From the NCBI GenBank assembly GCA_017945845.1, contig CP072828.1, forward strand, positions 620,001 to 684,000: a DNA stretch of 64,000 nt, read 5' to 3'. Origin of the DNA: Carnobacteriaceae bacterium zg-C25 (GTDB lineage Bacteria > Bacillota > Bacilli > Lactobacillales > Aerococcaceae). Under the pieces are notes generated by a model. That model was not told where the DNA came from and did no database searches. It saw nothing but the letters and a program-made list of their open reading frames with translations. Made by a program: the position numbers and the translations under genes. Of this stretch, positions 1 through 64,000 are shown piece after piece (within the stretch, counting starts at the first letter, position 1; each line of letters opens with the position of its first letter).

Positions 1-548
1 TGACGGTTGTAAAAGGTACGATAGATGATTTATCCGGGCGGTTATTAACGGCTATTTCGAAAACCGTTTCACGTAAAAAAGAACAATATAACGCAACTGT
101 ACAATCGTATATCTTCAGACAAAGTGAACGGTTATATGATCCGTATATTCAAAAAGTTCAAGACTGCACTGAAAAATTACAAAAAGGCATGAAATTAACG
201 ATTGAACGTTTAAAAAATGAACTGGATAGCATCGTCTCAAAATATATTCATAAAAATCCGGGCTTTTTAATTGAAGAGCAAAGAAATCGTTTAGACCGGT
301 TAGAACAACAATTGCGCTATACTATTCAACACAACCTGCTTCAAAAAAACAATCAGTTTGAAGTAGCTATCCAAAAATTAGACGCTTTAAGTCCGTTGAA
401 GAGCATGCAACGTGGGTATAGTATTGTCAACGGAAAAGATAAAATTGTGTCTTCGGTACACGACGTCAAAGTAGGGGATAGTGTTGTGATTGATGTGACA
501 GATGGACGATTAAATGCGCAAGTTACTGACATAGAGGAGAGAAAATAA
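1..548 (+). CDS. xseA: Exodeoxyribonuclease VII large subunit, C-terminal part (5' truncated by window edge)
   Basis: The reading frame is open from base 3 and ends at TAA 546-548, so the gene starts upstream of the window; the internal ATG at 189 is not the real start. The visible 181 residues have the charged, helical coiled-coil character of the XseA C-terminal region, then a short beta-rich end with a PLKSMQRGYSIV segment typical of the family. Exonuclease VII degrades single-stranded DNA from both ends and needs the small subunit XseB, whose ATG overlaps this stop codon by one base. Such an overlap suits translational coupling. The N-terminal OB-fold and catalytic residues are outside the window. 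Confidence 0.93.
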   Translation, partial: TVVKGTIDDLSGRLLTAISKTVSRKKEQYNATVQSYIFRQSERLYDPYIQKVQDCTEKLQKGMKLTIERLKNELDSIVSKYIHKNPGFLIEEQRNRLDRLEQQLRYTIQHNLLQKNNQFEVAIQKLDALSPLKSMQRGYSIVNGKDKIVSSVHDVKVGDSVVIDVTDGRLNAQVTDIEERK

Positions 549-769
549 TGGCAACGAAAAAGAAAAGTTTTGAAGAATCGCTACAACAATTGGACAAATT
601 GGTTAAGCAATTAGAAAATGGAGATGCACCGTTGGAAGATGCGTTAAAATATTTTGAAGAGGGTATGGCGTTAAGTGCATTTTGTCGTAAAACATTAAAT
701 ACCGCAGAAGAAACGGTGATGACGATTATGCGTGAAAACGGTCTATCAGATGCTCAAGAGGTTAAATAG
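548..769 (+). CDS. xseB: Exodeoxyribonuclease VII small subunit
   Basis: This 73-residue protein is of the usual XseB length and contains the family pattern FEESLQQLDKLVKQLENGD near the N-terminus, followed by LEDALKYFEEGM. XseB is an all-helical partner that binds the XseA coiled coil to form exonuclease VII, which acts on single-stranded DNA in repair. Its ATG (548-550) overlaps the xseA stop codon and ispA starts five bases after its stop, so the genes form one operon. A GAGGAG ribosome binding site lies inside the xseA end at about 534-541. Confidence 0.95.
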   Translation: MATKKKSFEESLQQLDKLVKQLENGDAPLEDALKYFEEGMALSAFCRKTLNTAEETVMTIMRENGLSDAQEVK

Positions 770-774
770 AATTT

Positions 775-1599
775 ATGTTATCAACATTTATTGAAGAAAA
801 TCGTGATTTTGAATCGTATATTCAAGAAACAACGCAAATCATTGAACATTCACGATTAGCCAAAGCCATGCATTATTCTTTATCCAATGGCGGTAAACGT
901 GTGCGTCCGTTACTCACATTAGCGACTGTTTACGTGCTTGGTGGAGATGTGAAAAATGCTTATCCAATTGCAAGTGCTATTGAATATATTCATACGTATT
1001 CGCTGATTCATGACGATTTACCCGCAATGGATAATGATGATTACCGTCGTGGTCAATTAACCAGTCATAAACAATTTGATGAGCCTACCGCCATTTTAGC
1101 AGGAGACGCTTTATTAACGCATGCATTTGGGTTAATTGTTGGTAGTGTGTACACGTCAGATCAAAAAGTGAAAATGATTGATCAATTGGTGCGTTGCTCT
1201 GGTGGTAACGGAATGATTGGTGGGCAAATGAATGACATCATGGCGCAAGGGCAATCGTCTACACTTGAAGCGGTTCAGCACATTCATGCACTCAAAACGG
1301 GTGCGTTATTACAATCGTGTGTACGCATTGGTGCCATTGCTGTAAATGCTGATGAGTACATTTATGAACAACTAGATAAATTTGCGTATCATTTTGGATT
1401 GGCATTTCAAATTCATAATGACATTAAAGATATTACGCAAGATGAAGCGTTAGAAAAAAGTACGTATGTTGCGATTTTAGGTAAACAAGGTGCCATTGAT
1501 GCTTTGGAAAAAGAAAAACAATGTGCATTAGATGCGTTAGAAGCGATTAAAGGTTATGACACACAGTTGTTGGCGTCATTTTTGACGTATTTACGTTAG
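775..1599 (+). CDS. ispA: Farnesyl/geranylgeranyl diphosphate synthase (polyprenyl synthetase family)
   Basis: The 274 residues carry the trans-isoprenyl diphosphate synthase signatures: GGKRVRPLL near residue 40 and the first Asp-rich motif HDDLPAMDND near residue 81. This enzyme condenses IPP with allylic diphosphates to give FPP, the precursor for undecaprenyl phosphate and quinone tails. The second Asp-rich motif normally reads DDxxD; here it is NDIKD (in AFQIHNDIKDITQD). The loop that usually follows it, before KSTYV, is about a dozen residues shorter than in E. coli IspA. This also explains the length below the usual 290 or so. The position between xseB and tlyA is conserved in Firmicutes. 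Identity of the family is sure; chain length and full activity are inference. Confidence 0.9.
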   Translation: MLSTFIEENRDFESYIQETTQIIEHSRLAKAMHYSLSNGGKRVRPLLTLATVYVLGGDVKNAYPIASAIEYIHTYSLIHDDLPAMDNDDYRRGQLTSHKQFDEPTAILAGDALLTHAFGLIVGSVYTSDQKVKMIDQLVRCSGGNGMIGGQMNDIMAQGQSSTLEAVQHIHALKTGALLQSCVRIGAIAVNADEYIYEQLDKFAYHFGLAFQIHNDIKDITQDEALEKSTYVAILGKQGAIDALEKEKQCALDALEAIKGYDTQLLASFLTYLR

Positions 1600-1606
1600 G
1601 AGAATT

Positions 1607-2428
1607 ATGGAAAAAGAAAGAGCGGACTTGTTAGTTGTCCAGCAAGGATTGTGTGAATCGAGAGAAAAGGCGAAACGTTTAATTATGGCGGGACAAATAT
1701 ACGACCAAAATAATGAACGCATTGATAAAGTGGGTGAGAAAATACCCGTTACGTCTCAATTGCACATCAAAGGCGAAACATTAAAATATGTGAGTCGTGG
1801 TGGATTGAAATTAGAAAAAGCTTTAAAATTTTTTAATTTAGACATTACGCATAAACGTGTGCTAGACATCGGCGCTTCGACGGGTGGCTTTACAGATGTG
1901 TCTTTACAAAATGGCGCACAATTAAGTTATGCGTTAGATGTGGGATACAATCAATTGGATTGGAAATTGCGTCAAGATGAACGTGTCATTGTGATGGAAC
2001 GTGTGAATTTTCGTTATGCACAACTTGAAGATTTCACAGTTGGTCAACCAGATTTTGCCACAATTGACGTGTCTTTTATTTCGCTACGTCTAATTTTACC
2101 GAATTTAGCAACGATTTTACAAAAAAACAGTCCCGTTGTTGCATTGATTAAACCACAGTTTGAAGCGGGGCGTGAAAAAGTTGGTAAAAAGGGGATTGTG
2201 AAAGATCCTAAAGTTCACGAAGAAGTGATTACGGAGATTTTGCATTTTGCCAGCCAACATGGCTATGCCATTAGTGGACTAACCTTTTCCCCAATTACAG
2301 GGGGTAGTGGAAATATTGAGTTTTTAGCCTATTTAACGTTTACGGGAGATATGGAAAAGCAACCGATTACGGTTGATATTCAAGCGGTTGTAAACGAATC
2401 GATACAAACCTTGAAGAAAGGAGAATAA
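1607..2428 (+). CDS. tlyA: TlyA family rRNA (cytidine-2'-O)-methyltransferase / hemolysin-like S4 protein
   Basis: The 273-residue protein begins with an S4 RNA-binding domain (residues about 4-65, ERADLLVVQQGLCESREKAK) followed by an FtsJ-like SAM methyltransferase domain with the SAM-binding segment VLDIGASTGGFTD near residue 86. TlyA enzymes 2'-O-methylate cytidines in 16S and 23S rRNA; the Firmicute homologue is YqxC. It starts seven bases after the ispA stop with an AGGAG ribosome binding site, and recN follows four bases after its end. The order ispA-tlyA-(argR)-recN is a Firmicute hallmark, but argR is missing here. The historical name hemolysin A should not be taken as function. Confidence 0.92.
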   Translation: MEKERADLLVVQQGLCESREKAKRLIMAGQIYDQNNERIDKVGEKIPVTSQLHIKGETLKYVSRGGLKLEKALKFFNLDITHKRVLDIGASTGGFTDVSLQNGAQLSYALDVGYNQLDWKLRQDERVIVMERVNFRYAQLEDFTVGQPDFATIDVSFISLRLILPNLATILQKNSPVVALIKPQFEAGREKVGKKGIVKDPKVHEEVITEILHFASQHGYAISGLTFSPITGGSGNIEFLAYLTFTGDMEKQPITVDIQAVVNESIQTLKKGE

Positions 2429-2431
2429 CAG

Positions 2432-4084
2432 ATGTTAGTGTCTGTAACCATTCAAAATTTTGCGATTATTGAATCGTTGACGGTTGATTTTAAAACGGGC
2501 ATGAGTGTTTTAACCGGTGAAACAGGTGCAGGGAAATCAATTATTATTGATGCGGTTTCTTTGTTGTCGGGTGCACGTGCGTCGAGTAGTTTTGTACGTC
2601 ACGGTAGTGATAAGGCTGTTTTACAAGCGTTATTTGATTTGGATAATGCACCCATTGTACAAGCTATGCTTATGGAATTATCTATACCAAATGAAGACAA
2701 TCAATTGATGATTTATCGTGAAATCCATGCAACAGGCAAAAGTGTTATTCGCATTAACGGACTATTATCAACTGCTCAAGTGCTTAAACAGTTGACGCGT
2801 CCGCTAATTGACATTCATGGGCAACATGAACATCAACAATTGATGGATGATGTGTACCACTTAAATTTATTAGACCAATTTGGTGACCAAGATATTGCTG
2901 ATGCCTTTTCAGTTTATACGGCAGATTATCAATCGTATGTCAAAGCGCGTAAGACTTTAAAATCGCTGATGGTGTCTCAAACGCAAGATGATCAAAAAAT
3001 ACAATTGCTCAAACAACACATCAAAGATATTGAATCGGTCAGTCCTAAGCCGTTAGAGCAAGAGGCGTTACGCGAGGAATTGAAGACGTTAATGCAACAT
3101 GAAAAGTATGCTAAAGCGTTGATGCAAGTGGATGGAGCGTTGTTCAACGAAGAAATGGGCGCGTTAAAGCAAGTGAATGATGCCATTGGTGCGTTTAGCG
3201 CGTTGGAAAATGTGGATGACGTTTACGCCAAACAATTACTCGATGTTTCGGAAAAATTGAAAGACATGTCTAAATTTGTTTCGGACAAGTTAGACGAGTT
3301 TCAATTTGATGTGTCGCGTTTTGAGTGGGTACAACATCGTTTGAGTCAATACGACAGTTTATTTGAAAAATATGGGAATGTTTTAGAGTATTACGAACAC
3401 GCCAAAGAAGAATTAGACGCGTTGGAAAACAAGGATGAATACTTATCCAAAGCACAAGGCGTATTTTTGAAATCGCGTGAAGCGGTGTTATTATCCGGAG
3501 AAAAATTATCGGCATTGCGTCACGAAAAAGCGCTCGCATTATCAAAGGCAATTCATGAACAATTGCGTGATTTGTATATGGAAAAAGTGATTTTCGAAGT
3601 GGTGTTTCAAGGCGACGATAAACCTAAAATTACAGCAAGCGGATTGGATCAAGTTGTGTTTATGGTTGCGACAAATGCCGGTGAACCGTTGAAATTATTG
3701 TCAAAAGTTGCCAGCGGTGGTGAGTTATCACGATTGATGTTAGCGTTAAAAGTGATTTTTTCACAACAACAAGGTGTCAATACATTGATTTTTGATGAAA
3801 TTGATACCGGAGTGAGTGGACGTGTTGCTCAAGCCATTGCAGAAAAAATGCATACTATTGGTCATTTTGCGCAAGTATTAAGCGTGTCGCATTTACCACA
3901 AGTTGCCGCAATTGCAGATCATCATTTATTTGTATCAAAAGAAACGATTAATGAGCGTACCGCTACGTCAATTACGTATTTAGATGATGAAATGCGTGTT
4001 GTCGAAGTGGCAAAAATGTTTGCTGGTGATGATGTGAACAGCGATGCGTTAGCACATGCAAAAAAATTGTTAAAAAAAGAATAG
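2432..4084 (+). CDS. recN: DNA repair protein RecN
   Basis: The 550-residue protein is an SMC-like ATPase. It shows the Walker A motif GETGAGKSI near residue 30, a long central coiled coil (about residues 150-370), the ABC signature region ASGGELSRLMLALK near residue 428 and Walker B TLIFDEIDTGVSG near residue 449. RecN is recruited to double-strand breaks early in recombinational repair. The start has a GAAAGGAG site inside the tlyA end. It is the last gene of the xse-isp-tly operon and is followed by a terminator hairpin. Length matches the family. Confidence 0.97.
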   Translation: MLVSVTIQNFAIIESLTVDFKTGMSVLTGETGAGKSIIIDAVSLLSGARASSSFVRHGSDKAVLQALFDLDNAPIVQAMLMELSIPNEDNQLMIYREIHATGKSVIRINGLLSTAQVLKQLTRPLIDIHGQHEHQQLMDDVYHLNLLDQFGDQDIADAFSVYTADYQSYVKARKTLKSLMVSQTQDDQKIQLLKQHIKDIESVSPKPLEQEALREELKTLMQHEKYAKALMQVDGALFNEEMGALKQVNDAIGAFSALENVDDVYAKQLLDVSEKLKDMSKFVSDKLDEFQFDVSRFEWVQHRLSQYDSLFEKYGNVLEYYEHAKEELDALENKDEYLSKAQGVFLKSREAVLLSGEKLSALRHEKALALSKAIHEQLRDLYMEKVIFEVVFQGDDKPKITASGLDQVVFMVATNAGEPLKLLSKVASGGELSRLMLALKVIFSQQQGVNTLIFDEIDTGVSGRVAQAIAEKMHTIGHFAQVLSVSHLPQVAAIADHHLFVSKETINERTATSITYLDDEMRVVEVAKMFAGDDVNSDALAHAKKLLKKE

Positions 4085-4095
4085 TGTATATAAAT

Positions 4096-4128
4096 AGGAG
4101 AGGCATCTATTTAGATGACTCTCCTTTA
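4096..4128. terminator. Terminator between convergent recN and zinc peptidase genes
   Basis: AGGAGAG (4096-4102) pairs with CTCTCCT (4119-4125). The stem continues as CATC/GATG after one mismatch, around a six-base loop. Only a short T run follows on the + strand. It lies between two convergent genes and could serve both. Confidence 0.65.
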
Positions 4129-4157
4129 AGTTGTTGTAAAACTATAAAATTGCGCGA

Positions 4158-5084
4158 TTACAAATCGTTGTTGTGGTATTTAAACGTATTGGAATGTTCA
4201 AAATCACCGTATTGATAACCGAAACTAAACCAGCGTTTGCGTTGTTCACTTGTCCCATGTGTAAAACTATCGGGATTAACTTTCTGATATGCTTCTTTTT
4301 GTAATGTGTCATCACCGACAGCATGAGCAGCCTGCATCGCTTCGTCGATGTCGCCGTATTCTAACAATCCTTGTCCACTGACATATTTTGCCCAAGAGCC
4401 CGCAAAATAATCGGCTTGCAATTCAAGTTTCACCGTAAGTGCGTTAGCTTGCTTTTCAGATAGGCGGTTACGTTGGTTGTGATAATCGTCCAAAATACCT
4501 AGTTCCTTTTGGACGTGGTGACCAACTTCGTGTGCAATAACATACGCCATGGCAAAATCACCTTTTGCTTTGTATCGTGTACTCAGTTCGTTATAAAAAG
4601 AAACATCAATATACACCTTTTGGTCAACACCACAATAAAATGGGCCGCCCGAAGCGTGTCCTACACCACAACCGGTGTGAATAGAACCTGTATAAAAAAC
4701 AAGTTTTGGCGGGGTGTACGTTCTACCAATTTTTCGAAATTCTTTTGTCCAATGATCTTCCGTTGTCGCTAAAACTTTACTCATAAATTTGGCGTCTGCG
4801 TCGCTCACTTGACTAGGAGCGTTTTCAATATAGCGACTTTGATAAGGTGTCAATTCACTTGTATTGAATAGTCCCCCTAAACTAGAAATGCCTCCACCAA
4901 ATAGTAATAGTCCAAGCATCATAATCAACTTACCTTTCCACCCTAAACGTGAAAAGATGAGTGAAAATATAGCATTACTTGCGTTACTATTCATGCGGTT
5001 ACCATAATGTCTGGATTGCGTAGAACTCGTTTGTAATCGTCTATCTTCAACGTTTCTACTTTCTTCTAAATGATCTGTTTTCAT
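4158..5084 (-). CDS. YpfJ-type neutral zinc metallopeptidase, membrane anchored
   Basis: The protein has about 308 residues. After a polar N-terminal segment there is one membrane segment (WKGKLIMMLGLLLFGGG), then an extracellular domain with the zinc motif HEVGHH and a downstream QADYFAGSWAKY segment supplying the third ligand, as in the PF04228 (YpfJ) family. Substrates of this family are not established. I place the start at ATG 5084-5082 because a GGAG site precedes it by six bases; a frame-matched ATG at 5096 overlaps that site. It stands alone on the - strand, convergent with recN and divergent from greA. Confidence 0.87.
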   Translation of the reverse strand: MKTDHLEESRNVEDRRLQTSSTQSRHYGNRMNSNASNAIFSLIFSRLGWKGKLIMMLGLLLFGGGISSLGGLFNTSELTPYQSRYIENAPSQVSDADAKFMSKVLATTEDHWTKEFRKIGRTYTPPKLVFYTGSIHTGCGVGHASGGPFYCGVDQKVYIDVSFYNELSTRYKAKGDFAMAYVIAHEVGHHVQKELGILDDYHNQRNRLSEKQANALTVKLELQADYFAGSWAKYVSGQGLLEYGDIDEAMQAAHAVGDDTLQKEAYQKVNPDSFTHGTSEQRKRWFSFGYQYGDFEHSNTFKYHNNDL

Positions 5085-5117
5085 GATTGTCTCCATTGAT
5101 TAAAGGTTAGTAATTCT

Positions 5118-5146
5118 ATTATATCAAAAGTTTATCAAATCATTAA
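5118..5146 (-). promoter_or_regulatory. Promoter of the zinc peptidase gene
   Basis: On the - strand an extended -10, TG-A-TATAAT (TATAAT at 5123-5118), lies about 35 bases upstream of the start codon. A weak -35, TTAATG (5146-5141), is 17 bases further up. Confidence 0.6.
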
Positions 5147-5191
5147 CTATTACATATTTTAGACCACCTCATTAAAACGATTTAAAAGCTC

Positions 5192-5220
5192 TTGATTTTT
5201 AAAATCATTAATGGTAAAGT
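5192..5220 (+). promoter_or_regulatory. Promoter of greA
   Basis: TTGATT (5192-5197), a 17-base spacer and TAAAGT (5215-5220) predict a transcript start near 5227. This rules out the upstream in-frame ATG at 5211 as the greA start, because it would lie inside the promoter. Confidence 0.6.
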
Positions 5221-5261
5221 GTTGCTATTGCGTTTTAGTAATGAAGAAAGGTGTGAATAGG

Positions 5262-5738
5262 ATGGAAGAAAAAACCTATCCAATGACCGTTGAGGGGAAA
5301 GCAAAACTAGAAAACGAATTAGAAGAATTAAAATTAGTGAAACGTCCAGAAATTATTGAGCGTATTAAAATCGCAAGAAGTTACGGCGATTTATCAGAGA
5401 ACTCTGAATACGATTCAGCAAAAGATGAACAAGCCTTTGTGGAAGGACGTATTACCACGATTGAAAAAATGTTGCGTTTTTCAGTGATTATTGACAATCA
5501 TAATGTTGATAAAGATGAAGTGTCGATTGGAAAAACAGTAACATTTGTTGAATTGCCAGATGGCGATGAAGAAACATATACAATTGTTGGTGGTGCAGAA
5601 GCCAATCCATTAGAAGGTAAAATTTCTAACGATTCACCAATTGCACAATCGTTAATTGGTAAAAAAGTTAATGATGAAGTATCTATCGAATCCCCAGGCG
5701 GTGCATTTACAGTAAAAATTATTTCTGTTGAAGCATAA
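5262..5738 (+). CDS. greA: Transcription elongation factor GreA
   Basis: The 158 residues match the normal GreA length. The N-terminal half is the antiparallel coiled coil ([13 protein letters not shown] ... [18 protein letters not shown]) whose acidic tip enters the RNA polymerase secondary channel and stimulates cleavage of backtracked RNA. The C-terminal half is the FKBP-like domain ([20 protein letters not shown]). The start at 5262 follows a GAAAGG site; the frame extends upstream to an ATG at 5211, but that codon lies in the predicted promoter. It is a single-gene unit with its own promoter and terminator. Confidence 0.96.
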
Positions 5739-5746
5739 TTATTTTT

Positions 5747-5781
5747 AAAAACTAATCTCTAAAAAAGAGGTTAGTTTTTTT
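5747..5781 (+). terminator. Terminator of greA
   Basis: A stem of about 14 pairs is formed by AAAAACTAATCTCT (5747-5760) and AGAGGTTAGTTTTT (5766-5779), with one G-T pair and a short A-rich loop. A run of T follows. Confidence 0.9.
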
Positions 5782-5822
5782 ATTAAAATTTCCATTTTTT
5801 TGATGAAATATTTTGTAGAAAA

Positions 5823-5831
5823 TGGTATAGT
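5823..5831 (+). promoter_or_regulatory. Possible promoter of mreCD
   Basis: An extended -10, TGG-TATAGT, lies about 60 bases before the mreC start. No good -35 is seen at 17 bases; TTGATG at 5800 is 20 bases away. Confidence 0.4.
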
Positions 5832-5889
5832 TTTATATGTTGTCAACTCGACAAAATAGATGAATTTACATGTAGAGAAGGGTGAGTAA

Positions 5890-6732
5890 ATGAAGTTTTT
5901 TAATTCAAAAAAAGTATTATATGTCACAGTGGTATCCGTTATTTTACTCACTTTAACAACCATTTCCGTCATCAACGGAAATTCTAATCCGTTATCTTCT
6001 TTGAGCAATAATTCAATCGGGTGGGTAACACGCGTGTTATCCGAACCGGCTAAAATTGTGGATAATGTTACGAAATCGTTTAACGGATTGCTACATGCCT
6101 ACGAAGAAAATCAAGTGTTAAAACCACAAATGAATACATTGTTTGCTTTGCAAGCACAAAACGAACAATTAAGATTAGAAAATGAACAATTGCGTCAACA
6201 ATTGAATATTAAAGCTACTTTATCAGACTATGAAACCATTCCTGCAACGGTCATTTCACGTTCGCCGGATTCATGGATTGATCAATTAACAATTAATGTT
6301 GGGAAAAACGACGGCGTTCAAGAAAATATGATTATTGTGTCTAACGGCTCAGTTGCCGGTAAGGTCGTTTCTGTAACCGATAATAGTGCCAAAGTCATTA
6401 TTTTATCGAACACATCAATTGATGCAATTTCGTTATCTGCAATGATTCAAAATAACACATCAACCATTTATGGTGTCGTCTCTAAATATGATGCGACAAC
6501 GAAAACGTTAAAAATGTCCAATTTAGATTTGAGTGCAGATGTGCAAATCGGTCAACAAGTCACAACATCAGGGTTGAGCGGTAACGCCCCTAAAGGTTTA
6601 TTAATTGGAACGGTTGAAAGCGTGACGGTTGATGCCAGTGGCTTATTTAAAGAAGCGACAATACGACCATCTCAAGATTATTTAACGATTCAACATGTTT
6701 TTGTCATTAAACGGATGATAGCAGGTGAATAA
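5890..6732 (+). CDS. mreC: Rod shape-determining protein MreC
   Basis: The 280-residue protein has a short cytoplasmic start and one membrane segment (VLYVTVVSVILLTLTTISVI). A coiled coil of about 40 residues rich in Q/N/E/L follows (AQNEQLRLENEQLRQQL), then the MreC beta-barrel core with IPATVISRSPDSWIDQLTIN and an ENMIIVSNGSVAGKV segment. MreC links cytoplasmic shape factors to peptidoglycan synthases outside the membrane. A GAAGGGTGAG site precedes the ATG. mreD follows with almost no gap. mreB, often just upstream in rods, is not here. Confidence 0.95.
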   Translation: MKFFNSKKVLYVTVVSVILLTLTTISVINGNSNPLSSLSNNSIGWVTRVLSEPAKIVDNVTKSFNGLLHAYEENQVLKPQMNTLFALQAQNEQLRLENEQLRQQLNIKATLSDYETIPATVISRSPDSWIDQLTINVGKNDGVQENMIIVSNGSVAGKVVSVTDNSAKVIILSNTSIDAISLSAMIQNNTSTIYGVVSKYDATTKTLKMSNLDLSADVQIGQQVTTSGLSGNAPKGLLIGTVESVTVDASGLFKEATIRPSQDYLTIQHVFVIKRMIAGE

Positions 6733-6733
6733 T

Positions 6734-7270
6734 ATGTGGAAAAATAAATTATCGTTAGTGACATTACCGTTCGTTTTATTGTTTTTTCTCATGTTAGAAG
6801 GCGTATTAGCCGTTTATTACATTGGTGGACTCATTTCACCAACGTTTCAAATGGCGATTCAGCTGTTTTCAACCGCGGTTTTTATCATCGCTTGCTACGT
6901 TAAAAACGTTCATCTCGTTCCAATGATTTTAATTATGGGCATCATTTATGACATGTACTACAGCCCAGTGTTGTCGTTTTATACCATTCCATTAATTATT
7001 GTATTTTTATTCGTTCGTTACTTAAGTCAAAAAGTAAAGCTGACTTTTTTGACCATTATCGGACTGCTATCCATTGGTAACATACTGTACAATTGTATCG
7101 TGTACATTGAAGCGGTAGTGTTAGGGTTAAATCACACTGAATTTTTAACGTATCTTCAACAAAAAGTAATGCCAACATTATTTTTTAATTTAGTGCTGTT
7201 TTTTGTGATGTATATACCATTGGTGAAATACATTAACTGGCTGAATGGATTAGTCAACCAAAAAAATTAA
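6734..7270 (+). CDS. mreD: Rod shape-determining protein MreD
   Basis: This hydrophobic 178-residue protein has about five or six membrane segments and the acidic, aromatic loop segment YDMYYSPVLSFYTIPL expected of MreD. It acts with MreC in the elongasome. I choose ATG 6734, just after the mreC stop, with AGGTGA before it; GTG 6725 in the same frame would overlap mreC and lacks a ribosome binding site. The gene ends the mreCD unit; the next terminator is at 7331. Confidence 0.9.
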   Translation: MWKNKLSLVTLPFVLLFFLMLEGVLAVYYIGGLISPTFQMAIQLFSTAVFIIACYVKNVHLVPMILIMGIIYDMYYSPVLSFYTIPLIIVFLFVRYLSQKVKLTFLTIIGLLSIGNILYNCIVYIEAVVLGLNHTEFLTYLQQKVMPTLFFNLVLFFVMYIPLVKYINWLNGLVNQKN

Positions 7271-7330
7271 CGCCTAACGCACAAAATGCAATCTTTTCGT
7301 GTTGCGTCGGTAAAATAAAGTGAATTTATG

Positions 7331-7360
7331 AAAAAATCTAGTCAAATGCTAGATTTTTTT
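7331..7360 (+). terminator. Terminator of mreCD
   Basis: AAAAAATCTAG (7331-7341) pairs with CTAGATTTTTT (7349-7359) around a seven-base loop, giving 11 pairs and ending in a T run. The rpsO promoter begins directly behind it. Confidence 0.9.
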
Positions 7361-7368
7361 GATTTGTA

Positions 7369-7377
7369 TGGTATACT
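7369..7377 (+). promoter_or_regulatory. Promoter of rpsO
   Basis: An extended -10, TGG-TATACT (TATACT 7372-7377), predicts a start near 7384 and a leader of about 90 bases. No canonical -35 is present at 17 bases; that position is inside the mreD terminator. Confidence 0.6.
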
Positions 7378-7383
7378 AATTGT

Positions 7384-7473
7384 TGTGTAAAACACATCCA
7401 ACACTTGGTTTGTCGACAACACCAACGACTTACTCAGCGTCTGGAAAAAATAAAGAAAAAGAGGTGTATTGAA
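7384..7473 (+). promoter_or_regulatory. rpsO leader, possible S15 autoregulatory site
   Basis: The predicted 90-base untranslated leader has a hairpin with TTGGT (7405-7409) pairing with ACCAA (7421-7425) around a segment containing GTCGAC, and a second weak GAC/GTC stem near 7428-7440. In several bacteria S15 binds its own leader to control translation, so a feedback element is plausible. I did not match it to a known S15-leader class. Confidence 0.35.
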
Positions 7474-7743
7474 ATGGCAATTTCAAAAGAACAAAAAACA
7501 GAAATCATCAAAGCATACGCAACGCATGAAGGCGACACTGGTTCACCAGAAGTGCAAATCGCAGTTTTAACGGCTGAAATCAACGCTTTAAACGAGCATG
7601 CACGTGTGCACAAAAAAGATTTTCACTCAGCACGTGGGATGATGAAAAAAATCGGTCATCGTCGTCATTTATTAGCTTACTTACGTAGCAAAGACATTCA
7701 ACGTTACCGTGAATTAATCCAACGTCTAGGTTTAAGACGTTAA
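7474..7743 (+). CDS. rpsO: 30S ribosomal protein S15
   Basis: The 89-residue product is the standard S15 length and contains [31 protein letters not shown] and [16 protein letters not shown], all hallmarks. S15 is a primary 16S rRNA binder in the small-subunit platform. The start at 7474 has AAGAGGTG 8 bases upstream; the frame extends upstream through the leader but without S15 sequence. It is followed by its own terminator and then pnp, the usual order in bacteria. Confidence 0.98.
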
Positions 7744-7759
7744 TACGTTTGTTATTCAT

Positions 7760-7794
7760 AAAGCGGTACTCACTAGAGTATCGCTTTATTTTTA
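7760..7794 (+). terminator. Terminator of rpsO
   Basis: AAAGCGGTACT (7760-7770) pairs with AGTATCGCTTT (7777-7787) with one G-T pair, followed by ATTTTT. Partial readthrough into pnp is possible, since no clear pnp promoter is seen in the 88 bases after it. Confidence 0.85.
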
Positions 7795-7882
7795 AAATTA
7801 TCGCCATCACTTCTATACAAAAAAGAGTAGGTAGTGTGTATCTATTGTTTTTTGTTTAGAAGATGGCAAAAAGGAGAAAAAA

Positions 7883-10006
7883 ATGTCAAAACAAGTTTTT
7901 GAAACAATGTGGGCGGGTCGTCCATTAAAAGTAGAAGTTGGCCAATTAGCCAAACAAGCCAATGGAGCCGTATTGGTTCGCTATGGTGATACGGTTGTAT
8001 TAACAGCAGTTGTCTGTTCAAAAAAACCAATCGATGGTGATTTTTTCCCATTGACCGTAAACTACAATGAAAAAATGTATGCAGTGGGTAAAATTCCAGG
8101 TGGTTTTATTAAACGTGAAGGCCGTCCAAGTGAAGCGGCAACTTTAACAGCGCGTTTAATTGACCGTCCAATTCGTCCCATGTTTGCGGAAGGTTTCCGT
8201 AACGAAGTGCAAATTACTAATACGGTAATGTCAGTGGATCAAGATTGCACACCAGAAATGGCAGCGATGTTTGGTTCCTCTCTAGCATTAGCCATTTCAG
8301 ATATTCCATTTGACGGACCAATTGCTGGTGTGGATGTTGGTCGTGTGAATGGCGAATATGTCATCAATCCAACAGTTGAACAAAAAGAATTAAGCGATAT
8401 TGAGTTATCTGTTGCTGGTACAAAAACAGCGATTAACATGGTAGAAAGTTCAGCTAAAGAAGTTTCTGAAGACGATATGTTAGGTGCTTTATTATTTGGT
8501 CATAACAACATTAAAGAATTGATTGCTTTCCAAGAAACCGTTGTGGCTGCTGTTGGTAAGCCTAAAATGGAAATTCAATTAATGGAATTAGATCCTGCTT
8601 TAGTAGAGGAAGCGAACCAATTATTTAAAGCGAAAATGTTAACGGCTATTCAAACAGAAGAAAAATTAGCACGTGAAGAAAATATTGAATTAGTTAAAGA
8701 AGAAGCAATTGCCTATTTTGAAGAAAAATATGCAGAACACGAAGAATTTGCACGCATTGCAAAAGAAATTCGTCAAATTGCTTATGACTTAGAAAAAGAC
8801 GAAGTGCGTCGTTTAATTACGGAAGATAAAGTGCGTCCTGACGGTCGTAAAATTGATGAAATTCGTCCATTATCTTCTGAAGTGGCGTTATTACCACGCG
8901 TACATGGATCTGGGTTATTCACACGTGGTCAAACACAAGCCTTAACCGCTGCAACATTAGCACCTTTAGGTGAGCATCAAGTGATTGATGGGTTAGGTAT
9001 TGAAGAATCAAAACGATTCATTCACCATTACAACTTCCCACAATTTTCTGTTGGTTCAACAGGTCGTGCTGGAAGTCCGGGACGTCGTGAAATTGGACAT
9101 GGAGCGTTAGGTGAACGTGCGTTAAAACAAATTATTCCATCACCAGAAGATTTCCCATACACCATCCGTTTAGTATCAGAAGTATTGGAATCAAATGGAT
9201 CAAGTTCACAAGCAAGTATTTGTGCTGGAACATTGGCGTTAATGGATGCGGGTGTACCAATTAAAGCACCTGTAGCAGGTATTGCAATGGGTCTTGTGAT
9301 GACAGGTGAAAACTATACTGTTTTAACCGATATTCAAGGATTGGAAGACCATTTAGGCGATATGGACTTTAAAGTGGCGGGGACTGCTGATGGGATTACG
9401 GCGTTACAAATGGACATTAAAATTCAAGGTATTACGGAAGCGATTTTAACAGAAGCTTTAACACAAGCGAAAAAAGCACGTTTAGAAATTTTAGACGAGT
9501 TAACAAGTACGATTGCACAACCACGTCCAGAGTTAAGTCCATACGCACCGAAAATCGAAATGATTCAAATTCATCCGGATCAAATTAAAGTGGTTATTGG
9601 TAAAGGTGGAGAAACCATTAACGCTATCATTGATGAAACGGGCGTTAAAATTGATATTGACCAAGAGGGTAACGTAAGTATTGCTTCGCCAGATGCAGCG
9701 ATGATTCAACGCGCTATTGACATTATTCGTGAATTGACACATGTCGTTGAAGTGGGTAACGTTTATGAAGGTACGGTTCGTCGTATTGAAAAATTTGGTG
9801 CATTCGTTGAAGTGGCAAAAGGTAAAGACGGTTTAGTGCATATTTCTGAAATTGCGCATACACGTACGAAAAATGTTGAAGACGTTTTACAATTAGGTCA
9901 AAAAGTTAACGTTAAAGTTACTGAAATCGATGATAAAGGACGTATCAATTTATCAATGAAAGTGTTGTTACCAAAAGTAGAAAAAACAGAAAATACAGGT
10001 GAATAA
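7883..10006 (+). CDS. pnp: Polyribonucleotide nucleotidyltransferase (PNPase)
   Basis: The 707-residue protein has two RNase PH-like domains (about residues 1-215 and 300-540), with [20 protein letters not shown] in the second. A KH domain ([20 protein letters not shown]) and a C-terminal S1 domain ([15 protein letters not shown]) follow. It degrades RNA 3' to 5' using phosphate and is part of the RNA degradation machinery. AAAAAGGAG precedes the ATG at 7883. The position after rpsO is conserved, and a RidA-family gene starts directly at the stop codon. Confidence 0.98.
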
Positions 10007-10378
10007 ATGAAAGTTATTGAAACAAGTCATGCACCAGCAGCGATTGGACCCTATTCACAAGCTTATTTGGTTAATGGTGTATTGTATACATCTGGTCAAA
10101 TTCCAGTTAATGCTGTTGACGGAAGCGTACCAGACGGTATTCAAGCACAAGCGAAACAAAGTTGTGAAAATGTAAAAGCAATTTTAAAAGAAGCTGGGAC
10201 AGATTTTGATAAAGTCTTTAAAACAACTTGCTTTTTATCGAATATGGCTGATTTTGCAGAATTTAATGCGGTTTATGAAAGTTATTTTACATCAAAACCA
10301 GCACGTTCTTGTGTAGCGGTTAAAACGTTGCCAAAAAACGTGTTATGTGAAATCGAAGTTATTGCAGTTGTTGACTAA
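10007..10378 (+). CDS. RidA family reactive intermediate/imine deaminase
   Basis: The 123-residue protein matches the RidA/YjgF/UK114 family in length and motifs: PAAIGPYSQA at the N-terminus, TSGQIPVNA, and the C-terminal PARSCVAVKTLPKNVLCEIE with the arginine that binds the substrate carboxylate. RidA hydrolyses reactive enamine/imine intermediates released by PLP enzymes. The ATG directly follows the pnp stop with AGGTGA inside pnp, so it is probably translated from the pnp message. RidA paralogues exist, so the exact substrate is not fixed by sequence. Confidence 0.93.
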   Translation: MKVIETSHAPAAIGPYSQAYLVNGVLYTSGQIPVNAVDGSVPDGIQAQAKQSCENVKAILKEAGTDFDKVFKTTCFLSNMADFAEFNAVYESYFTSKPARSCVAVKTLPKNVLCEIEVIAVVD

Positions 10379-10391
10379 ATCGGTTAGTATG

Positions 10392-10430
10392 AGTGTATAC
10401 ATAGAAATGACTATGTGTACACTTTTTTTA
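10392..10430 (+). terminator. Terminator after the pnp-RidA unit
   Basis: AGTGTATACATAG (10392-10404) pairs with CTATGTGTACACT (10411-10423) with one G-T pair, followed by seven T. Confidence 0.92.
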
Positions 10431-10449
10431 TGATTAAGGGGGAGTTAAG

Positions 10450-10770
10450 ATGATTATTACAACAACAAATCAAATAGAAGGTAAAAGCATTGTTGAATAC
10501 AAAGGCATTGTTTTTGGAGAAGTGATTGCCGGAGTAAATATGTTTAAAGATATCGCAGCCGGTTTTCGTAACATGTTTGGTGGTCGTGCGGCATCGTATG
10601 AAGGCGAATTGTTACAAGCACGAACAGAAGCGATTGAAGAAATGCAACAACGTGCATTAAGCATTGGTGCAAATGCTATTGTCGGTGTGAAAGTAGATTA
10701 TGAAACATTGGGTGCTGAAAATGGCATGTTAATGGTGACGGTCAGTGGAACAGCCGTTATCGTTCGTTAA
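10450..10770 (+). CDS. YbjQ/UPF0145 family protein
   Basis: The 106 residues fit the YbjQ (UPF0145) family, a small beta-rich fold that assembles into pentamers in solved structures and has no firmly established role. Recognisable parts are [33 protein letters not shown] and [21 protein letters not shown] site precedes ATG 10450. The gene sits alone between two terminators, without an obvious own promoter; the terminator before it may leak. Family assignment is secure, function unknown. Confidence 0.88.
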
Positions 10771-10803
10771 ATAAGGTTATGTTATTAGAATGGAATACAT
10801 AAA

Positions 10804-10845
10804 AAAGTCCATCAACGCAGAAAACGATCTGCGTTGGTGGACTTT
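10804..10845. terminator. Bidirectional terminator between the YbjQ and oxidoreductase genes
   Basis: A 17-pair stem is formed by 10804-10820 and 10829-10845 with an eight-base loop. An A run precedes it and T follows, so it can end transcription from either convergent gene. Confidence 0.9.
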
Positions 10846-10856
10846 ATGTGTTTAGT

Positions 10857-11951
10857 TTAATAAACGTCACATTTGGGAATGTCTAATATACCACCGCCGT
10901 TACGCAATGATTTTGTAGCTTGGCAACCAACGGCAACACTCATGCGTCCGTCAAGAACAGAAGCATTTGGTTCAACGTCGTTAAAAATGTAATCAACAAA
11001 CGCTTTAACAATGCGTTCATCGCCACCGTCATGATGTCCTAATTGCGGTTTCATATGAATGACTAAATCACTTTGGTCGCGTAACGCTTTAGTATGTCGC
11101 GTTTTAATGGTGATGGTTTGATTAATGTCATCATTTTCCATGCGACCTTTTGTACCAATAATGGTGTAGTTGCGAGAGTATTCGGGTGTGAAATGGCATT
11201 GCATATACGTTGCCAAAACACCATTTTCCAATTCCATAATCATGGTGTTGTTATCTTCAACGTTAATATCAACATCTGTTTGATTTTTTAAGCCGTCATC
11301 TTCAAAGTTTTTAGGATCGTTGTAAAAATCTAATTTTCCTAGTGCAGATACTTTTTTTGTATAACTATTGGCTAACATGTGAATGACGTCGATGTCGTGT
11401 GATGCTTTTTGTAATAATAGTGAATTTGTATATTTTGAATTGCGATGCCAATCTTGATAGTAGTAGCGACCACCACGTCCAACAAAATGACGCACCCAAA
11501 TGGCTTTAATGTCACCAATAAAGCCTTGGTCTAAGTACCATTTCATTGTTTCGTACATTGGCATATAGCGCATATTGAACCCAATCATTAATTTGCGATT
11601 GGTTTTGCGCCATGTTTCGATAATGCGATCACAATCTTCAATGGAAATTGCCATTGGTTTTTCCAAATATAAATCTTTACCGGCTTCTAATATTTCAACC
11701 GCCATATCTGCATGTGTATGGTCTTCTGTTAATAATAAAATCGCGTCAATGTCGTCGCGTGTGAGCAATTCTTTATAGTTTTTTGTGAAAAAGCAGTCGG
11801 TTGTCACATCTTTTTTAAATTTTTCCATTCGCTCATTTAATAATTCACAAAATCCTGTAATCACGGACTGTCCATTTGGTTGGTGAAAAACTTGCGCCAA
11901 GTTACCACGTAACCCGTAGCCAATCACACCGATACGTAATTGTTTTTCCAT
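10857..11951 (-). CDS. Gfo/Idh/MocA family NAD(P)-dependent oxidoreductase
   Basis: The 364-residue protein has an N-terminal Rossmann fold beginning RIGVIGYGLRG, the family's EKP motif in DLYLEKPMAIS (about residues 95-105) with the catalytic-site lysine, and a C-terminal alpha/beta domain with WHRNSKYTNSLLLQKASHDID containing a His-Asp pair. Members oxidise or reduce sugars, inositols and sugar acids; the substrate here cannot be read from sequence. The glycine-rich loop lacks the last glycine of the common GxGxxG spacing (GYGLRG). It is a lone - strand gene with a GGGGG ribosome binding site, a good promoter and an overlapping cre-like site, which suggests a catabolic role under carbon control. 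Confidence 0.88.
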   Translation of the reverse strand: MEKQLRIGVIGYGLRGNLAQVFHQPNGQSVITGFCELLNERMEKFKKDVTTDCFFTKNYKELLTRDDIDAILLLTEDHTHADMAVEILEAGKDLYLEKPMAISIEDCDRIIETWRKTNRKLMIGFNMRYMPMYETMKWYLDQGFIGDIKAIWVRHFVGRGGRYYYQDWHRNSKYTNSLLLQKASHDIDVIHMLANSYTKKVSALGKLDFYNDPKNFEDDGLKNQTDVDINVEDNNTMIMELENGVLATYMQCHFTPEYSRNYTIIGTKGRMENDDINQTITIKTRHTKALRDQSDLVIHMKPQLGHHDGGDERIVKAFVDYIFNDVEPNASVLDGRMSVAVGCQATKSLRNGGGILDIPKCDVY

Positions 11952-11977
11952 AAAATACCCCCTAATTGTTTGATTAT

Positions 11978-12006
11978 ATTATAACGTTTTCAAAAACGGT
12001 GTGCAA
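11978..12006 (-). promoter_or_regulatory. Promoter of the Gfo/Idh/MocA gene
   Basis: On the - strand TTGCAC (12006-12001), a 17-base spacer and TATAAT (11983-11978) form a good promoter. A second TATAAT overlaps at 11978-11973. Confidence 0.6.
11979..11992 (-). promoter_or_regulatory. cre-like CcpA operator
   Basis: On the - strand TGAAAACGTTATAA matches the cre consensus TGNAANCGNNNNCA at all but the penultimate fixed base. It overlaps the -10 element, a position where CcpA binding would repress. Confidence 0.4.
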
Positions 12007-12083
12007 TGATGATGGATAGATTGATTTATTTTTACAACAAAAAACGATTCAGCAAGATTTCAACGGTGTCCATAAGAAGTCGC

Positions 12084-12112
12084 TAGACTTTAAAGAGTGT
12101 TTTTGTTATACT
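12084..12112 (+). promoter_or_regulatory. Promoter of T-box-argS
   Basis: TAGACT (12084-12089), a 17-base spacer and an extended -10, TGT-TATACT (TATACT 12107-12112), put the transcript start near 12119. This is just upstream of T-box stem I. Confidence 0.75.
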
Positions 12113-12118
12113 GTCTTC

Positions 12119-12347
12119 AGTCAAATAGAGTAAAAATAATGCCAAAGACTAGTAGTCGATACCTGCGAACAGTGAGTTGGGAGAGTGGAAACCAATACGT
12201 AAGGATGGATGAATCGCCCTTTGGAAATGGAGAAATCCCGCTAACAGCGTTATCGTTACAAGTGGATGCGTCAGCATCAATTAGAGTGGTACCACGGTAA
12301 ATTATCGTCTCTACAAGTAGTTTTAGGCTATTTGTAGAGATTTTTTG
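12119..12347 (+). promoter_or_regulatory. T-box riboswitch, arginine specific (specifier CGC)
   Basis: The leader has the T-box layout. Stem I is closed by CCAAAG (12142-12147) and CTTTGG (12219-12224), with the AGTA loop-E motif at 12151-12154 on the 5' side and GAAT-CGC at 12211-12217 on the 3' side. CGC is therefore the specifier codon, for Arg. The T-box sequence AGAGTGGTACCACGG is at 12283-12297. The competing terminator pairs 12308-12320 with 12328-12340 (13 pairs) and is followed by six T. Uncharged tRNA-Arg should favour the antiterminator and raise argS expression. Confidence 0.9.
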
Positions 12348-12363
12348 TATAAAGGAGAAGAGA

Positions 12364-14055
12364 ATGGATTATAAAAAAATAGTGGCACAAGCCGTTTTTG
12401 ACGTGTTGTCAGAGCATTTAACAGTTGAAGAGGTATATCAATTAATTGAAACACCTAAATATGAAAAGATGGGCGATTTAGCGTTTCCATGTTTTACGCT
12501 AGCTAAAACATTGCGTCAAGCACCAAATCAAATTGCCAATGACGTTGTTGCTAAAATCAATAGCCCGTACATTGAAAAGCAAGAAGCAGTTGGTCCGTAC
12601 GTCAACTTTTTCTTGGCAAAAGATAAAGTATCTAACGAAGTGTTAAGCGCTATTTTAGAACAAGGTGCTTCATACGGTCAGTTAGCCATCGGAAATAACG
12701 AAACAGTTGTCATTGACTTGTCGGCACCAAACATTGCTAAACCAATGTCAATGGGACATTTACGTTCTACGGTTATTGGAAATGCGTTAAACAATATTAT
12801 GCAAAAAGTGGGTTATCAAACGGTTAAAGTGAATCACCTTGGTGACTGGGGAACACAATTTGGTAAATTGATTGTTGCGTATAAATTGTGGGGTTCAAAA
12901 GAAGCGGTTTTAGAAAGTCCAATTACTGAATTGTTACGCATTTATGTGAAGTTCCATGAAGAAGCAGAAACGCATCCTGAATTAGAAGATGACGCACGTG
13001 AATGGTTCAAAAAAATGGAAGACGGCGACAAAGAAGCGCTTGATTTATGGGAATGGTTTAGAGAAGAGTCGTTAAAAGAGTTTACACACGTATACGATAA
13101 ATTAGAGGTAACATTTGACTCTTATAACGGTGAAGCGTTCTACAACGATAAAATGGATAAACCTGTCGAACTATTAGAACAAAAAGGATTGTTAAAAGTC
13201 GATAACGGTGCAACTATTGTTGATTTAGAAGCGTACCAATTAAATCCTGCTTTAATTAAAAAATCCGATGGTGCAACATTGTACATGACACGTGATTTAG
13301 CAGCAGCCATGTATCGTAAAGAAACGTATAACTTTGCAAAAGCGCTATACGTTGTTGGAAACGAGCAAAGCAACCACTTTAAACAGTTGAAAGCAGTTTT
13401 AAAAGAATCTGATTTACAATGGGGTGAGGATTTACACCACATCGCGTTCGGGTTAATTACGCAAAATGGTAAAAAATTATCGACGCGTAAAGGAAAAATC
13501 GTCTTGTTAAATGAAGTGTTGGAAGAGTCTGCAGGGTTGGCGTTGGCGCAAATTGAAGCAAAAAATCCAACGTTGGCTAACAAAGAAACGGTTGCTAAAC
13601 AAGTCGGTTATGGTGCGGTAGTCTTCCACGATTTGAAAAATGATCGATTGAATAATTTTGACTTTAAGTTAGAAGAAGTTGTTCAATTTGAAGGGGAAAC
13701 CGGTCCATATGTCCAATATTCACGTGTCAGAGCATTGAGTATTTTACGTAAAGTGGATATGGCAAGCGTTCCAAAAGGCGAGTTGACGTTAACAGATGAT
13801 TACGCGTGGGAAGTGATTAAACAGTTGCGTGATTTCCCAGCGGCTATTAAACGCGCTAGCGAATTGTATGAGCCAAGTGTGATTGCGAAATACGTCATTC
13901 ATTTGGCACAAGTGTTTAATAAATACTATGCTAATAGTACGGTTTTAGCAGAAGATGACCAATTGTACGCGCGTTTAGTGCTTGTTCAATCGGTGAGTGA
14001 TGTGCTAAAAGAAGGTATGCGATTGTTAGGTATTCAAATGCCAGATGAAATGTAA
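12364..14055 (+). CDS. argS: Arginyl-tRNA synthetase
   Basis: The 563-residue class I synthetase has an N-terminal additional domain (about 1-110). The HIGH-like site APNIAKPMSMGHLRST follows near residue 123, then the KMSKS-equivalent KLSTRKGKIV near residue 375 and the DALR anticodon-binding domain at the C-terminus. It attaches arginine to tRNA-Arg. An AAAGGAGAAG site precedes the ATG. It is a monocistronic unit with its own promoter, T-box and terminator, so its level should follow tRNA-Arg charging. Confidence 0.97.
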   Translation: MDYKKIVAQAVFDVLSEHLTVEEVYQLIETPKYEKMGDLAFPCFTLAKTLRQAPNQIANDVVAKINSPYIEKQEAVGPYVNFFLAKDKVSNEVLSAILEQGASYGQLAIGNNETVVIDLSAPNIAKPMSMGHLRSTVIGNALNNIMQKVGYQTVKVNHLGDWGTQFGKLIVAYKLWGSKEAVLESPITELLRIYVKFHEEAETHPELEDDAREWFKKMEDGDKEALDLWEWFREESLKEFTHVYDKLEVTFDSYNGEAFYNDKMDKPVELLEQKGLLKVDNGATIVDLEAYQLNPALIKKSDGATLYMTRDLAAAMYRKETYNFAKALYVVGNEQSNHFKQLKAVLKESDLQWGEDLHHIAFGLITQNGKKLSTRKGKIVLLNEVLEESAGLALAQIEAKNPTLANKETVAKQVGYGAVVFHDLKNDRLNNFDFKLEEVVQFEGETGPYVQYSRVRALSILRKVDMASVPKGELTLTDDYAWEVIKQLRDFPAAIKRASELYEPSVIAKYVIHLAQVFNKYYANSTVLAEDDQLYARLVLVQSVSDVLKEGMRLLGIQMPDEM

Positions 14056-14062
14056 TTTGTAG

Positions 14063-14095
14063 CCGAAAAGTCGATCGTGGCTTTTCGGTTTTCTT
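14063..14095 (+). terminator. Terminator of argS
   Basis: CCGAAAAG (14063-14070) pairs with CTTTTCGG (14081-14088) and is followed by TTTTCTT. Confidence 0.85.
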
Positions 14096-14106
14096 ATTTT
14101 AAACCG

Positions 14107-14135
14107 TTTACTTTTTGTCAACTTTAGTGTATAAT
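14107..14135 (+). promoter_or_regulatory. Promoter of dinB
   Basis: TTTACT (14107-14112), a 17-base spacer and a consensus TATAAT (14130-14135) stand 20 bases before the start codon. I saw no LexA-type operator here. Confidence 0.55.
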
Positions 14136-14154
14136 TTTATATAAGGAGAACGTT

Positions 14155-15270
14155 ATGCAAATAGGAATTTTAAATTTTGATCATCAAAAACATGATACGA
14201 CGCGAAAAATTATCCACATTGATATGGACGCTTTTTATGCTAGTGTGGAAATGCGTGATAACCCTGAACTAAAAGACAAGCCCGTTGTGATTGCTAAACA
14301 TCCGAAATTAACGCATGGACGTGGTATTGTGTCAACGTGTAATTATAAAGCGCGTGAGTATGGCATACGTTCGGCGATGAGTGCGCAAAAGGCGTATGAA
14401 TTGTGTCCGCATGCGCATTTTATAGAGGGCGACATTACTTACTACGCCCAAGTGTCCCAGCAAATTCGCTCCATTTTTAAACGATATACCGATATGATTG
14501 AACCGTTATCACTGGATGAAGCGTATTTAGATGTAACGGTCAATAAAATTGGTGCAAAAAGTGCGATATATGTTGCCAAATGTATTCAAAGAGATATTTA
14601 TCGCGAATTAAATTTAACGTGCTCGGCTGGAGTGTCGTATAATAAATTTTTAGCCAAAGTAGCCAGTGACTATCAAAAACCTGCCGGATTAACGACGATT
14701 ACCCCAGATGAAGCGCAATCGTTTTTAAAGCAGTTACCTATTGAAAAATTTTATGGTGTTGGACGAAAATCGGTTGAAAAGTTACACGAATACGGCATTT
14801 TTACAGGTGAAGATATTTTAATGACGGATGCGACAATATTGGTTAAAAACTTAGGAAAATTAGGCTTTTTGCTACTACAACGTGCGCATGGCATTGATCA
14901 TTCCGTTGTTAAACCAACACGACAACGGAAATCGTTAGGTCGAGAACGCACCTATTTTCCGGAATTAGCCAGTGAGCAGCAAGTGCAAATTGCCATTCGT
15001 GAATTGTCAAAAAGTGTTACACGCCAGTTGCAACGCGTGCATTTAAAAGGAAACGTCGTGACGTTAAAATTACGGTATAGCAATTTTGAAACGCAAACAC
15101 GTCAAAAAAAATTGAGTCGGTTTATTGATGAGGAACAGTTTATTTTTCAAACGGCAATGGAGCTTTTTGAAGAATATGGCAATCTTGAACAAACGATTCG
15201 TTTAATTGGTGTATCGGTGAGTGGGTTAGAAGAACGTGTTTTTGAAAAAGTTGTTTTGAATTTTACATGA
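14155..15270 (+). CDS. dinB: DNA polymerase IV (Y-family)
   Basis: The 371 residues include the Y-family catalytic motifs HIDMDAFYASVE (near residue 22) and SLDEAYLDVT (near residue 118) with the three carboxylates, the helix-hairpin-helix region FYGVGRKSVEKLHEYGI, and the little-finger domain at the C-terminus. Pol IV copies past damaged bases with low fidelity. AAGGAG lies just before the ATG. It forms its own unit between the argS and trpS terminators. Confidence 0.95.
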   Translation: MQIGILNFDHQKHDTTRKIIHIDMDAFYASVEMRDNPELKDKPVVIAKHPKLTHGRGIVSTCNYKAREYGIRSAMSAQKAYELCPHAHFIEGDITYYAQVSQQIRSIFKRYTDMIEPLSLDEAYLDVTVNKIGAKSAIYVAKCIQRDIYRELNLTCSAGVSYNKFLAKVASDYQKPAGLTTITPDEAQSFLKQLPIEKFYGVGRKSVEKLHEYGIFTGEDILMTDATILVKNLGKLGFLLLQRAHGIDHSVVKPTRQRKSLGRERTYFPELASEQQVQIAIRELSKSVTRQLQRVHLKGNVVTLKLRYSNFETQTRQKKLSRFIDEEQFIFQTAMELFEEYGNLEQTIRLIGVSVSGLEERVFEKVVLNFT

Positions 15271-15274
15271 TTAC

Positions 15275-15304
15275 AGGGATTTCACTAAAAAAAATCCCTT
15301 TTTT
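15275..15304 (+). terminator. Terminator of dinB
   Basis: AGGGATTT (15275-15282) pairs with AAATCCCT (15292-15299) and runs into six T. Confidence 0.8.
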
Positions 15305-15306
15305 AG

Positions 15307-15314
15307 TGTATAAT
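15307..15314 (+). promoter_or_regulatory. Possible promoter of trpS
   Basis: A consensus TATAAT (15309-15314) preceded directly by TG lies about 30 bases before the start codon. No -35 is recognisable at normal spacing. Confidence 0.4.
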
Positions 15315-15329
15315 ATCTATCATTAATGA

Positions 15330-16337
<1,008 letters not shown>

Positions 16338-16406
16338 TCGTTTGTTATTCAGATGGATAAACGCATTAAAACTTTAATCATACTAAAATAAAGAGAGTCA
16401 ATAACT

Positions 16407-16904
16407 ATGTTTATTACAAGAAAAGATTACGATAAAACATTTGAATTATTTGGTACGCAACCGACTTTAAATGATAAAGCGCCTGATTTTACGCTACCGT
16501 CTACAAAGGGGCGTAACGTGTCGCTGGATGATTTAAAAGGGCAAGTAACCATTTTAAGTGTGGTACCAAATATTAATACACGCGTGTGTGCGATACAAAC
16601 ACGTGAATTTAATCAACGCGCCAGCCAATTAAAAGGGATTAACTTTTTTACGATTGCACGAAATACGTTAGATGAGTTTAGTCAATGGTGTGCAGGAGAA
16701 GGATTAGATTTAGAAAATTTAAGCGATGTTGACGGGACTTTTGGAAAAGCTTACGGCTTAATCATGAGTGAATTAAATTTATTGGCACGCAGTGTATTTG
16801 TAATAGATCAATCGTTAAATATTGCCTATATGGAAATTGTGTCCGAAATGACAGATGAACCAGCGTATCAAGCGCCTATCAAAAAAGCGCTTGAATTGTT
16901 ATAA
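16407..16904 (+). CDS. tpx: Thiol peroxidase (Tpx, atypical 2-Cys peroxiredoxin)
   Basis: The 165 residues match Tpx. PDFTLPSTKGRNVSL starts the thioredoxin fold; the peroxidatic site is VVPNINTRVCAIQT with Thr58 and Cys61 (TxxC), and Cys95 in QWCAGEGL is the resolving cysteine. It reduces hydroperoxides using thioredoxin. An AAAGAGAG site precedes the ATG. The MFS transporter gene starts nine bases after its stop, so the two are probably co-transcribed, though they share no obvious pathway. Confidence 0.93.
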   Translation: MFITRKDYDKTFELFGTQPTLNDKAPDFTLPSTKGRNVSLDDLKGQVTILSVVPNINTRVCAIQTREFNQRASQLKGINFFTIARNTLDEFSQWCAGEGLDLENLSDVDGTFGKAYGLIMSELNLLARSVFVIDQSLNIAYMEIVSEMTDEPAYQAPIKKALELL

Positions 16905-16912
16905 GGTGGCAC

Positions 16913-18088
16913 ATGGAACATAAAAAAGAAAACTATATGAGTTATGTCGTTATGTATTTGGCGTATTTTGCATCGTATGCTTTGTTTACTGTATTGACGC
17001 CTGTTTATTTAACGGATAAAGGCTACAGTACGGTAGACGTTTCGTTTGTTGTTTCAAGTGGATTACTGGCGAGTATGTTATTATCCACTTATGTTGGACG
17101 ATTAAGCGATAAATACGGTACAAAACACATCAATATTGTGCTTTTACTCATTTCTGCAAGTTTCGGGATTTTATATATGTTAATGGATCAATTGATTTTG
17201 ATTGCTTTAGCGTATGCGGCAACATTTTGCTTAATGAATGTCGTCAATCCCGCCATTGAAAAAGTAGCGACAATGAGTCGGTTTCGTTATGGAACCATTC
17301 GTGTATGGGGGACAATCGGTTTTTCATTAGGCACACAAGTGAGTGGTATCATTTATGGCAATTTTGGAGCGATTGCTTTGTATTCGACATTTAGTATCGT
17401 GATGGTCATTACCGCAATGAGTTTACTCTTTATTCCGGGTGTTCATGGCATGCAAACAACTAACGTGAGCGATCCGTCTATTCATAAAAGCGAGTATCGA
17501 TTGATGTCGTTATTGTCACAATGTAATTTTATGGTTTATTTATTGATTGGTTCACTGCTTTATGCCAGCGCGAATGTGAGCGCAACGCATTTACCCAATA
17601 TGTTTAAACTAGACGGGTTGGATGTATCGCAAATTTCAACCATTTTATCCATTGCCGTATTGGCTGAAATTCCGTTAATGCTATATTCGCATACATTTAT
17701 GGATAAATTGGATTCAAAACAACTCATGTTTTTATATTTAAGCGCATTTGGCATTCAATTTGCCGTATATGCCTATGTACCATTTGTACCTTTAAAAATT
17801 ATGGTCACGCTACTTTGCAAACACGTCATGGGAATGCTTTTTATTATGACGAATTTAAAAGTCATCCACATGATTATCCCGTTACATTCACAAATGACCG
17901 CATTAGCCATTGTTTCCACACTCAACAGTGTGAGCGCCGTCATTTTACAAAATGTTTCAGGCGCCATTTTATCGGTCTCAAGTTATACCGTCTTTTACAC
18001 GCTACTTGGGGTGTTGTGTGGTGCTTCGTTATTGTTATTACCACTTTTAAAAATTAATGAAGATAAATCGGTAAAATTATTTAATTAA
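16913..18088 (+). CDS. MFS transporter (12 membrane segments)
   Basis: The 391-residue protein is hydrophobic throughout, with about 12 membrane segments and the MFS loop 2-3 motif as [11 protein letters not shown] near residue 63. The segment [18 protein letters not shown] resembles the LacY/nucleoside-symporter-like (MFS_1_like) branch, where RxxGSxG-type motifs occur in the fourth helix. The substrate is not predictable; sugar or drug transport are both possible. AAGGTGG precedes the ATG at 16913. It follows tpx closely and precedes ruvB. Confidence 0.85.
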
Positions 18089-18122
18089 CGTAAAATATAA
18101 ACTAAAAGGAATGATAAATGTT

Positions 18123-19127
18123 ATGGAAAATGTATCTGTGGTGACAACTGGATTGTTTGACGATTCAGAAAAACAAATTGAATTATCGTTGCGTCCAACA
18201 CGTCTAAATCAGTACATTGGACAAGAACGCATTAAACAAGAATTAACGATATACATTCAAGCAGCAAAGCAACGTAACGAAACATTGGATCATGTCTTGT
18301 TATACGGTCCGCCAGGATTGGGAAAAACGACATTGGCAATGGTCATTGCCAATGAACTTGGCGTCAACATTCGTACGACGAGTGGACCAGCTATTGAACG
18401 TCCCGGAGATTTAATCGCCATTTTAAATGATTTAAATGCCGGTGATGTTTTATTTATTGATGAAATACATCGATTACCGCGTACCATTGAAGAAATGCTA
18501 TATTCGGCTATGGAAGATTTTTATGTTGATATTGTTTCTGGACAAGGACAAGCAGCACAAGCCATTCATTTTCCATTACCACCATTTACACTCATTGGTG
18601 CAACTACAAAAGCAGGATCTTTATCGGCACCATTACGTCACCGTTTTGGTATCGTTTCGCATTTAGAGTATTATGACGATGCAGCTTTAACAGAAATTGT
18701 AAAACGTTCGGCTAGTATTTTTGATATGGCGATTGAAGAAGAGGGCGCACTAGAAATTGGACGACGTTCTCGTGGTACACCGCGTATTGCCAATCGATTG
18801 TTAAAACGTGTTCGTGATTATACACAAATTCATGGTGACGGTATCATTTCAAAATCGTTAGCCAATGATGCGTTGACGATGCTACGTGTTGATGATAAAG
18901 GACTTGATTTTGTCGATAGACATTTATTAGAGAGTATGATGACGTTATACGACGGAGGCCCAGTTGGATTAAATACAATTGCTGCCAATATTGGCGAAGA
19001 GCCAGAAACGATTGAAGATATGTATGAGCCTTATTTATTGCAAAAAGGCTTTTTACAACGGACGCCACGTGGTCGTGTTGTGACCGCTTTAGCGTACGAG
19101 CATTTGAATAAGGAGAAACCATGTTAA
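18123..19127 (+). CDS. ruvB: Holliday junction DNA helicase RuvB
   Basis: The protein has 334 residues from ATG 18123, the same as B. subtilis RuvB. It has the family start [11 protein letters not shown], Walker [10 protein letters not shown], Walker [11 protein letters not shown], sensor-1 LIGATTKAG and the C-terminal winged helix ([12 protein letters not shown]). RuvB hexamers drive branch migration with RuvA. AAAAGGA ends at 18110, so ATG 18111 would have no spacing; ATG 18123 is preferred. queA overlaps its end by seven bases. ruvA, often directly upstream, is absent here. Confidence 0.95.
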
Positions 19128-20152
19128 CGACAAACGATTTTGATTTTCATTTACCCGAGCATCTGATTGCACAAATACCTTTATTGGAGCGTAGTCAATC
19201 TAAGTTGCTTGTTTTGGATCGCCATACGGGCAATCATTTAGACACGCACTTTACGCATTTACTTGATGAGTTGCAAAAAGATGATGTACTTGTTTTAAAC
19301 AATACCAAAGTCTTACCTGCACGATTACACGGTGTCAAATCTGAAACGCTAGGTCATATGGAAGTGTTGTTATTGCACAACATCGAAGGGGATGATTGGG
19401 AAGTTTTAGTAAAACCTGCTCGACGCGCTAAAGTTGGTACGGTTATTGAATTTGGTGATGGACGATTAAAAGCAACCGTTGTACAAGATGGCGAGCACGG
19501 TGGTCGTGTCATTCGCTTTAGTTATACGGGAGTGTTTTTGGAAGTGTTGGATTCACTTGGTGAAATGCCTTTACCACCGTATATTAAGGAGCGTTTAGAA
19601 GATAAAGACCGTTATCAAACGGTTTATGCCAAAGAAGTTGGCTCTGCAGCCGCACCGACAGCTGGCTTGCACTTTACACCACAACTTTTAACACAAATCG
19701 AAGAAAAAGGTGTGAAAATCGTCTACTTAACGCTACATGTCGGGTTAGGGACGTTTAGACCTGTATCGGTGGATAATTTAGATGAACATGTCATGCATGC
19801 GGAATATTATGAATTGTCTCAAGAGACGGCTGATGTTATTAATCAAGCAAAATTAAATGGCAATCGTGTGGTGGCAGTCGGGACAACCTCTATTCGTACA
19901 CTTGAAACCATTGCACGCGATAACAATGGAAAAATGAAAAAATCGAGTGGCTGGACAGATATTTTTATTTCGCCCGGTTTCCAATTTCAATGTGTCGATG
20001 CGTTTGTGACGAATTTTCATTTACCTAAATCAACGTTAGTCATGCTTGTATCGGCGTTTGCAGGGCGTGAAAATGTTTTAAATGCTTACGCACACGCCAT
20101 TGAAAAAGAGTACAGATTTTTCAGTTTTGGCGATGCGATGTTTGTAAAATAA
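19121..20152 (+). CDS. queA: tRNA preQ1(34) S-adenosylmethionine ribosyltransferase-isomerase
   Basis: The 343-residue protein is Que[16 protein letters not shown] at the start, [12 protein letters not shown], the [13 protein letters not shown] signature near residue 185 and TTSIRTLE near residue 248. It transfers the ribosyl part of SAM to preQ1 in the tRNA wobble position, the penultimate step of queuosine formation. It overlaps ruvB by seven bases, with AAGGAG inside ruvB; the ruvB-queA pair is common in Firmicutes. Confidence 0.97.
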
Positions 20153-20172
20153 TGATTAAAATATAGTGTATT

Positions 20173-20198
20173 AAAGGCGGTAGCAATATCGTCTTTTT
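20173..20198 (+). terminator. Probable terminator of ruvB-queA
   Basis: AAAGGCG (20173-20179) pairs with CGTCTTT (20190-20196) with one G-T pair, and T continues to 20198. Confidence 0.65.
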
Positions 20199-20262
20199 GT
20201 GCTTTTAAGGGTTAAAAAGCATGATTTTATACGGCAAGAGCCTATAAAAAAGTGGTGAATTA

Positions 20263-20271
20263 TGGTAAAAT
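20263..20271 (+). promoter_or_regulatory. Promoter of the LPXTG surface protein gene
   Basis: An extended -10, TGG-TAAAAT, lies about 93 bases before the start codon. No clear -35 is present. The intervening leader has no recognised riboswitch. Confidence 0.5.
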
Positions 20272-20363
20272 AGAAGAGATAAAATAATGATAAATTTTAC
20301 GTTGTTTTACTATCGTAACTGCTCGCGTAATGTGAGTAGTGTGGAGTAGATAAGGGAGGAAAA

Positions 20364-23300
20364 ATGAAGAAAATACAGAAATTTGTATCGCTTTTGATGA
20401 CAGTGGCACTTGTAATCGGTCTTTGGCCAGCGCAAGTGGTTCGTGCTGCTGATGAAGGGATTACGTTGACGCAAACGCAAGTACCGTCAACAAGGACAGA
20501 CACAAGAGAATTTTTAACGGGAGAATTGATGCAATCGGTATTAACGTTTAAAGCGAATTTACCAGAAGCAGAGTATACGGGTGCGTATATTGAATTATCC
20601 GTTCCATCAAATGTGGCATCATTTGTTGAAAGTATTGAGCCAAATATTTCGCTAGATTCAGAAGTATTTGGAAGAGCGACAAATGTGAACGCAACGACAT
20701 GGCGTATTCCTTTAAAAGCATCAAACGATGCAAGGGAAGCGGAAATTCCGATTTTCACTAAATTTAAAACATATGTCACGCCAGATAAAACAGCATTGCC
20801 AATTACGACAACGTTGAAAAAAGCTGATGGAACAGTTGTGAAAACGGCTGAACCCGTTTTATTTTTAGCTAAAGCAGGTGGTGCTTCGTATCAAATGGAA
20901 ATTCGTGGCGGACAAGATCAAATTGGTGGTGTGGTGACGAATCAACAAACTTTAGCTACCAATGGACTTGTTGATGTTGTATTTGATTATATTCAGATTC
21001 CAGCTCCAGGAGCAAAATTATCTACTAGAAATTCTAAAGATGAGAACGGCCCTTTTAAAAACGTCACTGGACAACGTTTGTATGATACGATTACGTTAAC
21101 GCAACCGTTGCCACCATTTGCAAAATTCGATGCGTCTAAAAACCCAAACTGGACATATGATGTTGGAACAAATACGGCAACTTATACATTAAATCGAAAA
21201 GATTATAATGATGATGGTTATAATGATGTCTCACTTGTCTTAACGTTTCCGGGAGCGAATGTCGATACAACGTATATGGCAGAATCAACAATGGTATTCC
21301 ACCCAAGAAATAAAGGGGCGAATGAATCGGATGTGACACAAAGTAATTCGGTGCGTTATCGTTTTAGACCGAATAGTACAAAAGGTATGCCGTTTGAAAA
21401 AGTTTTTGCAAATGAGCCAGAAGATCGCTTGGATAATCAAACAAGTCTTTATAATGTGACGAACGTGGCTTCACGTACATCAAAAGGTGTCAACTGGCGC
21501 TTGACAGTAGCCAATACGGCATCAGAAAAAATAACGTTCACAGAGTTTAAAGATTATGGTTTAGATTCACGTTTATACTACACTGGTGTGAGTTTACCGA
21601 GAACAGATGATATTGTTTTAGATCACTACAACGGTGAAACGTATGCCAACGTGTCGAACGTCACTGTTCGTGGTGTGCTAAATGATGGCAGTCAACGTGT
21701 TTTAGGTACGGTATCAAGCGGACGGACATTGAATTTTGACCGTACAATTGCTAGAGAAATTAAAGAGTTGTATTTTGATTTTCCAAGTGGGTACACATTG
21801 AATCATAAACAAATTGTTAGTTTTACGGTTAAATCAGCGTTTAGACAAACACCAACGGTTAGCCCAACAGAATCAGAAAATGAGTATGTGAATAGTGGTA
21901 GTTACAACGCCGTTTATACACGTACAAATGGTAGTTCTTACCCGTTTTCTGCAAATGATACGGCTAAATTTAAATTAGTTGGTCAAAAGGTAGATATCGG
22001 TATTGAAAAACATTTATCTGAAAAATTAGATACGGGTTTTTTGCCACCACGTCGAGATGAAGCACTTCGTTCAGATGATGAGTATGCGATTTGGACTTTA
22101 CAAGGTACTTGGGATAATACGGTAAAAGGTGTGGACGATAGAACAACATTAACGAATGTTGAATTCATTGATTTATTACCAGAAGGTGTTACTTATGAGA
22201 GAACTGTTTTAAACGGTGGTTGGGGAGCGCCTAGACCAACAGTCACTTATGTACCAAATTATAACGATACTGGATTAAATGCCGTTATTATCAAATGGAA
22301 CAGCATTACTGTAGGTCAATTGAATCGTTACATGAAGAATTCAGACGCCATTCAAATTTTAACAAAAGTAACATCTAATTCTGTACCAGGACATAACACA
22401 AACTACGTTTTAGTGAGCGTAGACGGTACGCTTGTAACGAGTCAAGATACGCATCATATGGGTGCTGTGTATGGTTTTTTTGGTGGTTCGTATAAAGATG
22501 AGCGAGATGTCGATCAAGATGGAGATGTGAATGAATCGTTTGCAGCAGCGTCTGCTTATTATGAATATACGGGTCGATACGAAGTGTTAGCACGTAAATA
22601 TATTGCTCGTGAAACGGTAAATAACTGGAATAAAGATGGATTAAAAACAGGAGCAGGTGCACCATTCCGTTATAAATTGTGGAATTACAATAATTTATTA
22701 ACCAATGTAACCTCTTATGAATTGTTAGATGTTTTACCACATCCTAATGACTTTTCTACGGCTGCTTCCGCTACATCTGGTACACTAGAAGCGCGCCAAT
22801 CTAAATTTAGCAATACTTTAACAGGACCTGTACGCATTACAACACCAAACGCACGTAAATTTACGGTAGAGTATTCTACAGATGTTATAACAGGTGAGGT
22901 GGATCAATCATCTCATCAATTAACGTTTAGTGATACTGTAGCAGATTATACGAAAGTAACCGCAATTAGAGTACGCTTGAATAATGGAGAAACATTCAAT
23001 AAAGGCGAATTATTAGAAGCAGAATTACCAATGAAAGCGCCAGAAATAGCAACCTTAGGTGATCGTGCTTGGAATAACTTCTCAATTGCGACAAATACAA
23101 AACAACCAACACCAACCAATTTAGTGTGGAACGAAATGTATATTCCATCATCACCATTAAAAATTGTAAAAAAATCAGCGGACGGTGTGACGCTTCTTGC
23201 AGATGCCGTGTTCACTGTGACACGCGTAGATAATCCAGCAATGACGTATGAATTAACAACGAATCGAAATGGTGAAGTGGAGCAAGTTTTACCTTTAGGT

Positions 23301-25052
23301 ACGTATACGGTTGTAGAAAAAACAGCACCAAGAGGGTATTTATTAGATGCGACTGTACGTACGGTTGAGATTGTCGAAGACGAAACGACAACAGTAGAAG
23401 CTGTAAACGTACCACTTATTTCAGTAACAACGCATAAAATTTGGAACGACGATGACAACCGAGATGGTAAACGTCCAGAAAACATTCAAGTTCGCTTATT
23501 GGCAAACGGCGTAGAAAAACAAACGGTTTCACTTTCTCAAACAGAGAATTGGACACATACATTTGTTGATTTACCAGCATACGAAAACGGTCAAAAAATT
23601 GTGTATTCTGTAACAGAAGATGCGGTTGCAGATTATGAAACAACTATTGATGGTTTTACCATTACGAATCGACATGTACCAGAAGTCAAAAACATTACGG
23701 TAAATAAAGTGTGGCAAGATAATGACAATCAAGATGGTAAACGTCCAGAAACGATTAATATTCGCTTATTTGCGAACGGTGAAGAAAGAGAACTTGCTAC
23801 GTTGACGAGTGAAGATAACTGGACACATACATTTGAATATTTACCAGTTTATGACGAAGGTCAAGAAATTACGTATACGATAACGGAAGAAGAAGTTGAC
23901 GGTTACGAAACAACAATTGATGGGTATACTGTTACAAATACTCATACACCAGAAGTAAAATCTGTTACGGTGAATAAAGTATGGCAAGATAACGATAATC
24001 AAGATGGTAAACGCCCAGAAAGTATTCACGTTCGCTTATTGGCAAACGGCGTAGAAAAACAAACGGCTTTACTTTCTCAAGCAGAAAATTGGGCACATAC
24101 ATTTGCTAATTTACCAGTGTATGAAAACGGTGAAGCAATTGTATACACTGTAACAGAAGATGCTGTTTCAGAATATGAAACAACAATTGATGGTTATACG
24201 ATTACAAACCGCCATACACCAGAAGTGAAATCTGTTACGGTGAATAAAGTATGGCAAGATAACGATAATCAAGATGGTAAACGCCCAGAAACGATTCACG
24301 TTCGCTTATTGGCAAATGGTGTAGAAAAACAAACGGTTTCAATTTCTCAAACAGAGAATTGGGCACATACATTTGCTAATTTACCAGTGTATGAAAACGG
24401 TGAAGCAATTGTATATACTGTAACAGAAGATGCTGTTGCAAATTATGAAACAACAATTGATGGTTACACGATTACAAACAGCTATACTCCAGAAGCAAAA
24501 TCCGTTACGGTGAATAAAGTATGGCAAGATAATGATGATAAAGACGGCAAACGTCCTGAAAAAATTACCGTACATTTATTGGCGAACGGTCAAATTGTCC
24601 GTACGCAAGACATGACAAAAGAGATGGATTGGACACATACATTTACTAATTTACCAGTGTATGCAAACGGAAAAGCGATTGAATATAGCATTAAAGAAGA
24701 TGCGGTTGCATCTTATTCGTCAGTAGTTGATGGATTTAATGTGACAAACACATTGATTGAAACTCCGGATATGCCAGCACCAACTCCGGACGAAGAAACA
24801 CCGGAAAAACCGACTCCACCGAGTCCGAATGAAACACCGGAAAAACCGACTCCACCAAGTCCAAATGAAACACCAGATGTACCGACGACTCCGGACGAGC
24901 CAACTAAAATGCCTAACGAGCCGACGGTTCCATCAAAACCAAAAGCATTACCAAATACAGGAAGTCAACACGATATGACAGTGATTGGGTTAAGTATTTT
25001 ATTAATCGGTTTAGCTGGTTTAATCTATGACAAAAAAAGACTGCATAAATAA
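20364..25052 (+). CDS. LPXTG-anchored surface protein with Cna_B repeats
   Basis: This 1562-residue protein begins with a signal peptide (KKIQKF, hydrophobic core, then VVRA/ADEG near residue 28). A large beta-rich region without a recognised name fills residues about 30-925. It contains EFIDLLPEGVTYE-type segments like those in isopeptide-bonded adhesin domains, and a DxDxDG acidic loop (715-724). A SpaA/prealbumin-like domain follows at about 930-1018 (VEKTAPRGYLLD). Five Cna_B repeats of 90 residues run from about 1020 to 1465, each keeping the Lys (NKVW), Glu (TEDA, TEEE or KEDA) and Asn (TN) positions of the isopeptide triad. A Pro/Thr/Glu-rich stalk leads to the sortase signal LPNTG (1529-1533), a hydrophobic helix and a basic tail. 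A cell-wall adhesin is the likely role; the ligand is unknown. GGGAGG precedes the ATG. Confidence 0.93.
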   Translation: MKKIQKFVSLLMTVALVIGLWPAQVVRAADEGITLTQTQVPSTRTDTREFLTGELMQSVLTFKANLPEAEYTGAYIELSVPSNVASFVESIEPNISLDSEVFGRATNVNATTWRIPLKASNDAREAEIPIFTKFKTYVTPDKTALPITTTLKKADGTVVKTAEPVLFLAKAGGASYQMEIRGGQDQIGGVVTNQQTLATNGLVDVVFDYIQIPAPGAKLSTRNSKDENGPFKNVTGQRLYDTITLTQPLPPFAKFDASKNPNWTYDVGTNTATYTLNRKDYNDDGYNDVSLVLTFPGANVDTTYMAESTMVFHPRNKGANESDVTQSNSVRYRFRPNSTKGMPFEKVFANEPEDRLDNQTSLYNVTNVASRTSKGVNWRLTVANTASEKITFTEFKDYGLDSRLYYTGVSLPRTDDIVLDHYNGETYANVSNVTVRGVLNDGSQRVLGTVSSGRTLNFDRTIAREIKELYFDFPSGYTLNHKQIVSFTVKSAFRQTPTVSPTESENEYVNSGSYNAVYTRTNGSSYPFSANDTAKFKLVGQKVDIGIEKHLSEKLDTGFLPPRRDEALRSDDEYAIWTLQGTWDNTVKGVDDRTTLTNVEFIDLLPEGVTYERTVLNGGWGAPRPTVTYVPNYNDTGLNAVIIKWNSITVGQLNRYMKNSDAIQILTKVTSNSVPGHNTNYVLVSVDGTLVTSQDTHHMGAVYGFFGGSYKDERDVDQDGDVNESFAAASAYYEYTGRYEVLARKYIARETVNNWNKDGLKTGAGAPFRYKLWNYNNLLTNVTSYELLDVLPHPNDFSTAASATSGTLEARQSKFSNTLTGPVRITTPNARKFTVEYSTDVITGEVDQSSHQLTFSDTVADYTKVTAIRVRLNNGETFNKGELLEAELPMKAPEIATLGDRAWNNFSIATNTKQPTPTNLVWNEMYIPSSPLKIVKKSADGVTLLADAVFTVTRVDNPAMTYELTTNRNGEVEQVLPLGTYTVVEKTAPRGYLLDATVRTVEIVEDETTTVEAVNVPLISVTTHKIWNDDDNRDGKRPENIQVRLLANGVEKQTVSLSQTENWTHTFVDLPAYENGQKIVYSVTEDAVADYETTIDGFTITNRHVPEVKNITVNKVWQDNDNQDGKRPETINIRLFANGEERELATLTSEDNWTHTFEYLPVYDEGQEITYTITEEEVDGYETTIDGYTVTNTHTPEVKSVTVNKVWQDNDNQDGKRPESIHVRLLANGVEKQTALLSQAENWAHTFANLPVYENGEAIVYTVTEDAVSEYETTIDGYTITNRHTPEVKSVTVNKVWQDNDNQDGKRPETIHVRLLANGVEKQTVSISQTENWAHTFANLPVYENGEAIVYTVTEDAVANYETTIDGYTITNSYTPEAKSVTVNKVWQDNDDKDGKRPEKITVHLLANGQIVRTQDMTKEMDWTHTFTNLPVYANGKAIEYSIKEDAVASYSSVVDGFNVTNTLIETPDMPAPTPDEETPEKPTPPSPNETPEKPTPPSPNETPDVPTTPDEPTKMPNEPTVPSKPKALPNTGSQHDMTVIGLSILLIGLAGLIYDKKRLHK
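23430..24759 (+). repeat. Five tandem 270-bp repeats encoding Cna_B domains
   Basis: Equivalent bases recur at about 23430, 23700, 23970, 24240 and 24510, an exact 270-base period. Copies 3 and 4 (from 23970 and 24240) are the most alike, with long identical stretches; copies 1 and 5 are the most diverged. This points to duplication by recombination inside the gene. Confidence 0.93.
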
Positions 25053-25072
25053 CATCAATTAAATGCGTCAGC

Positions 25073-25117
25073 CACAAAAATCGACATCCTTTAAGATGTC
25101 GGTTTTTGTGCATTTTA
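25073..25117 (+). terminator. Terminator of the surface protein gene
   Basis: A 16-pair stem with one G-T pair forms between 25073-25088 and 25095-25110. The T run is partly within the stem and followed by CATTTT. Confidence 0.85.
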
Positions 25118-25267
25118 AAGTTAAAAGCATTTGACCATTCATCAAAATTTAAGCAGTGTGTATTCTTATTATGTAGTTCAGTGATAAAATAAGTCTTATT
25201 TTTATAAAAAAATTGGCGAATAATTGTATGGCTATATTTTAGAATGAGGTGCTTTTAATTTAATGAC

Positions 25268-25296
25268 TTGATTTTATTAGTGTCATCCATTAAAAT
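25268..25296 (+). promoter_or_regulatory. Promoter of T-box-leuS
   Basis: TTGATT (25268-25273), a 17-base spacer and TAAAAT (25291-25296) predict a start near 25303. The 150 bases before it, back to the previous terminator, are AT-rich and show only a weak TGATAAAAT box at 25182. Confidence 0.65.
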
Positions 25297-25302
25297 AAAC
25301 AC

Positions 25303-25541
25303 ATATAACGATGATTAGGAATAGTAGAATGTCGTCTTTTTTAGAGAGTGATTGGTTGGTGTAAAATCACAAAGAAACGGTTTGAACTCGCCTATAAGTT
25401 AGTAACTTGAATGCAGTAGGGTTACTCGGGTCGCGTCCGTTATCCGTATGATAAGGCTCAAAGAGCATTTATAGGTGGTACCGTAAATTTTAATCAATTT
25501 ACCCTATAACTGTATGATGATATACAGTTATAGGGTTTTTA
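25303..25541 (+). promoter_or_regulatory. T-box riboswitch, leucine specific (specifier CTC)
   Basis: An AGTA motif at 25323-25326 and GAA-CTC at 25384-25389 frame stem I, making CTC (Leu) the specifier. An upper stem pairs GTGATT with AATCAC (25348-25369). The T-box core AGGTGGTACCG is at 25473-25483 and deviates from the usual AGGGTGGTACCGCG. The terminator pairs 25501-25515 with 25522-25536 (15 pairs) and ends in T. The lower closing helix (TAGG/CCTA) is short. Confidence 0.87.
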
Positions 25542-25559
25542 TTTTTAAGGAGGAAGAAA

Positions 25560-27971
25560 ATGAATTTCAAACATCAAGAAATCGAACAAAAATGGCAAAC
25601 GTATTGGGATAAACACGAAACGTTTAAAACAACAGAAGATGATACAAAACCTTATTACTATGTATTGGATATGTTCCCTTACCCATCTGGACAAGGGTTA
25701 CACGTAGGGCATCCTGAAGGGTATACGGCGACAGATATTTTAGCACGTATGAAACGCGCACAAGGGTATAACGTACTGCATCCAATCGGATGGGATGCCT
25801 TTGGTTTACCAGCTGAACAGTATGCATTAGATACGGGGAATGATCCAGCAACATTTACCTATCAAAATATTCAAACGTTTAAACGTCAATTAAAATCATT
25901 AGGTTTTTCATACGATTGGGATCGTGAAATCGATACGACAGATCCAAATTACTACAAATGGACGCAATTCATTTTTGAAAAATTAATTGAAAAAGATTTA
26001 GCGTATGTGGATGAAGTTGCGGTAAACTGGTGTCCGGCTTTAGGAACAGTTTTATCCAATGAAGAAGTAATTGATGGTAAATCAGAACGTGGCGGTCATC
26101 CGGTCTATCGTAAACCAATGCGTCAATGGGTATTGCGTATTACGGCTTACGCGGATCGTTTGTTAGACGACTTGGAAACAATTGACTGGCCAGAAAGCTT
26201 AAAAGATATGCAACGTAATTGGATTGGTCGTTCACATGGCGCGCACGTTCATTTTAAAGTTGCCGACAGTAATGAGCAATTTACCGTATTTACAACACGA
26301 CCAGATACGTTATTTGGTGCAACTTACTGTGTATTGTCTCCAGAACATCAATTGGTTAGTGCCATTACAACACCACAACAAAAAGAAGCGGTGGAAGCGT
26401 ACATTCAAGAGGTGTCAACAAAATCGGACTTGGAACGTACGGACTTAGCCAAAACCAAAACGGGCGTATTTACGGGTGCTTACGCAATCAATCCAATTAA
26501 TCAGGAACCAATTCCAATTTGGATTGCTGATTATGTGTTATCCAGTTATGGAACGGGGGCGATTATGGCGGTTCCGGGACATGACGAGCGTGATTTTGAA
26601 TTTGCTACAAAATTTGAATTGCCAATTATTCGTGTAATTGAAGATGAAAACAACTCTCCATTACCATTAACAACTGATGGTGTACATGTGAATTCAGCGT
26701 TTTTAAACGGTCTAAATAAAGAAGACGGTATTCAAAAAGCGATTGAATGGTTGACAGAAAATGGTGTTGGTGAAAAAGTAACGTCATATCGTTTACGTGA
26801 TTGGATTTTCTCTCGTCAACGCTACTGGGGTGAGCCAATTCCTGTTATTCATTGGGAAGACGGTAGCATGAGTGTGGTACCAAGTGAAGAGTTGCCGTTA
26901 CTATTGCCGAAAACAGAAAACATTCGTCCAAGTGGTACGGGAGAATCGCCGTTGGCGAATATTGCGGAATGGGTTAATGTCGTGGACGAAAATGGCCGTA
27001 AAGGACGTCGTGAAACGAATACAATGCCTCAATGGGCGGGGAGTTCGTGGTATTTCTTGCGCTATGTTGATCCAACAAATGACAATGCGGTAGCCGACTT
27101 TGAAAAATTGAAAAAATGGTTCCCAGTTGATATGTATGTGGGTGGTGCAGAGCATGCGGTATTACATTTGCTTTACGCACGATTCTGGCATAAGTTTTTA
27201 TACGACATTGGTGTTGTACCAACTGCAGAACCATTCCAACGTGTCTTTAACCAAGGTATGATTTTGGGCGAAAATAATGAAAAAATGTCTAAATCTCGTG
27301 GCAATGTCATCAATCCTGACGATGTGGTGAACCGTTTAGGTGCAGATACACTACGTTTATATGAAATGTTTATGGGACCTTTAGATGCGTCAAAACCATG
27401 GAGTGAAAAAGGGTTAGAAGGTAGCCGCCGTTTCCTAGATAGAGTATGGCGCTTAATGGTGAATGAAGATGGTACGTTAAAAGATACATTGGTGAAAACC
27501 AATGACGGTGCGTTAAATAAGGTATATCACCAAACTGTTAAAAAAGTGACTGAAGATTTTGAAATCATGCACTTTAATACGGGAATTTCTCAAATGATGG
27601 TCTTTGTCAATGAAGCCATGAAAGCTGAAACATTGCCAATTGATTACGCTAAAGGATTTTTACAATTGTTAGCACCCGTTACACCGCATTTAGCAGAAGA
27701 ATTGTGGGAAAAATTGGGTGAAACACAATCCATTCAACATGAAAAATGGCCAACTTTTGATGAAAGCTATTTAGTGGAAAATACGATTGAAGTCATTTTA
27801 CAAGTTAATGGTAAAATTAAAGCGCGTGTCGATGTTCCAGTAAACTTAGATAAAGCAGCGTTTGAAGCGTTGGCGTTGGAAAATGCTGATGTGAAAGCAG
27901 CGCTTGATGGTAAAACAATCGTTAAAATGATTACTGTACCAAATAAATTAGTAAACATTGTGGTGAAATAA
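25560..27971 (+). CDS. leuS: Leucyl-tRNA synthetase
   Basis: The 803-residue class I enzyme has the HIGH site in [20 protein letters not shown] (near residue 40) and the CP1 editing domain with [12 protein letters not shown] near residue 247. [12 protein letters not shown] and the KMSKS loop [10 protein letters not shown] (near residue 577) follow. It charges tRNA-Leu and edits mischarged products in the cytoplasm. AAGGAGG precedes the ATG. Expression should respond to uncharged tRNA-Leu through the T-box. A DUF1294 gene overlaps its stop codon by one base. Confidence 0.98.
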
Positions 27972-28228
27972 TGATTTGGGTAATGTTTTTACTCAATTTA
28001 AACGCGTTTTTATTGTTTGCTGTAGATAAAAGAAAAGCAAAAAAGCGTCTTTATCGCACATCTGAAAAAACATTGTTACTGTCACTAGTGTTTGGTAGTT
28101 TTGGTGGTTACTTTGCCATGATGATGTGTCATCATAAAACAAAAAAATGGTATTTTCATGTTGTTGCTATAATGAGCATGCTTTTAACAATAGGGCTATA
28201 CGAAAAAATCAGTCGTCTTATGATGTGA
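27971..28228 (+). CDS. DUF1294 family small membrane protein
   Basis: The 85-residue protein has two or three membrane segments around the DUF1294 hallmarks: AVDKRKAKKRLYRTSEKTLL, a GSFGGYFAMMMC glycine-rich helix and CHHKTKKWYF. Function is unknown. Its ATG overlaps the leuS stop codon, so it is translationally coupled to leuS. Its own stop codon lies in the loop of the terminator hairpin that ends the operon. Confidence 0.88.
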   Translation: MIWVMFLLNLNAFLLFAVDKRKAKKRLYRTSEKTLLLSLVFGSFGGYFAMMMCHHKTKKWYFHVVAIMSMLLTIGLYEKISRLMM

Positions 28229-28246
28229 GACGACTGATTTTATTAT
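28205..28246. terminator. Bidirectional terminator between the leuS unit and mscS
   Basis: AAAATCAGTCGTCT (28205-28218) pairs with AGACGACTGATTTT (28228-28241), a perfect 14-pair stem with A before and T after. It serves both convergent units and overlaps the ends of both genes. Confidence 0.93.
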
Positions 28247-29034
28247 TTTTGAAAGACGGAAATGCCGGCTTGTTGCAATGCGGAAATGTATTTTTGGTAA
28301 AAGGCATCTTTTTTTTCGACTGACTCTTCATATGATGTAAATAAACCGACTGAATAATACAATGCACCACTTGGTGTCGTCTGCAACCCTAATAAAGTTG
28401 GGATAACACCACCGCTTAAAACATCTGCATCTGAAGCGTTTACGTTTTTAATAATCTTTTCGATGTCAAAAGCTTGAGAAGTATCGGTAATAAACAAGTT
28501 AATTAAAGTACGTGTGTGATGGCGGGTTAGATTTTTAACGATGGTAATTTCTTTGTTGCGAATAAAGTAGGTAGCACCATCTAACCCTTCAATTGTCGTT
28601 AAACGTAGTCCAATGGATGTCACGCGTCCTTCGATGTTTGAAATGATGACATAATCGTCAATATCGAATTGTTTTTCCATTAAAATAAAGACACCGTTCA
28701 CTAGGTCGTTGACAAAGCTTTGAGCGCCTAACCCGATAATCAATCCGGCAATACCGGCTCCGGCAACAAGAGTTGCCATAGGGACACCTAAAATGGATAA
28801 TATAATATATCCAGTAATAAAATATAAAACGTAGTGTGCTAGACTTTCAAACAAATGACGTAACGTGTCGTAGCGTTGTTGAGACATGCCATGTGGGCGT
28901 ATCATTTTTTTAGTTGATTTTTTGATTAGGTTAAGAACAACGTGGTTCAAAAATAAAAATACTAGTAACGTAATTAAAATAAAGAATAAACGCCACAGGA
29001 TAATTGTGGCAATTTCAGACCAATTAACTGACAT
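28243..29034 (-). CDS. mscS: Small-conductance mechanosensitive channel (MscS family)
   Basis: The 263 residues have three N-terminal membrane helices. The third is the pore helix with the Gly/Ala pattern GAGIAGLIIGLGAQSFVNDL, and the beta domain follows (FDIDDYVIISNIEGRVTSIG). MscS channels open at high membrane tension to release osmolytes on osmotic down-shock. AAAAGGAG precedes the start. It is a monocistronic - strand gene with its own promoter, convergent with leuS-DUF1294. Confidence 0.94.
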   Translation of the reverse strand: MSVNWSEIATIILWRLFFILITLLVFLFLNHVVLNLIKKSTKKMIRPHGMSQQRYDTLRHLFESLAHYVLYFITGYIILSILGVPMATLVAGAGIAGLIIGLGAQSFVNDLVNGVFILMEKQFDIDDYVIISNIEGRVTSIGLRLTTIEGLDGATYFIRNKEITIVKNLTRHHTRTLINLFITDTSQAFDIEKIIKNVNASDADVLSGGVIPTLLGLQTTPSGALYYSVGLFTSYEESVEKKDAFYQKYISALQQAGISVFQK

Positions 29035-29061
29035 ATAAACTCCTTTTCATAGCGTGCTCAT

Positions 29062-29091
29062 ATTGTATCAAGTTTTTTGCTTGCTTGTAAA
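29062..29091 (-). promoter_or_regulatory. Promoter of mscS
   Basis: On the - strand TTTACA (29091-29086), an 18-base spacer and an extended -10, TGA-TACAAT (29067-29062), lie 28 bases from the start codon. Confidence 0.65.
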
Positions 29092-29136
29092 CTCTCAAAG
29101 TTGTAAAATAAAACTATTATTTTAATAGAGGTCAGT

Positions 29137-30372
29137 ATGAAAATAGCATTATTTACAGATACGTACTTTCCACAGGTGAGTGGAGTGGCAACGTCCATTA
29201 AAATTTTAAAAGAAGAATTAGAATCACAGGGACATTCTGTCGTTATTTTTACGACGACTGATCCTGATGCGCCGGAACATGAAGAAGGTATCGTTCGTAT
29301 TGCTAGCATTCCGTTTCTATTTTTTACAGATCGCCGTATGGCGATTGGTGGGATGTATAAAGCGATGCACATTGCAAAAGAAGAAAAATTTGATTTGGTG
29401 CATACGCATACAGAATTTGGCATGGGTTTAATCGGAAAATATGTGGCTTATCGATTAAAAATTCCAAGCGTACATACGTATCATACAATGTATGAGAAGT
29501 ATTTGCATTATATTGCCAATGGCCACCTTGTAAAACCAACACACGTGAAATGGTTGTCACATTATTTCTGTAATCATACATCTGGTGTAATTGCGCCGGG
29601 CGATCAAATGGCAGAGATTTTAAAAAGCTATCATATTGATACGCCGATTCAAACAATCCCGACAGGTGTACCGATTCCAGAATACAATCGCGAACTGCGC
29701 TCTCAAATGCGTAAACAGTTAGACGTTTCAGATGATGAAATTATTTTATTGTCATTGTCTCGTGTCGCTAAAGAAAAAAGTATTGATGTGTTGATTGACG
29801 CGATGCCAGAAGTGTTGAAAAAGCACGGGTATTCTCGTTTAGTGATTGTTGGAGATGGTCCAGAAAGACAAGCTCTTGAACAACAAGTGAAACGCTTAAA
29901 TCTTGAAGATTGTGTAACGTTTACGGGCGAAATTAATCATAGTGATGTGTTTAAATATTATCAAATGGCAGATGTATATATCAACGCCTCACAAACAGAA
30001 ACACAAGGGTTGACGTATTTAGAAGCGTTAGTGAATCAATTGCCTGTGGTGGCTAAGAAAAATGATTATTTATCAAGCATTATTACGGATAAATCAATGG
30101 GTCAGTTGTATAATGACATTGCTGACTTGCCAAAAACAATTTGTGAGTATATTTCGTATTTAAATAATAGTGCACCAACAACACAAGAAAAACGTGATGA
30201 ATTATTGTATGATATTTCAGCAAAACATTTTGGTGAAATGGTATATGATTTTTATACACAAGCGATTGCTTCATATGCTACAAAACAAACCAATACTGAA
30301 AATCCAAAATCGTTGTTAAACCGCATTTACTTTAAACAATGGTTTTCACGAAAAAATAAAGATGAAGAATAA
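29137..30372 (+). CDS. Family 4 glycosyltransferase, probable diacylglycerol glucosyltransferase
   Basis: The 411 residues form a GT-B enzyme of family GT4. The N-terminal domain has FTDTYFPQVSGVATS and HTHTEFGMGLIG, and the C-terminal domain has SLSRVAKEKSIDVLIDA, IVGDGPER and the nucleotide-binding E-x7-E site SQTETQGLTYLEAL. These are the signatures of the 1,2-diacylglycerol 3-glucosyltransferases that make monoglucosyl-diacylglycerol, the lipoteichoic acid anchor in Lactobacillales. The lipid acceptor is inferred from similarity. A second GT often adjacent in this pathway is missing. The C-terminus ends with a basic stretch that could bind the membrane. Confidence 0.85.
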   Translation: MKIALFTDTYFPQVSGVATSIKILKEELESQGHSVVIFTTTDPDAPEHEEGIVRIASIPFLFFTDRRMAIGGMYKAMHIAKEEKFDLVHTHTEFGMGLIGKYVAYRLKIPSVHTYHTMYEKYLHYIANGHLVKPTHVKWLSHYFCNHTSGVIAPGDQMAEILKSYHIDTPIQTIPTGVPIPEYNRELRSQMRKQLDVSDDEIILLSLSRVAKEKSIDVLIDAMPEVLKKHGYSRLVIVGDGPERQALEQQVKRLNLEDCVTFTGEINHSDVFKYYQMADVYINASQTETQGLTYLEALVNQLPVVAKKNDYLSSIITDKSMGQLYNDIADLPKTICEYISYLNNSAPTTQEKRDELLYDISAKHFGEMVYDFYTQAIASYATKQTNTENPKSLLNRIYFKQWFSRKNKDEE

Positions 30373-30373
30373 T

Positions 30374-30394
30374 GTGATGTCGTTTTGACATCAC
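30374..30394 (+). other. Hairpin between the glycosyltransferase gene and tRNA-Leu
   Basis: GTGATGTC (30374-30381) pairs perfectly with GACATCAC (30387-30394) over a five-base loop. No T run follows, so it is unlikely to terminate; a 5' processing or stabilising role for the tRNA transcript is possible. Confidence 0.5.
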
Positions 30395-30399
30395 CATAC

Positions 30400-30480
30400 G
30401 CAACCATGGTGGAATGGCAGACACGCTGTCTTGAGGGGGCAGTGGGGAGACCCGTGCGAGTTCGAGTCTCGCTGGTTGCA
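30400..30480 (+). tRNA. tRNA-Leu (anticodon GAG)
   Basis: The acceptor arm GCAACCA (30400-30406) pairs with TGGTTGC (30473-30479), with discriminator A at 30480. The anticodon stem is CTGTC/GGCAG with loop TTGAGGG, and the anticodon GAG is at 30433-30435. A long class II variable arm precedes the T arm (GCGAG, TTCGAGT, CTCGC, 30456-30472). CCA is not encoded, so the cca product must add it. No promoter is evident between this gene and the glycosyltransferase gene. The anticodon matches the CTC specifier of the leuS T-box. Confidence 0.97.
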
Positions 30481-30488
30481 TTATTGCA

Positions 30489-30775
30489 GCCGTTCGAACG
30501 AAGTGAGTTACGGATGTAATATGGGACGGAGAATCACGGAGTGATTTGAGTACCAATCCTTGCATCTCGAAGAGATGAAGCCGTTCGAACGAAGTGAGTT
30601 ACGGATGCAGTATGGGACGGAGAAGTACGCAGTACTTCGAGTACCAGTCCTTACATCTTCAAAGAAGATGAAGCCGAACGAATACAGTGAGTTACGGATG
30701 CAAAGGGATAGAAAATCCCATAGTGATTTGAGTACCAGTCCTTACATCTTCAAAGAAGATGAAGCTGAACGAACG
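30489..30775 (+). repeat. Three tandem ~92-nt structured repeats downstream of tRNA-Leu
   Basis: Units run 30489-30579 (91), 30580-30672 (93) and 30673-30763 (91), with the first bases of a fourth to 30775. Each has a CCG...ACGGATG segment, a GGGA(C/T) segment, a small hairpin, GAGTACCA and TCC, then a CATC...GATG hairpin. The first hairpin is AATCAC/GTGATT in unit 1 but GAAGTAC/GTACTTC in unit 2; the last is CATCTC/GAGATG in unit 1 and CATCTTC/GAAGATG in units 2 and 3. Both arms changed together, which suggests selection for RNA structure. An 85-codon open frame across it from TTG 30560 looks like a by-product. Confidence 0.8.
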
Positions 30776-30801
30776 TATTTTACAAATTTAAAAATCAATC
30801 C

Positions 30802-30829
30802 AAAAAACCGTCTGTAAGGATGGTTTTTT
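30802..30829 (+). terminator. Terminator after tRNA-Leu and the tandem repeats
   Basis: AAAAAACCGTC (30802-30812) pairs with GATGGTTTTTT (30819-30829) with one G-T pair. It suggests that the tRNA and the repeats lie on the same transcript. Confidence 0.85.
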
Positions 30830-30864
30830 CTGTTGCAAATCATTTTTATTTTTCAACACTTTTA

Positions 30865-30893
30865 TAGACAGAACGCAATATTTATTTTAAAAT
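30865..30893 (+). promoter_or_regulatory. Promoter of psuK-psuG
   Basis: TAGACA (30865-30870), a 17-base spacer and TAAAAT (30888-30893) predict a start near 30900. Confidence 0.65.
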
Positions 30894-30901
30894 ATAAGCA
30901 A

Positions 30902-30920
30902 ATGTTTCTTTTTGAAACAT
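30902..30920 (+). promoter_or_regulatory. Perfect palindrome, probable operator of psuK-psuG
   Basis: ATGTTTC (30902-30908) and GAAACAT (30914-30920) form a perfect inverted repeat around five T, right after the predicted transcript start. The helix-turn-helix part of the psuK product could bind it as an autoregulator; this is inference. Confidence 0.5.
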
Positions 30921-30943
30921 ATGTTTGAAGAAAGGGGTAAGCT

Positions 30944-32050
30944 ATGAACGATAATGAGCAACTTGTTTTTGAGTTGATTAAAAATAATCCGTTTATTTCA
31001 CAACAAGAAATAGCTGATGTTGTTGGGTTATCACGTCCTGCAATTGCCAATATGATTTCATCGTTAGTGAAAAAAGGATTTATTTTAGGTAAAGCCTACA
31101 TTGTCAACCGTACTGAAACGGTTGTGTGTATCGGTGCAGCCAATGTTGATAAAAAAATTAAAACGACACATCGTCTACAGCCGTACACGTCTAATCCTGT
31201 AACATCAATGACATCAATCGGTGGTGTTTGTCGAAATGTAGCGGAAAACTTAGGTCGATTAGGTCAAGAGGTTGTTTTAATTTCTGTTGCTGGAAACGAT
31301 TCAGAATGGGCGTACATTAAAGAATTGTCCAGTCCGTTTATGGATACTGAAGCAGTTGTGACAATTGAAGGGCAGTCTACAGGCACGTACACCGCGTTAC
31401 TAGATAATGACGGCGAAATGTATTTGGGTCTTGCAGATATGTCTGTTTATGACGCACTAACACCTGACGTATTAAGTAAGCAATCACAATATTTACAACA
31501 AGCCAAGTGCATTGTGATGGATTTAAATTGTCCGAAAGAATCAATTGAATACATTTGTTCGTTTGCGAAAAAACATGAGATACCACTTATTTTAATTACG
31601 GTTTCTGAACCAAAAATGGAACGAATGCCAGATGATTTAAGCGCCGTAAAATGTTTAATTACCAACGTTGGTGAAACCTGTGCGTTTTTCAAAACGACGT
31701 TAGAAACCGATGAAGATTATGAACGTATCGTGCGACAATGGCAATCATTAGGTGTTGAAACGGTGGTCTTAACACAAGGGGCAAAGCGTATTATTGCAGC
31801 GAATAAAGCGATTCATTGGTACGATGTTAAAGCACTAGACGGCAATCAAATTGCAGATGTTACGGGAGCAGGTGATTCGTTTACAGCGGCGTTTATTGAC
31901 TCCTATTTAAATGAATCACATACAATGGACGATCATGTGTTAGCGGGAATGACGAACGCGTATCATACCATTCAAGTGTATCAAACGGTAAGACAAAATT
32001 TAACAAAAGACAAATTATTAGAAGAAATCAAGGAGTATCGTAATGAATAA
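30944..32050 (+). CDS. psuK: Pseudouridine kinase with N-terminal helix-turn-helix domain
   Basis: In this 368-residue protein residues about 1-60 form a winged helix-turn-helix (QQEIADVVGLSRPAIANMIS). The rest is a PfkB/ribokinase fold with GGVCRNVAENLGRLG near residue 90 and the anion-hole signature DVTGAGDSFTAAF near residue 305. It is assigned as pseudouridine kinase because psuG overlaps its end by eight bases. The pair phosphorylates pseudouridine and then splits the C-C glycosidic bond. AAAGGGG precedes the ATG. The fused DNA-binding domain suggests it also regulates its own operon. Without psuG the sugar specificity could not be read. Confidence 0.88.
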   Translation: MNDNEQLVFELIKNNPFISQQEIADVVGLSRPAIANMISSLVKKGFILGKAYIVNRTETVVCIGAANVDKKIKTTHRLQPYTSNPVTSMTSIGGVCRNVAENLGRLGQEVVLISVAGNDSEWAYIKELSSPFMDTEAVVTIEGQSTGTYTALLDNDGEMYLGLADMSVYDALTPDVLSKQSQYLQQAKCIVMDLNCPKESIEYICSFAKKHEIPLILITVSEPKMERMPDDLSAVKCLITNVGETCAFFKTTLETDEDYERIVRQWQSLGVETVVLTQGAKRIIAANKAIHWYDVKALDGNQIADVTGAGDSFTAAFIDSYLNESHTMDDHVLAGMTNAYHTIQVYQTVRQNLTKDKLLEEIKEYRNE

Positions 32051-32960
32051 ATATATTGTATTATCACAAGAAGTTCAAGAAGGTATGGCTAAAGGATTGC
32101 CAGTAGTTGCGTTAGAATCAACGATTATTTCACATGGTATGCCGTATCCCAAAAATGTTGAAATGGCACGCACAGTAGAACAAATTATTCGTGACAATGG
32201 AGCAGTACCAGCGACAATCGCTATTATTGATGGAAAAATTCGAGTTGGGTTATCAAACGAAGAGTTAGAAATGTTTGGTAGTTCAAAAGGTATCGCCAAA
32301 GTATCACGTCGTGATATGGCGGATGTATTAGCGTCTGGTAAATTAGGAGCAACAACTGTAGCAACAACGATGATTGGTGCAGAATTAGCGGGCATTAAAT
32401 TTTTTGTTACCGGTGGTTTAGGAGGTGTTCATCGTGGTTGGGAAACAACGTTGGATATTTCTGCGGATATGGATGAATTTGCGCAAACAAATGTAACTGT
32501 CATTTGTGCTGGAGCGAAATCGATTTTAGATTTACCAGCAACTTTGGAATATTTAGAAACAAAAGGTGTACCAGTGATTGGTTACCAAACGAAAAATTTA
32601 CCAGCGTTCTTTACGCGCGATAGCGGTTTGAAGTTGCCGTTAAGTGCAGATTCTTTAGAACACATTGCCAACATGATTCGTACGAAGTGGGAATTAGGTC
32701 TTGAAGGTGGTGTTGTGGTAGCTAACCCAATTCCAGTAGAACACGCAATGGATCCTGCTTACATTGATGGTATTATTGAAAAAGCTGTAAAAGAAGCTGA
32801 AGAACAAGGTATTGTCGGTAAAGATATTACACCGTTCTTATTGGGTAATATTGTTGAAAAAACAGGCGGTAAAAGCTTAGAAGCCAATATCAAATTGGTT
32901 GAAAACAATGCACGTGTCGGTGCGCAATTAGCCGTAGAATATTTTAAAAACAATGCATAA
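32043..32960 (+). CDS. psuG: Pseudouridine-5'-phosphate glycosidase
   Basis: The 305 residues show PsuG family segments: VALESTIISHGMPYPKN near the N-terminus, RRDMADVLASGKLGATTVATTM, FVTGGLGGVHRG, and NPIPVEHAMD near the C-terminus. The enzyme reversibly cleaves pseudouridine-5'-phosphate to uracil and ribose-5-phosphate using a bound metal and a catalytic lysine. The ATG overlaps psuK by eight bases with AAGGAG inside psuK. No pseudouridine transporter lies in the operon, so uptake must be encoded elsewhere or the substrate comes from RNA turnover. Confidence 0.96.
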   Translation: MNKYIVLSQEVQEGMAKGLPVVALESTIISHGMPYPKNVEMARTVEQIIRDNGAVPATIAIIDGKIRVGLSNEELEMFGSSKGIAKVSRRDMADVLASGKLGATTVATTMIGAELAGIKFFVTGGLGGVHRGWETTLDISADMDEFAQTNVTVICAGAKSILDLPATLEYLETKGVPVIGYQTKNLPAFFTRDSGLKLPLSADSLEHIANMIRTKWELGLEGGVVVANPIPVEHAMDPAYIDGIIEKAVKEAEEQGIVGKDITPFLLGNIVEKTGGKSLEANIKLVENNARVGAQLAVEYFKNNA

Positions 32961-32977
32961 ATGATAAAAAAAGCACG

Positions 32978-33006
32978 AAAAGCCCTAGATGAAAGGGCTT
33001 TTTTTG
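32978..33006 (+). terminator. Terminator of psuK-psuG
   Basis: AAAAGCCCT (32978-32986) pairs with AGGGCTTTT (32994-33002), followed by further T. Confidence 0.93.
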
Positions 33007-33031
33007 CATTTATATGAAAATATGATATAAT
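33004..33031 (+). promoter_or_regulatory. Promoter of the LysM-cmk unit
   Basis: An extended -10, TGA-TATAAT (33023-33031), with TTGCAT (33004-33009) 16 bases upstream of TATAAT. Confidence 0.65.
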
Positions 33032-33069
33032 CTAAAAATAAAAAATAAATCGTTCTTTATGGAGGAAAC

Positions 33070-33822
33070 ATGGAAAACAACGATTATGATAAAAATTTAC
33101 ATGATCAAGATACGGTAATTGATGAGCCTTGGTCATATCAATTTGAAAACGAAGAAGAAGAGCAAACAACACGTGCTTCACGTCATACAAAAACAAAAGA
33201 ATCGGGATTATATAGTAAAATTATCTTTACTGTATTTGGATTAATTGTTGCTGTGATTGCTGTTTGGGCATTAATGCGCGGTTTGAATTTAATCGGTGGA
33301 ACAAGTCAACAAGGTTCAACAACACCTGCAGTTCCAAAATTAGTTTTACAATCTCAAACCACGACAACAGCACCTTCATCAAAAGCAGATGAACAAAGTA
33401 CATCAAGTACACAAGCTAATCAATCAAGCAGCACACAATCAACAACAAGTGCAACGAATAACGCAAGTACGCAAGGGACATATACCATTGTTTCTGGAGA
33501 TAGCGCGTATTCAATCGCATCAAATCACGGCATGACCGTTTCAGAATTTTACGCATTGAATGGTTTTTCAGAATCAACATTGTTATTACCTGGACAAACT
33601 GTAAAAGTATCGTCAGGAAGCACAACATCAAGTCGTACAAATACGACAACACCTGCTACAAATAACACTAGTGTTGGAAGTTATACTATCCAATCTGGAG
33701 ATTCTATTTATAGTATTGCTGAATCTCATGGTATGACCCCATCAGAGTTTAAACAATTGAATGGTTTAACCGATGATTCATTGTTATTGCCTGGTACTGT
33801 TGTGAAGGTAAATGTGAACTAA
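33070..33822 (+). CDS. Membrane-anchored protein with two LysM domains
   Basis: The 250-residue protein has an acidic cytoplasmic start (about 1-50) and one membrane segment (IIFTVFGLIVAVIAVWALM). A long Ser/Thr/Gln-rich linker and two LysM domains follow, at about 137-181 (YTIVSGDSAYSIASNHGM) and 200-250 (YTIQSGDSIYSIAESHGM). LysM binds peptidoglycan, so it is anchored in the membrane by its N-terminus and reaches into the wall. No catalytic domain is visible. TGGAGG precedes ATG 33070. It sits before cmk, as the ypbE-like gene does in related Firmicutes. Confidence 0.88.
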   Translation: MENNDYDKNLHDQDTVIDEPWSYQFENEEEEQTTRASRHTKTKESGLYSKIIFTVFGLIVAVIAVWALMRGLNLIGGTSQQGSTTPAVPKLVLQSQTTTTAPSSKADEQSTSSTQANQSSSTQSTTSATNNASTQGTYTIVSGDSAYSIASNHGMTVSEFYALNGFSESTLLLPGQTVKVSSGSTTSSRTNTTTPATNNTSVGSYTIQSGDSIYSIAESHGMTPSEFKQLNGLTDDSLLLPGTVVKVNVN

Positions 33823-34499
33823 TGATGAAGAAGTTAACGGTTGCAATAGATGGACCAGCTTCATCGGGAAAAAGTACAATTGCAAAATTAATTGCAAAAA
33901 AACACCAATTAATTTATTTAGATACGGGTGCGATGTATCGTTGTGTGACACTATTTTGTTTAAATGAAAACATTGATTGTTCAAACGAAGCGCTTGTGAG
34001 TAAGGCGTCTAAAGAGATAGACATTACTTTTCAAAATGACGGTGATACACAACGCGTATTTTTGAATGGGAATGATGTCACAAAAGCAATTCGCGATCAA
34101 AACGTTACGTCACACGTATCGCTTGTATCGTCTTATGAAGCCGTTCGTAAAGAGATGGTTTCTCGTCAACAAAACTACATTCAAGACGGTGGCATTATTA
34201 TGGACGGTCGTGATATTGGAACGGTCGTGATGCCCAATGCCACACTGAAAATTTTTATGATTGCTAGTGCTCGTGTACGTGCCCAACGTCGCTATGACGA
34301 AAACATTGCTAAAGGCATTGTGACAAGTTCGCTAGATGTTTTAGAACAAGAAATTCGTGAACGCGACTTGTTCGATTCAACGCGTGAAGTCACACCGTTG
34401 AAAAAAGCAGAAGATGCCATTGAAATTGACACGACGTCATTAACGATTGATGAAGTAGTGTGTCAAATTTCTAATATGATTAATGCACAAAAAGTCTAG
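33822..34499 (+). CDS. cmk: Cytidylate kinase
   Basis: The 225-residue P-loop kinase has AIDGPASSGKSTIAKL at the N-terminus, YLDTGAMYRCVTL with the substrate-binding region, DGRDIGTVVMPNA and the lid segment ARVRAQRRYDE. It phosphorylates CMP and dCMP. The ATG overlaps the stop of the LysM gene by one base; a second ATG follows directly at 33825. cmk followed by the S1-domain gene and der is a standard Firmicute arrangement. Confidence 0.97.
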   Translation: MMKKLTVAIDGPASSGKSTIAKLIAKKHQLIYLDTGAMYRCVTLFCLNENIDCSNEALVSKASKEIDITFQNDGDTQRVFLNGNDVTKAIRDQNVTSHVSLVSSYEAVRKEMVSRQQNYIQDGGIIMDGRDIGTVVMPNATLKIFMIASARVRAQRRYDENIAKGIVTSSLDVLEQEIRERDLFDSTREVTPLKKAEDAIEIDTTSLTIDEVVCQISNMINAQKV

Positions 34500-34520
34500 T
34501 ATGCTACTAGACTTTTTTTT
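34489..34520 (+). terminator. Terminator of cmk
   Basis: AAAAGTCTAGTA (34490-34501) pairs with TACTAGACTTTT (34505-34516), followed by T. It overlaps the cmk stop codon. Confidence 0.92.
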
Positions 34521-34526
34521 GTATTT

Positions 34527-34535
34527 TGATATACT
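34527..34535 (+). promoter_or_regulatory. Promoter of the S1-domain protein gene
   Basis: An extended -10, TGA-TATACT, lies 77 bases before the start codon. No -35 matches at 17 bases. Confidence 0.55.
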
Positions 34536-34612
34536 AATATTATTGATGTTTGTGAAAACAAACATGCGAAAATTTTATTTATCACAGGTTGTGGTATGGG
34601 AGGATATAATAG

Positions 34613-35794
34613 ATGTCAGAATTTTTAGACGCTTTGAACAGTACGTTAGAAGTTAATGTGGGTGATTTAGTACAAGGAGAAGTGATTACAATTCAAGATA
34701 ACAAACAAGTTATCGTTGGTATTGTAGGTGCTGGTGTTGAAGGTGTTATACCAGCAAAAGAATTATCTGCTACACCAGTTGAAGCACTAGAAGATGTTGT
34801 TTCAGTAGGAGATGTTTTAGATTTAGTTGTTGTGTCAACAATTCGTGAAAAAGAAAACGATGGTGGTAGCTTCTTGTTATCTAAACGTCGTGTAGACGCA
34901 CGTAAAGTGTGGAGCGATATTGAAGCAAAATTTGAAAATGGTGAATTAGTTGAAGGAACCGTTAAAGACGTTGTCAAAGGTGGTTTGGTTGTTGATTTAG
35001 GTGTACGTGGATTTGTACCAGCCTCTTTAGTATCAGACCGTTTTGTTCGTGACTTATCACAATTTAAAGGTCAAACTCTAACATTCCAAATTGTTGAATG
35101 TATCCCTGCTGAAAATAAATTAGTATTGTCACGTAAAGAATTAGTAGCAGCACAAAAAGCTGAACAATTAAGTAAAGCATTAAGCAATATTGAAGCGGAT
35201 ACAGTGGTTGAAGGAACTGTATCACGTCTAACTAATTTTGGTGCATTTATTGATTTAGGTGGTGTCGACGGTTTAGTACACGTATCTGAAATTTCTCATG
35301 CGCACGTTAAAAATCCTGCATCTGTATTAACTGTTGGTGATAAAGTAAACGTTAAAGTTTTATCAGTTGATGAACAAGCTGGACGCGTATCATTATCAAT
35401 TAAAGCAACAACAAAAGCACCTTGGGAAGTTGCCGCAGAACAAATTGCTCAAGGCGATACAGTTGAAGGTGTTGTAAAACGTTTAACAGACTTTGGCGCG
35501 TTTGTTGAAGTGTTACCTGGAGTTGAAGGTTTAGTTCACGTATCACAAATTTCTCATGAACGTGTTAATGTACCAAATGAAGTGTTGACGGTTGGTCAAA
35601 CCATTACAGCACTTGTACAAGAGTTACGTTTAGCTGAACAACGTATGTCATTAAGCATGAAAGCGTTGATTGAGCGTCCTGTACGTGAAGTTGAACAAGT
35701 TGATAGCCAAGAAGATGACTTTGAGTATGTTGCTGATGATACAACTGTAACACTTGGAGATGTTTTAGGCGATCAATTACAAGTTACTGAATAA
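34613..35794 (+). CDS. rpsA: S1 RNA-binding domain protein (ribosomal protein S1 homologue, YpfD type)
   Basis: The 393 residues contain four S1 domains, at about 15-85, 100-170, 190-258 and 275-343. The third and fourth have the classic LTNFGAFIDLGGVDGLVHVSE and LTDFGAFVEVLPGVEGLVHVS forms. Firmicute S1 homologues are shorter than the six-domain E. coli protein and their role in translation initiation is less clear. TGGGAGG precedes the ATG. The C-terminal tail is acidic. It is a single-gene unit between its promoter and the terminator before der. Confidence 0.92.
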   Translation: MSEFLDALNSTLEVNVGDLVQGEVITIQDNKQVIVGIVGAGVEGVIPAKELSATPVEALEDVVSVGDVLDLVVVSTIREKENDGGSFLLSKRRVDARKVWSDIEAKFENGELVEGTVKDVVKGGLVVDLGVRGFVPASLVSDRFVRDLSQFKGQTLTFQIVECIPAENKLVLSRKELVAAQKAEQLSKALSNIEADTVVEGTVSRLTNFGAFIDLGGVDGLVHVSEISHAHVKNPASVLTVGDKVNVKVLSVDEQAGRVSLSIKATTKAPWEVAAEQIAQGDTVEGVVKRLTDFGAFVEVLPGVEGLVHVSQISHERVNVPNEVLTVGQTITALVQELRLAEQRMSLSMKALIERPVREVEQVDSQEDDFEYVADDTTVTLGDVLGDQLQVTE

Positions 35795-35810
35795 TATAAG
35801 TTCATTGGAT

Positions 35811-35851
35811 AAGGGTAATGTCTTCCTATTCGACATTATCCTTGTTTTTTT
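35811..35851 (+). terminator. Terminator after the S1-domain gene
   Basis: AAGGGTAATGTC (35811-35822) pairs with GACATTATCCTT (35832-35843) with one G-T pair, followed by G and seven T. Confidence 0.92.
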
Positions 35852-35866
35852 GAAAGAGGTGAAAAG

Positions 35867-37180
35867 ATGAAAATTCCAACATTAGCCATTGTAGGAAGAC
35901 CAAACGTTGGTAAATCAACCATTTTTAATCGCTTAGTCGGCGAACGTATTTCCATTGTTGAAGATATTTCTGGTGTGACGCGTGATCGCATTTATGCACA
36001 AGGGACATGGCTAGAAAAACCATTTAACGTTATTGATACGGGTGGTATTGAATTAAGTGATGAACCGTTCATGTCACAAATTAAACACCAAGCTGAAATT
36101 GCCATTGATGAAGCGGATGTTATCATTTGTTTAACAAGTGTTCGTGAAGGGGTTACTGAAGCGGATGAATATGTTGCACGCCTTTTACATAAAAGTAAAA
36201 AGCCTGTTATTTTAGCGGTGAATAAAGCGGATAATCCGGAACAACGCAATGAAGTGTATGAATTTTATTCATTGGGATTAGGTGATCCGTTCCCGATTTC
36301 TGGAAGTCATGGATTAGGATTAGGGGACTTATTAGATGAAGTTTTCCGTCAATTACCAGATTCTTTTGAAGATGAAATAGATGATGACAAAATTCGTTTT
36401 TCATTAATCGGTCGACCAAACGTTGGTAAATCGTCATTAGTTAATGCGATTCTTGGTGAAGATCGTGTGATTGTGTCTAATGTCGCTGGAACAACGCGTG
36501 ATGCCATTGATACAGAATTTACAGATGAAGACGGTACCGTTTTCCAAATGATTGATACGGCTGGTATTCGTAAACGCGGTAAAGTTTATGAATCAACTGA
36601 AAAGTACAGTGTTTTACGTGCCTTACGTGCCATTGATCGTAGTGATGTTGTTTTAATGGTGTTAAATGCCGAAGAAGGCATTCAAGAGCAAGATAAAAAA
36701 GTGGCTGGTTACGCACATGACGCTGGAAAAGGTGTGATTATTGTGGTAAACAAGTGGGACGCCATTGAAAAAGATACGCATACGATGAAAAAATTTGAAG
36801 AGGATATTCGTGGGCATTTCTTATACTTGGACTACGCACCAATTGTTTTTGTATCGGCATTGACAAAACAACGTTTGAGTTTATTGCCTGAATTGATTAA
36901 AACGGTAAGTGAAAATCAAAATTTACGAATTAGTTCATCTTTATTAAATGATGTTTTATTAGATGCTATTGCAACTAATCCAACACCAACAGATAAAGGC
37001 AAACGATTAAAAATTTACTACTTAACACAAGTTGCGGTGAAACCACCAACATTTGTTGCTTTTGTAAACGACAAAGAATTAATGCATTTTTCTTATGAGC
37101 GCTTTTTAGAAAATCAATTGCGTGCAACGTTTGAATTTGACGGAACACCAATTAAAATGATTACACGCGAACGTACATAA
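35867..37180 (+). CDS. der: Ribosome-associated GTPase Der (EngA)
   Basis: The 437-residue protein has two tandem GTPase domains, each with a P-loop (GRPNVGKST near residue 9; GRPNVGKSS near residue 182), DTGG or DTAG switch motifs and NKAD or NKWD base-recognition motifs. A KH-like domain lies at the C-terminus. Der is essential for 50S subunit assembly. AAAGAGGTG precedes the ATG. No separate promoter is visible, so it is probably expressed by readthrough of the preceding terminator. Confidence 0.97.
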
Positions 37181-37231
37181 AATGTACTGAAAGAATACCG
37201 TACCTATGAGATTGTAATCGGTTGAATGTGG

Positions 37232-37260
37232 TTGCATTGATAGGGGGAATGTGGTATATT
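37232..37260 (+). promoter_or_regulatory. Promoter of hup
   Basis: TTGCAT (37232-37237), a 17-base spacer and an extended -10, TGG-TATATT (TATATT 37255-37260). The start would be near 37267, giving a 75-base leader. Confidence 0.75.
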
Positions 37261-37342
37261 ATGGTAGTGATTTTGAATAACTAATATTCAAAATAATCGC
37301 ATAGCAATATTAAATTTGTTATGTCATATTGGAGGTGAAATA

Positions 37343-37618
37343 ATGGCAAATAGAGCAGACTTAGTAGAACGCGTAGCAAACGAAACAGGCTTCACAAAAA
37401 AAGATGTTGCTTTAACAGTTGATGCGTTATTCGATACAATTCAAGCAGCTTTAGCTAAAGGCGAAAAAGTTCAAATTATTGGTTTTGGTAACTTTGAAGT
37501 TCGTGAGCGTGCAGCCCGTAAAGGTCGCAACCCTCAAACAGGTGAGGAAATTAAAATTAAAGCAAGTAAAGTACCAGGTTTCAAAGCTGGTAAAGCATTG
37601 AAAGATGCAGTTAAATAA
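37343..37618 (+). CDS. hup: DNA-binding protein HU
   Basis: The 91 residues are a typical [22 protein letters not shown] at the N-terminus, [20 protein letters not shown] with the beta arm and its conserved proline, and [15 protein letters not shown] at the end. HU bends and compacts the nucleoid as a dimer. TGGAGGTG lies eight bases before ATG 37343; an upstream in-frame ATG at 37316 lacks HU sequence. It has a strong own promoter and terminator, fitting high expression. Confidence 0.98.
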
Positions 37619-37631
37619 TTAACAACAATCG

Positions 37632-37668
37632 CCCCCTTAAATCTGTGTATTTAAGGGGGATATTTAGT
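37632..37668 (+). terminator. Terminator of hup
   Basis: CCCCCTTAAAT (37632-37642) pairs perfectly with ATTTAAGGGGG (37649-37659). The T run after it is poor (ATATTTA). Confidence 0.75.
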
Positions 37669-37728
37669 AAAATGAGTTATTTATAATTGATTTTACTAAG
37701 TAGATGTTTATCGTTAAAAGGAGTATAT

Positions 37729-38979
37729 ATGGTTGCATTAGATCAACGAATTATTGAATCATTAACACAAAATTCACAAGAAACGTTTAAATTAATAGAA
37801 GAGTATGCTAAATATTGTGAAGATACTTTAGATGTCCAGTCGGGGTATGATTTGGCTTTGCGTATTCAGGAACTAGGTTTTATTGAAGAAGCGTTAGCGT
37901 TGACCAATCGTTTGTACGATGTCTACCCGGATGACGCGTTAGTTTTATTACGTGCAGAATTATGTATTGATAAAAATGAATTGGATGAAGCAATTGATCA
38001 ATTGTTACACATTGAAGAAGATAGTGATTATTATGTATCTGCTTTATTAGTCATGGCAGACGCTTATCAACAGTTAGAATTGTATGAGGTGGCGTTAGAA
38101 AAACTAAAACTAGCAAAACGATTAGCCAAAGATGAGCCTGTTATTGATTTAGCTTTGTTTGAACTGTATTTTTATATGGGTGAAAACCAAAAAGCGTATC
38201 AATCGTTAGTGTCACTTGAACATAATGAATTGATTGAAGAGAGTATCTACGTTAAAAAAATGGCGAGAGTTTTAGGGGCAATGGGTGAATATGAAGAAGT
38301 TGTGAGCAGTTTAGACCAGTTATCTAGCGAAGAACACGATTCTGAAAGTTTATTTGAATTGGGATTGGCTTACTATCAATTAAAAGAGTATTCTCGAGCG
38401 CATCATCAATTTAAAGAGCTATTACAAAAAGACCCTGATTTCTATTCGGCGTATTATTACTTCGGTACATCGGCTATTGATTGTGGTTTTATGGATGAAG
38501 GCATTACCTATTTAGAGATGGCTTTACAACACAATCCGTATCACGAAACGCTATATGTGACGTTGTTTGATGTGTATCAAAAGAAAAATGACGTTGATAA
38601 AATCAATGCGTTAGGTGAATCGGCGCAACAAAACAACATTGATGGCCTTTCTTGGATGATTAAGTGGTCGCGTCATTTATTGCATTTTGAAGAATACGAT
38701 ACCGTTATTGAACAGATTGAACGGTATTTTGAAATGGACGATGAAGAAAGTGAGCTTTACTGGATTTTAGCGAGTGCCTATGCCGCTTTAGAAGATGATG
38801 TGAATGCGCAAAAATGGTATGAACAGGCGTATCTCATTTTTGAAGATAACGTTGAATTTTTACAAGAATACGCTTTGTATTTACGAGAAATTGGGAAACG
38901 TGATTTGTTTGAAACGATGATGTCACGTATTAAAACGCTTGATGGTAGTCAAGTGGATGAATTTGGAGAAGATTTTTAA
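37729..38979 (+). CDS. Tetratricopeptide repeat protein
   Basis: The 416 residues are rich in acidic and aromatic residues and built from about ten TPR-like helical hairpins, for example LFELGLAYYQLKEYSRAHHQ and YWILASAYAALEDDVNAQKW. TPR arrays bind protein partners; no catalytic domain or signal peptide is present. A TPR gene between hup and cca occurs in related Firmicutes, but its role is not established. AAAAGGAG precedes ATG 37729; the frame opens earlier (37687) without a ribosome binding site. cca overlaps its stop by one base. Confidence 0.88.
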   Translation: MVALDQRIIESLTQNSQETFKLIEEYAKYCEDTLDVQSGYDLALRIQELGFIEEALALTNRLYDVYPDDALVLLRAELCIDKNELDEAIDQLLHIEEDSDYYVSALLVMADAYQQLELYEVALEKLKLAKRLAKDEPVIDLALFELYFYMGENQKAYQSLVSLEHNELIEESIYVKKMARVLGAMGEYEEVVSSLDQLSSEEHDSESLFELGLAYYQLKEYSRAHHQFKELLQKDPDFYSAYYYFGTSAIDCGFMDEGITYLEMALQHNPYHETLYVTLFDVYQKKNDVDKINALGESAQQNNIDGLSWMIKWSRHLLHFEEYDTVIEQIERYFEMDDEESELYWILASAYAALEDDVNAQKWYEQAYLIFEDNVEFLQEYALYLREIGKRDLFETMMSRIKTLDGSQVDEFGEDF

Positions 38980-40181
38980 TGAACAATCATTTTGAACAAG
39001 CCTATCCCGTACTGGATAAAATAGAAAAAGCAGGATTTCAAGCCTATTTTGTCGGTGGGTGTGTTAGAGATTATTTGTTAAATAAAACCATTGCTGATGT
39101 GGATATTGCAACCAGTGCCTATCCACAAGAGATTAAATCTATTTTTCAAACGACATTTGATGTGGGCATTGAGCATGGAACGGTGCTGGTATTGTATCAT
39201 CAAGTCGGTTATGAAATTACCACTTTTCGTACGGAAAGCACTTATCAAGATTTTAGAAGACCCGATCAAGTGACGTTTGTCAGAGATTTGAAAGATGATT
39301 TAATGCGACGTGATTTTACAATTAATGCGCTAGCCATGGATAAATCGGGTAAAATATTCGATTATTATAACGGTCAAAACGATTTACATGAAGGTATTAT
39401 ACGTGCTGTAGGATCACCGACAGAAAGATTTCATGAAGATGCGTTACGGATGATGCGCGGTGTACGATTTAGTGCGCAGTTAGGGTTTGATATTGAACCT
39501 AAAACATTACGAGGTATTGCTGAAAATGCACATTTATTAGAGAAAATTGCCGTAGAACGTATAGCAGTAGAACTACAAAAGCTATTTGCTTCAACGAATA
39601 AGCAAAAAGGCATTCATTATTTACTGGAAGCTAATTTGCATCGTTATTGTCCACAAATGGCGCATTTAAGTGAAGCGTTATTAAAATTAGCGACATTGCC
39701 TGTGTTTAAGGACGATTACGTCAATTGGGGATTACTCATGTACTTTGGGCAATTGACGATTCATGAAGCAAAAGCATTTTTAAAAAAATGGAAACTATCC
39801 AATGAAATCATTAACAAAAGTATCGCGTTAATGGAAGTCATTGCTTATCGTTTATCATGTGCTAAATTTGAGAATACCTTTTTGTTTTTACACGAAGAAG
39901 ATGTGGTTGAAAATGCACAACAATTTTTAAGCGATGCCTACGATACGTTTGTCTATGAAGATACTGCATTACTTTTCAGTCAATTGCCTTTACGCAGCAC
40001 AAAAGATTTAGCAGTAAACGGGCGTGATATTATGCAATTGTTAAATCGACATCAATCTGGTGCGTTTATTGGTGAAATTATCAAAACATTAACGCATAAA
40101 GTTCTGTCTCTTGAATTGAAAAATACAAAAAATGATTTATCACATTATATTTTGACACATTTTTCACACTATAAAGGATAA
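38979..40181 (+). CDS. cca: CCA tRNA nucleotidyltransferase
   Basis: The 400-residue class II nucleotidyltransferase has GGCVRDYLLNKTIADVDIAT (near residue 27) with the GG and DxD motifs, RRDFTINALAMD near residue 107 and the nucleotide-selecting region EDALRMMRGVRFSAQLGF near residue 150. It builds or repairs the 3' CCA of tRNAs. It is needed for genes such as tRNA-Leu here that do not encode CCA. The ATG overlaps the TPR gene stop, and the PBP gene follows after two bases, so the three are one operon. Confidence 0.96.
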   Translation: MNNHFEQAYPVLDKIEKAGFQAYFVGGCVRDYLLNKTIADVDIATSAYPQEIKSIFQTTFDVGIEHGTVLVLYHQVGYEITTFRTESTYQDFRRPDQVTFVRDLKDDLMRRDFTINALAMDKSGKIFDYYNGQNDLHEGIIRAVGSPTERFHEDALRMMRGVRFSAQLGFDIEPKTLRGIAENAHLLEKIAVERIAVELQKLFASTNKQKGIHYLLEANLHRYCPQMAHLSEALLKLATLPVFKDDYVNWGLLMYFGQLTIHEAKAFLKKWKLSNEIINKSIALMEVIAYRLSCAKFENTFLFLHEEDVVENAQQFLSDAYDTFVYEDTALLFSQLPLRSTKDLAVNGRDIMQLLNRHQSGAFIGEIIKTLTHKVLSLELKNTKNDLSHYILTHFSHYKG

Positions 40182-40183
40182 CT

Positions 40184-42205
40184 ATGATGAAAAACTTTTG
40201 GCATTCTTTGAATGCCTTTTTAAAAAAATATCATATCATTAAATTACTATTTACCATTTCGTTATTGATGATGCTACTATTGAGTAGTTATTTGATTTTT
40301 TTAGCAAAGATAACCGATGTTAAAAACTTACAAAATACACTGTCGCATCGCACCATTATTTATGATGAAAGTGGCAATGAAGCCGGGCAATTACTCAATC
40401 AAAAAGGAACGTACATTGGTTTAAATGATGTTTCGCCGTATTTTATTGATGGTGTCATTGCAACAGAAGATCAACGATTCTATGACCATAAAGGATACGA
40501 TGCGATGGGGATTGCTCGAGCATCTGTCAGTTTTTTGACGAGTGGTTTTTCGAAAGATGGCGGTGGTGGCTCTACACTGACGCAACAACTGGCTAAAAAT
40601 GCTTATTTGACACAAAAGCAAAGCTTTTTGAGAAAATTTCAAGAGTTATTTTTAGCCATTGAAATTGAAAAATACTATTCAAAAGACGATATTCTCACCA
40701 TGTACATCAATCATGCGTATTTTGGCGAGGGTGTTTGGGGTGTTGAAGATGCATCGCATAAATATTTCGGTAAATCAGCAAAAGAGCTAAACATACAAGA
40801 AGCTGCTATGCTGACTGGAATGTTAAAAGGGCCTAACTTATATAACCCGTACAACAATGAACAAGTTGCCAAAAATCGACGGGATACGGTGCTTGAAGTA
40901 ATGTTAGGTGCTAAAAAGATTACACAGCAACAATATGATGAAGCAGTAAACACCACAATCCAACTCAATGATACATACCATGAAGTGTCGCATTATCGCT
41001 ATCCGTATTATTTTGATGCGGTGATTGCTGAAGCGGTTGACGTGTATGGGATTAGTGAGGACGATTTGTATACAAAAGGCTATAAAATTTATACGTCTTT
41101 AAATCAAAATTATCAAAAAACGTTAGAAACGCATGCTGAAGATGAAACGTTGTTTCCGAATAATCCAAATGTACTAGTGCAAAATGCTGCCATGGTCACA
41201 AATCCTAAAACGGGAGGGATACAAGCGATTGTTGGTGGGCGTGGAAAGCATGTTTATCGCGGATTTAATCGCGCGTATCAAATGCATCGTCAACCTGGAT
41301 CGGTTTTAAAACCGTTAGTTGTATACACGCCGGCGTTAGAAATGGGTTATACACCAAGAAGTGTTTTATTAGACGAAGTTGTTTCGTACGGTAGTGATCA
41401 ATACACACCGCAAAATTGGGATTATCAAACGGTAGGTAGCTTGCCGATGTATCAAGCGCTTGCGTTATCTAAAAATACGAGTGCCGTATGGTTGTTGAAT
41501 GAAATTGGTATCGATAAAGGACTTGAAAAATTGTCTCTTTTCGGCATTGAAACAACACCAGATGATCGTTATTTAGGTGTTGCATTGGGTGGTATGACAA
41601 AAGGGACAACGGTTAAGGCAATTAATGAGGCGTATACGGCATTTGCTAATGACGGGGTTCGTTTAGAAAGCTACTTGATTACGAAAATTGAAGATGTTAA
41701 TGGTGAAGTGGTGACACAAAAAACGTTTACAACACAACATCACGTCATGGATGCAACAGTTGCTTCACAGATGACACAAATGATGATGGGGGTTTATCAA
41801 GACGGTGGGACTGCTCCGATGGCAACTTATAACAATTTGAAAATTGCTGGAAAAACAGGGACTACCGAGTCAACTGTTGATTCGTCAGATATGTGGGCTG
41901 TTGGGTATACGAAAGATTTTGTCTATACAACGTGGATTGGATACGATGAGACGACTGACGAAAACTACTTAAAAATGAATGAGGGCGATAGCATTAAACC
42001 GTTATTTAAAGAAACAATAAACGATTTACTAGCGCATTCACCACAAACGCCATTTCATTTGGAATCGGTTCATGAAAGTGTTGTCAAAGAACAAGAAGAG
42101 GCGAAAAAACGCAATTGGTTCCAAAGTATACAAGAAAATGTTGGTTCATTCGTTGATCAGCAATTAAATCATTTAAAATCGCTATTTAAACAATGGTTTC
42201 CGTAG
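40184..42205 (+). CDS. Class A penicillin-binding protein (transglycosylase/transpeptidase)
   Basis: The 673-residue protein has one N-terminal membrane anchor (about 20-42). The GT51 glycosyltransferase domain shows EDQRFYDHKGYDAMGIARA and GGGSTLTQQLAKN. The transpeptidase domain has SVLK (in RQPGSVLKPLV), SKN and AGKTGTTEST. It polymerises lipid II and cross-links peptidoglycan outside the membrane. The arrangement is that of PBP1a/2a-type enzymes; the exact paralogue cannot be fixed. It directly follows cca. Confidence 0.94.
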   Translation: MMKNFWHSLNAFLKKYHIIKLLFTISLLMMLLLSSYLIFLAKITDVKNLQNTLSHRTIIYDESGNEAGQLLNQKGTYIGLNDVSPYFIDGVIATEDQRFYDHKGYDAMGIARASVSFLTSGFSKDGGGGSTLTQQLAKNAYLTQKQSFLRKFQELFLAIEIEKYYSKDDILTMYINHAYFGEGVWGVEDASHKYFGKSAKELNIQEAAMLTGMLKGPNLYNPYNNEQVAKNRRDTVLEVMLGAKKITQQQYDEAVNTTIQLNDTYHEVSHYRYPYYFDAVIAEAVDVYGISEDDLYTKGYKIYTSLNQNYQKTLETHAEDETLFPNNPNVLVQNAAMVTNPKTGGIQAIVGGRGKHVYRGFNRAYQMHRQPGSVLKPLVVYTPALEMGYTPRSVLLDEVVSYGSDQYTPQNWDYQTVGSLPMYQALALSKNTSAVWLLNEIGIDKGLEKLSLFGIETTPDDRYLGVALGGMTKGTTVKAINEAYTAFANDGVRLESYLITKIEDVNGEVVTQKTFTTQHHVMDATVASQMTQMMMGVYQDGGTAPMATYNNLKIAGKTGTTESTVDSSDMWAVGYTKDFVYTTWIGYDETTDENYLKMNEGDSIKPLFKETINDLLAHSPQTPFHLESVHESVVKEQEEAKKRNWFQSIQENVGSFVDQQLNHLKSLFKQWFP

Positions 42206-42213
42206 TGAATAAG

Positions 42214-42242
42214 TTGCGACTCAAATGAAATTTGCTTATAAT
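42214..42242 (+). promoter_or_regulatory. Promoter of the membrane protein-MBL-lplA unit
   Basis: TTGCGA (42214-42219), a 17-base spacer and a consensus TATAAT (42237-42242). Start near 42249, so the in-frame ATG at 42225 cannot be used. Confidence 0.8.
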
Positions 42243-42272
42243 AAAACTATTGACTTATTGAAGGAGAAGTAC

Positions 42273-43067
42273 ATGGATTTAAAAACGTTTATGATGACCA
42301 TCAAGCGATTTTCATCTCATATTGTGATGAAGTTACTTGTTATGCCAATGGCATTGTTACTATTCGGTGTAACGTATGGGTCTAGATTAGGAAAAGTGAA
42401 TGTTTTAGGGACATTTATTTTATTGATTTTTGTTGTGTTGTCACAATTTTTAGAGCATTATTTTTATTTGCAACAAACAAAAAAAGGAACGATTAACTGG
42501 CAATCGGCATATCCAATTATTGCATTAAATGTTTTGTTGATTCTGTTAATGTTTCCGTTGACCAATGCGATTTTTTCAATTTTAGCGTTGACGTATTTTG
42601 TCAGCATTTTACTCGTGTATGGCTTTTTTAAATTAAGAGGAACATTATATTTTATTGTCATACAAGTATTTTTAAAAGGGTTAGTGCTAACGGTATTATC
42701 GGTTTTTATGCAAATCAATTTCATTTCGTATGAATTAATTTTTGCAACGGTGCCAATTTTGTGTTTATTGCTATTTTATTTTAGTGAGATTGAAAAATTG
42801 GAAGTTAAACAATATCGTGCATTACACGCAAGTCTGTCTAGCTTAAATTTATTAAGTTTGTTAGGTTGGTTAGGTACATTGAGTTCTCCAATTGCACTGA
42901 TGCGATTAGTATTAAATAATTATTTTATGCTGTTATTATGGGGAATTGCCGGTGCAATCATGCTTAAAGTGATGTTAGATAATAAAAAGAAAACACAATT
43001 TGCTAAACAAAAAAACTTTATGGCAACCATTTTTTCATGCGTTATTTTAATTTATTGCTTTATATAG
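42273..43067 (+). CDS. Unrecognised polytopic membrane protein
   Basis: I do not recognise this 264-residue protein. It has about eight membrane segments, few charged residues outside short loops, and no Asp-rich motif of UbiA-type enzymes. One cytoplasmic-type loop carries SEIEKLEVKQYRALHASLSS, and the end is hydrophobic (IFSCVILIYCFI). AAGGAG lies six bases before ATG 42273. It is the first gene of a unit with an MBL-fold hydrolase (nine-base gap) and lplA, which raises but does not prove a link to one of them. Confidence 0.75.
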   Translation: MDLKTFMMTIKRFSSHIVMKLLVMPMALLLFGVTYGSRLGKVNVLGTFILLIFVVLSQFLEHYFYLQQTKKGTINWQSAYPIIALNVLLILLMFPLTNAIFSILALTYFVSILLVYGFFKLRGTLYFIVIQVFLKGLVLTVLSVFMQINFISYELIFATVPILCLLLFYFSEIEKLEVKQYRALHASLSSLNLLSLLGWLGTLSSPIALMRLVLNNYFMLLLWGIAGAIMLKVMLDNKKKTQFAKQKNFMATIFSCVILIYCFI

Positions 43068-43076
43068 GAGATTTCT

Positions 43077-43814
43077 ATGAAACTGACGATTCTTGGTTGT
43101 ATGGGGGCATATCCTTCAAATAATATGGCTACAAGTAGTTATTTAATCGAATCAGACGGATTTAAATTACTTTTGGATATGGGTAGCAGTAGTTTTCAAA
43201 ATTTAGCTAAAATCATGGAACCTACAGATATTGATGCTTTAATTTTGTCACACTACCATCATGATCATATTGCAGATGTTGGTGTTTTATCCTATGCATT
43301 TCAATTAAAACCTGTTTTAGAAGAGAAAAAACAAAAACAGTTAACCATTTATGCACATCAACAAAATGAGCGTTTTTCAGATTTAACCATTCCGAACGTA
43401 TCAACGGGAATAGCGTATAATCCGGAAGAAATATTACGTGTCGGACCATTTAAAATCACTTTTCTTAAAACTATTCATCCAGTTATTTGTTATGCGATGC
43501 GCATTGAAGATAAAGTGTCTAAAAAAGTGTTAGTTTACACAGCAGATTCTGCTTATCTTGCCGACTTCATTACATTTGCTAAAAATGCTGATATGTTGTT
43601 AGCGGATGGGATGCTATTAGATGGAAATGAAAATCATCCGGCACATATGACAAGTGCTCAAGTGGCTAAAATTGCCGAGTTAGCCGATGTTAAAGAAGTG
43701 GTGTTGACACATTTACCACCATTTAATCAAGAAACATTATTGCAACAAGCAAAAGCAGTAAATGAAACCATATCGTTTCATTTAGCAAAAGATTTAGATG
43801 AGTACACAATTTAA
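43077..43814 (+). CDS. MBL-fold metallo-hydrolase (RNase Z-like, YhfI type)
   Basis: The 245 residues have the metallo-beta-lactamase fold with the metal site SHYHHDHIAD (HxHxDH) near residue 60, a later His in KTIHPVICYAMR, the bridging Asp in YTADSAY and a final His in VVLTHLPPF. This is close to the RNase Z and phosphodiesterase branch; B. subtilis YhfI lies next to lplJ in the same way. The substrate is unknown. A short spacing with TAGGAG separates it from the membrane protein, and lplA follows after 15 bases. Confidence 0.88.
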   Translation: MKLTILGCMGAYPSNNMATSSYLIESDGFKLLLDMGSSSFQNLAKIMEPTDIDALILSHYHHDHIADVGVLSYAFQLKPVLEEKKQKQLTIYAHQQNERFSDLTIPNVSTGIAYNPEEILRVGPFKITFLKTIHPVICYAMRIEDKVSKKVLVYTADSAYLADFITFAKNADMLLADGMLLDGNENHPAHMTSAQVAKIAELADVKEVVLTHLPPFNQETLLQQAKAVNETISFHLAKDLDEYTI

Positions 43815-43829
43815 AGGAGACCGTTTAGT

Positions 43830-44852
43830 ATGTATTTTGTGGACAATAAAGAAATTACAGACCCACGCATTAATATTGCGTTGGAAACTTATTTAGTTGA
43901 AAATCGATTGGTCGATGAACCCATTTTATTATTTTACATTAATGAACCGTCAATCATTATTGGACGTAATCAAAACACAATTGCCGAAGTGAACCAAGCG
44001 TATGTCGAGGAAAATGGAATTCATGTCGTGCGTCGTATGTCTGGTGGTGGTGCAGTTTATCACGATTTAGGTAATTTCTCTTTTTGCTTTATTAAAGATG
44101 CAGATGGATCGTTTAGAGATTTTGGTAAATTTACACAACCTGTTATTGAAGCGTTGCACAAAATGGGTGTTGAAGGTGCTGAATTAAAAGGTCGAAACGA
44201 TTTACTCATTGGCGATAAAAAGTTTTCAGGAAATGCCATGTATGAAAAAAATGGGCGCATGACGGCTCATGGAACGATTTTATTTGATTCTGACTTGGAC
44301 GCCGTAACAAAAGCGTTAAAACCACGTAAAGAAAAAATTGAATCAAAAGGAATTCAATCGGTTCGTTCACGTGTTACGAATATTAAACCATTTGTTTCGG
44401 ATGCGTACAAACACATGACGACACGCGAATTTCGTGATAGCTTATTACTTGAAATTTTTGCGGTTGAAAAACGTGAAGATGTTAAAGAATTGCATTTAAC
44501 TGAGGAAGATTGGGAAAAAGTATACGCCATTCGTGATGAGCGATTTGGTAATTGGAATTGGAATTATGGACAATCGCCAGAGTATACGATTGAACATTAT
44601 CATAAGTTTCCGTTTGGATTAGTCGAATATAAACTAAACGTTGATAATGGTGTCATTAAAGATATTAAAATTTATGGTGACTTCTTCGGATTGGGAGACA
44701 TTAGCGATGTTGAGAACGCCTTGATTGGTACAAAGTTTGAAACACAGGCTGTTCAAGCTGTTTTTGAAAAGGTAAATGTTACAAAATATTTTGGAAATAT
44801 TACGGCACAAGAACTAACCACTGTATTAGTACATGGCTCGAGTGCATTATAA
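43830..44852 (+). CDS. lplA: Lipoate-protein ligase A
   Basis: The 340-residue protein has the LplA/biotin-ligase fold. RRMSGGGAVYHDLGN is near residue 69, the lipoyl-AMP site GRNDLLIGDKKFSGNAMY follows, and the C-terminal accessory domain runs from about 250. It attaches free lipoate, using ATP, to the lipoyl domains of 2-oxoacid dehydrogenases or GcvH. AAAGGAG precedes the ATG. It ends the unit started at 42273 and is followed by a clear terminator. Confidence 0.95.
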   Translation: MYFVDNKEITDPRINIALETYLVENRLVDEPILLFYINEPSIIIGRNQNTIAEVNQAYVEENGIHVVRRMSGGGAVYHDLGNFSFCFIKDADGSFRDFGKFTQPVIEALHKMGVEGAELKGRNDLLIGDKKFSGNAMYEKNGRMTAHGTILFDSDLDAVTKALKPRKEKIESKGIQSVRSRVTNIKPFVSDAYKHMTTREFRDSLLLEIFAVEKREDVKELHLTEEDWEKVYAIRDERFGNWNWNYGQSPEYTIEHYHKFPFGLVEYKLNVDNGVIKDIKIYGDFFGLGDISDVENALIGTKFETQAVQAVFEKVNVTKYFGNITAQELTTVLVHGSSAL

Positions 44853-44857
44853 AAGCT

Positions 44858-44886
44858 AAACAGTATGGTACGGCCATACTGTTTTG
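44858..44886 (+). terminator. Terminator of the lplA unit
   Basis: AAACAGTATGG (44858-44868) pairs perfectly with CCATACTGTTT (44874-44884), followed by TT. Confidence 0.9.
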
Positions 44887-44909
44887 TGCATTTTTGAATT
44901 GAGGAAAGT

Positions 44910-47132
44910 ATGGCAAAGAAAAGAAAAAAACAACAAGTTAAATGGCGAGTAGAATACACGACGTTATTGGTCATATTAGTATCGGTACTAGCAATATTTT
45001 CATGGGGATTTATTGGTCAATTTATGACAAATCTCTTTCGTTTTGTTGTGGGTGGTGCGTATATTCCAATTAGTGTGGTACTGATTGTGTATTGCGCGAT
45101 GTTATTATTCCGCGTGCCATTACCGAATGCTAAAATTTATATTAGTTCCTTCATTATTTTAATGAATATTTTAATTTTACTATCGCTCAATGATTTTCCG
45201 TATGAAACCAATCTACTCGGTAAAACATTGCAAAATGCTAGTGCCGATTTGGTGGCGAATCAACAATTGCGTTTAGTTGGTGGTGGATTAATTGGTGCAT
45301 TATTTTCTGCGTTATTTGTCTTTGCATTTAGTGTAACGGGTGCGTATTTTGTTGTGGTGTTTACAAGTTTGATTGCATTGGCAATTTTATATGGGAAACC
45401 CATCTCATTTTACAGCAAAAAGATTAAGCAATTTTCAAGATGGGTGAAAACAAAACATGCCGAGCAGAAAACACAACAGCCTAAAGTTGTAAAACCGATT
45501 AAAACAGAACTGTCGCAAACAAGTCCTGTCGTATCAAGAGAAGAGATACTAGAAGTTGAGCCAGAGAGTTCATCGTTTGTGATCAATGGCATGCAAATGG
45601 AAGAGTTTGAGAAACAGTTTACTGTTGAACAAGAAGTAGAGCCGGTAGAAAATGAAGGCGTTGAAGATGAGAGTGATGCGTTAGATACGGTAACTTTTAG
45701 TGGACCTGTTGAAAATGAAGATTATCAATTGCCACCGTTACATTTATTAAATGATGTTAAAGCGCAAGATCAATCTAGTGAATATGAAATCATCAAGAAA
45801 AACAGTCGTTTGTTGGAAGAAACGTTTAAAAGTTTTGGTGTCAACGCACGTGTCATTTCGGCAAATTTAGGTCCTTCGGTAACTAAGTTTGAAATTCAAC
45901 CTGCTGTTGGTGTAAAAGTGAGCAAAATTGTGTCTTTATCAGATGATATTGCATTAGCGCTAGCGGCTAAAGATATTCGTATTGAAGCACCAATTCCAGG
46001 AAAATCGTATATCGGTATTGAAGTGCCAAATCAATCAACGAGTATGGTATCCTTTAGAGAAATTATTGAAGATAATATTGAGTCAACGTCTAAATTAAAT
46101 GTGCCACTTGGACGTGATATTTCAGGAAATATTCGAATGGCTGATTTGTCAAAAATGCCACATTTACTAGTTGCTGGAGCAACGGGTAGTGGGAAATCGG
46201 TAGCCATTAACGGTATGATTACGAGTATTTTAATGAAAGCAAAACCAAATGAAGTCAAATTGATGATGATTGATCCCAAAAAAGTTGAGTTAAATGTCTA
46301 TAACGGGATTCCGCATTTATTAACACCTGTTGTAACAAATCCACGTCGTGCTGCACAAGCGTTGCAAAAGGCGGTTGTAGAAATGGAACGTCGCTATGAG
46401 TTGTTTGCACAAACGGGGATGCGTAATATTACCGGTTATAATGAACAAGTTGATGAGTATAATTTAACTGCTGATGAGCCAATGCAAAAATTGCCTTACA
46501 TTGTTGTCATTGTCGATGAGTTGGCTGATTTAATGATGGTAGCAAGTAATGAAGTTGAAGCGGCAATTATTCGTTTAGCACAAATGGCACGTGCAGCGGG
46601 GATTCATATGGTTTTAGCCACACAACGACCATCTGTTGATGTGATTACAGGTTTAATTAAAGCAAACGTTCCTAGTCGTATGGCTTTTGCGGTATCGAGT
46701 AGTATTGATTCGCGTACCATTATTGATAGCAACGGTGCCGAAAAATTACTTGGTAAAGGGGATATGCTCTTTATGCCAATGGGTGAAAATAAACCTGTCC
46801 GCGTACAAGGTGCGTTTTTATCCGATCAAGAAGTTGAACGTGTTGTGGAATTTGTAAAAACACAACAAGAAGCCAATTATGTTGAAGAAATGATGCCAAG
46901 TGATGATGTTTCTCAATCACTTGGAGAGTCAAGCGATGAATTATTTGATGAAATTGTTGAATTTTTAGCCGATCAAGAATTCATTAGTGTGTCTATGTTG
47001 CAACGTAAATTTAGAATTGGATTTAACCGAGCAGCACGCTTGATGGAAGAATTGGAAGAAAAGGGCATTGTTGGTCCTGCTGAAGGCACAAAACCTAGAA
47101 AAGTGTTAGGTGCAAACTACACACAAGACTAA
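44910..47132 (+). CDS. ftsK: DNA translocase FtsK/SpoIIIE
   Basis: The 740 residues begin with a basic cytoplasmic stretch and four membrane helices (about 15-170). An acidic linker follows (about 190-290), then the RecA-like motor with Walker [14 protein letters not shown] near residue 425 and Walker [15 protein letters not shown]. The C-terminal winged-helix gamma domain ([20 protein letters not shown]) reads DNA polarity. It pumps chromosome ends through the division septum. GAGGAAAG precedes the ATG. The short leader shows no clear promoter, so readthrough from lplA is likely. Confidence 0.96.
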
Positions 47133-47180
47133 TGTCGTACCAGTGGTAAGTGTTGAGCTTTATTGAATTTATCATATTGG

Positions 47181-47213
47181 GTGTTGGTATTTTCCAAAAG
47201 GAGATATCAACAC
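47181..47213 (+). other. Long hairpin between ftsK and the next gene
   Basis: Bases 47181-47194 pair with 47200-47213 over 14 pairs (three G-T) around a five-base loop. No T run follows on either strand, so it is not a standard terminator. An AAAAGGAG sequence lies in the loop and 3' arm. It may stabilise the ftsK 3' end or mark an unnoticed RNA. Confidence 0.55.
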
Positions 47214-47308
47214 TAATTGAAAAAACAGAAGCGATAAGTGTTCTATATGATTTTAAATAAGCTGTCATGTCTTGATAAAAATGTATCACGTCGTGTCATG
47301 AAAATGTA

Positions 47309-47337
47309 GTGACATTGTTATATCGGCATGTTAATAT
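47309..47337 (+). promoter_or_regulatory. Promoter of the 147-residue protein gene
   Basis: GTGACA (47309-47314), a 17-base spacer and an extended -10, TGT-TAATAT (TAATAT 47332-47337). An inverted repeat TGTCA/TGACA (47294-47298, 47310-47314) overlaps the -35. Confidence 0.6.
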
Positions 47338-47367
47338 AAGGGTATGAACAATTTAGGAGGTATCTTT

Positions 47368-47811
47368 ATGAAAGAGATGACAGCATTAAAGTTTTACTTT
47401 AGAAATGGAGAAACATGGACTGTTCAACGTGAATCAATTGGTGATTTATGGATTAAACAAATCACAACAAGTTTTGGACGAATTGGTGAAAGTGATTTCC
47501 AAAAAATTCATCCATGTGATTCATTCCGTATTGAAGTTAAAGCGGTTGCTGACCAAGTGAACACATCTGATATTAATTCTGGTGGTTTAGAACAAGGGAT
47601 GTTTAACCGTGTGAAAACTTACGAAGATATTGAAAAAATGGATATTATTTTTGATAACAATCAAAATGATTTAGTGTATTTCCCATATTCAGCTAAAGAT
47701 GAAGACGGATTAGATAACGAATTTCAATCTTCAAAAGTAGGTGCTAATGGCCATTTATACATTGTGATTGACCCAAATCATTCTGTAGAAGACATTTATA
47801 CAAATATATAA
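47368..47811 (+). CDS. Unrecognised soluble 147-residue protein
   Basis: I do not recognise this protein. It is acidic, with no signal peptide or membrane segment, and predicted as mixed beta and loop from segments such as LKFYFRNGETWTVQRESIGD and HLYIVIDPNHSVEDIYTNI. AGGAGG seven bases before ATG 47368 is a strong ribosome binding site; an ATG at 47344 coincides with the predicted transcript start and is unlikely. It has its own promoter and lies just before nox, which also has its own promoter. The base and codon use is like that of its neighbours. Confidence 0.8.
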   Translation: MKEMTALKFYFRNGETWTVQRESIGDLWIKQITTSFGRIGESDFQKIHPCDSFRIEVKAVADQVNTSDINSGGLEQGMFNRVKTYEDIEKMDIIFDNNQNDLVYFPYSAKDEDGLDNEFQSSKVGANGHLYIVIDPNHSVEDIYTNI

Positions 47812-47814
47812 TGA

Positions 47815-47843
47815 TAGACCTATATCTATACTTGTGATATAAT
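47815..47843 (+). promoter_or_regulatory. Promoter of nox
   Basis: TAGACC (47815-47820), a 17-base spacer and an extended consensus -10, TGA-TATAAT (TATAAT 47838-47843). Confidence 0.8.
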
Positions 47844-47893
47844 GAACGAAGAGTGTGAAAGCGCTCTATCAAAATTTAAGGAGATATTTACAT

Positions 47894-49264
47894 ATGAGTA
47901 AAATCGTAGTTGTCGGTGCAAACCACGCAGGTACATCAGCTATTAACACAATTTTAAATAATTATGGTGACAAAAATGAAGTAGTTGTTTTTGACCAAAA
48001 TAACAACATTTCATTTTTAGGATGTGGGATGGCACTATGGATTGGTAAACAAATTTCTGGTCCAGAAGGTTTATTCTATTCTAATAAAGAAACTTTAGAA
48101 TCAAAAGGTGCTAAAGTTTATATGGAATCACCAGTTGAATTTATTGACTATGACAAAAAAGAAGTACACGCTATTGTAAATGGTGAAAAACATGTAGAAA
48201 GCTATGATAAATTAATTTTAGCAACAGGTTCTCAACCAATTTTACCACCAATTAAAGGTGCTGAAATTCAAGAAGGTTCTCGCGAATTTAAAGCAACTTT
48301 AGAAAACTTACAATTTGTTAAGTTATACCAAAACTCAGCTGAAGTTATTGAAAAATTAAATACTAACCCAGACATTAAACGTGTTGCGGTTGTTGGTGCA
48401 GGTTACATTGGTGTTGAATTAGCGGAAGCATTCCAACGTTTAAACAAAGAAGTCACATTAGTGGATATTGCACAAACATCATTAGGTGGATACTATGATC
48501 CAGAATTTACAGACTTAATGAATAAAAACTTAGAAGACAACGGCATCAAATTGGCGTTTGGTCAAACGGTTCAAGCCGTTGAAGGTGATGGAAAAGTTGA
48601 ACGTCTAGTAACAGATAAAGAAACATTCGACGTCGATATGGTTATTTTAGCTGTAGGATTCCGTCCAAATACTGCATTAGGTAACGGTAAAATCGAATTG
48701 TTCCGTAACGGTGCATTCGTTGTTAACAAAAAAGGTGAAACAAGTCTTAAAGATGTATACGCAATTGGTGACTGTGCTACAGTTTATGACAATGCATTAC
48801 AAGACACTAACTACATCGCATTAGCATCAAACGCTGTTCGTACAGCAATCGTTGCTGCACACAATGCTTGTGGTACTGAATTAGAAACAGCAGGTGTTCA
48901 AGGTTCAAACGGTATTGCCATCTTTGACTTAAAAATGGTATCAACTGGTTTAACTTTAGAAAAAGCAAAACGCTTTGGATTCAATGCCGTTGCAACTGAT
49001 TTTGAAGACTTACAAAAACCAGAATTTATTGAACACGACAACCATGATGTGAAACTTCGTATTGTTTACGATGCAGATACACGCGTTATTTTAGGTGCTC
49101 AAATGGCATCAAAAGAAGATGTTTCTATGGGTATGCATATGTTCTCATTAGCTATCCAAGAGCAAGTGACAATTGATAAATTAGCTTTATTAGATATTTT
49201 ATTCTTGCCACACTTCAACAAACCATATAACTACATTACAATGGCAGCTTTAAGCGCAAAATAA
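47894..49264 (+). CDS. nox: NADH oxidase (probably water-forming)
   Basis: The 456-residue flavoprotein of the pyridine nucleotide-disulfide family has an FAD-binding start [14 protein letters not shown] with His11 and the redox-active Cys44 in [10 protein letters not shown]. The NAD-binding region is [17 protein letters not shown], and the second FAD segment is [12 protein letters not shown]. The single active-site cysteine is typical of H2O-forming Nox, which reduces oxygen by four electrons and regenerates NAD+ in aerated lactic acid bacteria. AAGGAG precedes ATG 47894; the frame opens earlier at 47855 without supporting sequence. CoA-disulfide reductases are similar but less likely. Confidence 0.92.
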
Positions 49265-49274
49265 TGTGAATTTT

Positions 49275-49307
49275 GACACTTCCTCGTTGTAGGAAGTGTC
49301 TTTTTTT
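49275..49307 (+). terminator. Terminator of nox
   Basis: GACACTTCCT (49275-49284) pairs with AGGAAGTGTC (49291-49300) over a six-base loop, followed by seven T. Confidence 0.95.
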
Positions 49308-49317
49308 GTCTATTTTA

Positions 49318-49326
49318 TGGTATAAT
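49318..49326 (+). promoter_or_regulatory. Promoter of ftsW
   Basis: An extended consensus -10, TGG-TATAAT, lies 33 bases before the start codon; no -35 is recognisable. Confidence 0.6.
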
Positions 49327-49359
49327 TTTAGAGATACTATTTCGCAATAAGGAGACAAA

Positions 49360-50547
49360 ATGAAAACAACTAAAAATGACCGCTTATTTGAATTAACTGT
49401 TATGATTATTGCAGTGATATTATCTGTTATCGGTATTATTTCTGTATATAGTGCAGGAAGTTATCAAGTAACAGATACAACTGCTCCAGTCAATTATATG
49501 TTGCGCCAATTACTATTTTTTATAATGTCACTTGTTGTCTGTGTGATAACGTTAAAATTGAAATATAAGTTTTTTGTTGATTATAAACTGATTAAGTATG
49601 TGGTTACGTTTATGTTAGTCCTTTTAGTCATTCTGTTTGCATTACCTGCAACAAAAGGGGCAAAAGCGTGGATCAATTTAGGCTTTATTGCCATTCAGCC
49701 AGCAGAGTTTGCAAAAATTGTATTGATTTGGGTGACGGCGCTATATTTTTCAAAAACACGCTATTTACCGAATTTAGAAGCAAGCGAACAAGATAATGCC
49801 ATTCAATTTTTATGGGCCAAACATCACCAAGAAGCGTTTCCATTTTTAACGTATTTTATGATTTTGTTGTTAGTTATGTTACAGCCGGATACGGGTGGGG
49901 CAATGATTATGTTTTTAATCATTACGTTAATGTGGTTAGCGAGTGGTTTGTTTAATTTAAAAACAGCTCTTAAAATGCTAGGTATTGGTGTGGGTAGCTT
50001 AATTACTTTAGCCGTTTTAGCCATACTGATTTTAGGGGTAGATGATTATCGTTCTGTTCGACTGTTATCGTTTATTAATCCTTTTGCTCCGGCAAATCTT
50101 GATAAAACGTATCAAATTCGTCACTCGTTTTACGCGTTAGCCAACGGTGGGTTGTTTGGTGTAGGGATTGGAAATAGTGTACAAAAAACGGGGTATTTAC
50201 CAGAAAATCGTACCGACTTTATTTTATCCATTATTGGTGAAGAACTTGGTTTTTTTGGCGTAATGCTTGTTATTGGTTTATTGATGACGTTAGTATTTTT
50301 GATTATTAGACGTAGTTTTATGTTGAGAGATACGTTTAATCGATTTATGTTACTTGGAATTGCTTTATTGTTCATGATCCAGACCATTTTTAATGTGGCA
50401 GGGATTACGAGTTTGCTACCTTTAACAGGGGTAACGTTACCGTTTATTAGTTATGGTGGATCGAGTATGCTGTCGAGTTTTATTTTGATTGGATTGGTCA
50501 TTAAATTTTCAATTGTCGATCGACAAATGTATCCGCCGAATAATTAA
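49360..50547 (+). CDS. ftsW: SEDS family peptidoglycan glycosyltransferase, probable FtsW
   Basis: The 395 residues have about ten membrane segments and SEDS motifs: QPAEFAKIVLIW, the large extracellular loop with the PENRTDFILSIIGEELGF segment, and the final GVTLPFISYGGSSMLSSFIL. SEDS proteins polymerise lipid II with a class B PBP. The gene is placed upstream of ylbG-rsmD-coaD, the position of ftsW rather than rodA in related Firmicutes, but paralogues are hard to tell apart by sequence alone. AAGGAG precedes the ATG. Confidence 0.88.
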   Translation: MKTTKNDRLFELTVMIIAVILSVIGIISVYSAGSYQVTDTTAPVNYMLRQLLFFIMSLVVCVITLKLKYKFFVDYKLIKYVVTFMLVLLVILFALPATKGAKAWINLGFIAIQPAEFAKIVLIWVTALYFSKTRYLPNLEASEQDNAIQFLWAKHHQEAFPFLTYFMILLLVMLQPDTGGAMIMFLIITLMWLASGLFNLKTALKMLGIGVGSLITLAVLAILILGVDDYRSVRLLSFINPFAPANLDKTYQIRHSFYALANGGLFGVGIGNSVQKTGYLPENRTDFILSIIGEELGFFGVMLVIGLLMTLVFLIIRRSFMLRDTFNRFMLLGIALLFMIQTIFNVAGITSLLPLTGVTLPFISYGGSSMLSSFILIGLVIKFSIVDRQMYPPNN

Positions 50548-50647
50548 TGTAAGTTATTGTGATGTTTTATATAGCAGTTACAAAATATGGTGATCAAGAA
50601 ATGATGTGACCATGTAGTATTGAAAATTGATAATAACAGGAGTACCT

Positions 50648-50923
50648 ATGATACAAACAAAAAGAAAAGGTTTAATTGTATATGTCTATTCATTAAAACA
50701 GGCAAATGTATTGAAAAAATTTGGAGTGATTCACTATCAATCCAGAAAAATGAATTATGTTGTTTTATATGTGGACGATGTTAAATTAGATGACGTTATT
50801 CAAAAAATTAATAAATTACACTTTGTGCGAGCAGTGGATGTTTCTCACTTAGATGAAATTGATATGTCTTTTAAAGACGCGTTAGTACCACTTCAAAAAT
50901 CGATTGAAGAGGGCGTATCATGA
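50648..50923 (+). CDS. ylbG: YlbG family protein (DUF2129)
   Basis: The 91-residue protein resembles YlbG: KRKGLIVYVYSLKQANVLKKFG at the start, an unbroken beta-alpha pattern and VLYVDDVKLDDVIQKI. Its function is not established; it accompanies rsmD and coaD across Firmicutes. An AGGAG site precedes ATG 50648; an in-frame ATG at 50627 has none. rsmD overlaps its stop codon by four bases. Confidence 0.87.
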   Translation: MIQTKRKGLIVYVYSLKQANVLKKFGVIHYQSRKMNYVVLYVDDVKLDDVIQKINKLHFVRAVDVSHLDEIDMSFKDALVPLQKSIEEGVS

Positions 50924-51471
50924 GAGTGATTTCCGGAGAATTTGGTGGTCGTCCTTTAAAAAGTTTACCGGGGAACACGACACGTCCAACTAGTGATAAA
51001 GTGAAAGAATCCATTTTTAACATTATTGGTCCATATTTTGATGGTGGCGTTTGTTTAGACTTATATGCCGGTAGTGGTGGATTATCGATTGAAGCCATTT
51101 CTCGTGGCATGGACAAAGCGATATTATTTGAAAAAGATCGAAAAGCACAAATCATTATTGAGCAAAATATTCAAATGACAAAGGCAACGGATCAATTTCT
51201 CTTGATAAAAGGAGATAGCCAGCGTCTACTTTACAAAGTACAAGAAAAAGTCGATTTAGTTTTTTTAGATCCACCATATGCCAAACAAATGATTGTTCAA
51301 GATATTGAACAACTTGTATCATCTCAATTAGTGGGTCGTGATACGCTAATCGTATGCGAAACAGATAAATCGGTTGAATTACCAAATATCATTTCTAAAT
51401 TTAAATTATGGAAGAAAAACCAATATGGCATGTCTGCAGTATGGTTTTATGAGTTTAATGACAATGAATAA
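50920..51471 (+). CDS. rsmD: 16S rRNA (guanine(966)-N2)-methyltransferase RsmD
   Basis: The 183-residue SAM methyltransferase has RVISGEFGGRPLKSLPG at the start, the SAM site LDLYAGSGGLSIEAISRG near residue 46 and the catalytic DPPY in VFLDPPYAKQM near residue 116. It modifies G966 of 16S rRNA during 30S assembly. The ATGA overlap with ylbG and the eight-base overlap with coaD show tight coupling. Confidence 0.95.
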   Translation: MRVISGEFGGRPLKSLPGNTTRPTSDKVKESIFNIIGPYFDGGVCLDLYAGSGGLSIEAISRGMDKAILFEKDRKAQIIIEQNIQMTKATDQFLLIKGDSQRLLYKVQEKVDLVFLDPPYAKQMIVQDIEQLVSSQLVGRDTLIVCETDKSVELPNIISKFKLWKKNQYGMSAVWFYEFNDNE

Positions 51472-51979
51472 AAAAGCATTATTTACAGGTAGTTTTGATC
51501 CATTCACTAAAGGGCATCTTGATATTGTAGAAAGAGCATTGCGCCTATTTGATGAAGTTGTTATTGCCGTATCATACAACGAACATAAGCAATCGCTATT
51601 TACACCACAAGAGCGGTGTGATTTAATCAAACAGTCCATTGCGCATTTAAAAAATGTATCCGTCGTGATACATCAAAAAGGGTTATCTGTTGCATTAGCC
51701 GATAAATTAGGTTGTTGTGTCATGATTAAAGGCGCTCGAAACGGATCGGATTTTGATTATGAACAGTCAAAAATTTATTATGGACAACTTGCCTTTCCGC
51801 ATATCGAAACTGTCATTTTTTCAACCAATCACGATCTAACGTTTGTGAGTTCTTCTGGCATTAAAGAATTTTTCCGTCTCAATGGCGATGTTTCACATAT
51901 GGTCGATGAACACGTGAAATTGGCGTTAAGTGAAAAATTAGAAAAGGAATCGGTAACATTTACGCATGTTGGGAATTAA
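51464..51979 (+). CDS. coaD: Phosphopantetheine adenylyltransferase
   Basis: The 171-residue protein has the nucleotidyltransferase start ALFTGSFDPFTKGHLDIVER with the GH of the (H/T)xGH motif and the ATP-site segment NHDLTFVSSSGIKEF near the C-terminus. It makes dephospho-CoA from phosphopantetheine and ATP. I chose ATG 51464, overlapping the rsmD end; ATG 51458 and 51449 are in frame but add nothing conserved. The pathway's last enzyme, coaE, is also in this window at 60069. rlmH overlaps its end by 14 bases. Confidence 0.95.
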   Translation: MNKKALFTGSFDPFTKGHLDIVERALRLFDEVVIAVSYNEHKQSLFTPQERCDLIKQSIAHLKNVSVVIHQKGLSVALADKLGCCVMIKGARNGSDFDYEQSKIYYGQLAFPHIETVIFSTNHDLTFVSSSGIKEFFRLNGDVSHMVDEHVKLALSEKLEKESVTFTHVGN

Positions 51980-52448
51980 AATTGTTGCGGTTGGAAAAAT
52001 AAAAGAAAAATATTTAGTACAAGGTATCCAAGAGTATACGAAACGGTTAGGTGCTTATTGTAAAACGGACATTATTGAAGTAAACGACGAAAAAACACCT
52101 GATAATGCCAGTCAAAAAGAAGAAGAGCGTATTTTAGAAACTGAAGGACAAAAAATATTGGCTAAAATTACGGATACTGACTATGTGATTGCCTTAGCCA
52201 TTGAAGGCGAGTTAGTGACGAGTGAAAAAATCGCTGAAACGATTGAAGAGTGCGCATTATACGGAAAAAGTCGCATTGTCTTTATTATCGGTGGTTCTTT
52301 AGGGTTAAGTCCCCTTGTTAAAAAGCGTGCCGATCGTTTGATGTCTTTTGGACGTATTACGCTACCGCATCAATTAATGCGTCTTGTTTTATCCGAACAA
52401 ATTTATCGTGCCTTTAGAATTAATAACAATCAAGCGTATCATAAATGA
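51966..52448 (+). CDS. rlmH: 23S rRNA (pseudouridine(1915)-N3)-methyltransferase RlmH
   Basis: The 160-residue SPOUT methyltransferase has IKIVAVGKIKEKYLVQGIQE at the N-terminus, FIIGGSLGLSPLVKKRAD with the SAM knot and the C-terminal HQLMRLVLSEQIYRAFRI that binds the ribosome. It methylates pseudouridine 1915 in helix 69. Length and end are canonical. Overlap with coaD suggests it is the last gene of ylbG-rsmD-coaD-rlmH; a terminator follows. Confidence 0.96.
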   Translation: MLGIKIVAVGKIKEKYLVQGIQEYTKRLGAYCKTDIIEVNDEKTPDNASQKEEERILETEGQKILAKITDTDYVIALAIEGELVTSEKIAETIEECALYGKSRIVFIIGGSLGLSPLVKKRADRLMSFGRITLPHQLMRLVLSEQIYRAFRINNNQAYHK

Positions 52449-52457
52449 TATATCGTA

Positions 52458-52494
52458 AAAAACGTTACTTAAATGAAAGTGACGTTTTTATTTT
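52458..52494 (+). terminator. Terminator of the ylbG-rlmH unit
   Basis: AAAAACGTTACTT (52458-52470) pairs with AAGTGACGTTTTT (52477-52489) with one G-T pair, followed by ATTTT. Confidence 0.92.
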
Positions 52495-52516
52495 GTGGCT
52501 AATCACTAACGGTTTT

Positions 52517-52528
52517 GAAAATATTTTC
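52517..52528. promoter_or_regulatory. Operator-like palindrome 1 of the nan unit
   Basis: GAAAATATTTTC is a perfect 12-base palindrome. It is the most distal of three GAAA-N4-TTTC-like sites before nanE, centred 52 bases above site 2. Confidence 0.45.
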
Positions 52529-52568
52529 CTGTTTTATAAAGGTTTTAGATGAAATGAATCGAATTCAA

Positions 52569-52580
52569 GAAAGTATTTAC
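52569..52580. promoter_or_regulatory. Operator-like site 2 of the nan unit
   Basis: GAAAGTATTTAC matches the GAAA-N4-TTTC pattern except for one base of the right half. It is centred 31 bases above site 3. Confidence 0.35.
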
Positions 52581-52597
52581 AAAAAACGGCTGAACTA

Positions 52598-52625
52598 TTG
52601 AAAATTATTTCTAGTGATGTAAAAT
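52598..52625 (+). promoter_or_regulatory. Promoter of nanE-PTS
   Basis: TTGAAA (52598-52603), a 16-base spacer and TAAAAT (52620-52625). Start near 52632. The -35 overlaps operator-like site 3. Confidence 0.6.
52600..52611. promoter_or_regulatory. Operator-like site 3 of the nan unit
   Basis: GAAAATTATTTC (GAAA-N4-TTTC) overlaps the -35 box. A repressor here would block RNA polymerase. RpiR-family regulators are the obvious candidates because one is encoded downstream. Confidence 0.5.
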
Positions 52626-52630
52626 GTAAA

Positions 52631-52644
52631 TGTAAGGGGTTACA
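52631..52644 (+). promoter_or_regulatory. cre-like palindrome at the nanE transcript start
   Basis: TGTAAGGGGTTACA is a perfect inverted repeat (TGTAA/TTACA) with the cre layout TGNAANCGNNNNCA, except that the central C is G. At the transcript start it could be a CcpA roadblock site. Confidence 0.4.
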
Positions 52645-52664
52645 CACCAAGAAAGGAGGATTAT

Positions 52665-53336
52665 ATGAATTTTGAAAAACAGTTGATTGTTTCATGTCAA
52701 GCATTACCCCATGAACCGCTTCATAGCTCGTATATTATGTCACGTATGGCTGTTGCAGCACTTGAAGGTGGCGCAAAAGGCATTCGAGCCAATTCAGCAG
52801 AAGATATACAAGCGATTAAAGAAGTTGTTGATGTCCCAATTATCGGTATTATTAAAAGAGATTATTCAGATGCAGAAGCATTTATCACATCAACGATGAC
52901 TGAAATTGATGAGTTAATGTCTGCTAAGCCGGATATTATTGCTGTAGATGCAACGTTTTCTGTAAGACACAATAATGAAAGTTTAGATACGTTTTATGCC
53001 AAAATTCGTCAAAAATACCCGAATCAGTTATTAATGGCGGATTGCTCAACAGTAGAGGAAATGATACATGCTGATCAACTAGGCTTTGATTATATTGGTA
53101 CAACGCTTGTTGGTTATACGAAACAATCAAAAGATTTAAAAATTGAAACAAACGATTTTGAAATTATTCGTCAAGCACTTCAACACATTAAACACCCATT
53201 AATTGCAGAAGGGAATATTGATACCCCTGAAAAAGCAAAACGTGTTTTAGAGTTAGGGGCATACAGTGTTGTGGTTGGATCGATTATTACAAGACCACAA
53301 CTCATTACAAAACGTTTTGTTGAGGCAATTCAATAA
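52665..53336 (+). CDS. nanE: N-acetylmannosamine-6-phosphate 2-epimerase
   Basis: The 223-residue TIM-barrel protein shows NanE segments: SCQALPHEPLHSSYIMSRMA near the N-terminus, VPIIGIIKRDY, DIIAVDATF, MADCSTVEEM, and IAEGNIDTPEKAK then VVVGSIITRP for phosphate binding. It converts ManNAc-6-P to GlcNAc-6-P. GAAAGGAGG precedes the ATG. It is followed after 21 bases by a PTS permease gene. nanA and nanK are not here, so direct PTS import of ManNAc is the simplest source of its substrate. Confidence 0.94.
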   Translation: MNFEKQLIVSCQALPHEPLHSSYIMSRMAVAALEGGAKGIRANSAEDIQAIKEVVDVPIIGIIKRDYSDAEAFITSTMTEIDELMSAKPDIIAVDATFSVRHNNESLDTFYAKIRQKYPNQLLMADCSTVEEMIHADQLGFDYIGTTLVGYTKQSKDLKIETNDFEIIRQALQHIKHPLIAEGNIDTPEKAKRVLELGAYSVVVGSIITRPQLITKRFVEAIQ

Positions 53337-53357
53337 AATATAAAGGAGGAATTATTT

Positions 53358-54863
53358 ATGTTTAAAACATTACAAAAAATTGGTAAAGCATTTATGTTAC
53401 CGATTGCTATTTTACCCGCTGCCGGTTTACTACTAGGTATTGGTGGTGCATTATCTAACCCAACTACCGTAGCGACATATCCTATTTTAAATAACTCAGG
53501 ATTACAAGCAGCATTTTCAATTATGAGCTCTGCTGGGGAAGTTGTATTTGCTAACTTAGCACTTTTACTTTGCGTTGGTTTGTGTATTGGTTTAGCTAAA
53601 AAAGACAAAGGTACAGCAGCTTTAGCTGGTGTTACAGGTTTCTTAGTGATGACAGCGACAATTAAAGCGTTAGTTGGTTTATACATGGCTAAAGACGCTT
53701 CAATTGACACTGGTGTTGTCGGAGCAGTTGTTATTGGTATGATTGCTGTCAAATTACACAACAAATATTACAACATTCAATTACCACAATTTTTAGGTTT
53801 CTTTGGTGGATCACGTTTTGTTCCAATCGTGACATCATTTGCCGCTATTGCAGTTGGTGCTGTATTCTTCTTAGTATGGCCACCATTCCAACAATTATTG
53901 TTATCTAGTGGTGCATACATTTCACAAGCTGGTCCAATCGGAACATTCTTCTATGGATTTTTAATGCGTTTATGTGGAGCGGTTGGTTTACACCACATGA
54001 TTTACCCAATGTTCTGGTTCACAGAATTAGGTGGTGTTAGCACAGTTGCTGGTCAAAGTGTTGTCGGTGCACAAAAAATCTTCTTTGCCCAATTAGCAGA
54101 TCCATCTCATGTTGGTTTATTTACTGAAGGAACACGTTTCTTTGCTGGTCGTTTCTCAACAATGATGTTTGGTTTACCAGCAGCATGTTTTGCAATGTAC
54201 ATGTGCGTACCTAAAGCAAAACGTAAAAAATATGCCGGTTTATTCTTCGGTGTTGCGTTAACGTCATTTGTAACTGGTATTACAGAACCAATCGAATTCA
54301 TGTTCTTGTTTGTTAGCCCAGCATTATATGTTATTCATGCCTTTTTAGACGGTGTAAGCTTCTTCATTGCTGATATTTTAAATATCTCAATTGGGAATAC
54401 CTTCTCTGGTGGTGTCATCGACTTTACATTGTTCGGTATTTTACAAGGTAATGACAAAACCAACTGGTTATTGCAAATTCCGTTCGGTTTAATTTGGTCT
54501 GCATTATACTTCTTTGTATTCAAATGGTATATCACTGTATTTAACGTGGCAACACCAGGACGTAACGAAGAAGAAACAGCAGATGGCGAAATCGAAAAAA
54601 TTGACACTAAAGATTCATTAAAAGAAGACTCAGTCGTGATTATCGAAGCTTTAGGTGGTCGTGAAAATATCGAAGACGTGGATGCATGTATCACACGTTT
54701 GCGTGTAGCCGTTAAAGATGTTGCCAAAGTCGATAAAGCAACGTTGAAAAAAATCGGTGCCGTTGATGTATTAGAAGTTGCAGGTGGTGTACAAGCCATT
54801 TACGGAGCAAAAGCTATTCTATACAAAAACAACATTAATGATATTTTAGGATTAGACGAGTAA
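53358..54863 (+). CDS. PTS EIICB component, glucose/N-acetylglucosamine family
   Basis: The 501 residues comprise an EIIC membrane domain (about 1-400, ten or so segments; MLPIAILPAAGLLLGIGGAL near the start and the GITEPIEFMFLF motif near residue 310) and a C-terminal EIIB domain. The phosphorylation-site cysteine is Cys444, in DACITRLRV. No EIIA domain is fused, so phosphate must come from an EIIA encoded elsewhere. The family imports glucose, GlcNAc and similar sugars. Pairing with nanE suggests N-acetylmannosamine or an amino sugar; this is inference. AAAGGAGG precedes the ATG. Confidence 0.92.
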   Translation: MFKTLQKIGKAFMLPIAILPAAGLLLGIGGALSNPTTVATYPILNNSGLQAAFSIMSSAGEVVFANLALLLCVGLCIGLAKKDKGTAALAGVTGFLVMTATIKALVGLYMAKDASIDTGVVGAVVIGMIAVKLHNKYYNIQLPQFLGFFGGSRFVPIVTSFAAIAVGAVFFLVWPPFQQLLLSSGAYISQAGPIGTFFYGFLMRLCGAVGLHHMIYPMFWFTELGGVSTVAGQSVVGAQKIFFAQLADPSHVGLFTEGTRFFAGRFSTMMFGLPAACFAMYMCVPKAKRKKYAGLFFGVALTSFVTGITEPIEFMFLFVSPALYVIHAFLDGVSFFIADILNISIGNTFSGGVIDFTLFGILQGNDKTNWLLQIPFGLIWSALYFFVFKWYITVFNVATPGRNEEETADGEIEKIDTKDSLKEDSVVIIEALGGRENIEDVDACITRLRVAVKDVAKVDKATLKKIGAVDVLEVAGGVQAIYGAKAILYKNNINDILGLDE

Positions 54864-54873
54864 TATCATTGCG

Positions 54874-54906
54874 CTGCCATTAGCTTGTGCTATTGGCAGT
54901 TTTTTA
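54874..54906 (+). terminator. Terminator of nanE-PTS
   Basis: CTGCCATTAGC (54874-54884) pairs with GCTATTGGCAG (54889-54899) with one internal mismatch, followed by seven T. Confidence 0.88.
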
Positions 54907-54924
54907 TTATTTTAGAATGGAATG

Positions 54925-54933
54925 TGATACAAT
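54925..54933 (+). promoter_or_regulatory. Possible promoter of the RpiR-family gene
   Basis: An extended -10, TGA-TACAAT, 22 bases before the start codon, without a clear -35. Confidence 0.5.
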
Positions 54934-54954
54934 GAATGTAGAGTGGAGGCAAAT

Positions 54955-55776
54955 ATGGTTTATTTAGAAAAAAATATGATACCCATTATTGAATCGGTAT
55001 ACGATAATTTGACACCAACTGAAAAGAGTGTAGCAGACTACTTTAAATCTTTAAAAAATGTGGAATCATTAGATTTATCAGCCGAATATGTTTCACAATT
55101 ATTGTTTGTATCGCTGGCTACATTGACCCGATTTGCTAAAAAATGTGGCTTTGCAGGATATCGTCAATTTATTTTTGACTTTCAACAACAGCAGTTTTAA
55201 TCGACACAACTGGAACACAATTTAACCAAAAGTGTGTTACTGGATTATGAAGAAATTTTAAAAAATACGTATTCCTTAATTAATGAAGCACAATGTCAAC
55301 GGATTGTATCGTTGTTAAATGATACAAAGCGCGTTTACATTTATGGTATGGGAAGTTCGGGAGTAGCCGCTCAAGAAATTAAATTACGATTTATGCGATT
55401 GGGACTGGTTTGTGAAGCAATAACGGATGATCATATGATTAAAATGAATCGTGTTTTAATTGATGAATCGTGTCTAGTCATTGGTGTGTCCATTTCAGGT
55501 AAGACGAATAGTGTTATTTCTGGGTTAAGTTACGCCAAACAAGCAGGGGCAAAGACCATTTTGATCACATCTAAACAAAACGAAGACGTTCGATCGATTT
55601 GCGATGAGTTGGTACTTGTTGCATCAATTGTTTCTTTAGAAAAGGGGAATATTATTTCTCCGCAATTTCCAATTTTAGTAACAATCGATATTGTATACGC
55701 GTTTTATATGGATTCTAATCGAAGTGTGCATAGTGACAATTTTAATAATACGTTGAATGCGTTAAATTTAGAATAA
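54955..55776 (+). pseudogene. RpiR-family regulator interrupted by an in-frame stop
   Basis: From ATG 54955 (TGGAGG five bases upstream) the frame encodes an RpiR helix-turn-helix domain (81 residues; SAEYVSQLLFVSLATLTRFA) and stops at TAA 55198-55200. The same frame continues without further stops to 55776 through a complete SIS sugar-phosphate-binding domain (VYIYGMGSSGVAAQEIKLRF; VIGVSISGKTNSVISG). Without that one stop the protein would be about 273 residues, the normal family length. The second part could start only at GTG 55234, which has no ribosome binding site. The regulator probably controlled nanE-PTS. A recent nonsense mutation, a sequencing error or programmed readthrough are the alternatives. 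Confidence 0.88.
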
Positions 55777-55838
55777 GGCACATTATAAATATATGGTTGA
55801 TTTCTTTTAACATCACTCTTAAAAATGACATAAACAAT

Positions 55839-55873
55839 AAAGCAGGGGGCGTTTTAACGTTTGCTGCTTTTTG
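55839..55873 (+). terminator. Terminator after the RpiR-family gene
   Basis: AAAGCAG (55839-55845) pairs with CTGCTTT (55864-55870), with an inner CGTT/AACG stem, followed by T. Confidence 0.8.
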
Positions 55874-55891
55874 CATTATTTATATTAAATA

Positions 55892-55900
55892 TGGTATGAT
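55892..55900 (+). promoter_or_regulatory. Promoter of the murI-rdgB unit
   Basis: An extended -10, TGG-TATGAT; start near 55907. No -35 is recognisable. Confidence 0.5.
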
Positions 55901-55931
55901 AGGCATAATATAAATGAAAGTGAGCGAAGCG

Positions 55932-56069
55932 ATGAAAAAAATAAAATTAGCATGGAATATTTTTAAATTTATGACGCTAGTACTACCTATCATCAATTTT
56001 ATATTGGATCGTGTCGCAACGTACTTAGAATATCAAAATGCAAAAGGAAGTGAACGTAGTGTACGATAA
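55932..56069 (+). CDS. Possible 45-residue membrane peptide
   Basis: A short frame from ATG 55932 to TAA 56067-56069 encodes a basic start (MKKIKLAW), one hydrophobic helix (FMTLVLPIINFIL) and a polar tail. It begins right after the predicted transcript start and its end overlaps the proposed GTG start of murI by 11 bases, as in a coupled pair. The ribosome binding site is weak (AAAGTGAG). I do not recognise it; it could also be chance. Confidence 0.4.
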   Translation: MKKIKLAWNIFKFMTLVLPIINFILDRVATYLEYQNAKGSERSVR

Positions 56070-57474
56070 TCGTCCAATTGGGTTTATTGATTCGGGGTTT
56101 GGCGGATTAACCGTTGTCAAACAAGCATTAAAACAATTGCCAAACGAAACGGTTATTTTTATTGGCGATTCAGCACGTTGTCCATATGGGCCACGTCCTA
56201 GCGAAGAAGTAACACAATTTACTTTTGAATTAGTGAATTATCTTCAACAATATGATATTAAAATGCTCGTTGTTGCTTGTAATACGGCAACAGCTGCAGC
56301 ATTACCTTTATTAAAAGAGTATTTGGATATACCTGTTTTGGGTGTGATTTTACCCGGAGCAAGAGCAGCCATTAAGGCGTCTCAAAATGATAATATTGGT
56401 GTTATTGCGACACAAGGTACCATATCTTCACAATTTTATGATCATGCGTTAAAAGCAAAAAAACCGTCTTTACACATTTGGAATAAAGCTTGTCCGTCAT
56501 TGGTGGATATGGTGGAAGGCAAAACAAACGTTGACATGACTAAAATTGCAACGGAGTTATCTATGTTTAAAGATTCCAATATCGATACGCTGATTTTAGG
56601 GTGTACACATTTTCCTATGTTAAAACGTGAAATTGAATCGATAATGGGTGAGGATGTGACATTGATTGATTCCGGTGTAGAAACCATTAATGATGTAAGT
56701 GCCTTTTTAGATTACTTTAACTTGTCCGCTAGTCCGACAACACAACCAAAACAACATCGTTTTTTTACAACTGGAGATGCGACGGAGTTTAAAAAAGTGG
56801 CGGCTAGTTGGTTAGGTAGACGTGATTTAACAGTTGAGTCAGTAACGTTAAATGAAGGAGTGAATCCGATGAAAAAAACAATTTTAATTGCCACTAAAAA
56901 TGCTGGTAAAGCAAAAGAATTTCAAGCCATTTTTGGAAAACAAGGGTACACCGTCAAAACGTTATTGGATTATCCAGAAATTGAAGACGTTGAAGAAACG
57001 GGTGTAACGTTTGAAGAAAATGCGCGTTTAAAAGCAGAAACCATTGCCAAGTTGTTAAACGTCATGGTCATTTCTGATGATTCGGGCTTATGTGTTGATT
57101 TCTTGGACGGCGCTCCAGGCATTTATTCTGCTCGTTACGCAGGTGAACCAAAGAGTGATGCGCGTAATATTGCCAAATTATTGGCGATTTTAGGTGAAGT
57201 TCCAGAAGAAAAACGTACGGCTAAGTTTCATTGTACCGTTGTGATGGCGTTTCCGGACAGAGAGTCCATTGTGGCAACAGGTGAATTGTTTGGACGAATT
57301 GCACCAATTCCTAAAGGAGATGGTGGTTTTGGCTATGATCCTGTATTTTTCTTACCGGAATACAATAAAACGGCAGCAGAATTGGGTACAGAAATGAAAA
57401 ATAAAATTAGCCATCGTAAATTAGCGATTGATGCATTAATGCGTCAAATCGAGTCTGAAGGTGTTTTATGGTAA
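56059..57474 (+). CDS. murI-rdgB: Fused glutamate racemase / XTP-dITP diphosphatase
   Basis: One 471-residue frame joins two enzymes. Residues 1-265 are glutamate racemase (PIGFIDSGFGGLTVVK; catalytic Cys74 in VVACNTATA and Cys182 in LGCTHFPM), which supplies D-glutamate for peptidoglycan. Residues from about 271 are RdgB/HAM1 (IATKNAGKAKEF; SDDSGLCVDFLDGAPG; KGDGGFGYDPVF), which hydrolyses ITP, dITP and XTP. I prefer GTG 56059, with AAGGAAG upstream, because it gives Cys74 as in B. subtilis RacE; ATG 56038 is the alternative. The junction encodes AAGGAG (56855-56860) eight bases before an in-frame ATG (56869), so a free RdgB could also be made. Confidence 0.94.
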   Translation: MYDNRPIGFIDSGFGGLTVVKQALKQLPNETVIFIGDSARCPYGPRPSEEVTQFTFELVNYLQQYDIKMLVVACNTATAAALPLLKEYLDIPVLGVILPGARAAIKASQNDNIGVIATQGTISSQFYDHALKAKKPSLHIWNKACPSLVDMVEGKTNVDMTKIATELSMFKDSNIDTLILGCTHFPMLKREIESIMGEDVTLIDSGVETINDVSAFLDYFNLSASPTTQPKQHRFFTTGDATEFKKVAASWLGRRDLTVESVTLNEGVNPMKKTILIATKNAGKAKEFQAIFGKQGYTVKTLLDYPEIEDVEETGVTFEENARLKAETIAKLLNVMVISDDSGLCVDFLDGAPGIYSARYAGEPKSDARNIAKLLAILGEVPEEKRTAKFHCTVVMAFPDRESIVATGELFGRIAPIPKGDGGFGYDPVFFLPEYNKTAAELGTEMKNKISHRKLAIDALMRQIESEGVLW

Positions 57475-57992
57475 TACGAATTTTAGTCATTAGTGATAAT
57501 CATGGTATTGATAATGAAATGGCGCAATTGTTAGCGGATTATCGTCAAGATGTTGATTATATTGTGCATTGTGGTGATTCAGAATTTCCGACAACACATA
57601 GCACGTGGTCGTTAGTCGATAGTGTCGTTAAAGGCAATATGGATTTTGATGCACATTATCCTGTTGAAAATATCAGCAACATGCCATTTGGTAAAGTGTA
57701 TTCAACGCATGGGCATTTATGTCGCGTGAATTTCAGTCGTGAGCATTTAGCCACTGTTGCTAAACAACATGGTGCTAAATTGGCATTTTATGGACACACA
57801 CATGTGTTGTGTGTTGAAAAAATTGATGATGTGATTTGCATCAATCCCGGAAGTTTTAACCATTCACGTGGGAATGTTCCGGAAAGAACTTATGCAATTG
57901 TGACGATTGATGAGCAAAATGTTTCTGTGGCATTTTTCAATCATAAACGTCAACATTTAGAAAAATTAGATAAAACATTAAGAGTTGAGTAG
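57468..57992 (+). CDS. YfcE/MJ0936 family metallophosphoesterase
   Basis: The 174-residue protein has the calcineurin-like metal motifs in order: VISDNHG near the N-terminus, HCGDSE, GNMD, THGH and FYGHTHV. These small enzymes hydrolyse phosphodiesters or phosphatases in vitro and their physiological substrate is unclear. The ATG overlaps the rdgB stop region by seven bases. The rdgB-yfcE order is common in Firmicutes (ysnA-ysnB in B. subtilis). thyA follows after one base. Confidence 0.93.
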
Positions 57993-57993
57993 T

Positions 57994-58935
57994 ATGAAGC
58001 AGTATTTAGATTTTTTACAACATATTTTAGACAATGGTGAAATGAAAAACGATAGAACGGGTACGGGTACAATTAGTACATTTGGTTACCAAATGCGTTT
58101 TGATTTAGAAAAAACATTTCCAATTGTTACAACAAAGGCAGTGCCTTTTGGATTAGTGAAAAGTGAGTTACTATGGTTTTTACGTGGCGATAGTAATTTA
58201 CGTTATTTATTGGAAAATAATAATCATATTTGGGATGAGTGGGGATTTAAACGTTACGTGGAAAGTGACGACTATACCGGACCAGATATGCACGATTTTG
58301 GACGTCGTTGTTTAGTAGACGAAGCGTTTAACGCACAATATCAAGAAGAGTTACAAAAATATTGTCAAAACATTTTAAATGATGAGGCATTTGCAAAAAA
58401 ACATGGCGATTTAGGTAATATTTATGGTGTACAATGGCGCCGTTGGAAAACGTCAACGGGTGAAACCATTGATCAAATAGCGGATATTTTAAAAACATTG
58501 CGCGAAAATCCTGACTCACGACGCATTATTTTATCGGCGTGGAATCCGGAAGAAGTGCCAAATATGGCGCTACCACCATGTCATACGATGTGTCAATTTT
58601 ATGTACAAAATGGGAAATTAAGTTGCCAACTATACCAACGTAGTGGCGATGCTTTTTTAGGTATTCCGTTTAACATTTCAAGCTATGCTTTATTGACCAT
58701 TTTAATGGCGCGTGAAGTCGGTTTAGGTGTTGGCGAATTTATTCATACGATAGGTGATGCACATATTTATAGCAATCATGTTGAGCAAGTTAAAGAGCAA
58801 TTATCACGCACGCCATACGAATGTCCAACATTAAACATTACAAGTGATGCGTCTATGTTTGAATTAACAAAAGAAGATATTCAGCTAGTGAATTATCAGA
58901 AACATGCTAAAATTAGTGCACCTATTGCGGTATAA
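57994..58935 (+). CDS. thyA: Thymidylate synthase
   Basis: The 313-residue protein is of the long Lactobacillus casei type, with the roughly 50-residue insert ([20 protein letters not shown] and onward) in the small domain. It has RTGTGTIS near residue 22, the catalytic Cys196 in [12 protein letters not shown] and [18 protein letters not shown]. It methylates dUMP to dTMP with methylene-tetrahydrofolate. ATG 57994 is preferred; a TTG at 57985 in frame is upstream. The dihydrofolate reductase gene that often follows is absent. Confidence 0.97.
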
Positions 58936-58974
58936 CGCAATAGAGGCATAAAAGATTACTTTAAGGAGATTATA

Positions 58975-59823
58975 ATGAAAATTGCGTTAATTACAGATAG
59001 TGTGGCTTATTTAAGTAAAGAAGAACAGGAAAAAATGAATGTCTATATTTTACCGTTATCTGTTGAATATGAAGGAAATGTGTACGTTGAAGGTGAAGAT
59101 TTAACGGGCGAAACATTTTTTGATTTAATTCGTGGTGGCGCAACGTTACCAAAATCTTCTCAACCAACCCTTGGTCGTACAATGGAATTGTTTGAAACGT
59201 TATCAAAAGAATATGATGCAGCAATTGCCGTTCATTTATCCAGTGATATTAGCGGAACATTCCAAACGACTTTTTCACAAAAAGATAGTTTTGATGGCTT
59301 TACGGTGTATCCTGTCGATTCAAGACGTGCGGTTGGATCACAAGTCATGTTATTACGCCTAGCGCATAAATTGATTCAAGAAGGTAAAACGCCAGAAGAA
59401 ATCATTCCTGCATTACAAGCACACATTCAAACACACAACGTTTACTTTTTAGTAGATGATTTAACAAACTTGCAAAAGGGCGGTCGTTTATCTGCGACGT
59501 CAGCGTTTGTTGGTAAAATGCTGAGCATTAAGCCGTTATTGACAATTGATGGTAAAATTGAAGCCATTGAAAAAATCCGTACTTTTAAAAAAGGCGTATC
59601 GCGTATCGTTGAATTGGTAGAAGCGCATGCTGCTACTTTAAATAACGTGCCGATGAGTATGTTCGTCTATCACGGTAATGCGTTAAATGTTGCTGAAGAT
59701 TTAACGCAACAACTCAAAGCAAAATTCCCAGATTCTGAATTCCAAATTACAAGTTTTGGCCCTGTAATTGGGACGCATTTAGGGGAAGGTTCTGTTGGTG
59801 TACTGTTTGGAGAAAAAGTGTAG
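58975..59823 (+). CDS. DegV/FakB family fatty acid-binding protein
   Basis: The 282 residues fit the DegV family: ITDSVAYLSKEE at the start, PKSSQPTLGRTMELF, HLSSDISGTFQT, the PVDSRRAVGSQ segment and LQKGGRLS. FakB members of this family hold a fatty acid for phosphorylation by FakA in uptake of exogenous fatty acids. Which fatty acid is bound cannot be read. AAGGAG precedes the ATG. No good terminator separates it from the promoter at 59851. Confidence 0.9.
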   Translation: MKIALITDSVAYLSKEEQEKMNVYILPLSVEYEGNVYVEGEDLTGETFFDLIRGGATLPKSSQPTLGRTMELFETLSKEYDAAIAVHLSSDISGTFQTTFSQKDSFDGFTVYPVDSRRAVGSQVMLLRLAHKLIQEGKTPEEIIPALQAHIQTHNVYFLVDDLTNLQKGGRLSATSAFVGKMLSIKPLLTIDGKIEAIEKIRTFKKGVSRIVELVEAHAATLNNVPMSMFVYHGNALNVAEDLTQQLKAKFPDSEFQITSFGPVIGTHLGEGSVGVLFGEKV

Positions 59824-59850
59824 CGGTCAATGACTTTAAAAGTCTATCCG

Positions 59851-59879
59851 TTGACATAAGGACTCTTTTACACTATACT
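59851..59879 (+). promoter_or_regulatory. Strong promoter of the non-coding RNA before coaE
   Basis: A perfect TTGACA (59851-59856), a 17-base spacer and TATACT (59874-59879). It is the closest match to the sigma-A consensus in this window; start near 59886. Confidence 0.87.
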
Positions 59880-59885
59880 AATCGT

Positions 59886-60045
59886 ATGCGATGAGTCGAG
59901 GAGCATGGTAGTTTACTACATATGCAAATCACAAGTAGCGTGCATGTTCATATGAACACTGACGGATTCAGGCACGAGACAGTTATTGTGTGAACCTTTA
60001 ACTGTCGTCTACAGCAAGCCTAGAATACATTTCTAGGTTTTTTTT
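59886..60045 (+). ncRNA. Unidentified ~160-nt RNA (small RNA or coaE leader)
   Basis: Between a near-consensus promoter and a terminator lie about 160 bases with no reading frame of note but several stems. GCAT-GTAG pairs with CTAC-ATGC (59903-59925); GTTCATATGAAC (59946-59957) is self-complementary; GACAGTTA (59978-59985) pairs with TAACTGTC (59999-60006) as eight perfect pairs; and the terminator stem is at 60016-60040. I compared it by eye with T-box, 6S, SRP, tmRNA, purine, lysine and THF RNAs and found no match. It is either a stand-alone RNA or an attenuating leader of coaE, which starts 24 bases after the terminator. Confidence 0.65.
60016..60045 (+). terminator. Terminator of the RNA before coaE
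   Basis: CCTAGAA (60019-60025) pairs with TTCTAGG (60031-60037), extended by AAG/TTT, followed by a long T run. Confidence 0.92.
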
Positions 60046-60068
60046 ATACCTTAATTTAGGAGAGACGT

Positions 60069-60656
60069 ATGATTATTGGATTAACCGGCGGTATTGCAAG
60101 TGGAAAATCAACCGTAGTCAATTATTTAAAAACGAAGCATATTCCTATTTGCGATACGGACGACATCGCACGTGAGGTGGTGTTACCCGGTAGCATCGGT
60201 TTGCAACAATTAATCGACGCATTTGGTGGTGACATTGTAAATGCCGATGGGTATTTGAATCGTAGTCTGTTAGCTGACAAAGTTTTTGGCAATGATGTGT
60301 CACTGAAAAAACTGAATGCTATTTTACATCCGTTGATTTTTGAAAAAGTTGAAGCGTTTAAAACAGAACAGTCTAATGCAAAAATAGCCGTCATTGATAT
60401 GCCACTTTTATTTGAAACGCAGTACAATCATCGCGTTGATCACGTGATGCTTGTTTATGTTGATGAAGTGGTTCAGTATGAGCGCTTAATCAAGCGAAAT
60501 GGTTTGACACCACAACAGGCAAAACAGCGTATACAATCACAAATGCCATTGTCCGAAAAAATAAAAGGGGCACATAGTATTATCAATAATAATGGGACGA
60601 TTGAAGAAACGTACGCGCAAGTTGATGAGTGTTTAAAACAGTTAGATATGATATAA
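60069..60656 (+). CDS. coaE: Dephospho-CoA kinase
   Basis: The 195-residue P-loop kinase has IGLTGGIASGKSTVVNYL at the start, CDTDDIAREVVLPG, HPLIFEKVEAF and IDMPLLFETQ, then the lid with RLIKRNGLTPQQAKQRI. It phosphorylates dephospho-CoA to CoA, the final step after coaD. TAGGAGAG precedes the ATG. Transcription probably depends on readthrough of the terminator just upstream. Confidence 0.96.
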   Translation: MIIGLTGGIASGKSTVVNYLKTKHIPICDTDDIAREVVLPGSIGLQQLIDAFGGDIVNADGYLNRSLLADKVFGNDVSLKKLNAILHPLIFEKVEAFKTEQSNAKIAVIDMPLLFETQYNHRVDHVMLVYVDEVVQYERLIKRNGLTPQQAKQRIQSQMPLSEKIKGAHSIINNNGTIEETYAQVDECLKQLDMI

Positions 60657-60657
60657 T
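60649..60657 (+). promoter_or_regulatory. Promoter of nrdR-dnaB-dnaI
   Basis: An extended consensus -10, TGA-TATAAT, overlaps the coaE stop codon, 26 bases before the nrdR start. No -35 is evident. Confidence 0.6.
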
Positions 60658-60683
60658 AACATTATAAAATTGGAGGGAAAATC

Positions 60684-61145
60684 ATGCAGTGTCCGCGTTG
60701 TAAATATCACAGTTCAAGAGTGATTGACTCTAGACCAGCTGAAGATAATTCGGTAATTCGTCGCCGTCGTGAGTGTGAAGAATGTAAAACACGTTTTACA
60801 ACATTTGAGCGTGTTGAAAAAACACCGTTGTTAGTGGTGAAACGTAACGGAAATCGTGAAGACTTTAATCGTGAAAAACTGTTACGTGGATTAGTGCGTT
60901 CGTGCGAAAAGCGTCCAATTGCATTGGAAACGTTGGAGCGTGTTGTAAGTGACGTTGAATTAGCCATTCACAATAGTGGCGAATCAGAAATTGATACGAC
61001 TGAAATTGGTGAATTGGTGATGGAGCGATTGGCTAAAATTGATGATGTGGCATATATTCGTTTTGCTAGTGTGTATCGTCAATTTTCAGATCGTACGTTA
61101 TTTTTAAAAGAATTAGAAGAGTTAGCAAAAAGAGATCAAAAATAG
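60684..61145 (+). CDS. nrdR: Transcriptional repressor NrdR
   Basis: The 153 residues are a typical NrdR: an N-terminal zinc ribbon with Cys3, Cys6, Cys31 and Cys34 ([29 protein letters not shown]), then an ATP-cone domain ([20 protein letters not shown]). It senses ATP/dATP and represses ribonucleotide reductase genes. AGGGAAA precedes the ATG. nrdR upstream of dnaB-dnaI is the usual Firmicute order and links dNTP control with replication initiation. Confidence 0.97.
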
Positions 61146-61157
61146 GAGTTTGTGAAC

Positions 61158-62483
61158 ATGGAAGAGTGGCAAGATATACAATTGCATAACCCGATACAAA
61201 TTTATCCAACACAACAATTGAGTGATTACGATAAACGATTGATTTATGCGTTGTATGCTCCTATTATTGGTGCGCACGCTACGACGGTATATTTGTATTG
61301 TGCCAATCAATATGATGTTTTGGCACAATTGGATTTGACACATCAAGTGTTGTTACAGCAACTCAATATGGGGATAAAAGACTTTTATTTAGCCCGTAAA
61401 CGTTTAGAAGGTATCGGCTTATTACAAACGTTTCGCAAGCAAGTAGATGCGGTTGTATCCTTTTGCTATCAGCTTAAAGCGCCATTAGATGCGCAAACCT
61501 TTTTAAGTGATCCTATTTTATGCGGGTTACTCGTCGATATGGTTTCGGAAAAAACATTTCAATCCATTGTTTCACAGTTTCATGTGGTGAATCCTGATGT
61601 GGATGGTTTTATAAACATTACGCAAAATTTTTATCAAGTATATGGTAAACAGTTAGGCATTTATCAGCATAATATTTCTAATGTATTACCAACATCAAAA
61701 GGGACAATCAATTATGAAATGGAAACCAAATTCGATTGGCCGTTTCTTATTGATTTGATGAAACAAACTTATTTAAAAGATAGTATATTGACACAAGAAT
61801 TACGCAATCACATTGAAATGATTTCCAGTTTGTATCATGTTAATGCTATGGAAATGCGTGATTTATTAATGAAAAGTCATGATATACAACAAAATACGAT
61901 CAATATTGATAAATTGTACCAATTGGTGCGTGAACACACACAAGTCATGCCAACATCTAAAGCCATTACTCCAGAAAATAACACGTCATCAAATGAATAC
62001 AGTCAAGAATTTAATGAATTTATTTCATTATGTAACCAGTTAAAAACGACTGAATTTATTAAAATGGTGAAAAATAGTAAAAATCAAAAGAATGGCACAC
62101 AACAACAATATGTCGTTGAGCAAAGCGAACTAAAATTATTAGAACGTTTTGTAATGATCCAAAAAATACCAATGCCAGTAGTCAATGTATTGATCCATCA
62201 TATGCTGATTGGTGAAAATATGCCAACACTAAATGAATTGTATGCGATCAATACAATTAATGATTGGATTACCCATCATGTGAACACTGCCATTCAAGCG
62301 GTTGAGCGCATTAAAACACGTGCCATAGAACTACAAGAACGGCAAAAAGCGCGTAAAGAACGTACGACGACACCGCGAAACGTCAAACGTGTTGTGATGT
62401 CGGATGCTGAAAAAGAAGCGTTAAATGGAACGAATACACCGTTAAGTGAAGAAGAACGCAACGAAATTTTGAAAGGACTTTAA
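61158..62483 (+). CDS. dnaB: Replication initiation and membrane attachment protein DnaB
   Basis: The 441-residue protein matches Firmicute DnaB (not the helicase): IYPTQQLSDYDKRLIYALYAPIIG at the N-terminus, a long helical middle and a DnaB/DnaD-type C-terminal domain (LERFVMIQKIPMPVVNVLIHHML), with a basic tail. With DnaD and DnaI it loads the helicase at oriC and during restart. AGGAG ends ten bases before ATG 61158; GTG 61152 in frame would be too close. Confidence 0.93.
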   Translation: MEEWQDIQLHNPIQIYPTQQLSDYDKRLIYALYAPIIGAHATTVYLYCANQYDVLAQLDLTHQVLLQQLNMGIKDFYLARKRLEGIGLLQTFRKQVDAVVSFCYQLKAPLDAQTFLSDPILCGLLVDMVSEKTFQSIVSQFHVVNPDVDGFINITQNFYQVYGKQLGIYQHNISNVLPTSKGTINYEMETKFDWPFLIDLMKQTYLKDSILTQELRNHIEMISSLYHVNAMEMRDLLMKSHDIQQNTINIDKLYQLVREHTQVMPTSKAITPENNTSSNEYSQEFNEFISLCNQLKTTEFIKMVKNSKNQKNGTQQQYVVEQSELKLLERFVMIQKIPMPVVNVLIHHMLIGENMPTLNELYAINTINDWITHHVNTAIQAVERIKTRAIELQERQKARKERTTTPRNVKRVVMSDAEKEALNGTNTPLSEEERNEILKGL

Positions 62484-62484
62484 T

Positions 62485-63399
62485 ATGATGCAGTCTATAA
62501 AAGATATGATGAAAGATCAAATTGAAAATCCAACTGTTGTTAAACGCCGTGAAGCGCTAAAAGTACGTCTTTTGCAGCATGATGTCATTCAGCAATTCAT
62601 TACCGACAATCAAATTCCAGAGGACATTGTAACGGTTAGTTTCCCAAAATTTTTTGAATATTTGACCGAAAAAGAGCGTTTTGACAAAACAGGAGAGTGT
62701 CAAAACCCGGGGTTTGAACCGCTTTTAATGTATGAAAACGAAAGTGTTGTGGTGTCGTACGCACCGACTAAAGAGTTTTTACAAGAACAAGAAAAACGCG
62801 AATTCATCAATCGTATTCAAACGTTTGGTATGTCATCTCACATTAAAAATATAACACTTAATACGATTGATTTGGACGCTGAAAATAAAGAAGCCGTACT
62901 ATATTTTAGAACGTTTTTGGAACAATTAACGCAAGGCAAGTCGCCAAAAGGTGCTTATTTATACGGCGCTTTTGGTGTGGGTAAAACACACTTACTTGGA
63001 GCGTTAGCGGGTACACTATCCAAACAAGGTTATTCAAGCTATTTAGCACATGTGCCAAGTTTAGTCGTTGAATTAAAAGCATCCATTGCATCTAATCAAG
63101 TGAGCGATAAATTGGACACCATTAAAAAAGCGCCTATTTTAATGCTAGATGATATTGGTGGTGAATCGTTGACCAACTGGGTACGTGATGATGTCTTTAT
63201 GGTTATTTTAGATTACCGTATGCGTGAAAATTTACCGACCTTCTTTACATCTAATTTATCGTTTGATGATTTACAAGAACATTTTACAAATTCAACACAA
63301 ACGGAAGATGAGCGCAAATCAATGCGCCTCATGGAGCGTGTTAAATTTTTAGGACAGCCGTTTAATATTAAAGGGGCAAACAGACGCAATCAACAATAA
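62485..63399 (+). CDS. dnaI: Primosomal protein DnaI (helicase loader)
   Basis: The 304 residues have an N-terminal domain (about 1-115, including CQNPGFEPLLMYENESVVVSY with part of the zinc-binding region) and an AAA+ domain with Walker A GAFGVGKTHLLGAL near residue 160 and Walker B ILMLDDIGGES. DnaI loads the replicative helicase with DnaB and DnaD. It starts one base after the dnaB stop with GAAAGGAC upstream; the ATG is doubled (62485 and 62488). A terminator follows. Confidence 0.96.
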   Translation: MMQSIKDMMKDQIENPTVVKRREALKVRLLQHDVIQQFITDNQIPEDIVTVSFPKFFEYLTEKERFDKTGECQNPGFEPLLMYENESVVVSYAPTKEFLQEQEKREFINRIQTFGMSSHIKNITLNTIDLDAENKEAVLYFRTFLEQLTQGKSPKGAYLYGAFGVGKTHLLGALAGTLSKQGYSSYLAHVPSLVVELKASIASNQVSDKLDTIKKAPILMLDDIGGESLTNWVRDDVFMVILDYRMRENLPTFFTSNLSFDDLQEHFTNSTQTEDERKSMRLMERVKFLGQPFNIKGANRRNQQ

Positions 63400-63402
63400 C
63401 GC

Positions 63403-63432
63403 AAAAGAGCAGTGTTTTAACTGCTCTTTTAA
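63403..63432 (+). terminator. Terminator of nrdR-dnaB-dnaI
   Basis: AAAAGAGCAGT (63403-63413) pairs with ACTGCTCTTTT (63420-63430), 11 perfect pairs. Confidence 0.9.
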
Positions 63433-63440
63433 CGTTTTAG

Positions 63441-63449
63441 TGGTACAAT
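63441..63449 (+). promoter_or_regulatory. Promoter of the SWIM-domain protein gene
   Basis: An extended -10, TGG-TACAAT, lies 32 bases before the GTG start; no -35 is recognisable. Confidence 0.5.
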
Positions 63450-63481
63450 AAAGTAATAGTATTTTTAATGGAGGTAGGAAC

Positions 63482-64000
63482 GTGCAAACATTTAATGAGT
63501 TAGTCGATAAAGCAAAAGTAATTGTACAAAACGGTAGAGTATTAAATGCCGCAAAATATGCTACATCTCGTGTGTGGTTTTGTGAAATTTTTGATCAGAA
63601 GCATTTATACGAAGTATTGCTAGACGAAGCCGATCAGCATTTGGATACGTGTAATTGCCAATTGTTTAAATCAGAGCACGTTTGTGAACACGTATTGGCC
63701 GCAGAGATGTATTTGTCTACTAAAGGCATTATGCGTCAAATTAGTTATACGAGTGATCGTGTACCGAGTGAAAATACGGTGACACACCCCTTTAAACAAT
63801 ACGCTACACGTCAGTTAGTGCCAATTCAAAAGCATAATGTTTCGATTGAATTAGACATTATTTTTCATACACAAAAATCTTATTTAGACCAATTAAACAT
63901 TGAAATACAACTCAAAGTGATTAAAAATAAAGTGTTTAAAATTAGTAACCCTGAACAATTTATAACGAGTTATTTTAAAAAAATACCGTATAAATTGAGT
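63482..64000 (+). CDS. SWIM zinc-finger protein, N-terminal part (probable SNF2-family helicase), 3' truncated
   Basis: A frame from GTG 63482 (GGAGG eight bases upstream) is open to the window end, 173 codons. It contains a SWIM zinc finger, CxC-x(n)-CxH, as CNCQLFKSEHVCEH near residue 60, followed by a beta/alpha region with KYATRQ-type basic segments. In Firmicutes this arrangement usually begins SNF2-type ATPases with the helicase motor further downstream. The motor is outside the window, so the helicase call is inference. The gene has its own promoter after the dnaI terminator. Confidence 0.78.
   Translation, partial: MQTFNELVDKAKVIVQNGRVLNAAKYATSRVWFCEIFDQKHLYEVLLDEADQHLDTCNCQLFKSEHVCEHVLAAEMYLSTKGIMRQISYTSDRVPSENTVTHPFKQYATRQLVPIQKHNVSIELDIIFHTQKSYLDQLNIEIQLKVIKNKVFKISNPEQFITSYFKKIPYKLS

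Follow-up and report, generated by a model that had tools for sequence, protein, structure and literature searches.

The array behind tRNA-Leu(GAG)

The window, i.e., the whole stretch of 64,000 nucleotides analyzed from the genome of Carnobacteriaceae bacterium zg-C25 (G000), contained three imperfect units on the strand of a tRNA-Leu gene (Table 1). This arrangement, put forward in the original prediction, was confirmed: the units started at 30482, 30573, and 30666 (spacing 91 and 93 nt; a 37-nt repeat family in the window), and units 1 and 2 were 87% identical across 83 nt. The motif GAGTTACGGATG occurred exactly three times in the window, at 30505, 30596, and 30689; with at most one mismatch it had four matches, against 0.15 expected in 64 kb. 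The compensating arms named in the prediction were present, both within the units (AATCAC/GTGATT in unit 1, GAAGTAC/GTACTTC in unit 2) and between them (CATCTC/GAGATG, CATCTTC/GAAGATG). The CATCTC/GAGATG inter-unit hairpin was seen in the window array only.

Table 1. Features of the tRNA-Leu locus and its repeat array (positions in the window).
Feature	Position	Strand	Evidence and remarks
tRNA-Leu, anticodon GAG	30400..30480	+	ARAGORN; Rfam tRNA; array adjoins its 3′ end
Unit 1, hairpin P1 with lower stem P1a	30482..30521	+	Fold; R1 match 30486-30563, 68.9 bits; P1a covariation in homologues
Unit 1, hairpin P2, UGGGAC-G-GA-GAAUCAC..GUGAUUU-GA-GUACCA	30522..30555	+	Fold; covariation
Inter-unit hairpin 1/2, CATCTC/GAGATG	30563..30577	+	Sequence; fold
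Unit 2, P1 hairpin core	30580..30604	+	R1 match 30577-30654, 73.4 bits
Unit 2, hairpin P2, variable stem GAAGUAC/GUACUUC	30613..30646	+	R1; sequence
Inter-unit hairpin 2/3, CATCTTC/GAAGATG	30654..30670	+	Sequence
Unit 3, P1 hairpin region, pairing weaker	30673..30697	+	R1 match 30670-30745, 49.3 bits
Unit 3, decayed P2: altered 5′ arm, GAGTACCA retained	30704..30737	+	Sequence; row of alignment A3
Hairpin past unit 3, CATCTTC/GAAGATG	30745..30761	+	Sequence
Truncated fourth unit, its start (GAAGATGAAGCTGAACGAACG)	30755..30775	+	Sequence, by reading
A/T-flanked terminator-like hairpin after array	30802..30829	+	Predicted in fold

The array together with the hairpin behind it (30481-30835) had a better fold than every one of 100 dinucleotide-shuffled sequences (z -4.2). 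Single units folded only modestly (z -0.8, -1.35, and -2.45), so folding energy alone was no proof of the units. A terminator-like hairpin was present in the fold after the array, and the consensus terminator scan called none at that position. Unit 3, in which P2 had decayed, scored below units 1 and 2 with covariance model R1 (Table 1). Its damaged P2 5′ arm fits a copy on which constraint is weak or absent. Given the modest single-unit folds and the broken unit 3, functionality of the window array itself had no support.

The two genes downstream of the array encoded an HTH-PfkB protein and an Indigoidine_A protein (Pfam). Type III toxin-antitoxin RNAs are tandem RNA repeats ahead of a toxin gene; this identity was rejected, as neither downstream gene is a toxin. 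Elsewhere in the window, a T-box leader (25302-25509) lay directly upstream of the leucyl-tRNA synthetase gene (25560-27971), approximately 2.4 kb before tRNA-Leu. A match to the Listeria sRNA rliD lay on the minus strand at 7849-8033, antisense to the beginning of a gene (7883-10006) for a polynucleotide phosphorylase-like protein (named by protein reading). Positions 20364-25052 encoded a surface protein of 1562 aa that has repeated domains and ends in an LPNTG-type sorting signal (by reading).

Structure and covariation of the P1-P2 element

The P1-P2 element is approximately 80-90 nt long and consists of hairpin P1, closed by lower stem P1a, followed without a gap by hairpin P2. In the form found at rpsI, the P1 part reads UGCUG-GA-GCCGU-U-GCGAA..UUCGC-UU-ACGG-AUA-CAGUA and the P2 part reads UGGGAC-G-GA-GAUUU..AAAUC-GA-GUACCA. 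Alignment A3 comprised 92 matches (E ≤ 1e-6) from 70 chosen sources, forming 85 distinct rows; weaker matches (E > 1e-6; e.g., L005, L006, L008-L011, and L049-L055) were left out. In A3, which was fitted to the structure of the model and favors that structure, 94.1% of cells were paired and 15 of 20 pairs changed on both sides, bearing out the structured element of the original prediction. The covariation score was 0.277; the 500 shuffles gave 0.138 (sd 0.006), and slid controls did not exceed 0.077. Covariation counts are of sequences and cells, not of independent events. Double changes recurred across different families. Pair 56-64 was mostly UA, with GC in G000 and G109, CG in several Aerococcaceae, and AU in G000.

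Unconstrained RNAalifold predicted the P2 pairs on both alignments A2 and A3, and P1 on neither. The predicted P1 hairpin draws its support from pair counts on the named structure and from single-sequence folds. Helices 1 and 2 of the named structure were 92.6% and 87.1% paired in A3, where the window's own P1 rows were shifted by one and counted as partly unpaired. P1a, which lies outside the model, was 88.2% paired against 83.3% when shuffled, with 24 double changes against 5.5 in the shuffles. The three positions between P1a and P1 paired in just 35.7% of cells. A longer stem closed by GGAC and TCC, as originally suggested, was rejected: this GGAC/GTCC pairing held in 58.8% of cells in the homologues, compared with 97.2% for UGG..CCA plus AC..GU. 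Group II intron domain V was likewise rejected as an identity; P1 was alike on reading, but its stems vary freely, and Rfam gave no intron family at E ≤ 10.

P2 has a nearly invariant asymmetric core beneath a freely varying stem. The 5′ side of the core, TGGGACGGA(G/A), was found in 73 of 92 rows and the 3′ side, (C/T)GAGTACCA, in 75 of 92. The bulged G was kept in 90 of 92 rows, a GA/GA opposition (columns 49-50/72-73) in 78 of 92, and a G/A opposition (columns 45/76) in 81 of 92. Four G109 copies (L164, L166, L168, and L169) had a shrunken variable stem and still contained the core. The asymmetry was read as selection because palindrome correction by template switching would be expected to erase it. 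G·U cells outnumbered A·C cells 65 to 23 across A3; the strand signal comes from P2 (43 to 6), as P1 showed no clear bias (22 to 17). Judged from these sequences, the P2 excess points to a putative transcript on the strand of the upstream gene.

Homologues of the element

BLAST matches were found in 19 of 76 family genomes, the window genome included. They revealed a second array in G000 (845990-846277, minus strand), preceded by a ribonucleotide-reductase-like gene and followed by an mnmE-like one (names by protein reading). Model R1, built from 21 sequences, had matches in 26 of the 76 family genomes (E ≤ 0.01) and in 30 of 198 order genomes, representing 18 of 54 genera (E ≤ 0.001); in four of these 30 genomes (G009, G010, G216, and G222) the best match was below 40 bits. 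Because 168 of the 198 order genomes had no R1 match, the element is not generally required.

Six R1 matches at two loci were found in G000, namely the three window units and three in the second array. In congener G002, a separate array with a period of approximately 170 nt came immediately after a T-box terminator; a dnaK-like and a dnaJ-like gene flanked a further, partial copy. Congener G001 had no R1 match. The 30 R1-positive order genomes fell in families f1, f2, f3, f6, f7, and f8; none fell in f4, which we take to be Streptococcaceae. Family f1 was read as Aerococcaceae in the broad sense because the flanks in G005 were those of 'Aerococcaceae bacterium NML190073' (L040, L081). Carriers found by a pattern scan were Enterococcus, Trichococcus, Fundicoccus, Facklamia, Ignavigranum, Alkalibacterium, and 'Aerococcaceae bacterium NML190073'.

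The original prediction had not recognized the element, and a covariance-model comparison with Rfam 15 also matched no family. At gathering score, no Rfam 15 family lay over the window array or over homologues in six loci, and at E ≤ 10 nothing credible lay over the units or over homologues in six loci. A plasmid search with the tRNA and array as query returned 17 records, all matching the tRNA part alone. The plasmid search with an rpsI copy returned no match, phages gave none, and viral contigs gave none for the pattern. No description of the P1-P2 element was found in the literature searched. P1-P2 is a dispersed two-hairpin RNA element, previously unnamed, that is found behind genes in many lactic-acid-bacterium relatives, often immediately past rpsI, which encodes ribosomal protein S9.

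Related P1-type hairpins with weak R1 matches only were seen in L050, L051, and L054 (G010, G009, and G017); in L050 and L051 they sat inside a repeat of approximately 300 bp with long inverted ends, TGAGCA..TGCTCA (by reading). A large tRNA cluster (L009) had P1-like hairpins and a different second hairpin between its tRNAs.

Copies behind rpsI

The pattern scan gave 39 genome-contig matches, of which 27 were inspected: 25 Lactobacillales loci, Rossellomorea, and S. hyointestinalis. With S. hyointestinalis left aside, the element lay behind the rpsI stop codon or behind a displaced rpsI 3′ fragment at every one of the 25 named Lactobacillales loci inspected. By reading, 13 of the 25 were behind at least 50 C-terminal rpsI codons in frame and 12 were behind a shorter displaced 3′ fragment, which is the putative mark of a segment integrated there. 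A terminator-like hairpin stood behind the element at rpsI loci (by reading). No rpsI end was seen at the Rossellomorea and S. hyointestinalis matches, which appear to be chance hits. The remaining 12 of the 39 matches, from unrelated taxa, were judged to be chance; a hand estimate gave approximately 23 expected.

The rpsI gene is already known as an integration site, that of IMESag-rpsI (PMC5090054). In G056 and G035, a 130-codon rpsI ORF with the element was followed by cargo and then by a displaced fragment with the element. The order in G054 was the same, but the far copy had a short fragment only. Seven R1 matches lay within approximately 35 kb in G199; six were viewed with their upstream sequence, and one was behind rpsI itself. 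In some genomes R1 matched only at a distance downstream of rpsI: approximately 12 kb (G085), 17 kb (G141), and 18 kb (G127). Among 20 rpsI 3′ UTRs, obtained from 30 loci, one (L104) had the whole element and another (L130) had a form lacking P2. In all three genomes of the window's genus, rpsI was without the element.

In the L130 rpsI 3′ UTR (G195), the stretch from P1 to the GTACCA end was missing, as if deleted between short direct repeats (by reading). The rpsI-linked islands L172-L174 (G199) and L300 (G054) carried restriction-modification genes (PADLOC), with P1-P2 copies marking the junctions. These islands also encoded a 1213-aa protein with no PADLOC match, and a 1215-aa look-alike was found in L297.

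Dispersal in a single genome

Genome G109 (family f7), which we suspect to belong to Listeriaceae, contained 69 R1 matches that formed 50 clusters by our own grouping. The only other genome of its genus (85% complete) had no R1 match. Arrays in G109 contained not only whole units but also repeated half-units, left (P1-GTATGGG) and right (GAGTACCAATCC). Among 17 loci read, several had the array immediately after a terminator T-run or a stop codon, and one had it after a tRNA-Lys. Of 48 stretches fetched around copies, 38 were scanned with ARAGORN, which called tRNAs in 2.

Of the 49 clusters for which a simple ORF caller gave a 5′ neighbor, 41 had this neighbor on their own strand and 8 had it on the opposite strand; the 50th cluster had no ORF called 5′ and followed a same-strand tRNA cluster. 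Between co-directional genes, 23 ran along and 6 ran against the gene direction (p = 0.0023). Eighteen lay between convergent genes, compared with two between divergent genes. The copy nearest to rpsI was approximately 9 kb away, and the rpsI UTR of this genome (L103) was without the element.

Probable origin of the array and putative mobility

Both congeners, G001 and G002, had tRNA-Leu(GAG) with no unit behind it, and part of the upstream glycosyltransferase gene matched within approximately 1 kb of tRNA-Leu in each. In G001, a terminator-like hairpin lay at most approximately 10 nt past the tRNA (by reading). Because both congeners were without units, either the G000 lineage gained the array or there was more than one loss, and a gain is the simpler account; the element probably entered the window tRNA locus recently. 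The original view of a tRNA-linked RNA kept in tandem found no support in these comparisons: the orthologous tRNA-Leu(GAG) had no units in two of two congeners, and the homologues were dispersed, often as single copies after rpsI, with arrays also at other loci.

No terminal inverted repeats were apparent in units of the window and G109 read by eye. Filled and empty rpsI and tRNA-Leu sites were likewise read by eye; neither terminal inverted repeats nor a target duplication nor a transposase was linked to the element. Its distribution and the filled and empty loci in congeners suggest that it is mobile. The tandem arrays look like local duplications.

Interpretation

We consider it likely that the window array arose when a dispersed structured repeat with a 3′-end preference, acting as a 3′-end RNA module, was inserted in the G000 lineage and duplicated there in tandem. 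The element would be transcribed within the 3′ trailer of the upstream gene, here the tRNA-Leu precursor, and would then fold into two hairpins and act in cis. The P2 core would probably be the binding site of a host protein or of an enzyme of RNA processing or decay. Spread would be non-autonomous, with the element tolerating or targeting terminators, stop-codon neighborhoods, and tRNA ends. Replication slippage or unequal crossing-over may then create the tandem arrays, and weak selection would let some copies decay, window unit 3 being an example.

It is possible, though on balance not likely, that the primary form is instead a cis-regulatory RNA of the rplM-rpsI operon, a 3′-UTR element similar to the L17 downstream element and possibly bound by S9 or another ribosomal protein, from which the dispersed copies and the window array are escapes. 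The 25 of 25 inspected named loci at rpsI with their terminator-like hairpins fit this account, as do the integrated segments that bring their own copy, so that rpsI keeps the module (G056, G035, and G199), and the L17 downstream element offers a precedent (PMC2864571). Weighing against it are the 168 order genomes with no match, the rpsI genes of the window's genus (three of three without the element), the single whole element and single P2-less form among 20 rpsI 3′ UTRs, and the 69 copies of G109, all away from an rpsI UTR that has none. We are rather doubtful of a selfish DNA palindrome, whose hairpins would serve as single-stranded DNA in transposition and whose compensatory changes would reflect template-switch correction, not selection on RNA. 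The element is dispersed, imperfectly palindromic, rare between divergent genes and frequent between convergent genes, as are pneumococcal repeats (PMC3049150), and P1 has no clear excess of G·U over A·C; however, the asymmetry of the P2 core would be expected to be erased by such correction, and the G·U bias of P2 favors RNA of one strand.

A small RNA processed from the tRNA-Leu precursor and specific to the window locus is very improbable. The array does begin a few nucleotides past the tRNA 3′ end on the same strand, and a G109 array likewise follows tRNA-Lys, but the empty orthologous sites in G001 and G002 largely refute the idea for this tRNA, and tRNAs were rare in the stretches scanned around G109 copies. 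For a tandem protein-coding repeat we see practically no chance. An ORF of 85 aa that begins with TTG overlaps the array; against coding, and in agreement with the original prediction, the 91/93-nt spacing breaks the reading frame (91 is not a multiple of three), the ORF matched no Pfam family, and the changes follow base pairing.

The dispersed repeat with a 3′-end preference that we favor can be extended to a bolder proposal, which we regard as unlikely. P1-P2 would then be a portable 3′-end RNA domain, its P2 core a specific docking site for a protein or RNase that sets the 3′ end or the stability of the upstream transcript. Elements integrating at rpsI would carry the domain to spare S9 expression, and it would have been copied repeatedly behind other genes, tRNAs included, giving genome-wide transcripts with one 3′ module (approximately 50 loci in G109).

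Small repeats with a conserved fold are commonly regarded as parasites limited to a species, and structured RNAs in the 3′ UTRs of ribosomal genes as vertical regulators. P1-P2 looks like both kinds: its core is conserved over several Lactobacillales families, it is often found behind rpsI, it is carried by rpsI-integrating segments, and it reaches 69 copies in G109. If the P2 core binds a defined protein, the element would give a direct handle on the control of transcript 3′ ends in these bacteria, and also on what makes rpsI a good integration site.

Comparison with known systems

The L17 downstream element (L17DE, RF01708), which lies behind rplQ, is described as a structured 3′-UTR RNA that accompanies a ribosomal-protein gene and occurs in Lactobacillales and in Listeria (PMC2864571). 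Like P1-P2, it has a conserved core under a variable hairpin and a second strong hairpin behind (13 of 20 fetched L17DE loci folded). In contrast, its core sequence is another one, it had a single match per genome in 53 of 60 genomes, and it was neither dispersed nor tandem. Identity with L17DE was rejected: R1 had no match in 20 L17DE loci, RF01708 was absent among the Rfam matches to P1-P2, and the only RF01708 match of the window genome lay elsewhere (G000:50483-50553).

EFAR is listed as a MITE (PMC3733652), and Efa-1 is described as a 163-bp double hairpin with 65 copies (PMC2267715); we infer that both names denote the same repeat. By description, P1-P2 resembles EFAR/Efa-1 as a small dispersed intergenic repeat of paired adjacent stem-loops, with its 69 copies in G109 found in an unrelated genus. 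EFAR has an L-shaped fold and targets stem-loops. None of 22 genomes searched had an exact match to an E. faecalis primer. The best of the 22 (G254, one mismatch) had no R1 match and the next best (G264, two mismatches) had one. In the 400 kb viewed of G254, an Enterococcus-like genome, a multi-copy repeat of approximately 171 bp (L206 11155-11325), unlike P1-P2 in sequence by reading, is a candidate EFAR-like element.

BOX elements of S. pneumoniae are described as modular (boxA-boxB(n)-boxC); their folding is RNA-like, they are enriched between convergent genes, and some have been shown to be expressed (PMC3049150). The repeated left and right half-units of G109 resemble BOX solely in this modularity. 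BOX is described in the pneumococcus and close relatives, whereas no R1-positive genome fell in family f4; the two were set side by side by description. Overall, P1-P2 is filed beside BOX, EFAR/Efa-1 and, for its rpsI seat, L17DE, as a dispersed structured repeat with a 3′-end preference.
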